From NCBI GenBank assembly GCA_027488755.1, contig JAIYAZ010000158.1, forward strand, positions 1 to 41,714: a stretch of 41,714 nucleotides of DNA, in the 5' to 3' direction. The stretch is from Verrucomicrobiaceae bacterium (GTDB taxonomy: Bacteria > Verrucomicrobiota > Verrucomicrobiia > Chthoniobacterales > JAATET01). The translations under genes were made by a program, and so were the position numbers. The notes below the pieces were generated by a model. The model saw only the letters and a program-made list of their open reading frames with translations. It was not told the origin of the DNA and did no database searches. Positions 1 to 41,714 of this stretch are shown here, piece after piece. Numbering within the stretch: position 1 is the first letter of the stretch; each line of letters opens with the position of its first letter.

Positions 1-192
1 AATTACGGCGGCTCCTTCCTCGCGACCATCAACCTCACCACCAGCGGCTCCTTCCGCAACGCCGCCGGCACGCTCGTGAATTACGCCAGCACCGTCTCGC
101 CCGCCAAACTCCAGGAGGGCGCCGGCTACTTCCTCGTCACGCTGCCCATCTCCCCCTACGCCATCAAGTTCACCTTCGACGGCTTCAATTAA
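1..192 (+). CDS. 3' end of a CDS of unknown function (5' end outside window)
   Basis: Frame 1 is open from the first base to a TAA at 190-192, giving the last 63 residues of a protein. The segment is rich in Gly, Ser, Thr and Asn with alternating hydrophobic residues and ends in FTFDGFN, which fits a beta-rich secreted or surface protein. It has no PEP-CTERM tail, lipobox or recognisable catalytic motif. Codons end mostly in C, like the ilv genes downstream. No family can be named from this fragment. Confidence 0.6.
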   Translation, partial: NYGGSFLATINLTTSGSFRNAAGTLVNYASTVSPAKLQEGAGYFLVTLPISPYAIKFTFDGFN

Positions 193-316
193 CCGCCGCC
201 CCCCGCCCCGCCGGCCTCCGCCCCGGGTCGCCGCCTCGTCCCCGCCGCCGCGCGGGCGACAAATCGATTTGACGCCACGCGCCATCTTTCGCACTCTCGA
301 CGGTCTTTCCCTTCGC

Positions 317-796
317 ATGCGCCACACCCTCTCCGTCCTCGTTGAAAACAAATTCGGCGTGCTCACCCGCGTGGCCGGCATGTTCAGCGGGCGCGGCTTC
401 AACATCGACAGCCTCAACGTCGGCCCCGCCCTCGACCCCACCACCTCGCGCATGACGATCGTCGTCCGCGGCGACGACAAGGTGCTCGCCCAGGTCACCA
501 AGCAACTCGACAAACTCGTTGAAGTCATCGAGGTCCAGGACTTCCACGACGAGGAATACGTCGACCGCGAACTCGTCCTCCTCCGCGTGAAGGCCGACTC
601 GAAGACCCGCGCCGAAGTCATGCAGATCTGCGACATTTTCCGCGCGAAGATCATCGACGTCCAACCCGAGCGCCTCTCCATCGAAGTCACCGGCACCGAG
701 GGCAAGATCAACAAATTCCTGCTCCTCATGGACCGCTTCGGCATCACCGAGATCACCCGCACCGGCAAGGTCGCCCTCAGCCGCACCAACGATTAA
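317..796 (+). CDS. ilvN: Acetolactate synthase small (regulatory) subunit
   Basis: Regulatory subunit of acetohydroxyacid synthase, the first common step of valine, leucine and isoleucine synthesis; it activates the catalytic subunit and carries the valine-feedback site. The 159 residues match the usual size of about 160. An N-terminal ACT domain (about residues 2-78) begins with the typical HTLSVLVENKFGVLTRVAGMF and continues with the RGFNIDSLNVGP stretch; the second ferredoxin-like domain follows from about residue 83. The frame opens earlier at a TTG (269), but the family starts at the ATG at 317. The gene lies 42 bp before ilvC and is probably cotranscribed with it. The large subunit gene ilvB is not in the window. 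Confidence 0.95.
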   Translation: MRHTLSVLVENKFGVLTRVAGMFSGRGFNIDSLNVGPALDPTTSRMTIVVRGDDKVLAQVTKQLDKLVEVIEVQDFHDEEYVDRELVLLRVKADSKTRAEVMQICDIFRAKIIDVQPERLSIEVTGTEGKINKFLLLMDRFGITEITRTGKVALSRTND

Positions 797-838
797 ACCC
801 CAACTCCCAACTCCCATCTCCTAGCTTCCACCAAGTCC

Positions 839-1867
839 ATGCCCGCCAAAATCTACACCGACAAAGACGCCGACCTCAAAGTGCTCAAAGGCAAGACCCT
901 CGCCGTGATCGGCTTCGGGTCCCAGGGCCACGCCCACGCCCTCAACCTCAAGGAAAGCGGCGCCAAGGTCATCATCGGCCTCTACCCGAAATCCAAGAGC
1001 CGCAAGGTTGCCGCCGACTACGGCTTCGAAGTCTGCGACACCGGTGAAGCCGTCAAGAAGGCCGACGTCATCTTCGTCGCCGTCCCCGACACCAAGATCC
1101 CGACCGTCTACAAAAAGGACATCGAGCCCAACCTCACCAAGGGCAAAACCCTCCTCTTCAGCCACGGCTTCGCCATTCACTTCAAGACCATCGTCCCGCC
1201 CAAGGACGTCGACGTCATCATGGTCGCCCCGAAGGGCCCGGGCCACATCGTCCGCCGCCAGTTCACCGAGGGCAAGGGCGTGCCCGCCCTCATCGCCATC
1301 TACCAGAACCCCAGCAAGAAGGCCAAAGCGGTCGCCCTCGCCTGGGCGAAGGGCGTCGGCGGCACCCGCGGCGGCGTCATCGAAACCACCTTCAAGGAAG
1401 AAACCGAAACCGACCTCTTCGGTGAACAGGCCGTGCTCTGCGGCGGCGCGAGCGCCCTCGTCCAGGCCGGTTTCGAAACCCTCGTCGAGGCCGGTTACAG
1501 CCCCGAGATGGCCTACTTCGAGTGCCTCCACGAGCTTAAGCTCATCGTCGACCTCATGAACGAAGCCGGCATCGCCGGAATGCGTTTCTCCATCTCCGAG
1601 ACCGCGAAGTGGGGCGACGTCACCGTCGGACCCAAGATCGTCGACGCCGGCACCAAAAAGCGCATGGCCAAGGTCCTCAAGGACATCCAGACCGGCAAAT
1701 TCGCCAAGGAATGGATCGCCGAATACGAGGCCGGCTACCCCAAATACAACGCCCTCCTCAAAGCCGGCGAAGCCCACCCGATCGAAAAGACCGGCGAACG
1801 CCTCCGCGGCCTCATGCCCTGGATCAAGAAGCGCAGCACCAAGGGCGCCCAGGCTTCCTATAAATAA
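839..1867 (+). CDS. ilvC: Ketol-acid reductoisomerase (class I)
   Basis: Converts acetolactate or acetohydroxybutyrate to the dihydroxy acid using NADPH and Mg2+, the second step of branched-chain amino acid synthesis. The 342 residues fit the short class I form. The N-terminal Rossmann motif GFGSQG is at residues 25-30, followed by a cofactor loop ([11 protein letters not shown]) rich in Lys, Arg and Ser, which suits NADPH. The conserved APKGPGH stretch, the [12 protein letters not shown] metal-binding segment and the C-terminal helical domain with [14 protein letters not shown] and SETAKWGD are all present. It begins at ATG 839 without a clear Shine-Dalgarno sequence. Confidence 0.97.
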
Positions 1868-1904
1868 CCTCGCAAATTTTGAATTTCGTTTCCGAAAGTA
1901 ATTA

Positions 1905-1922
1905 GCGATCTAAACAGATCGC
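1905..1922. repeat. Perfect inverted repeat downstream of ilvC
   Basis: GCGATCT and AGATCGC form a 7-bp perfect dyad around the loop AAAC. No T-run follows, so it is not a standard intrinsic terminator. It lies 38 bp after the ilvC stop and ends 2 bp before the -35-like hexamer of the next gene, so it could be an operator or an mRNA 3'-end structure. Confidence 0.5.
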
Positions 1923-1924
1923 CA

Positions 1925-1953
1925 TTGACTCCACGGAACGGAATCCATAAAAC
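1925..1953 (+). promoter_or_regulatory. Candidate sigma-70 promoter of the outer-membrane protein gene
   Basis: TTGACT (1925-1930), a 17-bp spacer and TAAAAC (1948-1953) lie in an AT-rich gap of an otherwise GC-rich window. Transcription would start near 1960, leaving a leader of about 55 nt before the ATG at 2015. The hexamers match the consensus at five and four positions of six. This is read by eye, without start-site data. Confidence 0.45.
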
Positions 1954-1960
1954 CCACTTA

Positions 1961-1993
1961 TCCAAGCACTTCAATTACTTGAATCGGCTTGGA
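1961..1993 (+). promoter_or_regulatory. Leader stem-loop at the predicted mRNA 5' end
   Basis: TCCAAGC (1961-1967) pairs perfectly with GCTTGGA (1987-1993), and inside it TTCAA pairs with TTGAA around the loop TTAC, giving a two-part hairpin with a small internal bulge. It would begin almost at the predicted transcription start. Stem-loops at the 5' end of outer-membrane protein mRNAs, as in E. coli ompA, are known to stabilise the transcript; that role here is inference. Confidence 0.45.
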
Positions 1994-2014
1994 GAAACCT
2001 GAATCAAATCACCC

Positions 2015-2545
2015 ATGAAAAAACTCACCCTCTCCCTTCTCGTCGGCGTCCTCGCCGTCGGTTCCGCCTTCGCGGGCACGGAAGCCAAGTCCTTTAAGGA
2101 CAAGGTGCCCGTCGCTCCCGAGGAATGCAAATTCCGCGACATGGAATTCCAGCTCGACACCTTCTACACCGGCTTTTACGGCGGCAAAGGCACGGCCTTC
2201 AGCACCGGCTCCGGTGGCGGTTTCGGCCTGAACTTCTTCTTCGCCAAATACTTCGGTATTGGCTACGAGGCGGCCTGGTATGACAACAACGGCACCGCCG
2301 AGCACCTCCCGCTCGCTGGTAACTTCTTCCTCCGTTACCCGATCTGCTCGCTCAACCTCGCCCCCTACATCGTCGTCGGCGGTGGCGCGGCCTGGGACGG
2401 CACCTGCCTCGGTTACGGCAACGTCGGTGGCGGCCTCGAATACCGCATCACCAAGAACATCGGCCTCTTCAGCGACGGCCGCTTCTTCTACGGTGGCGTC
2501 GGTAACGTCGGCAACTTCCGCGCCGGTCTCCGCTTCGCGTTCTAA
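2015..2545 (+). CDS. Outer-membrane beta-barrel protein
   Basis: A 176-residue exported protein. Residues 1-20 form a signal peptide (Lys-Lys start, Leu/Val-rich core, cleavage after AFA). The mature part has alternating aromatic and Gly residues typical of barrel strands and ends in the segment RAGLRFAF, with the terminal Phe expected for BAM-dependent assembly. It fits the small OmpA-like or OmpW-like barrel group, but no specific family or ligand can be named. Two Cys (in PEECKF and PICSLNL) could form a disulphide. The gene stands alone with its own predicted promoter, leader hairpin and terminator, and the compact, C-ending codon use suggests good expression. Confidence 0.75.
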   Translation: MKKLTLSLLVGVLAVGSAFAGTEAKSFKDKVPVAPEECKFRDMEFQLDTFYTGFYGGKGTAFSTGSGGGFGLNFFFAKYFGIGYEAAWYDNNGTAEHLPLAGNFFLRYPICSLNLAPYIVVGGGAAWDGTCLGYGNVGGGLEYRITKNIGLFSDGRFFYGGVGNVGNFRAGLRFAF

Positions 2546-2575
2546 CGCGAGGCGTTCAGCCTGAACGCTTCAACC

Positions 2576-2609
2576 AAAAGCGCCGTTCCGAAAGGGGCGG
2601 CGCTTTTTT
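2576..2609. terminator. Strong intrinsic terminator, usable in both directions
   Basis: AAAAGCGCCG (2576-2585) pairs with CGGCGCTTTT (2598-2607), and the plus strand ends in six T (2604-2609). The A-run at the left arm also gives a T-run on the minus strand. It lies between the 3' ends of the outer-membrane protein gene and the convergent mscL and can serve both. Confidence 0.85.
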
Positions 2610-2706
2610 GTTGGGCCGACCGGGCTCGTTTCGACCCCCCCGCCCATCGGCAGGGTCGACGCTCCGCGCCGACCCTCGCTTCCCTCGCGCCCCGGCTTCC
2701 GACCGT

Positions 2707-3135
2707 TTACTTCGGCCGCGTGAGCGCGTCGCGAATCTCCTCGAGCAGCTTCTCCGCGCGGGGCGGCTCGGCCGGCGCGGCGGCCGTCTTCGCCTCCTCC
2801 TCGCGCTTGAGGCGGTTGATCACCTTGACGATCAAAAACACCGCCGCCGCCACGATCAAAAACTGGATGATCGTGTTGAGGAAACTCCCGTAGGCAATGA
2901 TCGGCGCGCTCGCGTCCTTCGCCTTCTGGATCGTGTCGTAGGCCTTGCCATCCAGCGTGAAAAACAGGCCCGAAAAATCCACCCGGCCCGTGAGCAGCCC
3001 GATGGGCGGCATGATCACGTCCGTGACCAGCGAGTTGACGATTTTTCCAAACGCCGCCCCGATGATGACGCCGACCGCGAGGTCGATGACGTTGCCCCGG
3101 GCGATGAACTCCTTGAATTCCTTGGCAAGACTCAT
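2707..3135 (-). CDS. mscL: Large-conductance mechanosensitive channel MscL
   Basis: Homopentameric inner-membrane channel that opens under membrane tension and releases solutes on osmotic downshock. The 142 residues fit the family (about 135-150). The N-terminal amphipathic helix [22 protein letters not shown] is followed by TM1 (about 15-45, with the pore-lining [15 protein letters not shown]), a periplasmic loop containing [10 protein letters not shown]2 (about 82-108) and a charged C-terminal helix ending in [11 protein letters not shown]. It starts 12 bp after the stop of the WYL regulator gene, so the two may be cotranscribed. Confidence 0.96.
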
Positions 3136-3147
3136 GGCGTCTAGTTA

Positions 3148-4152
3148 TCAGGCCCGGTAGCGCTTCGCCATCGCTTTTGCGGTCGCCGCAATCGTTTCGC
3201 GTAGCGCCCGCGGCTTCCGCACCTCCGCGTGCTCGCCCCAGCTCAGGATCCAGTTGATCAGGTCCGGCGCGATGCTCACCTCCAGCCGCAGCTCCGCCCC
3301 GCCGTCCGGCCCGGGCCTCAGCTCCTGCGAGGGATGCCACCGCCGCTCCGCCGCGAGCCGCGCCGCAAAGGCGTCCAGCTCCAGCACCACGCGCTCGACC
3401 TTCCCGGTCTGGAACGCGGAAAAGCTGCCGGCAAACATTTCCGCCACCGAAAAATCCTTCGGCCGCGCAAAGCGCCGCCCCGTATCCGCCACCGCGCTCA
3501 GCCGGGTCAGCGCAAAGGTGCGCACCGCCGCGCGGTCCACGTCGAACCCGATCAGATACCACTGGTTCGCCAGACACCCGAGGTGATACGGCCGCACGCG
3601 CCGCTCCTCGGCCGCGCCCTTCCTCAGCGACTGGTATTGAAACAAAACCTCCCGGTGCTCCAGCGTCGCGGTCGCCAGCGTCTGAAAGGCATCCAGCTCC
3701 GCCGCCGGCAGGCCCTGCGGGCGGAAGGAGATCGCCTCCGTCAGCTCGTGCAGCGCCACCCCGCTCTCCCCCTCCAGCCCGGCCGCCAGCTTGGCAAAGG
3801 CCGACTGCAGCGGCTTCTCAAACGGCGTGCCGCGGTATTGCTCCACGGCCTTCTGCGCCACCAGCAGTGCCACCAGCTCGCCGTGGCTGACCTGCACCGT
3901 CGGAAAAGCCGTCACCGCCTCCGTGTAAAAATACCCGTGCCGCGCGCGGTCGTATTCCAGCGGCAGCCCGAGCTGGTCCCGCATGAACTCAAGGTCGCGG
4001 TGAATCGTCTTCGTCGCCACCTCCAGCTCCCGCGCGAGCGTGAAGCAATTCGGGTGGCGCCCGTCCAGCAACCGCTGGTGAATCGCGAGCATCCGCGCCA
4101 ACGGCGGACGGGACCGCGTGCCGGGCGAAAAATTTTCCGATTTTTCAGGCAT
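3148..4152 (-). CDS. WYL-domain transcriptional regulator
   Basis: A 334-residue DNA-binding regulator of the DeoR/HTH_11-WYL type. An N-terminal winged helix-turn-helix (about residues 18-75) contains FTLARELEVATKTIHRDLEFMRDQLGLPL. The WYL domain (about 155-235) carries the signature LANQWYLIGFDVDRAAVRTFALTRL, and a WCX-like C-terminal extension follows to about 330. WYL domains sense ligands, often nucleic acids or nucleotides; the ligand here is unknown. The predicted start at 4152 allows almost no leader. It lies upstream of mscL on the same strand and is divergent from a 52-residue protein. Autoregulation is likely but unproven. Confidence 0.88.
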   Translation of the reverse strand: MPEKSENFSPGTRSRPPLARMLAIHQRLLDGRHPNCFTLARELEVATKTIHRDLEFMRDQLGLPLEYDRARHGYFYTEAVTAFPTVQVSHGELVALLVAQKAVEQYRGTPFEKPLQSAFAKLAAGLEGESGVALHELTEAISFRPQGLPAAELDAFQTLATATLEHREVLFQYQSLRKGAAEERRVRPYHLGCLANQWYLIGFDVDRAAVRTFALTRLSAVADTGRRFARPKDFSVAEMFAGSFSAFQTGKVERVVLELDAFAARLAAERRWHPSQELRPGPDGGAELRLEVSIAPDLINWILSWGEHAEVRKPRALRETIAATAKAMAKRYRA

Positions 4153-4159
4153 CGGACAG

Positions 4160-4189
4160 AATATGTCTAAGGCCCCGCGGTAAGGTCAA
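4160..4189 (-). promoter_or_regulatory. Candidate promoter giving a near-leaderless regulator mRNA
   Basis: On the minus strand TTGACC (plus 4184-4189), an 18-bp spacer and CATATT (plus 4160-4165) precede the regulator ATG, whose first base is 4152. The -10 element is only 7 nt from the ATG, so the transcript would be almost leaderless. The imperfect dyad GACA-N5-TGTC (4155-4167) overlaps the -10 element and could be an operator. The 45-bp gap must also hold the promoter of the divergent small gene. Confidence 0.3.
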
Positions 4190-4197
4190 CGCAGATT

Positions 4198-4356
4198 ATG
4201 AAAGCACTCAACGACCTCCTCCGCTCCCTCCGCGCCCAGCATGGCCCCGTCTACCAGCAGCTCGAGCTGCCGCTCTCGGGCCGCAAACTCACCCGCCACG
4301 AGGAGCGCACCCTCGTGCGCCTGCGCCGCCTCCGCGAGCGTCTCGCCACCGCGTAA
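4198..4356 (+). CDS. Small basic protein of unknown function (52 residues)
   Basis: ATG at 4198, TAA at 4354. The product is predicted almost wholly helical and very basic, with Arg- and Leu-rich C-terminal heptads (LTRHEERTLVRLRRLRERL) that suggest a coiled coil or nucleic-acid contact. Almost every codon ends in C or G in the C-rich pattern of neighbouring genes, which supports real coding. It is divergent from the WYL regulator 45 bp away, so it may share that control region. No family is recognised. Confidence 0.55.
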   Translation: MKALNDLLRSLRAQHGPVYQQLELPLSGRKLTRHEERTLVRLRRLRERLATA

Positions 4357-4370
4357 GGCGGGGCCGCCGC

Positions 4371-4784
4371 CTAGCCCTCGCCCCGCTCCCGCGCGGAGCG
4401 GATGAGGGTCAGGCGGGTGCCGCGGGCCTGCGGGGCGAATTCCACGTGGTCAAACGCCATGTGCATGATCCGCACCCCAAGCCCGCCGGGCCGGAAATCC
4501 GTAAGCTCCCGGCTGCGGATGTTCGCCGGGTCGCAGCTCTTGCCGTAATCCCGCAGGACGCAGCGCACCCGCTGGCGTGAGCATTCCATCGTCAGGCGGA
4601 TGGCCCGGTCGGAACACCCGCCGTAGGCGTAGCGGATGATGTTCGTGCACGCCTCGTCCAGCGCGAGCACCATGAGCTCGGCGTCCATTTCGGGGATGCC
4701 GCCGGCGAGAAAAAAATCCCGCGCCTGGTGACGCATCGCCGAAAGCTCCGCCGGGTCGGCGGTGAATTTCAGCCGCAGCTTCAT
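4371..4784 (-). CDS. RsbW/SpoIIAB-like anti-sigma serine kinase (GHKL ATPase)
   Basis: A 137-residue single GHKL ATPase domain of the HATPase_c_2 group, as in anti-sigma kinases RsbW, RsbT and SpoIIAB. The N box is ALDEACTNIIRYAYGG (E44, N48), the G1 box RDYGK contains D79, and the G2 box RPGGLGVRIM follows at 98-107. Such proteins bind a sigma factor or phosphorylate a STAS anti-anti-sigma protein. Its start overlaps the stop of the upstream SpoIIE phosphatase gene by 4 bp (ATGA), so translation is coupled and the two probably act in one switch. The partner STAS protein and sigma factor are not in the window. Confidence 0.88.
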   Translation of the reverse strand: MKLRLKFTADPAELSAMRHQARDFFLAGGIPEMDAELMVLALDEACTNIIRYAYGGCSDRAIRLTMECSRQRVRCVLRDYGKSCDPANIRSRELTDFRPGGLGVRIMHMAFDHVEFAPQARGTRLTLIRSARERGEG

Positions 4785-6058
4785 CGAAACGCGGCCACGA
4801 GCAGGGTGAGGTCGTCCTTGGGCGGCGTGCCCGCACGATGGTCGTGCTCCTCCGCCACGAGGGCATCGACGATGGCCTGCGCCGAGGCAAACGGCCGACC
4901 CAGCCGGGTCGGCAGGCTTTCGTCGAAAAATGTGCCCGTCGCCGGGTCGCGCGACTCGGAGAGCCCGTCGGTGTAACTCACAAAAAAGTCCTCCTCCGCC
5001 AGCGTGATCTCGCTCTGGGTGTAGGTCACGTCAGGCATCACCCCGAGCGGCAGCGCGCCGGCGGTGGGGATTTCCTCGGCGACCCGGCCGGCCCGCACCA
5101 CGAAGGGTCGGCAATGCCCCGCGCTGGCCAGCTCGATGCGCCGGTCGCCGGGGTGCATGCGGCCGACGAGCAGCGTCACAAACATGCCTCGCACCACGAG
5201 ATCGTAGAGCGTGGCGTTGAGCGAAGCCAGGGCCGCGGCCGGGCTTTCCGTGCTGGCAAAGACAAACTGCAGCGCGCTGATCGTCTGCGCCATCAGCAGC
5301 GAGGCCGGCATGCCCTTGCCCGACACGTCGCCGATCGCAAAAAAGACGCCCCGCTCGCCGCGCTGGACGACGAAGAAAAAATCCCCGCCCACGTCGGTCG
5401 CGGCCTTGTTGTAGCTGGCGAAGGTGACGCCCGCGATGTCGTCGGGAATCGCCCGGGAAAGCAGCTCCTGCTGGATCTCGGCGGCAATCGAGACATCGCG
5501 CTCGATGCGCTCCTGCAGCCGGATGCGCTCGATGGCCCGCAGCTTTTCGATCGCCGTGGCGATCAGCGTCGAATAGGCCTCGAAGCCGTCGAGGTCCTCG
5601 GTTTCGAAGGCGTCCTTGCCCCGCGGGTTCAGCACCTGGAGCACGCCGATGAGCGTGTCGTTCCACTTCAGTGGGGCACAAAGGATCGAGCGCGTGCGGA
5701 AGCCGGTGGCCTGGTCCGCGCCGCGGAAAAACCGGGGGTCCGCGTAGGCGTCGGGAATGAGCAGGCTCTGCCCGTGCGCCAGCACCCAGCCCGCGATGCC
5801 CTGACCGGACTCCACCCGGATCTTCGGCTGGGTGTATTCGCCCTCGCCGCGCGAGGAGATCACCAGGTCGAGGTGGCCGTCCGCCTCGTCGCGCAGAAAA
5901 AGCGAGGCGGCCTCGGCGTTCATCACGCGGCGCGCGACCTCAAGGATGGCGCGCAGCAGTTCCTCGTAGTCCGTGATGGAATTGATGAGCGCGCTCACCT
6001 CGACGAGTCCCCGGTAAATCTCGAGGGACTTTCGGAGGGAGGTGATTTCGGGAGCCAC
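4781..6058 (-). CDS. GAF-SpoIIE (RsbU-like) PP2C serine phosphatase
   Basis: A 425-residue cytosolic signalling phosphatase. A GAF sensor domain (about residues 20-175, with the conserved SILCAPLKWNDTLIGVLQVLN) is joined by a helical linker (about 176-200, IERDVSIAAEIQQELL) to a SpoIIE/PP2C domain (about 210-424). Metal-binding acidic residues are intact: D222 and D226 in TDVGGDFF, D244 in GDVSGKGM, D364 in SYTDGLSES and D416 in KDDLTLL. It should dephosphorylate a STAS anti-anti-sigma factor when the GAF domain senses its signal. It starts at a GTG (6056-6058) and is translationally coupled to the downstream kinase. Confidence 0.93.
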   Translation of the reverse strand: MAPEITSLRKSLEIYRGLVEVSALINSITDYEELLRAILEVARRVMNAEAASLFLRDEADGHLDLVISSRGEGEYTQPKIRVESGQGIAGWVLAHGQSLLIPDAYADPRFFRGADQATGFRTRSILCAPLKWNDTLIGVLQVLNPRGKDAFETEDLDGFEAYSTLIATAIEKLRAIERIRLQERIERDVSIAAEIQQELLSRAIPDDIAGVTFASYNKAATDVGGDFFFVVQRGERGVFFAIGDVSGKGMPASLLMAQTISALQFVFASTESPAAALASLNATLYDLVVRGMFVTLLVGRMHPGDRRIELASAGHCRPFVVRAGRVAEEIPTAGALPLGVMPDVTYTQSEITLAEEDFFVSYTDGLSESRDPATGTFFDESLPTRLGRPFASAQAIVDALVAEEHDHRAGTPPKDDLTLLVAAFR

Positions 6059-6143
6059 GGCAAAAGCGTCCCAGCGCCGGGGCGCAAAATCGAGCCGGAA
6101 AAATCACTGGAATTCGGCTCCTGCTGCGCCAGAGTTCCGGTTC

Positions 6144-6965
6144 GTGAAACGAATGCTCTTTCTTCTTCCGGCGGCGTGGGTTCTGGCCGCCGCGACCAGC
6201 CATGCGGCCACCGCCTACGAGGCGCTCCAGGTGCTCAAACAAACGCGCGGCGACGCCATCCTCGGCCAGTTGGTCGAGGTGAGGGGCGACTCCGGCCAGC
6301 CGCAGCCGCAGGCCTGGAAAATCCTCATGGCCGACCCCCAGGCCCGCGCCGGGCTGCGGGAGTTCATTGTCACCGGCAAGGAAATCACCTCCGAGCGCAC
6401 GCCCCTGCGCAGCAGCCTCGCGCCGGCCTCGCTGCGTCCGCTCAATTTCACGCGCCTGAACCTGGATTCCGACGGGGCCTTCCGCATCGCCAACGACCAG
6501 GCCGCCAAACAGCGCGTGGGCTTCAACCGCGTCGACTACCTCCTCCAGACCAACGCCACCAGCGGCGCGCCCGAGTGGTCGCTGCGGCTGTTTGATCACA
6601 TGGGCGCGCCCGTCGGCGATCTGCTCCTCTCCGCGGAAAACGGCGCCGTCGTGAGCGCCCTGCGCATGGACCCCGACGCCCGCGTGAAGCCGCCAGCTCC
6701 GGTGCCAACGCCCGCACCGGCCCCCGTGGCCGCGCCCCGCGCGCCGGCGGCGACCCCGGCCCCCACCGTCCCACCCGTTCGCGCCGATCAGAAAGAGGAG
6801 ATCACCACCTACTTCCCGGGTGGCATCTTCGGGTTCACCGAACGCACCGCCAAGAAGGTCGGCCGCACCGTCACGCGCGCCACGCTGAACACCGCCGGCT
6901 TCGTGCAGGAAATCTTCACCGGCGAACGCACCATCGGCGAGCCGGAGAAAACGGGTTCCGAGTAA
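6144..6965 (+). CDS. Secreted protein of unknown function, possible PepSY-like fold
   Basis: The frame opens at 6042, but the likely start is GTG 6144 (or ATG 6153), giving MKRMLFLLPAAWVLAAATSHA, a good signal peptide. About 273 residues. The middle part (about 100-180) ends in VDYLLQTN...PEWSLRLFDHMGAPVGDLLLSAENGAVVSAL, which resembles the strand pattern of PepSY domains; this is a weak, by-eye match. A Pro/Ala-rich linker (about 185-210) separates it from a conserved-looking C-terminal segment with YFPGGIFGFTERTAKKVGRTV. It ends 10 bp before the NfeD gene, so it probably belongs to that unit. Confidence 0.65.
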   Translation: MKRMLFLLPAAWVLAAATSHAATAYEALQVLKQTRGDAILGQLVEVRGDSGQPQPQAWKILMADPQARAGLREFIVTGKEITSERTPLRSSLAPASLRPLNFTRLNLDSDGAFRIANDQAAKQRVGFNRVDYLLQTNATSGAPEWSLRLFDHMGAPVGDLLLSAENGAVVSALRMDPDARVKPPAPVPTPAPAPVAAPRAPAATPAPTVPPVRADQKEEITTYFPGGIFGFTERTAKKVGRTVTRATLNTAGFVQEIFTGERTIGEPEKTGSE

Positions 6966-6975
6966 CCCTGCGGCC

Positions 6976-7440
6976 ATGGACTTCATCCTCATCCTCTCCG
7001 GCGTCGGGCTGCTGCTTCTGCTCGCGGAGGCCTTTGTGCCCGGCGGGGTTCTGGGGATCGTGGGCGGCCTCGCCCTGCTCACCGCCACCGTGCTGGGCTT
7101 TGTCTGGTATGGCCCGCTGGCCGGCTCGATCCTGCTCGTCGGCCTCGGGGGGACGGCGCTGGTGGGATTCACCGTCTGGATGTCGCTCTTCACGCGCACC
7201 CCGGCCGGCCGGAAGATGCTGCTGGCCCGTTCGCTGCCCTCCGGTTCGGCCACGGTAACGCCGACGCTGACCGTGGGCGCGGAGGGGATCGCCCTGACCC
7301 CGCTGCGCCCCGGCGGCCGGGCGCGGTTTGGCGAGGTCACGGTGGACGTCGCCTCAGAGGCGGACTTCCTGGACGCCGGCACGAACCTGATTCTGGTCGA
7401 AACGGGATCCGATCGACTCGTCGTCCGTAAAAAGCCGTAG
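6976..7440 (+). CDS. NfeD-family membrane protein
   Basis: A 154-residue protein of the short NfeD type, without the serine-protease domain. Two or three transmembrane segments (about residues 3-65) contain [15 protein letters not shown], the usual NfeD signature. A C-terminal OB-fold (about 90-153) includes [26 protein letters not shown] and the [18 protein letters not shown] ending. NfeD proteins are encoded next to flotillin/SPFH proteins and assist their membrane domains; floA follows 49 bp downstream. Confidence 0.9.
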
Positions 7441-7489
7441 CGCGCCGCCCGAACCTCGTTACAGTCTCCGCAACTTCGCCCCAAACCTT

Positions 7490-8506
7490 ATGCCGCCCAT
7501 CGTCACCCTCACCCTGCTTGGCCTCGCGCTTGTCGTGGGGCTCGTCATCGTCCTCGTCTTCGTCAATTTCTTCGGCGTCTGGTTGCGCGCGAAGATCGCC
7601 GACGCCCCTGTCGGCTTCTCGAAGCTCATCGGCATGCGCCTGCGCCGCGTGCCCGTCGGACTCATCGTCGACAGCCGCATCACCGCGGTGAAGGCGGGGC
7701 TGCCCCTCGACACCGACCTGCTCGAGGCCCACTACCTCGCGGGCGGCAGCGTGACGAACGTCGTGCTCGCCCTTATCGCCGCTGACAAGGCCGGTATCGC
7801 GCTCGACTTCAACCGCGCCTGCGCCATCGACCTCGCCATCAAGGGCACGAGCAAGACCGTGCTCGAGGCCGTGCGCACGAGCATCAACCCGAAGGTCATC
7901 GACTGCCCGAACCCCGCCAGCGGCAAGACCACCATCGACGCCGTGGCCCGCGACGGCATCGGCGTGAAGGTGAAGGCCCGCGTCACCGTCCGCTCCAACC
8001 TCGGCCGTTTCGTCGGCGGCGCGACGGAGGAGACCATCATCGCCCGCGTCGGCGAGGGCATCGTGACCTCCATCGGCTCCGCTGTGAGCTACAAGGAAGT
8101 GCTGGAAAACCCGGACCGCATCTCGAAGACCGTGCTCCAGAAGGGGCTCGATAGCGGCACCGCGTTTGAAATTCTTTCCGTCGACATCGCCGACGTGGAC
8201 ATCGGCGACAACATCGGCGCGAAGCTCCAGGCCGAGCAGGCCGAGGCCGACAAGGTTGTCGCGCAGGCCAAGGCGGAAATGCGCCGCGCGGCCGCCGTCG
8301 CCAGCGAGCAGGAAATGAAGGCCCGCGTGCAGGAAATGCGCGCCAAGGTCGTCGAGGCCGAGGCCCAGGTGCCCCTCGCCATGTCCGAGGCCTTCCGCAG
8401 CGGGAACCTCGGGGTGCTCGATTACCTGCGGATGAAAAACATCCAGTCCGACACCTCGATGCGCGACTCCATCGCCGGCCCCGGCGAGAAAAAGTCCGAC
8501 CTGTAA
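7490..8506 (+). CDS. floA: Flotillin-like protein FloA
   Basis: A 338-residue bacterial flotillin of the YqfA/FloA type that forms foci in functional membrane microdomains. An N-terminal membrane segment (about residues 4-30) is followed by the conserved [21 protein letters not shown], then a PHB/SPFH domain with [25 protein letters not shown] and [27 protein letters not shown] helical C-terminal region rich in Ala, Glu and Gln (about 235-305) forms the oligomerisation coil. The order NfeD-floA matches Bacillus yqeZ-yqfA. Confidence 0.95.
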
Positions 8507-8533
8507 GCGCCGCGCCCGCGCGCCCCTCCCGCC

Positions 8534-9070
8534 ATGGAACAACTCGTCTTTCTGCTCATTTTTGCGGTCATCGGCTTCATCAACTGGCTGGTGCAAAAAT
8601 CCGCGGAAAAGCGCGAGGCCGCCCGGAAGGAGGCGGGGACGCCCACCCGCCCCGCCTCGCCCTGGCAGGCGCCGCGGCCCGTTTCCGGCCCGATGGATGA
8701 TTTCGGCGACGCCGCCCGCCGCCTGCGCGAGGCGCTGGGTCTGCCGGCCGACGCCGAGCCGCCGCGCCCGGTGGCGCGTCCCGCCGAGCCGCCCGCGCTC
8801 CCCGGGGAGCCCGCGGCCCCGGCGGCACCGGTCATCCTTTTCGAGCGCAAGCTGCGCGAGTATGAGCTCGATCTTGAGCGCCGCCTCGTCGAGGAGCCGG
8901 CGCCCGTGCCGGCCCCGGTGGTCCGTTCCTTCGTGCCGCCCGCGGCCCCGATCGCGCCGGAGCCGCGCCGCGCCGGTCCGCTCGATGAGCTGCTGCGCAC
9001 GCGGGAAGGGCTGCGCAAGGCGGTGCTCATTCAGGAAGTCCTCGGGACGCCGAAGGGCATGGTTTTTTGA
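8534..9070 (+). CDS. Membrane-anchored proline-rich protein of unknown function
   Basis: 178 residues, 27 bp after floA. One N-terminal transmembrane segment (residues 2-20, LVFLLIFAVIGFINWLV) is followed by a charged stretch, a long Pro/Ala-rich disordered linker and a conserved-looking C-terminal motif (GPLDELLRTREGLRKAVLIQEVLGTPKGM). From memory, similar tails ending in an Ala-Ile-Leu-x-Glu-Ile-Leu-Gly-x-Pro pattern occur in small PVC-group membrane proteins. It holds the position of yqfB in Bacillus but does not resemble it. It may be an accessory factor of FloA; this is inferred from position only. Confidence 0.7.
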   Translation: MEQLVFLLIFAVIGFINWLVQKSAEKREAARKEAGTPTRPASPWQAPRPVSGPMDDFGDAARRLREALGLPADAEPPRPVARPAEPPALPGEPAAPAAPVILFERKLREYELDLERRLVEEPAPVPAPVVRSFVPPAAPIAPEPRRAGPLDELLRTREGLRKAVLIQEVLGTPKGMVF

Positions 9071-9100
9071 TTGGCCGGGCCGCGCGGCCTGGCGCATAGT
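9071..9100 (+). promoter_or_regulatory. Candidate promoter of tRNA-Leu
   Basis: TTGGCC (9071-9076), an 18-bp spacer and CATAGT (9095-9100) place a start near 9107, just ahead of the tRNA at 9112. The spacer contains the 12-bp palindrome GGCCGCGCGGCC, which could also be a 3' structure of the preceding gene. Confidence 0.35.
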
Positions 9101-9111
9101 GCCGCTCCATC

Positions 9112-9193
9112 GCCGGCGTGGCGGAATTGGCAGACGCGCGCGACTCAAAATCGCGTTCCTTCGGGAGTGTGGGTTCGAGACCCTCCGCCGGTA
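9112..9193 (+). tRNA. tRNA-Leu (anticodon CAA)
   Basis: 82 nt. The acceptor stem is GCCGGCG with CGCCGGT (first pair G-U), followed by discriminator A. The D-arm begins TGGCGGAATTGGCAGACG. The anticodon stem CGCGA/TCGCG encloses the loop CTCAAAA, giving anticodon CAA, which reads UUG. The variable arm with TTCCTTCGGGAG is of the long class II type, and the T-loop is TTCGAGA with one mismatch in the T-stem. No CCA is encoded. In a genome this GC-rich UUG should be a rare codon. Confidence 0.95.
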
Positions 9194-9228
9194 TGTGATG
9201 GCTTTCGGTTCGGCGGCCGCCTTTTTGC

Positions 9229-10389
9229 ATGGAGCAAATCATCCATAACGCCCGGCTCTGTTTGCCCGATGGACGGGTGGAGCCCGGCCATCTCGTGGTT
9301 TCGGGCGGGAAAATCGAACGCGTGGAAAGCACCCGGTCCGCGGGGGCGGGAGGGATTGACGCCGGTGGGGCGGTGCTGGCTCCGGGGTTTGTCGATGCGC
9401 ATGTGCACGGGGCGTTGGGGTGCGACGCGATGGACGCCACGCCCGCGGCGCTGGAAACGATCTGCTGCTACCACGCCAGCGGCGGGACCACGACGCTGGC
9501 GGCGACGACGGTGTGCGCGTCGTGGCGGGACATTGGCGCGGCGTTGGATGTCGCGCGCGAGTGGCGGCCGCAGTCCGGCCGCACGGGCGCGCGGCTGGCG
9601 GGCATGCACGTGGAGGGGCCGCATTTTTCGCCGCACCGGCTGGGCGCGCATCGCGCGGAGCACCGGCGCGACCCGAAGCCGGGCGACGTGGACCACTGGA
9701 TTCTTTACCGGGACGTGATCACGCAGGTGACGCTGGCCCCCGAGCTGCCTTACGCGATTGAGCTCATCCGCGAGCTGGTCGGTCTGGGCCTGCGCGTGAG
9801 CCTCGGGCACAGCGACGCGTGGGACGAGGAGGCGCAGGCGGGGTTTGACGCCGGGGCGCGGCAGGCCACGCATACGTTCAACGCTATGTCCTCCGCGCGC
9901 CGGCGCGGGGCGCTGCGGGTGGCGGGGTTGCTCGAGGTCGCCCTCACGCGGGACGACGTGGTGTGCGAGGTGATCGCCGACGGATTCCACGTGGCCCCCA
10001 CGCTGCTGCGGCTGCTGTGGCAGGCGAAGGGTCCGGAGCGCACGATGCTGGTGACGGACGCCACGGCGGGCGCGGGGCTTCCGGTGGGCGCGGAGTTTGC
10101 GCTCGGCGACGTGCCCTGCCGCGTGGCGGAGGGGGTGGCCCTCACCGCGGACGGGGCGGCGCTGGCCGGGAGCACGAGCCGGATGATTGATGGCGTGCGC
10201 AATCTTGTGCGGTTGGCGGGGGTTCCGCTGGGCGACGCGGTGCGGGCGGCGACGCTGACGCCGGCGCGGGCGCTCGGGCTGGACGCGGGCGAACTGCGCG
10301 TGGGCGCACCGGCGGATCTCGTGCTGTTTGACGCGGACTTTCGCGTGCTGCGCACGTGGGTGGGCGGGCGCGAGGTGTTCGCGGCATGA
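9229..10389 (+). CDS. nagA: N-acetylglucosamine-6-phosphate deacetylase
   Basis: Amidohydrolase-superfamily enzyme that removes acetate from GlcNAc-6-phosphate, feeding glucosamine-6-phosphate into glycolysis or wall synthesis. The 386 residues are typical. Expected residues are present: the HxH pair H58/H60 in GFVDAHVHG, the metal-binding E129 in GMHVEGPHF, H194 in SLGHSDA, H215 in ATHTFNAMS, H254 in DGFHV and the catalytic D277 in VTDATAGAG. Its ATGA overlap with the next gene indicates an operon with the permease. It links to glmS, 18 kb away, through glucosamine-6-phosphate. No nagB is in the window. Confidence 0.95.
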   Translation: MEQIIHNARLCLPDGRVEPGHLVVSGGKIERVESTRSAGAGGIDAGGAVLAPGFVDAHVHGALGCDAMDATPAALETICCYHASGGTTTLAATTVCASWRDIGAALDVAREWRPQSGRTGARLAGMHVEGPHFSPHRLGAHRAEHRRDPKPGDVDHWILYRDVITQVTLAPELPYAIELIRELVGLGLRVSLGHSDAWDEEAQAGFDAGARQATHTFNAMSSARRRGALRVAGLLEVALTRDDVVCEVIADGFHVAPTLLRLLWQAKGPERTMLVTDATAGAGLPVGAEFALGDVPCRVAEGVALTADGAALAGSTSRMIDGVRNLVRLAGVPLGDAVRAATLTPARALGLDAGELRVGAPADLVLFDADFRVLRTWVGGREVFAA

Positions 10390-11696
10390 GCGGCGGGCGC
10401 GGCATCGGCTGGTGGACGTGCACGGCCATCGTGGTGGCCAACATGATCGGCACGGGCGTGTTCACGAGCCTGGGCTTTCAGGTCGCGGCGCTGCCCTCGG
10501 GGCCGGTGATTTTGCTGCTGTGGATCGTTGGGGCGGCGTTTGCGCTCTGCGGCGCGCTGGCCTACGCGGAGCTGGCGGCGGCGCTGCCGCGCTCGGGGGG
10601 CGAATACAACTTCCTGAGCCGGATCTACGGGCGGCCGGTGGGGTTCATGGCGGGTTTTGTGTCGGCGACGGTGGGATTTTCCGCGCCGATCGCGCTGGCG
10701 GCGATGGCCTTCGGCGAATACCTGCACGGGGCGCTGCCGGGCGTCGCGCCGGCGGTGGCGTCGAGCGTGATCGTGGTGCTGGTCGCGGGCGCGCATCTCG
10801 TGACCGTGGGATCGAGCATGGTCTTCCAGAACCTTTTCACGGCCCTCAAGCTCACGCTGCTGCTGGTGTTGGTGGGCGCGGGCTGGCTGCTGGGACCGAC
10901 GGAGGCGGGCGCGTTTGCGGTGCGGCCGGGCGACGGCGCGCTGCTGGTCTCCGCGCCGTTTGCGGTGTCGCTGATGTATGTGATGTATGCCTACTCGGGC
11001 TGGAACGCGGCGACCTACATCATCGGCGAAGTGCGTGACCCGGCGCGCACGGTGCCGTGGGCGTTGATCGGCGGCACGCTGGCGGTGGGGGTGCTTTACG
11101 TGGCGGTGAACGCGGTGTTCCTCAAGACGGTGCCGATGGCCACGCTGAGCGGGCAGCTGGACGTGGGGCATCTGGCGGCGACGGCGATTTTTGGCGCCGA
11201 CGGCGGGCGGGTGATGTCGGGCTTGATCAGCGCGGGGTTGATCTCGGCGATCAGCGCGATGACGTGGACGGGGCCGCGGGTGGCGGCGACGATCGGCGAG
11301 GATTTTCCGGCCCTGCGGTTTCTGGCGCGGCGGACGAAGGGCGGGATTCCCGCGGCGGCCGTGCTGCTGCAGCTGGCGCTGGTGCTCGTGCTGCTGGGGA
11401 CGGCGACGTTTGAGAGCGTGCTGGTTTACACGCAGTTCGCGCTGGTGCTGTGCGGGCTGCTGACGGTGGTGGGGTTGATCGTGCTGCGGTGGCGCGAGCC
11501 GGAGCTGCCGCGGCCGTTTCGGTGCTGGGGGTATCCGGTCACGCCGCTGGCGTTTGCGGCGACGGCGGTGCTCACGCTGGTCTACACGGCGCTGGAACGG
11601 CCCGGGCAGGCGGCGGCGGGGGTGGGCACGCTGCTGCTGGCGCTGGCGCTTTACGCCGGGGGGCGATGGGTGGGTGGAAAACGCCGCCAAAGCTAG
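10386..11696 (+). CDS. APC-superfamily amino acid permease
   Basis: A 436-residue membrane transporter, start at ATG 10386 overlapping the nagA stop by 4 bp. TM1 contains the broken-helix signature IVVANMIGTGVFTSLGF typical of the APC/LeuT fold, and TM2 and the following loop carry CGALAYAELAAALPRSGGEYNFLSRIYG. About 12 transmembrane segments are visible. The closest resemblance is to the amino acid transporter (AAT/LAT-like) group; the substrate cannot be read from sequence. Its tight coupling with nagA hints at uptake of an amino acid or amine in amino-sugar or peptidoglycan-fragment use, which is inference. Confidence 0.9.
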   Translation: MSGGRGIGWWTCTAIVVANMIGTGVFTSLGFQVAALPSGPVILLLWIVGAAFALCGALAYAELAAALPRSGGEYNFLSRIYGRPVGFMAGFVSATVGFSAPIALAAMAFGEYLHGALPGVAPAVASSVIVVLVAGAHLVTVGSSMVFQNLFTALKLTLLLVLVGAGWLLGPTEAGAFAVRPGDGALLVSAPFAVSLMYVMYAYSGWNAATYIIGEVRDPARTVPWALIGGTLAVGVLYVAVNAVFLKTVPMATLSGQLDVGHLAATAIFGADGGRVMSGLISAGLISAISAMTWTGPRVAATIGEDFPALRFLARRTKGGIPAAAVLLQLALVLVLLGTATFESVLVYTQFALVLCGLLTVVGLIVLRWREPELPRPFRCWGYPVTPLAFAATAVLTLVYTALERPGQAAAGVGTLLLALALYAGGRWVGGKRRQS

Positions 11697-11697
11697 T

Positions 11698-12852
11698 ATG
11701 GTGCGGGCCATGCCGCGCGTGATGTTGCTCCTTGCGCTGCTCGCGCCGTCGGCGTGGGCGCAGCCGTTTTTGACCCCGACTCCGCCGCCCGTGGCCCCGC
11801 CCCCGCCGGCGCTGGCCTCGGGGATCAATGACCAGGCGCGCTTTCTTTCGGGCCTGCGCGTTTCGCCGGGGTCGCCGCTGGCGGGTTTGCAGGGATCGCC
11901 GGAGTATCTGGACCACGCCCGGGCCTATGCGACGACGTGGCGGAAATTTGACGCGCGCTATTTCGGAGCGATGCGGACGTTTGCGGCGGAGCAGCTGGCG
12001 CCGCGGCTGGGGGCGCCGCGGCCGGTGTATTACCTTTTTGGCGGGCCGGACTTCATCAACGTGTTCGCGTTTTTCCCCGACGCGCCGGTTTACATCCTCG
12101 GCGGGCTGGAGCCGGTGGGGTCGCTCGTGCCGCCGGAGCAGCTCGACGCGGCGCGGATCAAGGCCGGGCTGGACAATCTGCGCGCCTCGACGGACGTGAC
12201 GCTTTCGTTCAGCCACTTCATCACGAAGGACATGAAGACCGAGCTGGAGCTGACGGACTTCAAGGGCGTGCTGCCGATCCTGCTCTCGTTTCTCACGCTG
12301 GGGGGCGGCGAGGTGCTGGCGGTGCAGCCGTTCAGCCCGGGGAACGGGATTCCCGGCGTGGAGATTCAGTTTCGGCGGAACGCGGCGGCGGCGACGCAGT
12401 TTTTGTATTACGTGCAGGCGGATGTTTCCAACGACGGGCTGAAGGCCCGGCCCGCGCTGCTGGCGTGGATGCAGCGGTTCGGGCCGGCGGTGACGTATCT
12501 CAAGGCGGCGAGCTACCTCATGCACGAGCCGTATTTTTCGCGGGTGCGGGAGTTTCTGCTGACGAACAGCCAGGCGGTGCTGCAGGACGACTCGGGCATT
12601 CCGCTGCGGTTCCTTGCGGGGTGGCAGATTACGTTCTTCGGCGCCTACACGCAGCCGCTGGATCTGTTTAAGAAATACTTCCAGCCGGATCTCGGGCAGG
12701 CCTACCAGACGTCCAACCCGGTGCCGCTGGCGTTTGGCACGGGCTACAAGTGGAAGGTGGGCGAGTCGAACCTGATGCTGGCGGTGAAGCCGGCGGTGGC
12801 GCCGCGAGCGGAGCCGGCCACGGGTGGGTTGATCGTGGCGCCGACGCCGTGA
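11698..12852 (+). CDS. Secreted protein of unknown function
   Basis: About 384 residues. The likely start is ATG 11698, 1 bp after the permease stop, with ATG 11710 as an alternative; both give a signal peptide (PRVMLLLALLAPSAWA). The mature N-terminus is Pro-rich, followed by a globular domain with YYLFGGPDFINVFAFFPDAPVYILGGLEPVG and EYLDHARAYATTW. Hydrophobic stretches such as KGVLPILLSFLTLGGGEVLAVQ are too short or broken for clear membrane spans. I do not recognise the family. It is the third gene of the nagA unit and is closed by a terminator. Confidence 0.75.
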   Translation: MVRAMPRVMLLLALLAPSAWAQPFLTPTPPPVAPPPPALASGINDQARFLSGLRVSPGSPLAGLQGSPEYLDHARAYATTWRKFDARYFGAMRTFAAEQLAPRLGAPRPVYYLFGGPDFINVFAFFPDAPVYILGGLEPVGSLVPPEQLDAARIKAGLDNLRASTDVTLSFSHFITKDMKTELELTDFKGVLPILLSFLTLGGGEVLAVQPFSPGNGIPGVEIQFRRNAAAATQFLYYVQADVSNDGLKARPALLAWMQRFGPAVTYLKAASYLMHEPYFSRVREFLLTNSQAVLQDDSGIPLRFLAGWQITFFGAYTQPLDLFKKYFQPDLGQAYQTSNPVPLAFGTGYKWKVGESNLMLAVKPAVAPRAEPATGGLIVAPTP

Positions 12853-12857
12853 ATCAA

Positions 12858-12887
12858 AAAGGGCCGCCCGTTGCGGGGCGGCCCTTT
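12858..12887. terminator. Bidirectional intrinsic terminator
   Basis: AAAGGGCCGCCC (12858-12869) pairs perfectly with GGGCGGCCCTTT (12876-12887) around a 6-nt loop. An A-run precedes it (12856-12860) and three T follow, so it works best for minus-strand transcription but serves both convergent genes, which end at 12852 (+) and 12910 (-). Confidence 0.8.
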
Positions 12888-12909
12888 CAAGTTGAGTGCC
12901 GGCGGCGGC

Positions 12910-14073
12910 TTAGAGCGTCTTGGCGAATTCCTCGATGCGGTCGAGGCCTTTCTTGATGACGTCGAGGCTGGTGGCGTAGCTGAGGCGCACGGTGCGGTCG
13001 TCGCCGAAGGCGATGCCGGGGACGACGGCGACGTTGGCCTTGCTGAGGAGGCGGTCGGCGAAGTTCGTGCTGGTGAGGCCGAGGCCGCTGATGTTCGCGA
13101 GCACGTAGAAGGCGCCGAGCGGCTTGAGGGCGGTGATGCCCGGGATGGCGCTGAGGCGGCCGTGCATGTATTCGCGGCGGAGGTTGAACTCCTCGCGCAT
13201 GTCGGCGACGCATTGCTGGTCGCCCTTGAGGGCGGCGAGGGCACCCTTCTGCGCGAAGGAGCAGGGGCCGGAGGTGCTGTGGCTCTGGAGCGAGTCGATG
13301 GCCTTGGCGATGGGCTCGGGCGCGGCGAGGTAACCGAGGCGCCATCCGGTCATGGCGTAGGCTTTGCTGAAGCCGTTGACGGTGATGGTGAGGTCGTAGG
13401 CTTCGGGCGTGAGGCCGGCGATGCTGACGTGCTCGGTGCCATCATAGACGAGCTTTTCGTAGATCTCGTCGGAGAGGATGTAGATTTCCTCCTCGGCGGC
13501 GACTTCGCTGAGGGCGCGGAGTTCCTCGCGGGTGTAGACGGAGCCGGTGGGGTTGCCGGGGGTGTTGAGGATGATCATTTTCGTCCGGGGGGACATGGCC
13601 TCCTCGAACTGCTGGGGGGTGATTTTCCAGCCGCTTTCCTCGGTGGTGGGGACGATGACGGGCTCGGCGCCGACGAGGCGGACCATCTCGGGGTAGCTCA
13701 GCCAGTAGGGGGCGGGGATGATGACTTCGTCGCCGGGCTCGCAGACGGCGAGGAGTGCGTTGTAGCAGCTCTGCTTGGCGCCGTTGCTGACGATGATCTG
13801 GCTGGCCTTGTATTCGAGGCCGTTGTCGGCGGCGAATTTTTCGCTGATGGCCTGGCGCAGTTCGGGGATGCCGGAGCTGGGGGTGTATTTGGTGAAGCCG
13901 GTTTCAAGGGCGGCCTGGGCGGCGGCCTTGATGTGTTCGGGCGTGTCGTAGTCGGGCTCGCCGGCGCCGAAGCTGCAGACGTCGATGCCTTCGGCTTTCA
14001 TGGCCTTGGCCTTGCTGTCGATGGCGAGGGTGAGCGAGGGAGTGAGGGTTTCGACGCGAGAGGAGAGTTGCAT
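12910..14073 (-). CDS. aspC: Aspartate aminotransferase (class I, subgroup I-gamma)
   Basis: PLP-dependent transaminase interconverting aspartate and 2-oxoglutarate with oxaloacetate and glutamate. The 387 residues match the Thermus/Bacillus-type family. The PLP lysine K237 lies in NGFSKAYAMTGWRLGY, with N174 in LNTPGNPTG, D202 and Y205 in LSDEIYEKL, and R363-type substrate-arginine context in the final VRLSYATS. The N-terminal FGAGEPDYDTPEHIKAAA is typical. It follows the ndk-like gene by 36 bp on the same strand and ends at the shared terminator. Confidence 0.94.
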   Translation of the reverse strand: MQLSSRVETLTPSLTLAIDSKAKAMKAEGIDVCSFGAGEPDYDTPEHIKAAAQAALETGFTKYTPSSGIPELRQAISEKFAADNGLEYKASQIIVSNGAKQSCYNALLAVCEPGDEVIIPAPYWLSYPEMVRLVGAEPVIVPTTEESGWKITPQQFEEAMSPRTKMIILNTPGNPTGSVYTREELRALSEVAAEEEIYILSDEIYEKLVYDGTEHVSIAGLTPEAYDLTITVNGFSKAYAMTGWRLGYLAAPEPIAKAIDSLQSHSTSGPCSFAQKGALAALKGDQQCVADMREEFNLRREYMHGRLSAIPGITALKPLGAFYVLANISGLGLTSTNFADRLLSKANVAVVPGIAFGDDRTVRLSYATSLDVIKKGLDRIEEFAKTL

Positions 14074-14109
14074 GGCGGTAACGGCGGTTTCTTTCGGTGA
14101 GGGTGGAGG

Positions 14110-15282
14110 CTAGCTGCGGCTGAAATGGGATTCAACCAAGGGTTTGAGGTTGTTTTCGGCGATGCGGATGATGCCGAATTCGCGGGCGGCGTTGTCCGGG
14201 GAGTCGGAGGCGTGGGCGGCGTTGACCATCATGGTCTGGCCGAACTCGCGGCGGATGGTGCCGTGGGGGGCCTTGGAGGGGTCGGTGGGCCCGAGGACCT
14301 GGCGGATTTTGGCGACGGCGTCGACGCCCTGGTAGACGACGGCAACGCATTTTTCGCTGCCGGGGGCGGTGAGGCGGTCGGGGGCGCACTGGCTGGGGCG
14401 GGTGCCGGCCATGAATTGGACGATGTTTTCCCAGTGGGCGCGGGCGGCGATGGGGCCGACGAGGTCGCCGAGGGCGCTTTCGACGGCGTCGGAGAGGGGG
14501 CAGGCGAGTTCCTCCTCGGCGGCGAGGCGGGCGCGGCGGCCGGTGGATTCGCGCATGACGCGCTCGAGGACCTCGAGGACGGGGCCGTAGAACTCGCTGG
14601 CTTCGGCGACGCTCATGTGGTGGACCTTCATGCCGATGATGGAGAGGCCGGTGCGGGAGAAGAGGTCGAGGACGCCGCCGGGGCGGGCGTTGGGGAAGCG
14701 GAAGTTGTCGGGCTTGATGAGGACGAGGGTCTTCTGCACCGCGGCACCGGCGGGGTAGGGGACGATGTCCTCGAGGATGCCGCCGTCGCGGTCGGAGTAT
14801 TCGGCCCAGAGGCGGAGGTCGGTCTCGGCGCGTTCGCGGGTGGGGGCGCAGAGGACGGCGGGCTCGAAGTAGAGCGGGGCGGCTTCGTCGGAGTCGGCCA
14901 CGTAGTCGCCGTAGGTGTCGCGGATGGTCTCGCCGGCGGTGCGGGCGTGGACGATGTGGCCGGCGACGTCGAGGACGGTCTGGACGGCGTTTTCGCCGCG
15001 GAGGACGAGGAGGAGGGTGCGGCGGCGTTTGCCCTCGGCGTTCGGGGCGATGTTGCGGAGGACGTAGGCGCGGATGAGTTCCTGCGTGCGGCGGTGGCGG
15101 GGCTCGGGGTCGGTGACGATGCCGGCGGCGTATTGCTCAATGAGTTCGCGGCTGGGGGCGAACATGCGGGCGGCGACGAGCTCGAGGCCGGAGCGGGAGA
15201 GCAGGCGGGCGAGGATCCCCCCCGTGCGCGATTTGCGAATCGAGTGGGGGGTGATGATGACGTATGCGAGCTCGGAGGCCAT
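14110..15282 (-). CDS. ndk: Tandem-domain nucleoside diphosphate kinase (degenerate N-domain, active-type C-domain)
   Basis: 390 residues, against about 140-150 for ordinary NDK. The C-terminal half (about 183-390) has the NDK signature: K190 in TLVLIKPD, ARPGG, GPTDPSKAPHGTIRREFG and the phosphohistidine H357 in VNAAHASDS. It also has an extra helical insert (about 234-290) and a loop (about 294-311). The N-terminal half (about 5-145) keeps the fold pattern (AYVIITPHSIRKSRTGGI, LLVLRGENAVQTV, GETIRDTYGDYVADSD), but the catalytic Lys is Thr and the His position holds Ala or Asp. The N-domain is therefore probably structural or regulatory. The enzyme should transfer phosphate among NTPs and NDPs. 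Confidence 0.9.
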   Translation of the reverse strand: MASELAYVIITPHSIRKSRTGGILARLLSRSGLELVAARMFAPSRELIEQYAAGIVTDPEPRHRRTQELIRAYVLRNIAPNAEGKRRRTLLLVLRGENAVQTVLDVAGHIVHARTAGETIRDTYGDYVADSDEAAPLYFEPAVLCAPTRERAETDLRLWAEYSDRDGGILEDIVPYPAGAAVQKTLVLIKPDNFRFPNARPGGVLDLFSRTGLSIIGMKVHHMSVAEASEFYGPVLEVLERVMRESTGRRARLAAEEELACPLSDAVESALGDLVGPIAARAHWENIVQFMAGTRPSQCAPDRLTAPGSEKCVAVVYQGVDAVAKIRQVLGPTDPSKAPHGTIRREFGQTMMVNAAHASDSPDNAAREFGIIRIAENNLKPLVESHFSRS

Positions 15283-15366
15283 GCAGGGTAGCGAAGGGTG
15301 CCGCCCGAGAGGCGGTAAACGGCTTCCAGAGCGGAGGGAGAAGGTATCGGCGGGGGTGCGAGGGCG

Positions 15367-15792
15367 TCAATGCCCCTTTTGCGGGGGGTGGCCGAGCAGG
15401 GCGAGGGGCGTGCGCCATTCACCGGAGATTTCGGTGAGGCCGGGGTGGCGGAGCATTTTCCAGAAGTGGCGCAGGGAGGGCGAGCAGTCGCGGGGGAGGT
15501 GGTCGTGGAACTCGACGCGCTCGATTTCGCGGGGTTGCGGGGTGAGTTTCGCGCCTTCGCGGATCTGGACGCGATAGAGGAAGGTGACGTTGCGCTTTTC
15601 GGGGCGGTCGAAGATGGCGATCTGGGTGGCGGAGAGGGCGCGGGTGCCGGTTTCCTCGCGGATCTCGCGCTTGAGGCCGGACTCGATGCCTTCGGTGGGG
15701 AGGATTTTCCCGCCGGGCAGGGTCCAGAGTTTGCGCCCGCGTTTTTGCTTCACCATAAGGACGGCGCCGTGGGCGTCCTCGACCCAGCCCAT
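15367..15792 (-). CDS. Nudix hydrolase
   Basis: About 141 residues with a complete Nudix box: G-x5-E-x7-REIREETGT, read in GGKILPTEGIESGLKREIREE. It hydrolyses a nucleoside diphosphate linked to some other group; the substrate cannot be told. The frame opens at 15897, but the ATG at 15792 sits 8 nt after AAGGAGG, and the family's first strand (GWVEDAHGAVLMVKQ) begins right there, so the short form is preferred. It stands alone, with about 130 bp upstream to the SOD stop and 84 bp downstream to the ndk-like gene. Confidence 0.88.
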   Translation of the reverse strand: MGWVEDAHGAVLMVKQKRGRKLWTLPGGKILPTEGIESGLKREIREETGTRALSATQIAIFDRPEKRNVTFLYRVQIREGAKLTPQPREIERVEFHDHLPRDCSPSLRHFWKMLRHPGLTEISGEWRTPLALLGHPPQKGH

Positions 15793-15800
15793 GGCGGAGA

Positions 15801-15807
15801 CCTCCTT
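15801..15807 (-). promoter_or_regulatory. Ribosome binding site that decides the Nudix start
   Basis: AAGGAGG on the minus strand, 8 nt before ATG 15792. It is a complete anti-16S match and stands out because most genes here (ilvC, glmS, nagA, sodA, the PEP-CTERM genes) show none. Confidence 0.75.
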
Positions 15808-15842
15808 GCCGCCGCGCAGGGCGCTTGGTTTGGGTGGGATTT

Positions 15843-15871
15843 TTTTTCCTCCGGCCACTTTCGGAGAAAAA
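15843..15871. repeat. Inverted repeat with T- and A-runs upstream of the Nudix gene
   Basis: CTCCG (15849-15853) pairs with CGGAG (15862-15866), extended by a T-run on the left and an A-run on the right. In neither direction does a T-run follow the stem, so it is not a standard terminator. It lies in the probable leader or promoter region of the Nudix gene. Confidence 0.4.
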
Positions 15872-15921
15872 TACGGGCGGGAGGCCGCGGGCGGCAATGG
15901 TTTTCCGCCGCGGCTCCGCGG

Positions 15922-16653
15922 TTAGGGCTTTTTGGTGAAGCGGGTGTTGGCGTGATCCCAGTCAACGACGTTCCACCAGGCGGCGATGTAGTCGGCGCGC
16001 CGGTTCTGGCGTTTGAGGTAGTAGGCGTGTTCCCAGACGTCGATGCCGAGGACGGGGTATTTGCCCGTGGTGAGGGGGCTGTCCTGGTTCGGGGTGGACT
16101 CGATTTCGAGGGCGCCTTCGGGGGTGAGAACGAGCCAGGTCCAGCCGCTACCGAAGACGCTGCCGGCCTCGGCGGAGAATTCCTTTTGGAAGGTGGCAAA
16201 GCTGCCCCATTTTTTCTCGATGGCGTCGGCGAGGGGGCCGCCGGGCGCACCGCCGCCGCCTTTTTTCATCATGGGCCACCAGATGGAGTGGTTGTAGTGG
16301 CCGCCGCCCTGGTTGCGGACGGCTTTGCGGATTTTTTCCGGCACGGCGTTGAGGTCACGGACGAGTTCCTCGACGGATTTGCTGGCGACCTCGGGGTAAT
16401 CGGCGACGGCGGCGTTGAGTTTCGCGACGTAGCCGCCGTGGTGCTTGTCGTGGTGGATGCGCATCGTCTCGGCGTCGATGAACGGCTCGAGGGCATCCGC
16501 GGCGTAGGGCAGCGGGGGGAGGAGGTAGGGGCCGGTGGGCGGGGTGGGGCTCGCGGCGGCGGTGGCCTCGGCGGCGCGGCCGACGAAGGCGGGGATTGCG
16601 AGGGTGGCCCCGGCGGCGAGGGCGGTGCGGAAGGCCTGGCGGCGGGTGATCAT
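15922..16653 (-). CDS. sodA: Tat-exported Mn/Fe superoxide dismutase
   Basis: Dismutates superoxide to peroxide and oxygen. The 243 residues include an export leader: TRRQAFR with twin Arg (R4, R5) and a hydrophobic stretch to the AEA region, so folded, metal-loaded enzyme is sent outside the cytoplasm, and a Pro/Ala linker follows. Metal ligands are H67 (MRIHHDKHH), H122 (GGHYNHS), D205 and H209 (DVWEHAYY). The outer-sphere Gln in PNQDSPL points to the Mn-type. Most bacterial Mn/Fe SODs are cytosolic, so the Tat signal is notable. It follows a Cys-rich mini-lipoprotein gene by 7 bp on the same strand. Confidence 0.94.
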
Positions 16654-16660
16654 GGCGGGG

Positions 16661-16783
16661 TTACTTTTTCGCGGTGGCGGCGGCCGCGTTTGCGCAGCAG
16701 GGGGCGCAGCAGGACTTTTTCGTGGCGCAGCCGATGGAGCCGAGGAGGAGGGCGGAGCCGAGAAGGAGGGCGAGGGTTTTCAT
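16661..16783 (-). CDS. Cys-rich mini-lipoprotein (40 residues)
   Basis: ATG at 16783, stop at 16661. Residues 1-18 are a lipoprotein-type signal ([18 protein letters not shown]), followed by C19. The lipobox is not ideal, with Ser at -3. The mature peptide has only about 22 residues but five Cys including the lipid-bearing one ([12 protein letters not shown]), then an Ala-rich Lys-ended tail. The paired Cys suggest metal binding or redox activity. It precedes sodA by 7 bp and is probably cotranscribed with it. No family is recognised; small CC-x-x-CC exported peptides do occur in PVC bacteria. Confidence 0.65.
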
Positions 16784-16805
16784 GTCGCGGAACGATACGC
16801 ACGAG

Positions 16806-16822
16806 CCGGCGTTTGTCGCCGG
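16806..16822. repeat. Hairpin between the synthase-fusion gene and the lipoprotein-sodA unit
   Basis: CCGGCG (16806-16811) and CGCCGG (16817-16822) flank the loop TTTGT. Five T follow on the plus strand (16824-16828), so it resembles a plus-strand terminator, although no plus-strand gene ends here. In the minus direction the run is on the wrong side. It may separate the two minus-strand units or block antisense transcription. Confidence 0.45.
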
Positions 16823-16838
16823 ATTTTTCGACGGGGGA

Positions 16839-19235
16839 TCAGGGCAAGGCGGGGGCAAAGCGCATGGGCCAGGCGGACCAGTCGGCGGCGGGGTCGGCGC
16901 GGAGGGAGGCGGGGAGGTTTTCCTGGAGGGCGGTGGTGAGGGCGTCCGCGGCGGGGAGGTTGGCGGCGCGGGCGACTTCGAGGGCCACGCAGAGATCGCC
17001 GAGGTCCTGGGCGGGGCGGAGGGCGGGGGGGAGTTCGGCGCGGCCGGTCCGTTGGAGGCCACGGAGATATTCGGCGAGCGGGACGCCGATGAACCAGTCG
17101 GGGTGCGGGGTGATGACGTGGTGAGAGGCGTTCCATTCCAACCAGCCGTTGGCGAGGGTGATGACGGGGCCGGGGGGCGGGGCTGGCGCGGGGCCCACGG
17201 TGAGCATGGCCACGCCCTCGACGTGGCGGAGGAGCGGGTCGGTGCAGGCGTCGCTGGCGTGCACGCGGGCACAGGCGGCGTCCACGGCCGGCCACTCGAT
17301 TTCGGCGAAGGGGCGTCCGCCGACGAGGGCGATGATGGGCATGGAAACGTAAAAGTCGCCGCGGAGGATCCAGGCGTCGGGGAAGACCGCGCGGAAGGTG
17401 CGCAGGATGGCGTCGAATTGCTCGCGCGTGAGCTGATACATGGGGAGCCATTGGCAGAAGAGGCCGCCGGGTTTGAGGGCGGCGCGGACGCCGACGAAAT
17501 GCTCGCGGGTGAAGAGGCGGCCTTCGCCGGTGTTCCAGGGCAAAAAGAGGTCGCCGGTGATGACGTCGAACTGCGCGGGCCGGCGGGCGATGACGTGGCG
17601 GGCGTCTCCCGGGGTGACGGTGACGCGGGGATCCGCGGCGACGTGGCGGTTGAACTGGGCGAAGCGGTGGCGTGCGTGGTTGAGGACGAGCGGGGAAAGT
17701 TCGATGCCCTCGAGGCGGGCGACGCCGGGGTCGAGCGCGGCGCCGGCGAGGGTGCTGCCGGTAGCGACGCCAAGGGTGGCGACGTCGTGGGCGCGGCCAT
17801 GGAGCAGGACGGGCAGGAGGGCCTGGCGCTCCTGGTTGAGGGCGGCGCGGGAGCCGCCGAGAGTGTAGGTGTTGTTGAGCAGGAGCCGCCAGTCGTCGGG
17901 GCCGCCGGTGACCACGGCGACGACACCCTCGCGGCCGAGGGAGACCTCGGCGAGGCGGTCGCCGTTGAGGAGGCCGGCGAAGGGGAGGCGGGCGTTGATG
18001 AAGGTGGAGGCGGCAACCAGGGCGAGGGCCGTCGGGGCGAGCAGCCAGCGGGCGCGGCCGGGCTGGGCGAGGGCGGTGAGCGCAAAGCCGGCGGCGAGGA
18101 CGGCCATGGCCTGCCAGAGGCCAAAGACGGGGGCGATGACGCGGGCGGTGAGCTCCGCGCCGAGCCAGCCGCCGAGGCCGTTGGCGGCGAGCAGGTGGCC
18201 GGCGTCGATGCCGCGACGGGTGCCCGCGCGCAGGAGGAGCGGAAAGACGAGGGCGGCGGGCAGCAAGGGCAGCGCGAGGGCGGGAAGGCCGAGGGCGAAG
18301 GCGGCGAGCAGGTAGTCCGCGAAGGTTTGATTAAAGGGCAGGTAGTGCACGCCGCCGCGTTGGAGGACGAGGAGGAGGGGCTGCGCGGCGAGGGCCACGG
18401 CGGCGAGGATTAGGATGAGCGGGAGCGCGGGGCCGCCGAGGCGGGCGGCGAGGGGCGTGAGGAACGCGCCGAGGCCCAGCACGGCGAGCACGAGGGCGAG
18501 GACGAGCGCGCTGGAGAAATGGGCGCTGAGGAGGAACTGCGCGAACTGGTGTTGGAGGACGACCTCGACGCCGAGGACGAGGAAGCCGGAGGCGAAGGCG
18601 GTGAGGGCCATCGTGGTCGGGGCGGCCGGGGAGGAGCGCGGCGCGACGACGGGCGCGACCGGGCGGGCATCGGGCAGGAAAGCGGCGACGAGGGCGACGG
18701 CGAAGTTCAGCGCGATGGCGAGGAAGGACGCGCCGGCAAAGCCGAGCTGGGGCAGCGCCCAGCCGAGCACGAGAAGGATGCCGGCGATGCCGCCGAGGGT
18801 GTTCACGGCGTAGAGCGGGACGGCGAGGCGGGGGCCGGTGGCGCGGATCATCCACGGGATGACGACGCCCATGGCGAAGGCGGGCGGCGCGATAAGGAGG
18901 GCGGGGAGGATCCACGCGAAGAGGCCGGCAAACAGACCCTCCGCGGGCAGGGTGAGGGCGATTTGCCCGGTGAGAAAGACGCCGAGCGCGAGGGCGGCCA
19001 CGGCGGCTTCGGCCCGGGCGACGCTGCGCCAGGGGCGGGGCGTGGCGCGGCGGGCGGCGAAGAAGGCGCCGAGCGAGAGGCCGAGGAAGAAGGCGGCGAT
19101 GACGCGCGAGAAGGTGCCGGCATCCGCGCCGAGGATGTCCACGAGTCGCCGCATCCAGAGGAGCTGGTGGGCGAGGCCGGCCGCGCCGCTTGCGGCGGCG
19201 AGGGCGAGGACCAGCGCGGGGCGGGCTCGATTCAT
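16839..19235 (-). CDS. Membrane-fused spermidine-synthase-like protein
   Basis: 798 residues. The N-terminal part (to about 440) has many transmembrane helices in the MFS-like arrangement of fused MFS/spermidine synthase proteins (GAAGLAHQLLWMRRLVDILG, FFLGLSLGAF). A Rossmann aminopropyltransferase-like domain follows (about 440-690): GVATGSTLAGAAL at about 485, IELSPLVLNHAR, and DVITGDLFLPWNTGEGRLFTREHF at about 560. The usual GGGDG is replaced by GVATGS, so the co-substrate or reaction may differ from true spermidine synthase. A C-terminal tail of about 100 residues is extra. The start overlaps the stop of the upstream PEP-CTERM gene by 4 bp, so it is part of that operon. Confidence 0.85.
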   Translation of the reverse strand: MNRARPALVLALAAASGAAGLAHQLLWMRRLVDILGADAGTFSRVIAAFFLGLSLGAFFAARRATPRPWRSVARAEAAVAALALGVFLTGQIALTLPAEGLFAGLFAWILPALLIAPPAFAMGVVIPWMIRATGPRLAVPLYAVNTLGGIAGILLVLGWALPQLGFAGASFLAIALNFAVALVAAFLPDARPVAPVVAPRSSPAAPTTMALTAFASGFLVLGVEVVLQHQFAQFLLSAHFSSALVLALVLAVLGLGAFLTPLAARLGGPALPLILILAAVALAAQPLLLVLQRGGVHYLPFNQTFADYLLAAFALGLPALALPLLPAALVFPLLLRAGTRRGIDAGHLLAANGLGGWLGAELTARVIAPVFGLWQAMAVLAAGFALTALAQPGRARWLLAPTALALVAASTFINARLPFAGLLNGDRLAEVSLGREGVVAVVTGGPDDWRLLLNNTYTLGGSRAALNQERQALLPVLLHGRAHDVATLGVATGSTLAGAALDPGVARLEGIELSPLVLNHARHRFAQFNRHVAADPRVTVTPGDARHVIARRPAQFDVITGDLFLPWNTGEGRLFTREHFVGVRAALKPGGLFCQWLPMYQLTREQFDAILRTFRAVFPDAWILRGDFYVSMPIIALVGGRPFAEIEWPAVDAACARVHASDACTDPLLRHVEGVAMLTVGPAPAPPPGPVITLANGWLEWNASHHVITPHPDWFIGVPLAEYLRGLQRTGRAELPPALRPAQDLGDLCVALEVARAANLPAADALTTALQENLPASLRADPAADWSAWPMRFAPALP

Positions 19236-19960
19236 GCGCGGCGGCGGAGTCGGCCGAGAACCAAGGCTGCGCCGGCGAGGGCGAGCAGGCCGAGGACGCC
19301 GGGCTCGGGGATGGCGACGAAGGTGAGGGTGTAGTCCGGGCTGGAGTTGTGGAAGGCGGAGCCGCCGGGGCCGGTGGTGCCGAGGTCGACGAGGCGGAAG
19401 GTGACCTGGTAGGTGCCGGGGGCGGTGGCGGTCCAGCCGCGGTCGTGAATGTGACCGTAGGGGTCCTCGGTGGGGTCGCCGGGGACAATGGGCTCGCTGA
19501 GGATGAAGCGGAAGTTGCCGGTGGGGGCGTTGGTGGCGAAGGAGGCGGTGGGCGTGGAGTGGGTGTAGGACCAGGTTTCGTCCCAGAAGCCGAACTGGCC
19601 GCCGGTGGGGCCGAGGACGCTGCGGATTTCCATCCAGAGTTGCGAGCCGGTGTGGGCGGCGCGGGGGTCGGCGACTTCGGCCTGGCCGTCGGAGAGGGCG
19701 GTGAAGGTGAAGTAGTCGTTCGGGAATTGGGTGCGCGGGAATTCGGTGAGCGAGAGGTAGCCGGCGTAGTTGCCGGTGGGGCGGGGCAGGAGGGTGAAGG
19801 TGGCGTTGGCGGCCGGGGGGTTGACGAGGCGGAGGGGTTCGCCGGCGTCGGGCTGGCCGTTGCCGTTGGCGTCGAAGAAGCCGGCGGCGAGGTGCTGGTG
19901 GGCGTGGGCCGCGACCGCCAGGGCGGCGGTCGCGGTGAGGAGGGCGAGGGAGCGTTTCAC
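19232..19960 (-). CDS. PEP-CTERM surface protein with Gly-His-Ile-His motif (second of two)
   Basis: 242 residues. A signal peptide (1-19) is followed by a His-rich start (AHAHQHLAAGFFDANGNGQPDAGEPL). The body contains FTALSDGQ, GPTGGQFGFWDE and EDPYGHIHDRGWTATAPGTYQVTFRL. The C-terminus is a PEP-CTERM sorting signal: IPEPGVLGLLALAGAAL, then RLRRRA. Exosortase-dependent transfer to the envelope is expected for such tails. The body aligns with its upstream neighbour, so the two are tandem paralogues. The HxH plus aromatic-Thr plus PGTY pattern recalls the 'surface-anchored protein'/choice-of-anchor M domains that sit beside metal transporters; this is from memory. Overlaps both neighbours by 4 bp. 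Confidence 0.85.
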   Translation of the reverse strand: MKRSLALLTATAALAVAAHAHQHLAAGFFDANGNGQPDAGEPLRLVNPPAANATFTLLPRPTGNYAGYLSLTEFPRTQFPNDYFTFTALSDGQAEVADPRAAHTGSQLWMEIRSVLGPTGGQFGFWDETWSYTHSTPTASFATNAPTGNFRFILSEPIVPGDPTEDPYGHIHDRGWTATAPGTYQVTFRLVDLGTTGPGGSAFHNSSPDYTLTFVAIPEPGVLGLLALAGAALVLGRLRRRA

Positions 19961-20754
19961 GACTGGGCGGCGCGCCGGCGGCGCAGGAAGATGAAGCCGA
20001 TGAGGCCGACGAGGGCGAGCAGGGCCACGGTGCCGGGCTCGGGCACGGCGTTGTAGGTGACAGTGAAGGCGGCGCTGTCGGGGTGGATGCCGTTAATGTC
20101 CTTGAGGACGTAGCTGACCGTGTAGGTGCCGACTTGATCCATCGTGAAGCTGCGGCCGTGGATGTGGCCGTAGGGATCGTTCGACGGCGTGCGGCCGTTG
20201 GGCGTGGTGGGATTCGGCGTGACGCCGTCGCCGAAGAACACGGCCTCCGCGGGGTAGGACGTGCCGTCGCTGGTGAGGTCGAAGCGGCCGGTGCCGAGGG
20301 TGAGGCCGGTGCCGAGGGTGTAGGTGGCCGTGGGCGTGAGGGCGCCGGAATCCCAGAAGCTGAACTTCGCGCCGCTGGGGCCGGTGATGCCCGCGATCTC
20401 GACCTGGAGGAAGGATCCGGCGGTGGCGGCGTAGGGGTTCGCGGCGATGTAGGCGCTGCCTTCCCACGCGAAGCCGGTTTTGGACAGCGCGGTGAAGGTT
20501 GGGCCGCTGCTGCGGAAGAGGCCTTGCTGCGCGTTGCCCACGGTGGTGATGAGGGTGGCGTTCAGGCTGAGGCTGGTGACGGCGACGCCGGTGGTGTTGC
20601 TGACAAACGAGAGGGCGTCGCCGGCCTGGAGGCCGGGGGTGCCGTTCGTGTCGATGATGCCGCCGTAGACGTGGCCGGCGCGGGCCGGGTTGGCGGCGAG
20701 GAGGAGCGCCGCGAGGGCGCCGGGAAGGAGGGTGAAACGAGCGAGAGTTTTCAT
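19957..20754 (-). CDS. PEP-CTERM surface protein with Gly-His-Ile-His motif (first of two)
   Basis: 265 residues. A signal peptide (1-26) is followed by AGHVYGGIIDTNGTPGLQAG, which matches the mature start of its paralogue. Shared elements are FTALS, GPSGAKFSFWDSG, NDPYGHIHGRSFT and VGTYTVSYVLKD. The tail is a textbook PEP-CTERM: AVPEPGTVALLALVGLIGF then LRRRRAAQS. It lacks the HAHQH start of the second copy. It begins 18 bp after the pseudopilin gene and overlaps the next PEP-CTERM gene by 4 bp, so one mRNA is likely. No exosortase gene is in the window. Confidence 0.87.
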   Translation of the reverse strand: MKTLARFTLLPGALAALLLAANPARAGHVYGGIIDTNGTPGLQAGDALSFVSNTTGVAVTSLSLNATLITTVGNAQQGLFRSSGPTFTALSKTGFAWEGSAYIAANPYAATAGSFLQVEIAGITGPSGAKFSFWDSGALTPTATYTLGTGLTLGTGRFDLTSDGTSYPAEAVFFGDGVTPNPTTPNGRTPSNDPYGHIHGRSFTMDQVGTYTVSYVLKDINGIHPDSAAFTVTYNAVPEPGTVALLALVGLIGFIFLRRRRAAQS

Positions 20755-20772
20755 TTTCGGAAGTGAGTTTTT

Positions 20773-21468
20773 TTATTGGGTGGGGTCCACGAAGCGGTTG
20801 CCGGGTTCGGCAAGGCGCGCGCGGGCCTGGGTCCACGGGAGGTGTTCCACGTGGCCGTCGGCAAAGAGGTAGTTGGCGCCGTGGCGGTGCCGCTCGACGT
20901 CGACCTGGCCCGCGAAGATGCCCGCGGGCAGGGATCCGCCGCGGTAGGCGGCGAAGTGGAAGTGGTCGGAGTTGAGGTCGGGCACGGCTTCGGCGAAGAG
21001 CAGGGTCGCGCCGGGGCGGTCGAGCCGGCTGAGGCGCGAGAAGTTGAGGTCGGCGGCGCCGGAGGGGTTCGGGGTAAGGAAGTCGTTGAGCACGTAGGAA
21101 TACGCGGACTCCCGGTCGGGGTCGGACGGGCAGCGAAAGCTGATGGTGCCGCTGGCGTAGGGCTGGAGCGAGATGGTCCATGACTTGAGCCCGGCGCGGC
21201 GCTGGTGCGTCGTGGCGGGGAGGGTCATGTCGTTGTCGGCAGCGTAGGCCATGGTGGCGGCGCCGATGCCGCGCAGGTTCGCGAGGCACTGGGTGCTGCG
21301 CGCGCGGGCGACGGCGTCGTTCCAGGCGACGGCCGAGAGACTGAGCAGCACGGCGCCGATGACGACGACGGCCAGCAATTCGATGAGCGTGAAAGCGCGG
21401 GCTTTCGCGGGATGGGTCACGATCCGAGATTTTCCGTTCCGCCGGGTGCGGCGGAGATTTCCGAACAA
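20773..21468 (-). CDS. Pseudopilin-like protein with H-X9-DG C-terminal motif
   Basis: 231 residues from ATG 21468; an alternative is GTG 21420. A type IV pilin N-terminal motif, FTLIELLAVVVIGAVLLSLSAVAW, begins at residue 26, preceded by Ala instead of the usual Gly at the cleavage site. The rest fits the Verrucomicrobia/Planctomycetes type II secretion-like pseudopilins: CLANLRGIGAATMAYAADND, and near the end the H-X9-DG motif in HRHGANYLFADGHVEHLPW. Such proteins occur in many copies in this phylum, often beside substrates or surface proteins. It heads the four-gene unit with the two PEP-CTERM genes and the synthase fusion. Confidence 0.88.
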   Translation of the reverse strand: MFGNLRRTRRNGKSRIVTHPAKARAFTLIELLAVVVIGAVLLSLSAVAWNDAVARARSTQCLANLRGIGAATMAYAADNDMTLPATTHQRRAGLKSWTISLQPYASGTISFRCPSDPDRESAYSYVLNDFLTPNPSGAADLNFSRLSRLDRPGATLLFAEAVPDLNSDHFHFAAYRGGSLPAGIFAGQVDVERHRHGANYLFADGHVEHLPWTQARARLAEPGNRFVDPTQ

Positions 21469-21513
21469 GGGTTGCCGGGCGGAGGACGGGGTCCGCCGCG
21501 CGGCGTCAGGCGC

Positions 21514-21903
21514 CTAGGAGAGGGCGCGGATCGGAACCGGCTGGGGCGGAGCGTCGGAGCGGAGGGGGAAGGCGGCCGGCGCGGGGGCCGGGTAGCGGAA
21601 GCGGTCGGGGGCGGGGTGGCGGAGGGCGACGACGGGCGCGGGTGCGGCGAGATCGGTTTTCACCTCGGCCTTGAGGGCGGCGGGTTTGCGGTCCTCCTTC
21701 TGGCGGGCCTCGGCGATCGTTTTGCACATGCCGCAGGGGTATTTGCCGCTGAAGGTTTTTTGGACGGCGGTGGAGAAGGAGGCGTCGCGGGAGTAGTCGG
21801 CGAGCATCTGGCCCCAGGCGACGGACTGGAGCACGGCCCAGTGGCCGCCCGCGATCGCGAAGAGCGCGAGCGCCGCCAGGAGGAGGCCGAGTTGCCGGAA
21901 CAT
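21514..21903 (-). CDS. Small secreted CxxC protein of unknown function
   Basis: 129 residues from ATG 21903, which lies 7 bp after the prmA stop. A signal peptide or anchor (1-20) leads to QSVAWGQMLADYSRDASFSTAVQKTFSGKYPCGMCKTIAEARQKED, with a CxxC pair (C57, C60), then a disordered Pro/Ala-rich tail. From memory, similar short exported proteins with a conserved TFSGxxPCxLCxxI core occur in Verrucomicrobia; the function is unknown, and a metal or thiol-redox role is only a guess from CxxC. It lies between prmA and the pseudopilin/PEP-CTERM unit (45-bp gap). Confidence 0.65.
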   Translation of the reverse strand: MFRQLGLLLAALALFAIAGGHWAVLQSVAWGQMLADYSRDASFSTAVQKTFSGKYPCGMCKTIAEARQKEDRKPAALKAEVKTDLAAPAPVVALRHPAPDRFRYPAPAPAAFPLRSDAPPQPVPIRALS

Positions 21904-21910
21904 GGGCGGA

Positions 21911-22768
21911 CTATGGCGTGGGTTTTTGCGGGCGGGCAACTCCTTTTCGCCGGAGGCGGCCGGCGGACCATTTGCCGCGGATGACGGTGCGTTCCGCTTC
22001 GAAGCCGAGGCGGGCGAAGGCGGCGAGCACCTCGGGGAGCTGGGTGCGGAGGACACCGGAGAAGAGGAGGTGACCGCCGGGTTTCGTGGCGCGTTTGAGG
22101 CGGGGGGCGGCCTTGATGAGGAGGTCGCTGAAGAGGTTGGCCATGACGACCTCGACGGCGGCGGCGGGGGTCCATTGGAGGACATCGGCCTCGGCGGCGG
22201 CGACGGTGCGGATGCGGTTGGCGCGGGCGTTGGCGCGGGTGATGCGGACGCTGGCGGGATCGTAGTCGAAGGCTTCGACCGAGGCGGCGCCGAGGCGGGC
22301 GGCGGCGAGGGCGAGGATGCCGCTGCCGCAGCCGGCGTCGATGGCGCGCCAGCCGGCGGGGAGGGCGGGGGCGAGGTCGCAGAGCATGCGGAGGACGCTG
22401 GCGGTGGTGGCGTGGTCGCCGGTGCCGAAGGCCATGCCGGCGGGCACGAGGAGGGCGCATTCCTTCGCCGGGCGGGCGGCGTAGCCGGCGGCGTCGGCGT
22501 GGATGGTGAGGCGGCCGCGGAGGCGGAGCGGTTTGCGCGGGCGTTCGGGGTCGGCGATCCAGTTGCGGGCTTTGGTGACCTTACCGCCGAATTCCCGGAC
22601 GAGCCGTTTGGCGGTGCGTTCGTCGACGAAGGCCTCGATGCGCACGCGGTTCGAGCCGGGCCAGCCGATGAAGGCGGCGCGGCCGGGGCCGAGGAATTGG
22701 AGGCGTTCGGCCCAGGCGTCCTCCCATTTTTCGGAGGTGAGGCGGGTCCAGCGGTGGAGCGTTTGCAT
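21911..22768 (-). CDS. prmA: Ribosomal protein L11 methyltransferase
   Basis: SAM-dependent enzyme that trimethylates lysines and the N-terminus of ribosomal protein L11. The 285 residues fit. An N-terminal substrate-recognition domain (1-about 105) is followed by the Rossmann core: PAGMAFGTGDHATTASVLRML, the SAM motif DAGCGSGILALAAARLGA, FDYDPASVRITRANARAN, and the NxPF-like ANLFSDLL segment (here NLFS, usual for PrmA-type enzymes). It is divergent from the M24 peptidase gene across 53 bp holding a pair of direct repeats. Confidence 0.9.
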   Translation of the reverse strand: MQTLHRWTRLTSEKWEDAWAERLQFLGPGRAAFIGWPGSNRVRIEAFVDERTAKRLVREFGGKVTKARNWIADPERPRKPLRLRGRLTIHADAAGYAARPAKECALLVPAGMAFGTGDHATTASVLRMLCDLAPALPAGWRAIDAGCGSGILALAAARLGAASVEAFDYDPASVRITRANARANRIRTVAAAEADVLQWTPAAAVEVVMANLFSDLLIKAAPRLKRATKPGGHLLFSGVLRTQLPEVLAAFARLGFEAERTVIRGKWSAGRLRRKGVARPQKPTP

Positions 22769-22784
22769 GGCGCGCGAAGTTTTG

Positions 22785-22816
22785 AATCGAAAATCAAAAT
22801 TCGGAAATCGAAAATC
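22785..22816. repeat. Two 11-bp direct repeats spaced by 21 bp in a divergent promoter region
   Basis: AATCGAAAATC occurs at 22785-22795 and again at 22806-22816, exactly two helical turns apart, in an AT-rich 53-bp gap between prmA and the M24 peptidase gene. Tandem same-face sites fit a regulator binding region; an alternative is a drifting simple repeat of the GAAAATC type. Confidence 0.6.
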
Positions 22817-22821
22817 CCCTC

Positions 22822-23946
22822 ATGCCGAGCAGACTGATTTTTGCCGCCAGCGAGCGGAATGCCGACCAGCTTTATGCCACGGGGTTGCGGGTGCCGGATG
22901 CGTTTGCCTACGTGCAGGGGCCGTCGGGGCGGACGGCGGTGCTGCTTTCGCCGCTGGAGGTGGACCGGGGCCGCAAGGAGGCGCGGGTGGATGTGGTGGA
23001 GGCACTCGCGGACTACGAAGCACAGGTGCGGCGGCGCACGGGGGCGGAGCCGACGACTGCGGCGGTGGTGGCGGCGTTTGCGAAAAAGCACGGGGCGCGG
23101 GCGCCGCGGGTGCCGGCGGATTTTCCGGCGGGGCTGGCGTTTGCGCTGGCGGAGCAGGGCGTGCGGGTGCGGCCGGTGGCAGGGCATTTGTGGCCGGAGC
23201 GGGAGATCAAGTCGGCGGCCGAGGTGCGGGCGCTTGCGGCGGCGTCGCGGGTGACGGAGGCCGGGCTCGCGCGGGGTTTTGAGGTGCTGGGCGCGGCGGC
23301 GATCCGGCGCGACCGGCGGCTGACGTGGGGCGGCGCGGTGCTGACGGCGGAGCGGCTGCGGGCGGAGATCGAGGCGGCGATTTTGTTTGCGGGCGGGGTG
23401 CCGGACGGCTCGACGATTGTCGCGGGGGGCGCGCAGGCGTGTGATCCGCACGAGCGCGGGCATGGGCCGCTGCGGGCGGGGGAGCTGATTATTCTCGACG
23501 TGTTTCCGCGCATGGGGCGGACGGGATTTTACGGCGACCTGACGCGCACGGTGGTGAAGGGCCGGGCGACGGAGGCCCAGCGGCGGATGTGGGAGGTGTG
23601 CCTCGAGGGGCAGCGGCGGGCGCTGCGGGCGCTCCGGCCGGGGGTGGAGGGCAAGGCGGTCTTTGAGGCGACGCGGGATTTTTTTACGGCGAGCGGGTAT
23701 CCGACCGAGCAGCGGGACGGGCGCTGGACGGGGTTTTTCCACGGGCTCGGGCACGGGCTGGGGCTGGAGCTGCACGAGGAGCCGCGGCTGGGGCGGACGA
23801 CGTTGCGGCCGGGTCAGGTTTTTACGGTGGAGCCGGGGATTTACGTGCCGGGCGTGGGGGGAGTGCGGCACGAGGATGTCGTCGTGATCACGGCGGCGGG
23901 CAACCGCTGCCTGAGCCGGTTCCCGAAGCCGCTGGAGGTCGCGTGA
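22822..23946 (+). CDS. M24-family Xaa-Pro aminopeptidase/dipeptidase
   Basis: A 374-residue dinuclear metallopeptidase of the pita-bread fold. The N-terminal creatinase-like domain (about 1-130) is followed by the catalytic domain with all five metal ligands: D226 (LDVFPR), D239 (YGDLTRT), H311 (FHGLGHGLGLELHEEP), E337 (TVEPGIYVPG) and E351 (GVRHEDVVV). It should remove N-terminal residues next to proline or cleave Xaa-Pro dipeptides; PepP versus PepQ cannot be settled. Its stop overlaps the GTG start of the next methyltransferase. Confidence 0.92.
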   Translation: MPSRLIFAASERNADQLYATGLRVPDAFAYVQGPSGRTAVLLSPLEVDRGRKEARVDVVEALADYEAQVRRRTGAEPTTAAVVAAFAKKHGARAPRVPADFPAGLAFALAEQGVRVRPVAGHLWPEREIKSAAEVRALAAASRVTEAGLARGFEVLGAAAIRRDRRLTWGGAVLTAERLRAEIEAAILFAGGVPDGSTIVAGGAQACDPHERGHGPLRAGELIILDVFPRMGRTGFYGDLTRTVVKGRATEAQRRMWEVCLEGQRRALRALRPGVEGKAVFEATRDFFTASGYPTEQRDGRWTGFFHGLGHGLGLELHEEPRLGRTTLRPGQVFTVEPGIYVPGVGGVRHEDVVVITAAGNRCLSRFPKPLEVA

Positions 23947-24671
23947 TCACGCATCCGCTTTCCGACGATCCGCATCAGGACGCGGAGGCGGTGCGGGCGT
24001 TTTTTGATCAATGGGAGGTTTACCGCCGGGTGCTGGAGGCGGACTGCCTGCATCACCGCGCGGCCTACGCGGCGCTGCGGGCGGCGCTGGCGGGGCGGAC
24101 GGAGCCGTTTTCGTTTCTCGACCTAGGCGCGGGCGACGCGGATTGCTCGACGGCGGCGCTGGCGGGCCTGCCGGTGCGGGAATACGTGGCGGTGGACCTG
24201 TCGCGGGTGGCGCTGGATCTGGCGGCGGGGAATGCGGCGCGGCTGGGGGCGGCGGTGCGGGTCGAGGCGGGGAACTTCGTGGATTTTGTGCGCGGGGCGG
24301 AGGAGACGTTTGACGTGATTTTGATCGGGCTGTCGCTGCACCATCTGCCGGCGGGGGACAAGCGGGCGTTCCTCCCGGCGCTGCGGGCGCGGCTGCGGCC
24401 GGGGGGCGCGCTGTTTTTCTACGAACCGATCGCGGCGGAGGGCGAGACCCGTGACGCGGTGCTGGCGCGGTGGTGGGACGTGGTGCAGGCGACGTGGACG
24501 GCGCTGTCGGCGGAGGACCGCGAACGGGTGCGGGCGCATGTGTTTGCGAGCGATTACCCGGAGGCGGAGGCGGACTATGCGCGGTGGGCGCGGGCGGCGG
24601 GGTTTGCGGGGGTGGAGGTGCGGTTCCGGGACGCGGAGGGGCTTTACGCGCTGTTTGAGGCGCGGGCGTGA
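23943..24671 (+). CDS. SAM-dependent class I methyltransferase
   Basis: 242 residues from GTG 23943, overlapping the peptidase stop by 4 bp. The Methyltransf_12/25-type core includes motif I FLDLGAGDADCSTAALAGL, the acidic turn VAVDLSRVALDLA, NFVDFVRGAEETFDVILIGLSLHHLP and LRPGGALFFYEP. The C-terminal helical part (WTALSAEDRERVRAHVFASDYPE) recalls small-molecule methyltransferases. The substrate is unknown. Coupled translation with the peptidase suggests shared expression but not necessarily a shared pathway. Confidence 0.85.
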   Translation: MITHPLSDDPHQDAEAVRAFFDQWEVYRRVLEADCLHHRAAYAALRAALAGRTEPFSFLDLGAGDADCSTAALAGLPVREYVAVDLSRVALDLAAGNAARLGAAVRVEAGNFVDFVRGAEETFDVILIGLSLHHLPAGDKRAFLPALRARLRPGGALFFYEPIAAEGETRDAVLARWWDVVQATWTALSAEDRERVRAHVFASDYPEAEADYARWARAAGFAGVEVRFRDAEGLYALFEARA

Positions 24672-24740
24672 AGCGGGTTTCGCTTGCGTTGAACGCCGGG
24701 GGCGGGATGTTTGTCGAAACCCGAAACCCTTATCTGACTT

Positions 24741-25445
24741 ATGATGCTCTGGATTCTTCTCATTGGTGTTCCGCTGCTGCTGGGTCTCGTCGCGCAGGCG
24801 CGGGTGTCCTCCGCCTTCAACAAGTGGAAGAACGTGCGGGCGACGTCGAACGTGACCGGGGCGCAGGCGGCCCGCGAAATTCTCAACGCGGCGAACATCC
24901 ACGACGTGGACGTGGTGGAGATCAACGACATGCTGGGCGACCACTACGACCCGACGAACAAGCGGCTGTGCCTTTCGACGGACGTTTACAACACGCCGTC
25001 GGTGGCGGCGCTCGGCATTGCCGCGCATGAGGTCGGGCACGCGATTCAGCACGCGAAGGCTTATGCGCCGTTGAAGTGGCGCATGGCGGTGGTGCCGGCG
25101 ACGATGTTTGTGTCGCGGATTCTGCCGATTCTGATTCTGGCGGGTCTGTTCCTGCCGGCGCTGCTCCATTTGCCGGGGGCGTTTACGTTCCAGGTGATCA
25201 TGCTGGTGGCGGTGTGTTACGCGGTGCTGGCGGTGTTTCAGCTCATCACGCTGCCGGTGGAATTTGACGCTTCGCGCCGGGCGAAGGTGATTCTTGGCCA
25301 GATGGGAATGATCCAGCCGGGCGAGGAGACGACGGGCGTGAACAAGGTGCTCGATGCCGCGGCGCTGACGTATGTGGCGGCGTTTGTGGCGACGCTCGGC
25401 CAGCTGCTTTACTGGCTGTTCATCCTGTTCGGGAATCGTCGCTGA
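24741..25445 (+). CDS. YugP-type zinc metallopeptidase (neutral zinc membrane protease)
   Basis: A 234-residue inner-membrane protein of the Zn_peptidase_2/YugP family. An N-terminal transmembrane segment (2-20) is followed by SNVTGAQAAREILNAANI and DHYDPTNKRLCLSTDVYNTPSVAALGIAAHEVGHAIQHA, with the zinc motif HEVGH at 96-100. Two or three more transmembrane segments (about 118-180 and 205-230) flank the conserved LPVEFDASRRAKVIL, whose Glu is the expected third ligand. The biological substrate is unknown. Starts at tandem ATG codons (24741 and 24744). Confidence 0.9.
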   Translation: MMLWILLIGVPLLLGLVAQARVSSAFNKWKNVRATSNVTGAQAAREILNAANIHDVDVVEINDMLGDHYDPTNKRLCLSTDVYNTPSVAALGIAAHEVGHAIQHAKAYAPLKWRMAVVPATMFVSRILPILILAGLFLPALLHLPGAFTFQVIMLVAVCYAVLAVFQLITLPVEFDASRRAKVILGQMGMIQPGEETTGVNKVLDAAALTYVAAFVATLGQLLYWLFILFGNRR

Positions 25446-25455
25446 GTTCCGCGCC

Positions 25456-26268
25456 GTGGCCGTTCCCCCGCCCGTTCTGACGATCGCCGGCTCCGACAAC
25501 TCCGCCGGGGCCGGGTTGCAGGCTGACTCGAAAACGATCACCGCGCTCGGCGGCTACGCGCTGACGGCGGTGACGTGCGTGGTGGCGGAGGTGCCGGGCG
25601 AGGTGTCGATGATCCAGGCCGTGCGGCCGGCGGTGGTCGCCGAGCAGGTGCGGCTGAGCTTTGCGGCGTTCCCCGTGGCGGCGGTGAAGACGGGGATGCT
25701 GTATTCCGAGGGCATCATTGAGGCGGTGATTGACGCGCTGCTGGCGGCCACGGCGGGCCGGAAGGTCAAGCCGGCGCTGGTGGTGGATCCTGTGATGGTG
25801 GCGTCGAGCGGCGATCTGCTGCTCAAGCCGGGGGCGGTGCGGGCGTATCGGCGGGCGTTGCTGCCGCTGGCGACGCTGGTGACGCCGAATCTGGATGAGC
25901 TGGCGGTGCTGGCGGGGCGCGCGGTCGCCGATGAGGGCGAGATGCGGGATGCCGGGCAGGCGCTGGCGGCGGAGTTTGGCGTGGCGTTTCTGCTGAAGGG
26001 CGGGCATCTGCGCGGCCGGCAGGCGGTGGATCTGCTGGTGGATCCCGCGGGGCGGGTGGAGCGGTTTGTGGCGCCGTTTATTCGCGGGGCGGATCCGCAC
26101 GGGACCGGGTGCACGTATTCGGCGGCGATTGCCACGGGGCTGGCGCAGGGGCTTTCTCTGCGTGACGCGGTGGCGGCGGGGAAGCGTTACATCACGGCGT
26201 CGATCCGGCGGCGGCACCGCTGGGGGCGCACCGAGATTCTCGGGCACGCGGTGGCGGCGCAGGCGTAG
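25456..26268 (+). CDS. thiD: Hydroxymethylpyrimidine/phosphomethylpyrimidine kinase
   Basis: Ribokinase-family kinase that phosphorylates HMP and HMP-phosphate in thiamine synthesis. About 270 residues from GTG 25456, where the typical start PVLTIAGSDNSAGAGLQADSKTI begins; the frame itself opens further upstream inside the previous gene. Conserved elements are AVKTGMLYSEGIIEAV, VVDPVMVASSGDLLL, TPNLDELAVL, LLKGGHL and the anion-hole motif DPHGTGCTYSAAIA. No TPP riboswitch fits in the 10-bp gap after the metallopeptidase gene. Confidence 0.92.
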   Translation: MAVPPPVLTIAGSDNSAGAGLQADSKTITALGGYALTAVTCVVAEVPGEVSMIQAVRPAVVAEQVRLSFAAFPVAAVKTGMLYSEGIIEAVIDALLAATAGRKVKPALVVDPVMVASSGDLLLKPGAVRAYRRALLPLATLVTPNLDELAVLAGRAVADEGEMRDAGQALAAEFGVAFLLKGGHLRGRQAVDLLVDPAGRVERFVAPFIRGADPHGTGCTYSAAIATGLAQGLSLRDAVAAGKRYITASIRRRHRWGRTEILGHAVAAQA

Positions 26269-26284
26269 GCGGCGGCCGCGGGCC

Positions 26285-26905
26285 TTAGAAGGCGGGGAAG
26301 GGGCGGTCGGTGCCCTTTTCGAATTCGGGCGGGATGTTCAGGCCGGCCTCGGCGTCCTTGGGGTTCCACCACACGCGGGCGATCTTTTTCCAGTAGGTCG
26401 GCGTGAAGGGGAAGGCGCTGCCGGCCTTGAGCTGGGCGCGGAGGGCGCGGCGGACGCGGTAGGGGTTTTTGGCGTCGGCGGCGTCGGGCACGTTCGGGGC
26501 GCCGAGGATGAAGTTGCCGGGGAATTCCCACTGGAACCTGGCAAAGGCGAATTTGCCGAAAGTCGGGGAGCCGGCGGTCTGGTCCTCGATGGAGAGGTAT
26601 TCGCGGGTGTCGACGCGCGAGATCCAGCCTTTGAACTTGAGGGTGCGGGCGGGCTTCTTGCTGAAGTCGCGGTAGTAGATCACGTAGTGATTCGGCCCGA
26701 CGGGGAGGATGGCGGCGCGGTGGATTTTGGGCGGTTCGCCCGGCTTTTTCCCGGCCTCGCGGTATTCGAAGACGCCGGCGAGGCGGGAATCGAGGTTGGG
26801 CGAGGTGACGTTCGTCGGCGCGGTGAGCGGCTGGTTGAAGAGGCAACCGCCGAGCCCGAGCGGCAGCAGGGCCAGGAGAAGCGAGGTGAGCGGCGCGCGG
26901 AGCAT
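26285..26905 (-). CDS. Lipoprotein of unknown function
   Basis: 206 residues with a lipoprotein signal: the hydrophobic stretch LTSLLLALLPLGLGG is followed by C21. The mature part, from SPNLDSRLAGVFEYREAGKKPGEP on, alternates strands and charged turns (NHYVIYYRDFSKKPARTLKFKGW) and ends in PEFEKGTDRPFPAF. It may be a lipocalin-like or other small beta fold, but no family is recognised. It lies 12 bp after glgC on the same strand and converges with thiD, from which it is separated by 16 bp without a terminator. Confidence 0.75.
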   Translation of the reverse strand: MLRAPLTSLLLALLPLGLGGCLFNQPLTAPTNVTSPNLDSRLAGVFEYREAGKKPGEPPKIHRAAILPVGPNHYVIYYRDFSKKPARTLKFKGWISRVDTREYLSIEDQTAGSPTFGKFAFARFQWEFPGNFILGAPNVPDAADAKNPYRVRRALRAQLKAGSAFPFTPTYWKKIARVWWNPKDAEAGLNIPPEFEKGTDRPFPAF

Positions 26906-26917
26906 GCGGGATTTACC

Positions 26918-28210
26918 TCAAATCCACGTGCCGGGAGCAATCACGGAGTTCTTCGGGATGACGACAATGCCGTCGCGGACGTAGTAGCCGTTGCCGTCGA
27001 GGTCGCCGGATTTGCCCTGGGGCGTGATGACGACGCCGTCGCCGATGCGGGCGTTTTTGTCGATGATGGCGTGGTCGATGGTGCAGTTTTTGCCGATGCC
27101 GATGGGCGGCGCACCGACGGGGGCGTCGTGGACGTCGCCCTCGTAGTAGTCGGCGCCCATGAGGATGGTGTTTTTGAGCGTGGAGCCGGAGCGCACGATG
27201 CTGCGGATGCCGATGAGGCAACGTTCGATTTTCGAGTCGATGATGTGACTGCCGTCGGAGATGACGGCGCGGTCGATGGTGCTGCCGCGGATGCAGCTGG
27301 CGGGGAGGAAGCGGGGCTGGGTGTAGGTGGGTCGGCCGGGGACGTAGAAGTGGTAGGGCGGATCGGACTCGGCGAGGTTGAGGTTCGCGTCGAAGAACGC
27401 GCGGATGGTGCCGATGTCCTCCCAGTAGCCCTGGAAGATGTAGGCGTCGACCTTGAGGCGTTCGATGGCGCCGGGGATGACGTGTTTGCCGAAGTCGACG
27501 AGGTCGTTGTCGAGGCAGTCGATGAGCACGTCGCGGTTGAAGACGTAGATGCCCATGGAGGCCTGGAAGAGCTCCTCGGTGGGGGCGTGGCCGATGGCTT
27601 CGAGGAGGTGCGGGGGAATGACGAGGCTGTCCTGGACGGCGGGGTCCTTCGGTTTTTCGACGAAGCGGATGATGCGGCGGTTTTCGTCGGTCTGCATGAT
27701 GCCGAAGTCCGAGGCGGCGGCGCGGTTGACCGGGATGGTGGCGATGGTGAGGTCGGCTCCGCCGTCGATGTGCTGGCGGAGGATGTCGCGGTAATCCATG
27801 CGGTAGAGCTGGTCGCCGCTGAGGATGATGAAGTAGTCCCAGGGTTTCTGGAGGAAGTAGCGGAGGTTCTGGCGGACGGCGTCCGCGGTGCCCTGATACC
27901 AGCGGGAGCCTTCGGGGGTCTGCTGCGCGGCGAGGATTTCGACGAAGCTCGTGGAGAAGTGGTCGAACTTGTAGGTCGAGTTGATGTGGCTGTGGAGGGA
28001 GGTGCTGTTGAACTGCGTGAGCACATACATGCCGCGGATGCCGGAGTTCAGGCAGTTGCTGATCGGGATGTCGACGAGGCGGTATTTGCCGCCGAGGGGG
28101 ACGGCGGGTTTGGCGCGTTCCTTGGTGAGCGGGAAGAGGCGGGTGCCGGCGCCGCCGCCCATGATGATGGCGAGGGTGCGGGTGGCGGGAGGGATTAACG
28201 GGGTGCTCAT
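26918..28210 (-). CDS. glgC: Glucose-1-phosphate adenylyltransferase
   Basis: Makes ADP-glucose from ATP and glucose-1-phosphate, the committed step of glycogen synthesis. 430 residues from ATG 28210, immediately before TRTLAIIMGGGAGTRLFPLTKERAKPAVPLGG; the frame remains open up to 28336, but that extension is non-conserved. Other signatures are VDIPISNCLNSGIRGMYVLTQ, YFIILSGDQLYRMDY, FVEKPKDP, GIYVFNRDVL and YWEDIGTIRAFFDANLNL. The C-terminal left-handed beta-helix carries the SCIRGSTIDRAVISDGSHI repeats. It resembles the cyanobacterial/plant-type enzyme in length. It is divergent from glmS. Confidence 0.95.
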   Translation of the reverse strand: MSTPLIPPATRTLAIIMGGGAGTRLFPLTKERAKPAVPLGGKYRLVDIPISNCLNSGIRGMYVLTQFNSTSLHSHINSTYKFDHFSTSFVEILAAQQTPEGSRWYQGTADAVRQNLRYFLQKPWDYFIILSGDQLYRMDYRDILRQHIDGGADLTIATIPVNRAAASDFGIMQTDENRRIIRFVEKPKDPAVQDSLVIPPHLLEAIGHAPTEELFQASMGIYVFNRDVLIDCLDNDLVDFGKHVIPGAIERLKVDAYIFQGYWEDIGTIRAFFDANLNLAESDPPYHFYVPGRPTYTQPRFLPASCIRGSTIDRAVISDGSHIIDSKIERCLIGIRSIVRSGSTLKNTILMGADYYEGDVHDAPVGAPPIGIGKNCTIDHAIIDKNARIGDGVVITPQGKSGDLDGNGYYVRDGIVVIPKNSVIAPGTWI

Positions 28211-28291
28211 GGCGACAACAGGGGTTGCAGGATAGTGCGTTGGGGGCGCGCTGGCGTCCACTGATTCCGAACGATTTTGGGGGTAAAGAGA

Positions 28292-28320
28292 TTGTTTTGA
28301 TGGGGAGCTTGAAATGTAAT
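28292..28320 (+). promoter_or_regulatory. Candidate sigma-70 promoter of glmS
   Basis: TTGTTT (28292-28297), a 17-bp spacer and TGTAAT (28315-28320, five of six consensus bases) lie in the AT-rich part of the glgC-glmS gap. The start would be near 28327, giving a leader of about 33 nt with no Shine-Dalgarno sequence and no room for a glmS ribozyme. Confidence 0.5.
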
Positions 28321-28359
28321 GGGGACATCCGCGCAACCCGCGGCAACGCTTTTTGAATC

Positions 28360-30207
28360 ATGTGTGGAATCGTCGGATACGTCGGAAAGTCCCAGGCCCC
28401 GGCCGCCCTTTTGCAGGGTTTGCGTCGACTGGAATACCGGGGGTATGACTCCGCCGGCATCGCCACGCTGAACGGCGGGGGCATTGAGGTGCGCAAGGCC
28501 GTGGGCCGCATCGCCGAACTGGAGCGGCTGGTGAGCGACGAGCCGATTCACGGGCATCTGGGCATCTGCCACACGCGCTGGGCCACGCACGGCGCGGTGA
28601 CGCAGGCGAACGCCCACCCGCACTTTGACCGCAGCGGGCACCTTGCGCTGGTGCACAATGGCGTGGTCGAAAACTACCTGGAGCTGCGGGCGGAGCTGGA
28701 GGCCGAGGGCCACATCTTCACGTCGCAGACCGACACGGAGGTGCTGGCGCATTTGATTGGGCGGGAGTTTGACCGCCTCGGCGTCCGCTCGCGCGACGCC
28801 CTGGTGGAGGCGCTGCGGCACGCGCTGGGCCGGGTGATTGGCACCTACGGCATCGCGATGATCCACCAGGATGTGCCCGGCGCGCTCGTTGGCGCGCGGC
28901 GCGGCAGCCCGCTGGTGGTGGGCATCGGCCGCGAGGAAAACCTGCTGGCCAGCGACGCGGCGGCGATGATCAGTCACACGCGGGACGTCGTTTTCCTCAA
29001 GGACTACGAAATCGTGGCGCTGGACGCCGAGGGGTTCCAGATTTCCACGCTCCAGGGCGACGGCGTGGGCTACGAAATCAGCCAGGTCGAGTTCAGCGAC
29101 AAGGACGTGAGCAAGGGTGACTACCCGCACTACATGCTCAAGGAGATCTTCGAGCAGCCGAAGACCGTGCGCGACGCGATGCGCGGCCGGCTTGACCGGG
29201 AGCAGGGCACGGCGAAGCTGGGCGGGCTGGAGATGTCGAACGCGGAGATTCGCGACGTCGAGCGCGTGGTGATCGCGGGCTGCGGCACGGCGCTGCACGC
29301 CGGTATGGTGGGCGAATACATGATCGAGTCGCTCGCGCACATTCCGGTGGAGTGCGAGTTCGCGAGCGAGTTCCGTTACCGGAATCTGCCGCTGCCGAAG
29401 GACACGCTCGTGTTTGTGATCAGCCAGAGCGGCGAGACGGCCGACACGCTGGCCGCGCTGCGGGAGAGTCAGCGCAAGGGGCACCGCACGCTGGGCATCT
29501 GCAACACGGTGGGTTCCACGATTGCCCGCGAGAGCGACGGCGGCGTTTACATGCACGCGGGGCCGGAGATCGGCGTCGCGGCGACGAAATCCTTCACGTC
29601 GCAGCTGGTCGTCGAGTCGCTCATCGCGCTGCTGCTCGGGCGCATCACGCATCTTTCGCACGGCGAGGGGTTGACCATCCTGCGCGAGCTGGAGGCGCTG
29701 CCCGACAAGGTCGCGCGCTGCCTCGAGCTCAACGAGCACGTGGCGACCATCGCCCGCAAATACGCGCAGAGCGACGTGATGCTTTTCATGGGCCGGCAGT
29801 TCAACTACCCGGTCGCGCTCGAGGGCGCGCTCAAGCTCAAGGAGACCAGCTACATCGCGGCGAGCGCGCACCCGAGCGCGGAGCTCAAGCATGGCGTGAT
29901 TGCGCTGGTGGACGAAAAGACGCCGTCGGTGTTCATCGCGCCGCGGGATGCCGTGTTCGAAAAAAACCTGAGCAACATCGAAGAGGTCAAGGCCCGCAAG
30001 GGTCCGGTGATCGCGGTGGGCACCGAGGGCGACGAGCGGCTCGCGCAGGTGGCGGATGACGTGATTCTGGTGCCCGAGGCGCCGGATTTTCTGACGCCGA
30101 TTCTCACGGTGATTCCGCTACAGCTTCTGGCCTACCACATTGCCGTCGAGCGCGGCTGCGACGTGGACAAGCCGCGTAATCTCGCGAAGAGCGTGACGGT
30201 GGAATAA
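28360..30207 (+). CDS. glmS: Glutamine-fructose-6-phosphate aminotransferase (isomerising)
   Basis: Makes glucosamine-6-phosphate from fructose-6-phosphate and glutamine, the first step to UDP-GlcNAc for peptidoglycan and LPS. 615 residues. The N-terminal glutaminase domain begins with the nucleophile Cys in MCGIVGYVG and contains RLEYRGYDSAGIA, CHTRWATHGAVT and LVHNGVVENY. Two SIS isomerase domains follow (about 290-430 and 460-600) with FVISQSGETADTLAAL and EGALKLKETSYI. The C-terminal DKPRNLAKSVTVE is the sugar-binding tail. Divergent from glgC, so two fates of hexose phosphate share one control region. Confidence 0.97.
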   Translation: MCGIVGYVGKSQAPAALLQGLRRLEYRGYDSAGIATLNGGGIEVRKAVGRIAELERLVSDEPIHGHLGICHTRWATHGAVTQANAHPHFDRSGHLALVHNGVVENYLELRAELEAEGHIFTSQTDTEVLAHLIGREFDRLGVRSRDALVEALRHALGRVIGTYGIAMIHQDVPGALVGARRGSPLVVGIGREENLLASDAAAMISHTRDVVFLKDYEIVALDAEGFQISTLQGDGVGYEISQVEFSDKDVSKGDYPHYMLKEIFEQPKTVRDAMRGRLDREQGTAKLGGLEMSNAEIRDVERVVIAGCGTALHAGMVGEYMIESLAHIPVECEFASEFRYRNLPLPKDTLVFVISQSGETADTLAALRESQRKGHRTLGICNTVGSTIARESDGGVYMHAGPEIGVAATKSFTSQLVVESLIALLLGRITHLSHGEGLTILRELEALPDKVARCLELNEHVATIARKYAQSDVMLFMGRQFNYPVALEGALKLKETSYIAASAHPSAELKHGVIALVDEKTPSVFIAPRDAVFEKNLSNIEEVKARKGPVIAVGTEGDERLAQVADDVILVPEAPDFLTPILTVIPLQLLAYHIAVERGCDVDKPRNLAKSVTVE

Positions 30208-30268
30208 GGCCGGGGCCGGGGCGCGGATTGCCGCGTGCAGATTGCCCGCGAGCGTGTAGCTTCCCCGC

Positions 30269-31192
30269 GTGTCGAAGGGGTTGCTGATTTACAACGAGAA
30301 GGCGGGCTCGACGCATCCGCATCTGCTGCCGGCTCTGCTGGACACGCTGGCCGAGGTGGAGATGGTGCCCTTTGAGGCGCTGGCGGCGCCGGCCGAGGTG
30401 GTGCGGTGCGCGCGGGAGCGCGGCTGCGACTGGGTGGCGGCGGCGGGCGGGGACGGGACGATCGGCGCGATTGCCGCGGCGCTGGTGGGGGCGGAGCTGC
30501 CGCTGGGGTTGATTCCGGTGGGCACGTTCAACAATTTCGCCCGGAGCCTGCACGTGCCGCTGGATCCGGTGGAGGCGTGTCATCGGATTCGCGCCGGGCG
30601 GCGACGGCCGGTGGACGTGGGGTTTGCCAACGGGCGGCCGTTTTTCGAGTGCCTGGGCGCGGGGTTGGACGCGGCGCTTTTTCCCGCCGGGGAGGCGATC
30701 AAGTCGGGCGGGTTGCACCGGTGGTTCGGGCTGCTGGGGCAGGCGGTGCGGTATCCGCGCCATCCGTTTCGGCTGACGTTTGACCGGCCGGTGGCGGAGG
30801 CGTTGTGCCGGAATACGACGAACGAGAGCCGGCGGCTGGTGCGGCGGTTCGCGGGGGACCATGAGCGGAGCATCGCTCTGTCGGCGCTGATGGTGACGGT
30901 GTCGAACGGGCCGTATTACGGGATGAATTTTGCGGTCGCGCCGGAGGAGCGCATGGACGACGGGCTGTTCACGGTCTCGGTGTTTCACCGCTACAGCAAG
31001 CTGCAGCTGGCGTGGCATTTCCGGTCGATCGCGCGCGGGCGGCGGGAGTATTGCCCGAAGGCCGTGGCGTTTCGCGTGGGGCGCGTGGAGATCACGTCGC
31101 CGGACGAGGTGCCGGTGCATCTGGACGGCACGCCGGCGGAAATCTGGCCGCTGGTGGTGGAGTGCCGGCCGGGGGCGATGGAGGTGTTTTGA
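30269..31192 (+). CDS. Diacylglycerol kinase-like lipid kinase
   Basis: 307 residues from GTG 30269. DAGK catalytic fold of the YegS/DgkB/LCB5 group: an N-terminal KGLLIYNEKAGS replaces the usual NP-AG phosphate loop, GGDGTIGAIAAAL (from residue 60) is the nucleotide motif, and GLIPVGTFNNFARSL follows. The C-terminal beta-sandwich domain has ECLGAGLDAALFPAGE, SNGPYYGMNFAVAPEERMDDGLFTV and VPVHLDGTPAEIWP. It probably phosphorylates diacylglycerol or a related lipid in membrane turnover. It lies 61 bp after glmS without an obvious terminator and may be cotranscribed. Confidence 0.9.
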   Translation: MSKGLLIYNEKAGSTHPHLLPALLDTLAEVEMVPFEALAAPAEVVRCARERGCDWVAAAGGDGTIGAIAAALVGAELPLGLIPVGTFNNFARSLHVPLDPVEACHRIRAGRRRPVDVGFANGRPFFECLGAGLDAALFPAGEAIKSGGLHRWFGLLGQAVRYPRHPFRLTFDRPVAEALCRNTTNESRRLVRRFAGDHERSIALSALMVTVSNGPYYGMNFAVAPEERMDDGLFTVSVFHRYSKLQLAWHFRSIARGRREYCPKAVAFRVGRVEITSPDEVPVHLDGTPAEIWPLVVECRPGAMEVF

Positions 31193-31195
31193 CCG

Positions 31196-32398
31196 TTAGT
31201 TCGTGCGGCGCACGATGGTGACGGTCGCCTTCGCGGATTGCGCGCCGGACTGGTCGGTGGCGACGACCTCGAAGACGTTCGTGCCGCGGCGCAGCCAGAC
31301 CTGCTGGCTCCAGGCGGACTTGGCGGGGACGGAGAAGGTGCGGGTGCCTTCCGTGAACGTGAGGAGCTTGAGGTCGCCGGAGCCGTCGGGGTCGCTGGCG
31401 GTGCCGCGGAGCCAGGCGCGCGGCGCGGAGGTCGAGCGGCGGGCCGGTCCGGTGATGACGACCGTGGGCGGGCGGTTGCGGTTGGTGATCGTCCAGCGCG
31501 AGACGCGGTTGTTGCCGTATTCGGCGACGAAGGCCACGTTGTCGGAGGAAAGGGCCACGCCCTCCGGTTGGTCGAGCTTTCCGCTGCCGGAGCCGGACTG
31601 GCCGAACTTCGCGAGGAATTTCCCCTGCGCGTCGAAAATCTGAATGCGGTCGTTGCCGGTGTCGGCCACGTAGACGCGGCTCTCGCCGTCGACGGTGAGG
31701 CCGATGGGCTGGCGGAGCTGACCGTTGGCGGAGCCGAGGGTGCCCCATTTGCGCACGAAGCCGCCGGTGGCGGTGAAACGCTGGATGCGGTTGTTGCCGA
31801 ACTCCGCGACAAAAATCTGGCCGGTGGCGGGATCGACGGCGATGCCATCGGGGGCGTTGAACTGGCCGTCGCCGCTGCCCGCGCTGCCCCATTTGCCGCG
31901 GAAGGTGCCGCTGGTGCTGAAGCGCTGAACGCGGTTGCCGTTTTGTTCGCTGACGTAGACCTGCTCGTTTTTCGCGGAGAAGGCGACGCCGGCGGGCACA
32001 TTGAACTGGCCGTCGCCGAAGCCGAGGCTGCCCCAGGCGCGGATGAAGCCGCCGTCCTTGTTGAATTGGACGATGCGGTGGTTGCCGGCGTCGGCCACGT
32101 AGAGGTCGCCGTTGGCGGGGTTGACGGCGACGCCGGTCGGGCCGCGGAGCGACGCGCTGGCGCCGACGATGGCGCGGAACTCGCCCGAGGTCGTGAAGCG
32201 CTGGACGCGGTTGTTCGCGAAATCGCTGACGTAGACGCGGCCCTCGGAGACGGTGACGCCGAAGGGTTGGCGGAACTGGCCGTCGGCGGTGCCCTCCGAG
32301 CCGAAGGCATCGTCGTAGGTGGCCTGCGGCACGGGTGCGGCCCAGGCGCTGGCGACGAGCGCGAGCGCGGGAAGCAGGAGGCGGAGGCCGCGGGACAT
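31196..32398 (-). CDS. Secreted NHL-repeat beta-propeller protein
   Basis: 400 residues with a signal peptide (1-20). Six NHL repeats (about residues 28-310) repeat the pattern G-x-G-x-G-Q-F-x-x-P-x-G-V-A followed by V-Y-V-A-D-x-G-N-N-R-I-Q-x-F, forming a six-bladed propeller. A C-terminal Ig-like domain (about 312-398) with PPTVVITGP and RGTNVFEVVATDQSG follows. Such proteins bind partners or glycans outside the cell; no catalytic residues are visible. It converges with the lipid kinase gene (3 bp apart) and starts 5 bp after the glycyl-tRNA synthetase stop on the same strand. Confidence 0.9.
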   Translation of the reverse strand: MSRGLRLLLPALALVASAWAAPVPQATYDDAFGSEGTADGQFRQPFGVTVSEGRVYVSDFANNRVQRFTTSGEFRAIVGASASLRGPTGVAVNPANGDLYVADAGNHRIVQFNKDGGFIRAWGSLGFGDGQFNVPAGVAFSAKNEQVYVSEQNGNRVQRFSTSGTFRGKWGSAGSGDGQFNAPDGIAVDPATGQIFVAEFGNNRIQRFTATGGFVRKWGTLGSANGQLRQPIGLTVDGESRVYVADTGNDRIQIFDAQGKFLAKFGQSGSGSGKLDQPEGVALSSDNVAFVAEYGNNRVSRWTITNRNRPPTVVITGPARRSTSAPRAWLRGTASDPDGSGDLKLLTFTEGTRTFSVPAKSAWSQQVWLRRGTNVFEVVATDQSGAQSAKATVTIVRRTN

Positions 32399-32403
32399 GA
32401 TTT

Positions 32404-33768
32404 TTAGTGGATGCGGGTGAGCAGCCAGGGGAGGAGGTCGGCGATGGCGACGCGTTCCTGCTCCATGCTGTCGCGGTGGCGGAGGGTGACGGTGCCCTGC
32501 TTTTCGGGGCCGTTTTCGCCCACGGTGTCGAAGTCGATGGTCACGCAGAAGGGGGTGCCGGCTTCGTCCTGGCGGCGGTAGCGGCGGCCGATGGCGCCGG
32601 CTTCGTCGTATTGGACCATCATGTGCGGGCGGAGGAGTTCGACGACGGCGCGGGCCTGGGCGACGAGCTCGGGTTTGTTTTTCAGCAGCGGGAAGATGCC
32701 GACCTTGATGGGGGCCATGCGGGGGTGGAAGCGCAGGACGGTGCGGGTCTCGGCGTTGCCCTTTTCGTCGGTGACGGTTTCCTCGTCGAAGGCTTCGCAG
32801 ATGAGGGCGAGGGCGGTGCGGTCGACGCCGGCGCTGGGTTCGACGACGTGGGGGACGAATTTCTCCTTGGTGACTTCGTCGAAGTAGTCGAGGGGTTTGC
32901 CGCTGGCGGCGATGTGGGCGGAGAGGTCGTAGTCGGTGCGGTAGGCGATGCCCTCAAGCTCGCTGATGCCGAAGGGGAACTCGTATTCGAGGTCGTAGGT
33001 TTTTTTCGAGTAGAAGGCGCGGTCGCCGTCCGGCACGTCGAGGATGTGGATCTTCGCGCGGGGGATGCCGATGTCCTCGTAGAATTTGAGCCGGTGCTCG
33101 AGCCATTCGTCGGTGAGGCGGAGGCCGTCCTCGGCGCGGCAGAAATACTCGATTTCCATCTGCTCGAATTCGCGGGAGCGGAAGGTGTAGTTGCGCGGGT
33201 TGATCTCGTTGCGGAAGGCCTTGCCGATTTGCGCGATGCCGAAGGGGAGCTTTTTGCGGGCGGTATCGAGGACGTTCTTGAACTGGACGAACATGGCCTG
33301 CGCGGTCTCGGGGCGGAGGTAGACGAGGTTGTCGTCGCTCTCGACGGGGCCGGCGTAGCTCTTGAGCATGAGGTTGAAGTTGCGGGGATCGGTGAGGTCG
33401 CGGCTGCCGCAGTTCGGGCAGTATTTCGCGCCGTCCTTTTCGGGGAGCTGGTCGGCGCGGTGGCGGGCCTTGCAGGATTTGCAGTCCACCATGGGGTCGC
33501 TGAAGGTGGCTTCGTGGCCGCTGGCGCGCCAGACGGCGCGATTCATGATGATGGCGCCGTCCATGCCGACCATGTCGTCGCGCTCGCGGACGTTGCGGCG
33601 CCACCAGAAGTCCTTGAGGTTTTTCTTCAGCTCGACGCCGAGCGGGCCGTAGTCCCAGAAGCCGTTGAGGCCGCCGTAGATTTCGCTGGATTGGAAGATG
33701 AAGCCGCGCCGTTTGCAGAGGCTGACGATTTTTTCCATGCGCTGGGCGTTGGCGTCTTTGGTGGACAT
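32404..33768 (-). CDS. glyQS: Glycyl-tRNA synthetase (dimeric class II type)
   Basis: Charges tRNA-Gly. The 454 residues are the homodimeric, eukaryote/archaeon-like type, not the alpha2-beta2 form. It begins MSTKDANAQRMEKIVSLCKRRGFIFQSSEIYGGLNGFWDYGPLGVELKKN, the standard N-terminus. Motif 2 is visible in KAFRNEINPRNYTFRSREFEQMEIEYF, and motif 3 lies in VEPSAGVDRTALALI. Zinc-like Cys pairs (CKSCKAR, CPNCGSR at about residues 77-122) are present. The C-terminal anticodon-binding domain has PIKVGIFPL and YDEAGAIGRRYRRQDEAGTP. No T-box leader is seen in the 104-bp upstream gap. Confidence 0.96.
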   Translation of the reverse strand: MSTKDANAQRMEKIVSLCKRRGFIFQSSEIYGGLNGFWDYGPLGVELKKNLKDFWWRRNVRERDDMVGMDGAIIMNRAVWRASGHEATFSDPMVDCKSCKARHRADQLPEKDGAKYCPNCGSRDLTDPRNFNLMLKSYAGPVESDDNLVYLRPETAQAMFVQFKNVLDTARKKLPFGIAQIGKAFRNEINPRNYTFRSREFEQMEIEYFCRAEDGLRLTDEWLEHRLKFYEDIGIPRAKIHILDVPDGDRAFYSKKTYDLEYEFPFGISELEGIAYRTDYDLSAHIAASGKPLDYFDEVTKEKFVPHVVEPSAGVDRTALALICEAFDEETVTDEKGNAETRTVLRFHPRMAPIKVGIFPLLKNKPELVAQARAVVELLRPHMMVQYDEAGAIGRRYRRQDEAGTPFCVTIDFDTVGENGPEKQGTVTLRHRDSMEQERVAIADLLPWLLTRIH

Positions 33769-33827
33769 AGGGTCGAGGAGTTAATCACAGCGGCGGGGGG
33801 CGGCACAAAGCGAAAGCGTGAAGGGGG

Positions 33828-33856
33828 TTGCGGCGTCGGGGCGGGCGTGGTATCGG
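33828..33856 (+). promoter_or_regulatory. Weak candidate promoter of the UPF0114 gene
   Basis: TTGCGG (33828-33833), a 17-bp spacer and TATCGG (33851-33856) give a start about 10 nt before ATG 33873. The spacing is right but the hexamers match weakly in GC-rich surroundings. Confidence 0.25.
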
Positions 33857-33872
33857 CTCTGCCCGTTCCGCC

Positions 33873-34442
33873 ATGCCTGAAAATTCCCAACGCTCCGTGT
33901 ATTTGACCGCCCTCGGCAACCTGATCTTTTTCAGCCGCTGGCTGCAGGCGCCGCTTTACCTGGGGCTGATCGTGGCGCAGGGCGTCTACGTGTATAAGTT
34001 TTTCCTGCTGCTGCTGGAGCTGCTGCACGGGGTGGCGGGGGGCACGAAGACGCTGGATGAGAATGGCGTGATGCTGATGGTGCTGGGGTTGATCGACGTG
34101 GTGATGATCGCGAACCTGCTCGTGATGGTGATCGTGGGTGGTTACGAGACGTTTGTGTCGCGGCTGAACCTGCAGGGGCATCCCGATCAACCGGAGTGGC
34201 TGTCGCACGTGAATGCGGGGGTGCTGAAGGTGAAGCTGGCGACGGCGTTGATCGGTATTTCCGCGATTCACCTGCTGCGCACGTTCATCGAGATCGGGAC
34301 GCCGCAGGGGCCGAGCACGGAGGCGATCTGGCTGCAGATCGCGATTCACATGACGTTCGTGTTCTCCGCGCTGCTGCTGGCCTACACGGACCGGCTGAGC
34401 AGCGGGACGCTGCGGGCGGCGCGGGAGTCCGACGGGCACTAG
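33873..34442 (+). CDS. UPF0114 (YqhA-like) membrane protein
   Basis: 189 residues from ATG 33873; the frame opens at 33828, but the family start follows the later ATG. Four transmembrane segments (about 25-50, 65-95, 120-140 and 148-170) carry the family pattern FFSRWLQAPLYLGL, LGLIDVVMIANLLVMVIVGGYETFVSRL and VKLATALIGISAIHLL. The biochemical role of YqhA proteins is not established. It converges with the Na+/H+ antiporter gene, only 2 bp apart, with no terminator visible. Confidence 0.9.
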   Translation: MPENSQRSVYLTALGNLIFFSRWLQAPLYLGLIVAQGVYVYKFFLLLLELLHGVAGGTKTLDENGVMLMVLGLIDVVMIANLLVMVIVGGYETFVSRLNLQGHPDQPEWLSHVNAGVLKVKLATALIGISAIHLLRTFIEIGTPQGPSTEAIWLQIAIHMTFVFSALLLAYTDRLSSGTLRAARESDGH

Positions 34443-34444
34443 GC

Positions 34445-35962
34445 CTACGAGGGCAGGAGCATGAAGGCGGCGCCCATCACGATGGTGGGCAGGAGTGCGG
34501 CGAGGAGGAGGCGGAGCGGGTGGACGCCGCCGTCCTCGAACTGGCGGCCGAGAATGGACTGGCCGGCGGGGTTGGGGGCGTTCGCGATGACGGTGAGGCC
34601 GCCGCCGGTGACGGCACCGGCGACGACGGCGTATTTCAACTCGTCGGTGAAGCCGGGGACGAGGGTGGCGAGGTAGGTGATGGCGGCGTTGTCGTTGACG
34701 GCGGTGAGGAGGGTGGAGCCGATCATGAGCGGCCATTCGGTGAGGCCGCCGAGGACGGGGGCGATCCACCATTGCTGGCAACCGCCGTGGATGACGAGGG
34801 CGGCGAGGAAGAAGCCGACGAGGAGGGGGCTGCGGATGTTGAAGGCGGATTGGTGGCGCTCGGTGGCGACGAGGAAGGCGAGGAAGAAGAGCAGGCCGAG
34901 GAGGACGAGGGCGGGGTGGTGGGAGTTGAGGACGGTCCAGGCGATGGCGCCGAGGTGGACGAGGGTGATGCCGAGGGGGATGGGGGCTTCGGCGCGGGAG
35001 GTTTCCGCGGCGGGGGCGGCGAGGCCGAGGAGTTCGCGGCGGAACCAGAGGAAGTAGATCCCATTGGCGGTGAGGATGCCGAGGACGGCCTTCCAGCCGA
35101 AGTGGGTGAACATGTGGACGGTGCCCCAGTTCCAGGCGTCGGCGACCATGACGACGGGCGGGGCGGCGAAGTGGGTGAGGGTGCCGCCGACGGAGATGTT
35201 GACGAAGAGGAGGCCGAGGGTGGCGTAGCGGAGGCCCATGGTGGGCTTGAGTTTGTAAAAGCGCTCGAGGAGGAGGAGCGCGCAGATGGTCATGGCGGCG
35301 GGCTCGGTGATGAAGGAGCCGAGGATGGGGCCGACGGTGAGGATGGAGACCCACCAGGCGGCGGGGGTGCCGCCGCCGAGGTTGGCGACGAAAGCGAGGT
35401 TGCGTTCGGCGAAGCGGAGCACGGGTTTCGTGCTGGCGATGGCCATGATGGCGAAGACGAAGATGGGCTCGGTGTATTTCACATGGTCGAAGTAGCGGAC
35501 CATGGTGTCCCAGCCGTGGAAGCTGATGATGGCGAGGACGAGGGGGATGAGCCAGATGCCGAAGACGGCCTCCACCTCGCCGAAGAAGTGGAAGAGGGTG
35601 GCGCGGAAGCGGAGGCGGTCGCGCTGGCGGCCGACGCGGGGGTCGGCGAGGGCGGCGTCGACGTCGATGTGGTCGAGAGCGTGCTCGTAGCGGTGGGCGA
35701 TGGCCATGAACCGCGCGGCGAGGAAGGTGTGGCCGATGGCGAGGAGGAAGATGACGGTGGCGACGAGGTTGAAGGGTTCGGCGGCGATGCGGGCGCCGAG
35801 TTTCTGGAGGACGGGGAGCGGGTCGTCGGCGTAGGTGGCGATGGGCCGGGGGAAGGGCTCGAGGTCGGCGGAGGCTTCGGCGGCGCGGGCGAGGCCGGGC
35901 GCGAGCAGGAGGAGGAGCAGGGCGAGGAAGGCGCCGAGGAGGCGGGGCGTCATGGCGCGCAT
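34445..35962 (-). CDS. Putative Na+/H+ antiporter
   Basis: 505 residues; ATG at 35962 or 35953. An N-terminal signal-like stretch (LLGAFLALLLLLLAPGLARA) is followed by a periplasmic-type segment and about 11-12 transmembrane helices. It fits the ion-transporter group of putative Na+/H+ antiporters: TEPIFVFAIMAIASTKPVL, GPILGSFITEPAAMTICALLL, NISVGGTLTHFAAPPVVMVADAWNW, STLLTAVNDNAAITYLATL and ANAPNPAGQSIL. The Asp and Asn in NDNAA and the helix breaks at PP and TEPA are expected for the transport core. Ion and stoichiometry are not provable from sequence. Confidence 0.9.
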   Translation of the reverse strand: MRAMTPRLLGAFLALLLLLLAPGLARAAEASADLEPFPRPIATYADDPLPVLQKLGARIAAEPFNLVATVIFLLAIGHTFLAARFMAIAHRYEHALDHIDVDAALADPRVGRQRDRLRFRATLFHFFGEVEAVFGIWLIPLVLAIISFHGWDTMVRYFDHVKYTEPIFVFAIMAIASTKPVLRFAERNLAFVANLGGGTPAAWWVSILTVGPILGSFITEPAAMTICALLLLERFYKLKPTMGLRYATLGLLFVNISVGGTLTHFAAPPVVMVADAWNWGTVHMFTHFGWKAVLGILTANGIYFLWFRRELLGLAAPAAETSRAEAPIPLGITLVHLGAIAWTVLNSHHPALVLLGLLFFLAFLVATERHQSAFNIRSPLLVGFFLAALVIHGGCQQWWIAPVLGGLTEWPLMIGSTLLTAVNDNAAITYLATLVPGFTDELKYAVVAGAVTGGGLTVIANAPNPAGQSILGRQFEDGGVHPLRLLLAALLPTIVMGAAFMLLPS

Positions 35963-36025
35963 CCTACGGGGCCGGCGCGAAAACGGAAGCGGAAGCGGCG
36001 CGGCGGAAGCCGAAGCGGCGCGGGC

Positions 36026-37921
36026 TTACGCGGCGGAGACGGCCTTGGTGCGGGCGGGGAGGGCGGCGAGGATTTTCGCGGCGGCGGCGTGGGCGGTGAG
36101 GCCGTGCTTTTCGCGGAGGACGGGGACGCTGCCGTGTTCGACGAATTCGTCGGGCCAGCCGATGCGGACGACGGGCGTGGGGATGCGGGCTTCGGCGAGG
36201 TGCTCCATGACGGCGGCGCCGAAGCCGTTGGGGAGGACGTGGTCCTCGAGGGTGCAGAGGATGTCGCAGCCGCGGGCGAAGAACTCGAGGGTGGCGGTGT
36301 CGAGGGGTTTGATCCAGCGGGGGTTGATGACGGCGGCGTCGATGCCGTGGGCTTCGAGGAGGCGGGCGGTGTCGAGGGCGACTTCGCACATGTTGCCGAG
36401 GCCGAAGAGGGCGACCTGCTTGCCGTGGCGGACGACTTCGGCTTTGCCGATTTCGAGGAGCTTGGGCTGGGCCTTGGGTTTGACGCCGGTGCCGGCGCCG
36501 CGGGGGTAGCGGATGGCGATGGGACCGCGGTGGTGGGCCATGGTCCAGAGCATGTCGACGAATTCGTCCTCGTCCTTCGGCTGCATGTGGATGAGGCCGG
36601 GAACGGGGCGGAGGTAGCCGATGTCGAAGAGGCCGTGGTGGGTGGGGCCGTCGTCGCCGGAGAGGCCGGCGCGGTCCATGCAGAGGGCGACGTCGAGGTT
36701 TTGGAGCGCGATGTCGTGGATGATCATGTCATACGCGCGCTGCATGAAGGTGGAGTAGATGGTGAGGAAGGGCTTCATGCCCTGGACGGCGAGGCCGCTG
36801 GCGAAGAGGGCGGCGTGTTCCTCGGCGATGCCGACGTCGAAGCAGCGCTTCGGGTGGCGTTTGGCGAAGCCGACGAGGCCGGTGCCGGTGGGCATGGCGG
36901 CGGTGATGGCGACGATGCGGTTGTCGCGGTCGGCGAAGTCGGCGAGGGTTTTGCCGAGGAGCTCGGAGTAGGTGGGGGTGGGGGAGGAGACGGTCTCGCC
37001 GGTGTCGGGCTCGAATTTGCCGAGGCCGTGGAATTTGTCGGGTTTGGCGAGGGCGGGGGCGTAGCCTTTGCCTTTGGTGGTGAGGATGTGGAGGATGACG
37101 GGCTCGGTCTGGGTCTTGAGGAACTCGAAGGTGCGGGTGAGGAGGCCGACGTCGTGGCCGTCGATGGGGCCGTAGTAGCGGAGGCCGAGGTCTTCGAAGA
37201 TGACGGAGGGGGCGATGAGGTTTTTGACGCTGGCCTCGATTTTGCCGGCGAGTTTGCGGGCGGTCTTGCCGCCGAGGCGTTCGACGAACTGGGCGGCTTT
37301 TTCGTGGAGGTGGGCGTAGGCGGGGTTCGCGACGATGCGGTTGAGATACTCCGCGATGGCGCCGACGTTTTTCGCGATGGACCATTCGTTGTCGTTGAGG
37401 ACGACGATGAGGCGGTCGGTGGAGTTGGCGACGTTGTTGAGGGCTTCGAAGCTGACGCCGCAGGTGAAGGCGGCGTCGCCGGCGACGCAGACGACGTGTT
37501 CGTCGCCGCCGCGGAGGTCGCGGCCGACGGCCATGCCGAGGGCGGCGGAGAGGGCGGTGCCGGCGTGGCCGGCGCCGTAGCAGTCGTGCTCGCTTTCGGT
37601 GCGGAGGAGGAAGCCGTTGAGGCCTTCGTATTGGCGGATGGTGCTGAAGCGGTCGGCGCGGCCGGTGAGGAGCTTGTGGACATAGCCCTGGTGGCTGACG
37701 TCGAAGACGAATTTGTCCTTCGGGGTGTCGAAGACGCGGTGGAGGGCGATGGTGAGTTCGACGACGCCGAGGTTGGGGCCGAGGTGGCCGCCGGTGCGGG
37801 AGAGGACGTCGATGAGCTCGGTGCGGACTTCGGCGGCGAGTTTCGGCAGGTCGGCCTCGGGGAGGGCCTTGACGTCGGCGGGGGAGTGGATGCGCGGGAG
37901 GAGCGGCATGGGGTTATTCAT
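36026..37921 (-). CDS. dxs: 1-deoxy-D-xylulose-5-phosphate synthase
   Basis: TPP enzyme joining pyruvate and glyceraldehyde-3-phosphate, the first step of the MEP isoprenoid pathway. About 631 residues from ATG 37921, overlapping the xseB stop by 8 bp, or 627 from ATG 37909. SRTGGHLGPNLGVVELTIALH, YGAGHAGTALSAALG, LNDNEWSIAKNVG, YYGPIDGHDV, TTKGKGYAPA, CFDVGIAEEHAALFASGLA and DRAGLSGDDGPTHHGLFDIGYL are all recognisable. The TPP motif reads GDAAFTCG where most family members have GDGA, an Ala for Gly change that may be a lineage trait. The frame stays open to 38107 through xseB, but that part is a shadow. Confidence 0.94.
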   Translation of the reverse strand: MNNPMPLLPRIHSPADVKALPEADLPKLAAEVRTELIDVLSRTGGHLGPNLGVVELTIALHRVFDTPKDKFVFDVSHQGYVHKLLTGRADRFSTIRQYEGLNGFLLRTESEHDCYGAGHAGTALSAALGMAVGRDLRGGDEHVVCVAGDAAFTCGVSFEALNNVANSTDRLIVVLNDNEWSIAKNVGAIAEYLNRIVANPAYAHLHEKAAQFVERLGGKTARKLAGKIEASVKNLIAPSVIFEDLGLRYYGPIDGHDVGLLTRTFEFLKTQTEPVILHILTTKGKGYAPALAKPDKFHGLGKFEPDTGETVSSPTPTYSELLGKTLADFADRDNRIVAITAAMPTGTGLVGFAKRHPKRCFDVGIAEEHAALFASGLAVQGMKPFLTIYSTFMQRAYDMIIHDIALQNLDVALCMDRAGLSGDDGPTHHGLFDIGYLRPVPGLIHMQPKDEDEFVDMLWTMAHHRGPIAIRYPRGAGTGVKPKAQPKLLEIGKAEVVRHGKQVALFGLGNMCEVALDTARLLEAHGIDAAVINPRWIKPLDTATLEFFARGCDILCTLEDHVLPNGFGAAVMEHLAEARIPTPVVRIGWPDEFVEHGSVPVLREKHGLTAHAAAAKILAALPARTKAVSAA

Positions 37922-38162
37922 CGGCGCCGGGGGTGAAGTCGGCGAGGGCGGACTGGCCGGCGGCATCCTTCGTGAGGAGCTGGATGCGTTGCTCGGCGCG
38001 GTCGAGTTTTTCCTGGCAGAGGCGGGAGAGGGCGATGCCTTCCTCGTAGCGCGCGATGAGGGTTTCGAGGGGGAGCTCGCCGGTTTCCATTTCGCGCACG
38101 AGGGCATCGAGGCGCTCCATGGCGGACTCGAGCGTGGGTTCGGCGGGGGCGGGCTTGGGCAT
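37914..38162 (-). CDS. xseB: Exodeoxyribonuclease VII small subunit
   Basis: 82 residues from ATG 38162. It forms, with XseA, the single-strand-specific exonuclease VII. The family signature is present: LESAMERLDALVREMETGELPLETLIARYEEGIALSRLCQEKLDRAEQRI, a coiled-coil hairpin. The gene lies 2 bp after the GT39-like gene and overlaps dxs by 8 bp. In many bacteria xseB is followed by ispA and then dxs; here ispA is missing between them. xseA is not in the window. Confidence 0.93.
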   Translation of the reverse strand: MPKPAPAEPTLESAMERLDALVREMETGELPLETLIARYEEGIALSRLCQEKLDRAEQRIQLLTKDAAGQSALADFTPGADE

Positions 38163-38164
38163 GG

Positions 38165-39901
38165 TCACGGCTGTTTGTTGGACGATGACCACCGATCGTA
38201 GTCGGAGTAAAGGATGACCTGCCCGTCGATGGGCAAAAGGCGCACGGTTTTGAGGGGGAAGCCCTGGAGGCTCTGGGGTTGGCGGAGGATGAGGCCGCCC
38301 CATTGCTTGTAGGTGCCGAAGACGATTTCGGAGAGGAATTTGGCGTCGCCGGAGACGGGGGTGAGGTAGAGGCCGCGGATGTCGGAGCCGAGGACGGCGT
38401 AGTCGCTGATCTGGACCATGGTGCGCGGGGAGTCGGGCAGCAGGAGGCATTTGCGGTTCGCATACCAGGCGACGGCCCAGGGCATGTCGGAGCAGAGGAT
38501 TTCCTTGGGTTTATACCAGTCGCCGAGGATGCCGATGTAGGGGGGGATGTAGGGCGGCCAGTTGACGGCGCGGGCGTTGCCGGCGAAGAGGGTGAAGAGC
38601 AGGGGGAGGGCGGCGACGACAACGAGCAGGGCGTTAAACCCGAGGCGCATGAGGGAGTGGGTGAAGCCGAGGCGGTTCCAGAGGACGAGGAGGAAGGCGA
38701 GGCCGTAGAAGGCAAAGAGGGGGATGAAGATGGCGTGGAGCTGGAGGTCGCTGACGGCCTTGGTGACGGGGCCGTAGGCGGCCATGCCGATGGTGGCGGC
38801 GACCCACATGGCGAGGACGCACCAGCGGAAGCGGGCGGCGGTGAGGCGCTTGAAGGGGTGGAAGAGCGAGGCGAAGAACATGCCGGCGGCGAGGTTCAGC
38901 CCGAGGAAGGAGAAGAGGAGGCCGGCCTGTTCGAGGAGGCCGAGGCGGAGCTTCATCTTGAAGCCATAGAAGAGATCGGAGAAGTCGGGTTCGAGCGAGC
39001 GGAGGAGGAGGTTCGACTCGGTCCCGAGGGGGTAGAGGGCGATGCCGAAGGGGGTGCCGCTGACGGCGTAGTTGCGGAGGCCCCAGGGGACGAGGGCGAG
39101 GGCGAAGGCGAGGAGGGCGGCGAGGGGCAGGATGCGGGGGCGGAAGAAGAAGAAGGCGAAAAAGAGGTAACCGAAGAAGAGCCAGGCGGCGAGCCAGTGC
39201 GAGAGGGTCAAAAGCCCGAAGCCGAGGCCGATGCCGAGCTGGAGGAGCCATTTTTTGAGCGGGGGGGCCTGGGGGGCGTCGTGCTGTTCGTCCATGGCGC
39301 GGACGATGGCCCAGGAGGTGACGAGCAGGAGGAGGATGAGGAAGATTTGGGGGAGGCCGGAGACGGCGTATTGCCAGAGGAGGTCGGTGACGAGGATGAG
39401 GAGGCAGGCGATGAAGGCGACCTGGGTGTCGAAGAGGCGGCGGGCGACGAAGAAGGCGACGCCGACGGCGAGGAGGAAGAGGAGGATGGAGAAGGCGGCG
39501 AGGGCGCGGTCGCCGGCGTAGACGATGTCCTGCGGGCCCATTTCCCAGGAGCCGCGGACGAGGGTGAGGGGGAGGACGTTGAGGGTGGGCCAGAGGGGGG
39601 CGTGGTTGAGGTCGGGGAAGTGCTCGCCGGCGACGGATTTTTCGGCGCGGTTCATCTGCCAGAGGGCCATGGGGCGGATGTATTTCGTGCTGAAGCCTTC
39701 GCCGGAGGCGAGGGAGCGGGCGATCTGGGCCTGGTCCATGGCGGCGGGCGAGTCGAAGCCCGTGAACTTCACGAAGAGGTAGATGAGGGCGACGGTGAGG
39801 AGGACGACGACGCCGGCGAGGGCGCGAAGGAGCGGGGCGAAGCGGCCCTGTTCGATGGCGTGGAGGAAGGTCTGGAGGCCTTTGCCGGAGGTGTCGAGCA
39901 T
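38165..39901 (-). CDS. GT39-like membrane glycosyltransferase
   Basis: 578 residues with about 11-12 transmembrane segments. A first segment (about 24-46) is followed by a large loop with FDSPAAMDQAQIARSLASGEGFSTKYIRPMA, in which the Asp in MDQAQ matches the catalytic acidic residue of GT-C (ArnT/PMT/dolichol-phosphate-mannose) enzymes. The later loop ends in a soluble C-terminal domain (about 455-578) with CSDMPWAVAWYANRKCLLLP. It probably transfers a sugar from a polyprenyl phosphate donor; acceptor and sugar are unknown. First gene of the operon with xseB and dxs, which connects it loosely to polyprenyl supply. Confidence 0.8.
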   Translation of the reverse strand: MLDTSGKGLQTFLHAIEQGRFAPLLRALAGVVVLLTVALIYLFVKFTGFDSPAAMDQAQIARSLASGEGFSTKYIRPMALWQMNRAEKSVAGEHFPDLNHAPLWPTLNVLPLTLVRGSWEMGPQDIVYAGDRALAAFSILLFLLAVGVAFFVARRLFDTQVAFIACLLILVTDLLWQYAVSGLPQIFLILLLLVTSWAIVRAMDEQHDAPQAPPLKKWLLQLGIGLGFGLLTLSHWLAAWLFFGYLFFAFFFFRPRILPLAALLAFALALVPWGLRNYAVSGTPFGIALYPLGTESNLLLRSLEPDFSDLFYGFKMKLRLGLLEQAGLLFSFLGLNLAAGMFFASLFHPFKRLTAARFRWCVLAMWVAATIGMAAYGPVTKAVSDLQLHAIFIPLFAFYGLAFLLVLWNRLGFTHSLMRLGFNALLVVVAALPLLFTLFAGNARAVNWPPYIPPYIGILGDWYKPKEILCSDMPWAVAWYANRKCLLLPDSPRTMVQISDYAVLGSDIRGLYLTPVSGDAKFLSEIVFGTYKQWGGLILRQPQSLQGFPLKTVRLLPIDGQVILYSDYDRWSSSNKQP

Positions 39902-39920
39902 GGGAGGCGGGGGAGGCGGG

Positions 39921-41294
39921 CTAGCGTTTGGTGATCCGGAGTTCCTTCAGGCGTCGGTGCAGGGTGCGGCGGCTGATTCCCAGCCGTTCGGCGGCGAGGG
40001 AGCGGTTGCCGCCGCTTTCCTCCAGCGCGCGGAATATGAGGAGTCGCTCGGCGTGGTGCAAATCCAAAGCGTCCGGGGCGGTGGCGGGGGAGGTGACGGA
40101 TTCGTCACCGGGGGTGTCGCCGCGGACGGGGGCGGGGAGGTCGCGGAGGCCGATGCGGGGGGAGCTGCTCATGACGACGCCGTGCTCGATGGCGGTGCGG
40201 AGTTCGCGGACGTTGCCGGGCCAGTCGTAGGCGACGACGGCGGCCATGGCCTCGGGGGAGAGTTCGCGGAGGGGTTTGTCGTTTTCGCGGGCGGATTCCC
40301 GGAGGAAGGCCTGGACGAGGAGGGGGATGTCCTCGCGGCGGGTGCGGAGGGGGGGGAGGGTGAGGGGGACGACGTTGAGGCGGAAGAAGAGGTCGTCGCG
40401 GAATTTGCCCTCGGCGACGAGTTTGGCGAGGTCCTTGTTGGTGGCGACGACGAGGCGGACGTCGGCGGTGAGGGTCTGGCTGCCGCCGACGCGTTCGAAG
40501 GTGCGTTCGCCGAGGACGCGGAGGATTTTTACCTGCACGGCGGGGTCGATTTCGCCGATTTCGTCGAGGAAGAGGGTGCCGCCGGCGGCCTGCTCGAAGC
40601 GGCCGATGCGGCGTTCGGTGGCGCCGGTGAAGGCGCCGCGTTCGTGGCCGAAGAGCTCGCTTTCGAGGAGCTGGGGGGAGAGGGCCATGCAGTGGACGGC
40701 GACGAAGCGTTTGCCGGCGCGGGGGCTGAGCTGGTGGATGGCGTGGGCGGCGAGTTCCTTGCCGGTGCCGCTTTCGCCCTGGATGAGGACGGTGGCGCGG
40801 GAGGGGGCGACCTGGCGGATGGTGTCGAAGACGCGGACCATGACGGGGGAGCGCCCGATCATGGCTTCGAGGGATTCGTTGCGGTGGACGCGCTGTTTGA
40901 GTTCGACGTTTTCCTGCTGGGTCTCGCGTTCGCGGAGGGCGCGGCGGATGAGCATTTCGAGGCGGTCGATGTTGACCGGCTTGGTGACGAAGTCGTAGGC
41001 GCCGCGTTTCATGGCCTCAACGGCGGTGTCCACGGAGCCGTAGGCGGTCATCATGATGCAGACGGGGGGGCGGGGGCGCTGGAGGACCTTTTCGATGAGG
41101 GCCATGCCGTCGTCGGCCCCGAGGCGGAGGTCGGTGAGCATGACGTCGGCGGGTTCCGCGTCGAGCGCGGCGAGGGCGCCCTCGGCGTCGCCGGCCACGT
41201 AGACGTCGAAGTCATCCTCGAGGGCGTCGCGGAGGCCTTCGCGGGTGTTTTTCTCGTCGTCGACGATGAGGACGGTCGGCTGGGAGCGTGCCAT
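39921..41294 (-). CDS. NtrC-family sigma-54 response regulator
   Basis: 457 residues. Receiver domain (1-about 120) with acidic D12/D13, phospho-acceptor D55 (VMLTDLRL), T83 and K105. AAA+ domain (about 145-375): Walker A GESGTGKE, the sigma-54 contact loop GAFTGA in ERGAFTGATERR, Walker B LFLDEIGEID and the arginine-finger region FRDDLFFRLNVVPL. C-terminal Fis-type helix-turn-helix (about 415-455) with GGNRSLAAERLGISRRTLHRRL. It activates RpoN promoters when phosphorylated. No sensor kinase is adjacent. It is divergent from the exported protein gene at the window's end across 301 bp. Confidence 0.95.
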   Translation of the reverse strand: MARSQPTVLIVDDEKNTREGLRDALEDDFDVYVAGDAEGALAALDAEPADVMLTDLRLGADDGMALIEKVLQRPRPPVCIMMTAYGSVDTAVEAMKRGAYDFVTKPVNIDRLEMLIRRALRERETQQENVELKQRVHRNESLEAMIGRSPVMVRVFDTIRQVAPSRATVLIQGESGTGKELAAHAIHQLSPRAGKRFVAVHCMALSPQLLESELFGHERGAFTGATERRIGRFEQAAGGTLFLDEIGEIDPAVQVKILRVLGERTFERVGGSQTLTADVRLVVATNKDLAKLVAEGKFRDDLFFRLNVVPLTLPPLRTRREDIPLLVQAFLRESARENDKPLRELSPEAMAAVVAYDWPGNVRELRTAIEHGVVMSSSPRIGLRDLPAPVRGDTPGDESVTSPATAPDALDLHHAERLLIFRALEESGGNRSLAAERLGISRRTLHRRLKELRITKR

Positions 41295-41449
41295 TTTGGC
41301 GCAATTTGCCGGAGGGAGGCGTGGGGCGCAAGGGGGAAAATGGAGCGAAGAGGAAGTGAAGGGGAATGGTGGGCGAGCCAGGAAAACGGCCGCGAATACT
41401 GGATCGCCGGCGAGTTCGGGACGGGGTCACTCAAGCAGGGTGGGCTAAC

Positions 41450-41464
41450 TGGTGCGAACGATGC
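41450..41464 (+). promoter_or_regulatory. Possible sigma-54 (-24/-12) promoter
   Basis: TGGTGCGAACGATGC has GG and GC at the correct 10-bp interval and matches 8 of the 11 informative bases of TGGCACG-N4-TTGC. Transcription would start near 41476, about 120 nt before ATG 41596. The match is imperfect; the neighbouring sigma-54 activator makes it worth noting. Confidence 0.25.
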
Positions 41465-41545
41465 CCGTATTGGGTTTATAAATTATAGGACTGCCCCCCC
41501 TTTCCTGACCCCCACTCCAGCCGAGTTTCTTCACCGAGTGGAATT

Positions 41546-41564
41546 CCTTGCCACGTTGGCAAGG
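41546..41564. repeat. Perfect 8-bp inverted repeat before the last gene
   Basis: CCTTGCCA and TGGCAAGG flank CGT. The dyad lies 31 bp before ATG 41596 and lacks a following T-run, so an operator or leader hairpin is more likely than a terminator. Confidence 0.6.
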
Positions 41565-41595
41565 GATCCCTACATCGGGACTGACCCATAAAAAA

Positions 41596-41714
41596 ATGCT
41601 TAAAAAATACAAAAAGATCGGCTTGGTGGCGGCGGCATGCGCGCTGCTGGGGGTTAGTGCTTCCCAGGCTCAGGTTACGCTCACATTCGCTCAGGTTGGG
41701 CCGAACGTGACCGC
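41596..41714 (+). CDS. Start of an exported protein, probably PEP-CTERM (3' end outside window)
   Basis: The first 39 residues are visible. A Lys-rich start (MLKKYKKIG) and a hydrophobic core (LVAAACALLGVSASQA) form a signal peptide cleaved near SQA-Q. The mature start VTLTFAQVGPNVT matches the short opening that many Verrucomicrobial and Proteobacterial PEP-CTERM proteins share (a strand ending in Q-x-G-x-x-V). The sorting tail would lie outside the window, so the assignment is inference. Confidence 0.55.
   Translation, partial: MLKKYKKIGLVAAACALLGVSASQAQVTLTFAQVGPNVT

Follow-up and report, generated by a model that had tools for sequence, protein, structure and literature searches.

Organization of the gene cluster

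The window, a whole contig of 41,714 nucleotides from a Verrucomicrobiaceae bacterium, carries on its minus strand four open reading frames that the original prediction had described as almost surely one transcript: an H-X9-DG pseudopilin, two PEP-CTERM proteins (here called GHIH proteins A and B), and a membrane protein fused to a spermidine-synthase-like domain. All four were present as claimed, with an 18-bp gap between the pseudopilin and protein A and 4-bp overlaps at the A/B and B/fused-protein junctions, and by their gene anatomy they are best taken as one operon. What had been missed is a fifth and more conserved member, a small gene with a CXXC motif that lies directly upstream. The features of the locus, from upstream to downstream, are the following.

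21514..21903, minus strand: small putative exported leader of 129 amino acids ('CxMC' family), with CXXC and proline-rich tail
21724..21735, minus strand: CXXC motif of the leader, CGMC, residues 57-60, putative copper site; both cysteines invariant in 31 aligned members
21526..21552, minus strand: proline-rich tail of the leader (APPQPVPIR at residues 118-126), a candidate arrest motif; all 31 aligned members have P124
21421..21513, minus strand: 93-nt structured intergenic region from leader to pseudopilin; RNA fold z -3.0
20773..21420, minus strand: H-X9-DG (DUF1559-type) pseudopilin, alternative TTG start at 21468; N_methyl, SBP_bac_10 and H-X9-DG matches above their cut-offs
19957..20754, minus strand: GHIH protein A (PEP-CTERM A); TIGR02595 29.1 bits, GHIH family alignment
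19232..19960, minus strand: GHIH protein B (PEP-CTERM B), GTG start; TIGR02595 17.1 bits, invariant H23, H170 and H172
16839..19235, minus strand: membrane protein fused to a degenerate spermidine-synthase-like domain (accessory); PF01564 41 bits
16661..16783, minus strand: small Cys-rich lipoprotein-like ORF, possible operon tail; gene call only
15922..16653, minus strand: Fe/Mn superoxide dismutase with a Tat-like N terminus, possible operon tail; PF02777 138 bits, PF00081 97 bits

The pseudopilin scored 22.7 bits against TIGR04294 (cut-off 19) and 26.9 bits against N_methyl (cut-off 21.2). Its start is probably the GTG at 21420 and not the TTG at 21468, since the prepilin leader then has its usual short length (VTHPAKARA/FTLIEL). 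The two PEP-CTERM proteins had been called paralogues, and indeed protein A retrieves protein B with 39% identity (E 2.5e-19). Both carry a PEP-CTERM signal above the TIGR02595 cut-off of 16 bits, and exosortase genes are present in the window genome (G000) as well as in the genomes G001 to G003.

The conserved unit at GHIH loci

GHIH proteins are rare, with 8 found at E < 1e-6 in a sample of 387 Verrucomicrobiota genomes. A profile search of genome contigs with a narrower GHIH alignment gave 5 loci, and 17 GHIH-gene loci were compared at the ORF level. Since the loci were chosen by GHIH similarity and two of them (L033 and L062) are close relatives, the counts that follow describe architecture and not independent events. 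A pseudopilin adjoins the GHIH gene at every one of the 17 loci and the small upstream CXXC gene is found at 16, so that GHIH, pseudopilin and leader occur together in 16/17 loci, in several families and with differing flanks. The synthase fusion is intact at two loci, the window and its congener G003 (a Terrimicrobiaceae metagenome assembly), and decayed in G017; it is absent from the other genomes tested. The fused synthase does not hold up as a defining partner. The quartet itself is not the conserved unit, and the fused synthase is an occasional passenger that is dispensable for the module.

Several loci contain genes of metal metabolism. CusF, with Pfam support, is encoded in three GHIH operons, in two of which a TonB receptor gene is also in line, and a gene for a heavy-metal-type RND pump lies beside the GHIH locus of G017. 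Moreover, 11 of the 17 loci encode a surface protein family that we named GRDFG after its motif AHxxYxGRDFG, in which the histidine directly follows the signal peptide. This family (L033 10394-11164 and 10 relatives) mostly carries PEP-CTERM signals and has an invariant A24-H25 and an invariant histidine in GDSH; no informative family match was found for it. The mature N-terminal histidine is reminiscent of copper histidine-brace proteins.

The upstream gene belongs to a widespread leader family

A profile search recovered the leader family in 96 of the 387 sampled Verrucomicrobiota genomes. Its members are about 130 amino acids long and have a hydrophobic N terminus in the alignment; CXXC is present in all 57 distinct members, and PP lies within the last 16 residues in 55 of them. 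The window leader has a hydrophobic start, the segment YPCGMC and the tail APPQPVPIRALS, which deviates (APPQPVPIR) from the consensus APPxPPPR of the 31-member alignment. CXXC and tail are separated by 58 residues in the window leader and by 54-68 residues in the family. The leader begins 7 bp after prmA, so it may lack a promoter of its own.

Across 38 loci, the gene behind the leader mostly follows at 110-230 nt, and in the window it follows at 93 nt. Folding is stronger in 47 of these gaps than in 121 control gaps taken from the same loci (Mann-Whitney p 3e-4). In the window, a predicted stem pairs the last leader codons with the region of the pseudopilin GTG start. Most of 13 loci showed more pairing between leader end and downstream start than their shuffles did on average, yet this post hoc signal is weak per locus, being matched by 2 to 37 of 60 shuffles, and we regard such base pairing as suggestive only.

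To what kind of genes the leader is linked was assessed with Pfam for 82 proteins encoded downstream of it in other genomes. These included 25 TonB receptors, 8 PepSY_TM proteins, 6 CusF, 3 SCO1, 2 NosL and 1 CusB-like protein, and these partner families match those reported for CruR and CutF-like leaders (PMC9426467, PMC9973294). Among 68 genes upstream of the leader, none of these families had at least two members; one upstream gene, in L134, matched a CusF profile of our own. A TonB partner is not obligatory, since G003 has the module while no TonB receptor was found in that genome. In the window genome no CusF was found, and its single TonB receptor is encoded on another contig (L149 1385-3523, contig 41), where by eye the gene stands divergently beside an ExbB/MotA-like gene.

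We consider the small CXXC gene the best clue to the function of the locus, and it points to copper over zinc or manganese. From its anatomy and context, the family appears to be an undescribed group of putative copper-sensing leaders.

Comparison with CruR and CutF leaders

Two described systems resemble the leader. In the CruR-BfrG/CrtA-PepSY_TM system of Bordetella pertussis (PMC9426467, PMC12914433), the first ORF is exported, as the leader would be. Like the leader, it is short, has a CXXC followed at an almost constant spacing by a proline-rich motif near the C terminus, and is separated from the next gene by a long gap (162 nt between cruR and bfrG; PMC9426467). TonB receptor and PepSY_TM partners, as found for the leader in many Verrucomicrobiota loci, are a further likeness. 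The differences are the motif, RAPP versus APPxPPPR, the spacing, about 45 versus about 60 residues, and the fact that CruR heads a TonB receptor gene whereas the window leader heads surface-protein genes. Ribosome stalling at RAPP allows transcription of the CruR operon to continue, and copper on CXXC relieves the stall, which results in Rho termination (PMC9426467); the arrest was later demonstrated in vitro (PMC12992588).

The second system, CutF and CutF-like proteins (Rhodobacter capsulatus; PMC9973294), shares with the leader a length below 150 amino acids, a Cys motif, PP near the C terminus, a structured gap before the next gene, and CusF, RND or TonB neighbours; the hydrophobic N terminus of the leader family may correspond to the signal peptide of CutF-like proteins. 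The filters used for CutF-like proteins (<150 amino acids, PP among the last 15 residues, a gene on the same strand no more than 1000 nt away; PMC9973294) also capture the window leader, with its 129 residues, PP at residues 119-120 and gap of 93 nt. CutF differs in having CxxxC instead of CXXC, and in the multicopper oxidase downstream of it, which is not found downstream of the leader. In CutF, copper promotes stalling and unfolds the stem that masks the following ribosome-binding site; expression rises in copper (PMC9973294).

Membership of the leader in DUF2946, the family of CruR, was considered and rejected. PF11162 matched none of 11 leader members and nothing in a whole-genome search of G000, and profile homology to DUF2946 was likewise discarded at an hhalign probability of 0.9%. 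True DUF2946 proteins of this phylum have RAPP or RGPP at 41-46 residues from CXXC. Such CruR-type proteins with RAPP/RGPP (L152-L162) are found elsewhere in the Verrucomicrobiota, for the most part in classes that differ from those of the CXXC leader family. Because the leader has neither Pfam nor profile homology to DUF2946, the analogy with CruR rests on anatomy and context; the leader looks like a copper leader by its anatomy, and descent from DUF2946 is without support.

Conserved histidines in the GHIH proteins

Conservation of the GHxH histidines, as originally proposed, was borne out in an alignment of 19 GHIH relatives from several families, in which H23, a GP.G....FW block and H170-x-H172-x-R are invariant. 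H23 adjoins the expected signal cleavage site and would therefore lie near the mature N terminus. Certain relatives have a different C-terminal extension in place of PEP-CTERM. In the congener G002 the GHIH pair forms one continuous ORF of 530 amino acids (L030 8824-10416). Its internal PEP-CTERM signal would fall between the two domains, which could reflect either a fusion or a lost stop.

Profile comparison with hhalign aligned the GHIH family with choice-of-anchor M proteins (97.6%, E 3e-12), with HxH on HxH. Protein B scored 16.5 bits against the choice-of-anchor M model NF038134 (cut-off 55), and 17.4 bits against the ZepA model NF040463 (cut-off 75), the latter at the C-terminal end only. 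Choice-of-anchor M proteins share with GHIH a signal peptide, a beta-rich domain, one N-terminal histidine, and a later His-x-His and G-x-Y, and in this phylum they are often paired with an H-X9-DG pseudopilin; unlike them, GHIH has its own motifs GP.G....FW and G-H-x-H-x-R. ZepA/All3515 (NF040463) resembles GHIH as a secreted PEP-CTERM protein with conserved histidines and a metal context, but its H-X2-9-H-[FY]-H motif is absent from GHIH sequences. The GHIH proteins are a divergent branch related to the choice-of-anchor M surface proteins. An AlphaFold model of protein B was beta-rich and of fair confidence (pLDDT 72, pTM 0.70), and a fold search with it against the PDB gave no convincing match (best E 1.6e-3, low TM). 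The model of protein A was too poor for use (pLDDT 61).

A putative copper-responsive surface module

The original prediction had suggested metal binding at the cell surface, and surface metal handling finds support in the genes that surround members of the leader family and in the kinship with choice-of-anchor M proteins. On balance, we lean towards a copper-responsive surface metal-binding module of Verrucomicrobiota that is controlled by leader-peptide arrest. The first gene would give a short, presumably exported leader, and its nascent chain may sense copper through CXXC. Ribosomes would stall at the proline-rich tail, and copper would thereby alter downstream expression, in a manner comparable to CruR of Bordetella or CutF of Rhodobacter. 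The genes under this putative control would supply the cell surface with the pseudopilin and with one or two GHIH proteins sorted by exosortase; there, GHIH might bind copper via the near-N-terminal histidine and His-x-His, either for capture and hand-over or as a buffer. We favour a role in copper supply that would be switched off by copper, because in other genomes it is TonB receptors and PepSY_TM proteins that most often accompany the leader. These partners also favour control in the sense of CruR, although we leave the choice between the CruR and CutF modes undecided. Copper is favoured as the metal on account of the leader partners, the CusF genes in three GHIH operons and the RND pump beside the G017 locus.

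Little is understood so far of how copper is taken up across the outer membrane, and most documented copper-sensing nascent chains come from Pseudomonadota. A more far-reaching version, which we put forward as a tentative possibility, is that the locus represents an undescribed form of copper acquisition, in which a new arrest-peptide family controls a pseudopilin and N-terminal-His copper proteins (GHIH, GRDFG) that partly replace the TonB receptor as the first capture point. If the copper module is real, leader-peptide metal sensing extends to another phylum and several unnamed surface-protein families gain a function. A separate leader family with a matching anatomy, carried by roughly one in four of the sampled Verrucomicrobiota genomes, would also provide a test for multiple origins of metal-sensing arrest peptides. 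A literature search found no link of H-X9-DG pseudopilins or DUF1559 with copper, which is weak evidence given the limited coverage of that search.

The main rival metal is zinc. A zinc/ZepA function, based on the weak NF040463 match, was the first reading and was demoted in view of the leader's context. It would make the locus a device for surface capture of zinc (or manganese), with GHIH as zinc-binding exoproteins like ZepA/All3515 or choice-of-anchor M, in a Zur-type response. ZepA is a zinc-binding protein that is found in the PVC group (PMC10957091), and the matches of protein B to NF040463 and NF038134, together with the profile kinship to choice-of-anchor M, point in this direction, as does a COG0523 gene that neighbours the module in G027 and lies at a distance of about 6 kb in G173. 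However, both matches are far below their cut-offs, the ZepA histidine motif is missing, the COG0523 gene of G027 is convergent and stands beside a separate choice-of-anchor M/pseudopilin set, and the partners of the leader family are of the copper type and not of the zinc type, so that we consider a zinc function rather unlikely. In G027 (L035 6697-14156), a leader/GRDFG/pseudopilin/GHIH module is convergent to the COG0523 gene and to a pseudopilin/choice-of-anchor M pair distinct from it, an arrangement that suggests parallel modules for two metals, possibly copper and zinc, side by side.

Alternatively, the module could be induced by copper, as with CutF, and serve efflux or protection. The surface proteins would then buffer copper outside the cell, and the nearby superoxide dismutase would belong to the response. 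The RND pump beside the G017 locus, CusF at three loci, and the superoxide dismutase gene downstream in both the window and G001, where it directly follows the GHIH gene, would fit this. Yet the superoxide dismutase is downstream in only two of the four genus members, and the commonest leader partners, TonB receptors and PepSY_TM proteins, fit uptake (PMC12914433), which makes a protective role unlikely in our view.

H-X9-DG pseudopilins and PEP-CTERM proteins are abundant in this phylum, and all functional claims made here rest on sequence and context. The locus might accordingly be an ordinary surface cluster without a metal role, with leader and surface genes being neighbours by descent only. 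This seems improbable, considering that the pairing with the leader is kept in 16/17 loci with different flanks and that CusF is present in three of the operons.

The synthase fusion and other neighbouring genes

Returning to the fourth gene of the operon, the fused protein passes Pfam PF01564 and reaches 35 bits with the fused MFS/spermidine synthase model NF037959, below the cut-off of 40. It shares with that family a membrane region and a C-terminal PF01564 domain, and differs in its degenerate active site and its location in an operon with exosortase substrates. In an alignment with E. coli SpeE, GVATG replaces GGGDG and DLFLP replaces DCTDP (the D-x-x-D-P site); of the two aspartates in the active site of genuine spermidine synthases, one is missing. 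With both motifs replaced, normal aminopropyl transfer is unlikely. The remnant in G017 (L032 8000-8330) lies directly downstream of the GHIH gene and has kept pieces of its end but lost internal sequence; a decayed copy in the same place argues that the synthase linkage is older than the genus of the window. That the quartet is a working unit, with the synthase-like membrane protein making or exporting a small molecule for the surface proteins to use, is the least probable reading despite the 4-bp overlap with protein B, the 63% orthologue in the same place in G003 and the decayed G017 copy, given the loss of GGGDG and of the second active-site Asp and the absence of the fusion from the other GHIH genomes tested.

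The small Cys-rich ORF downstream of the synthase fusion (16661..16783) had no Pfam match. Elsewhere in the window, at 14110-15282, lies a gene for a protein of 390 amino acids that matches nucleoside diphosphate kinase over four separate segments; it is unusually long for this family and is conserved in G001 with 80% identity.
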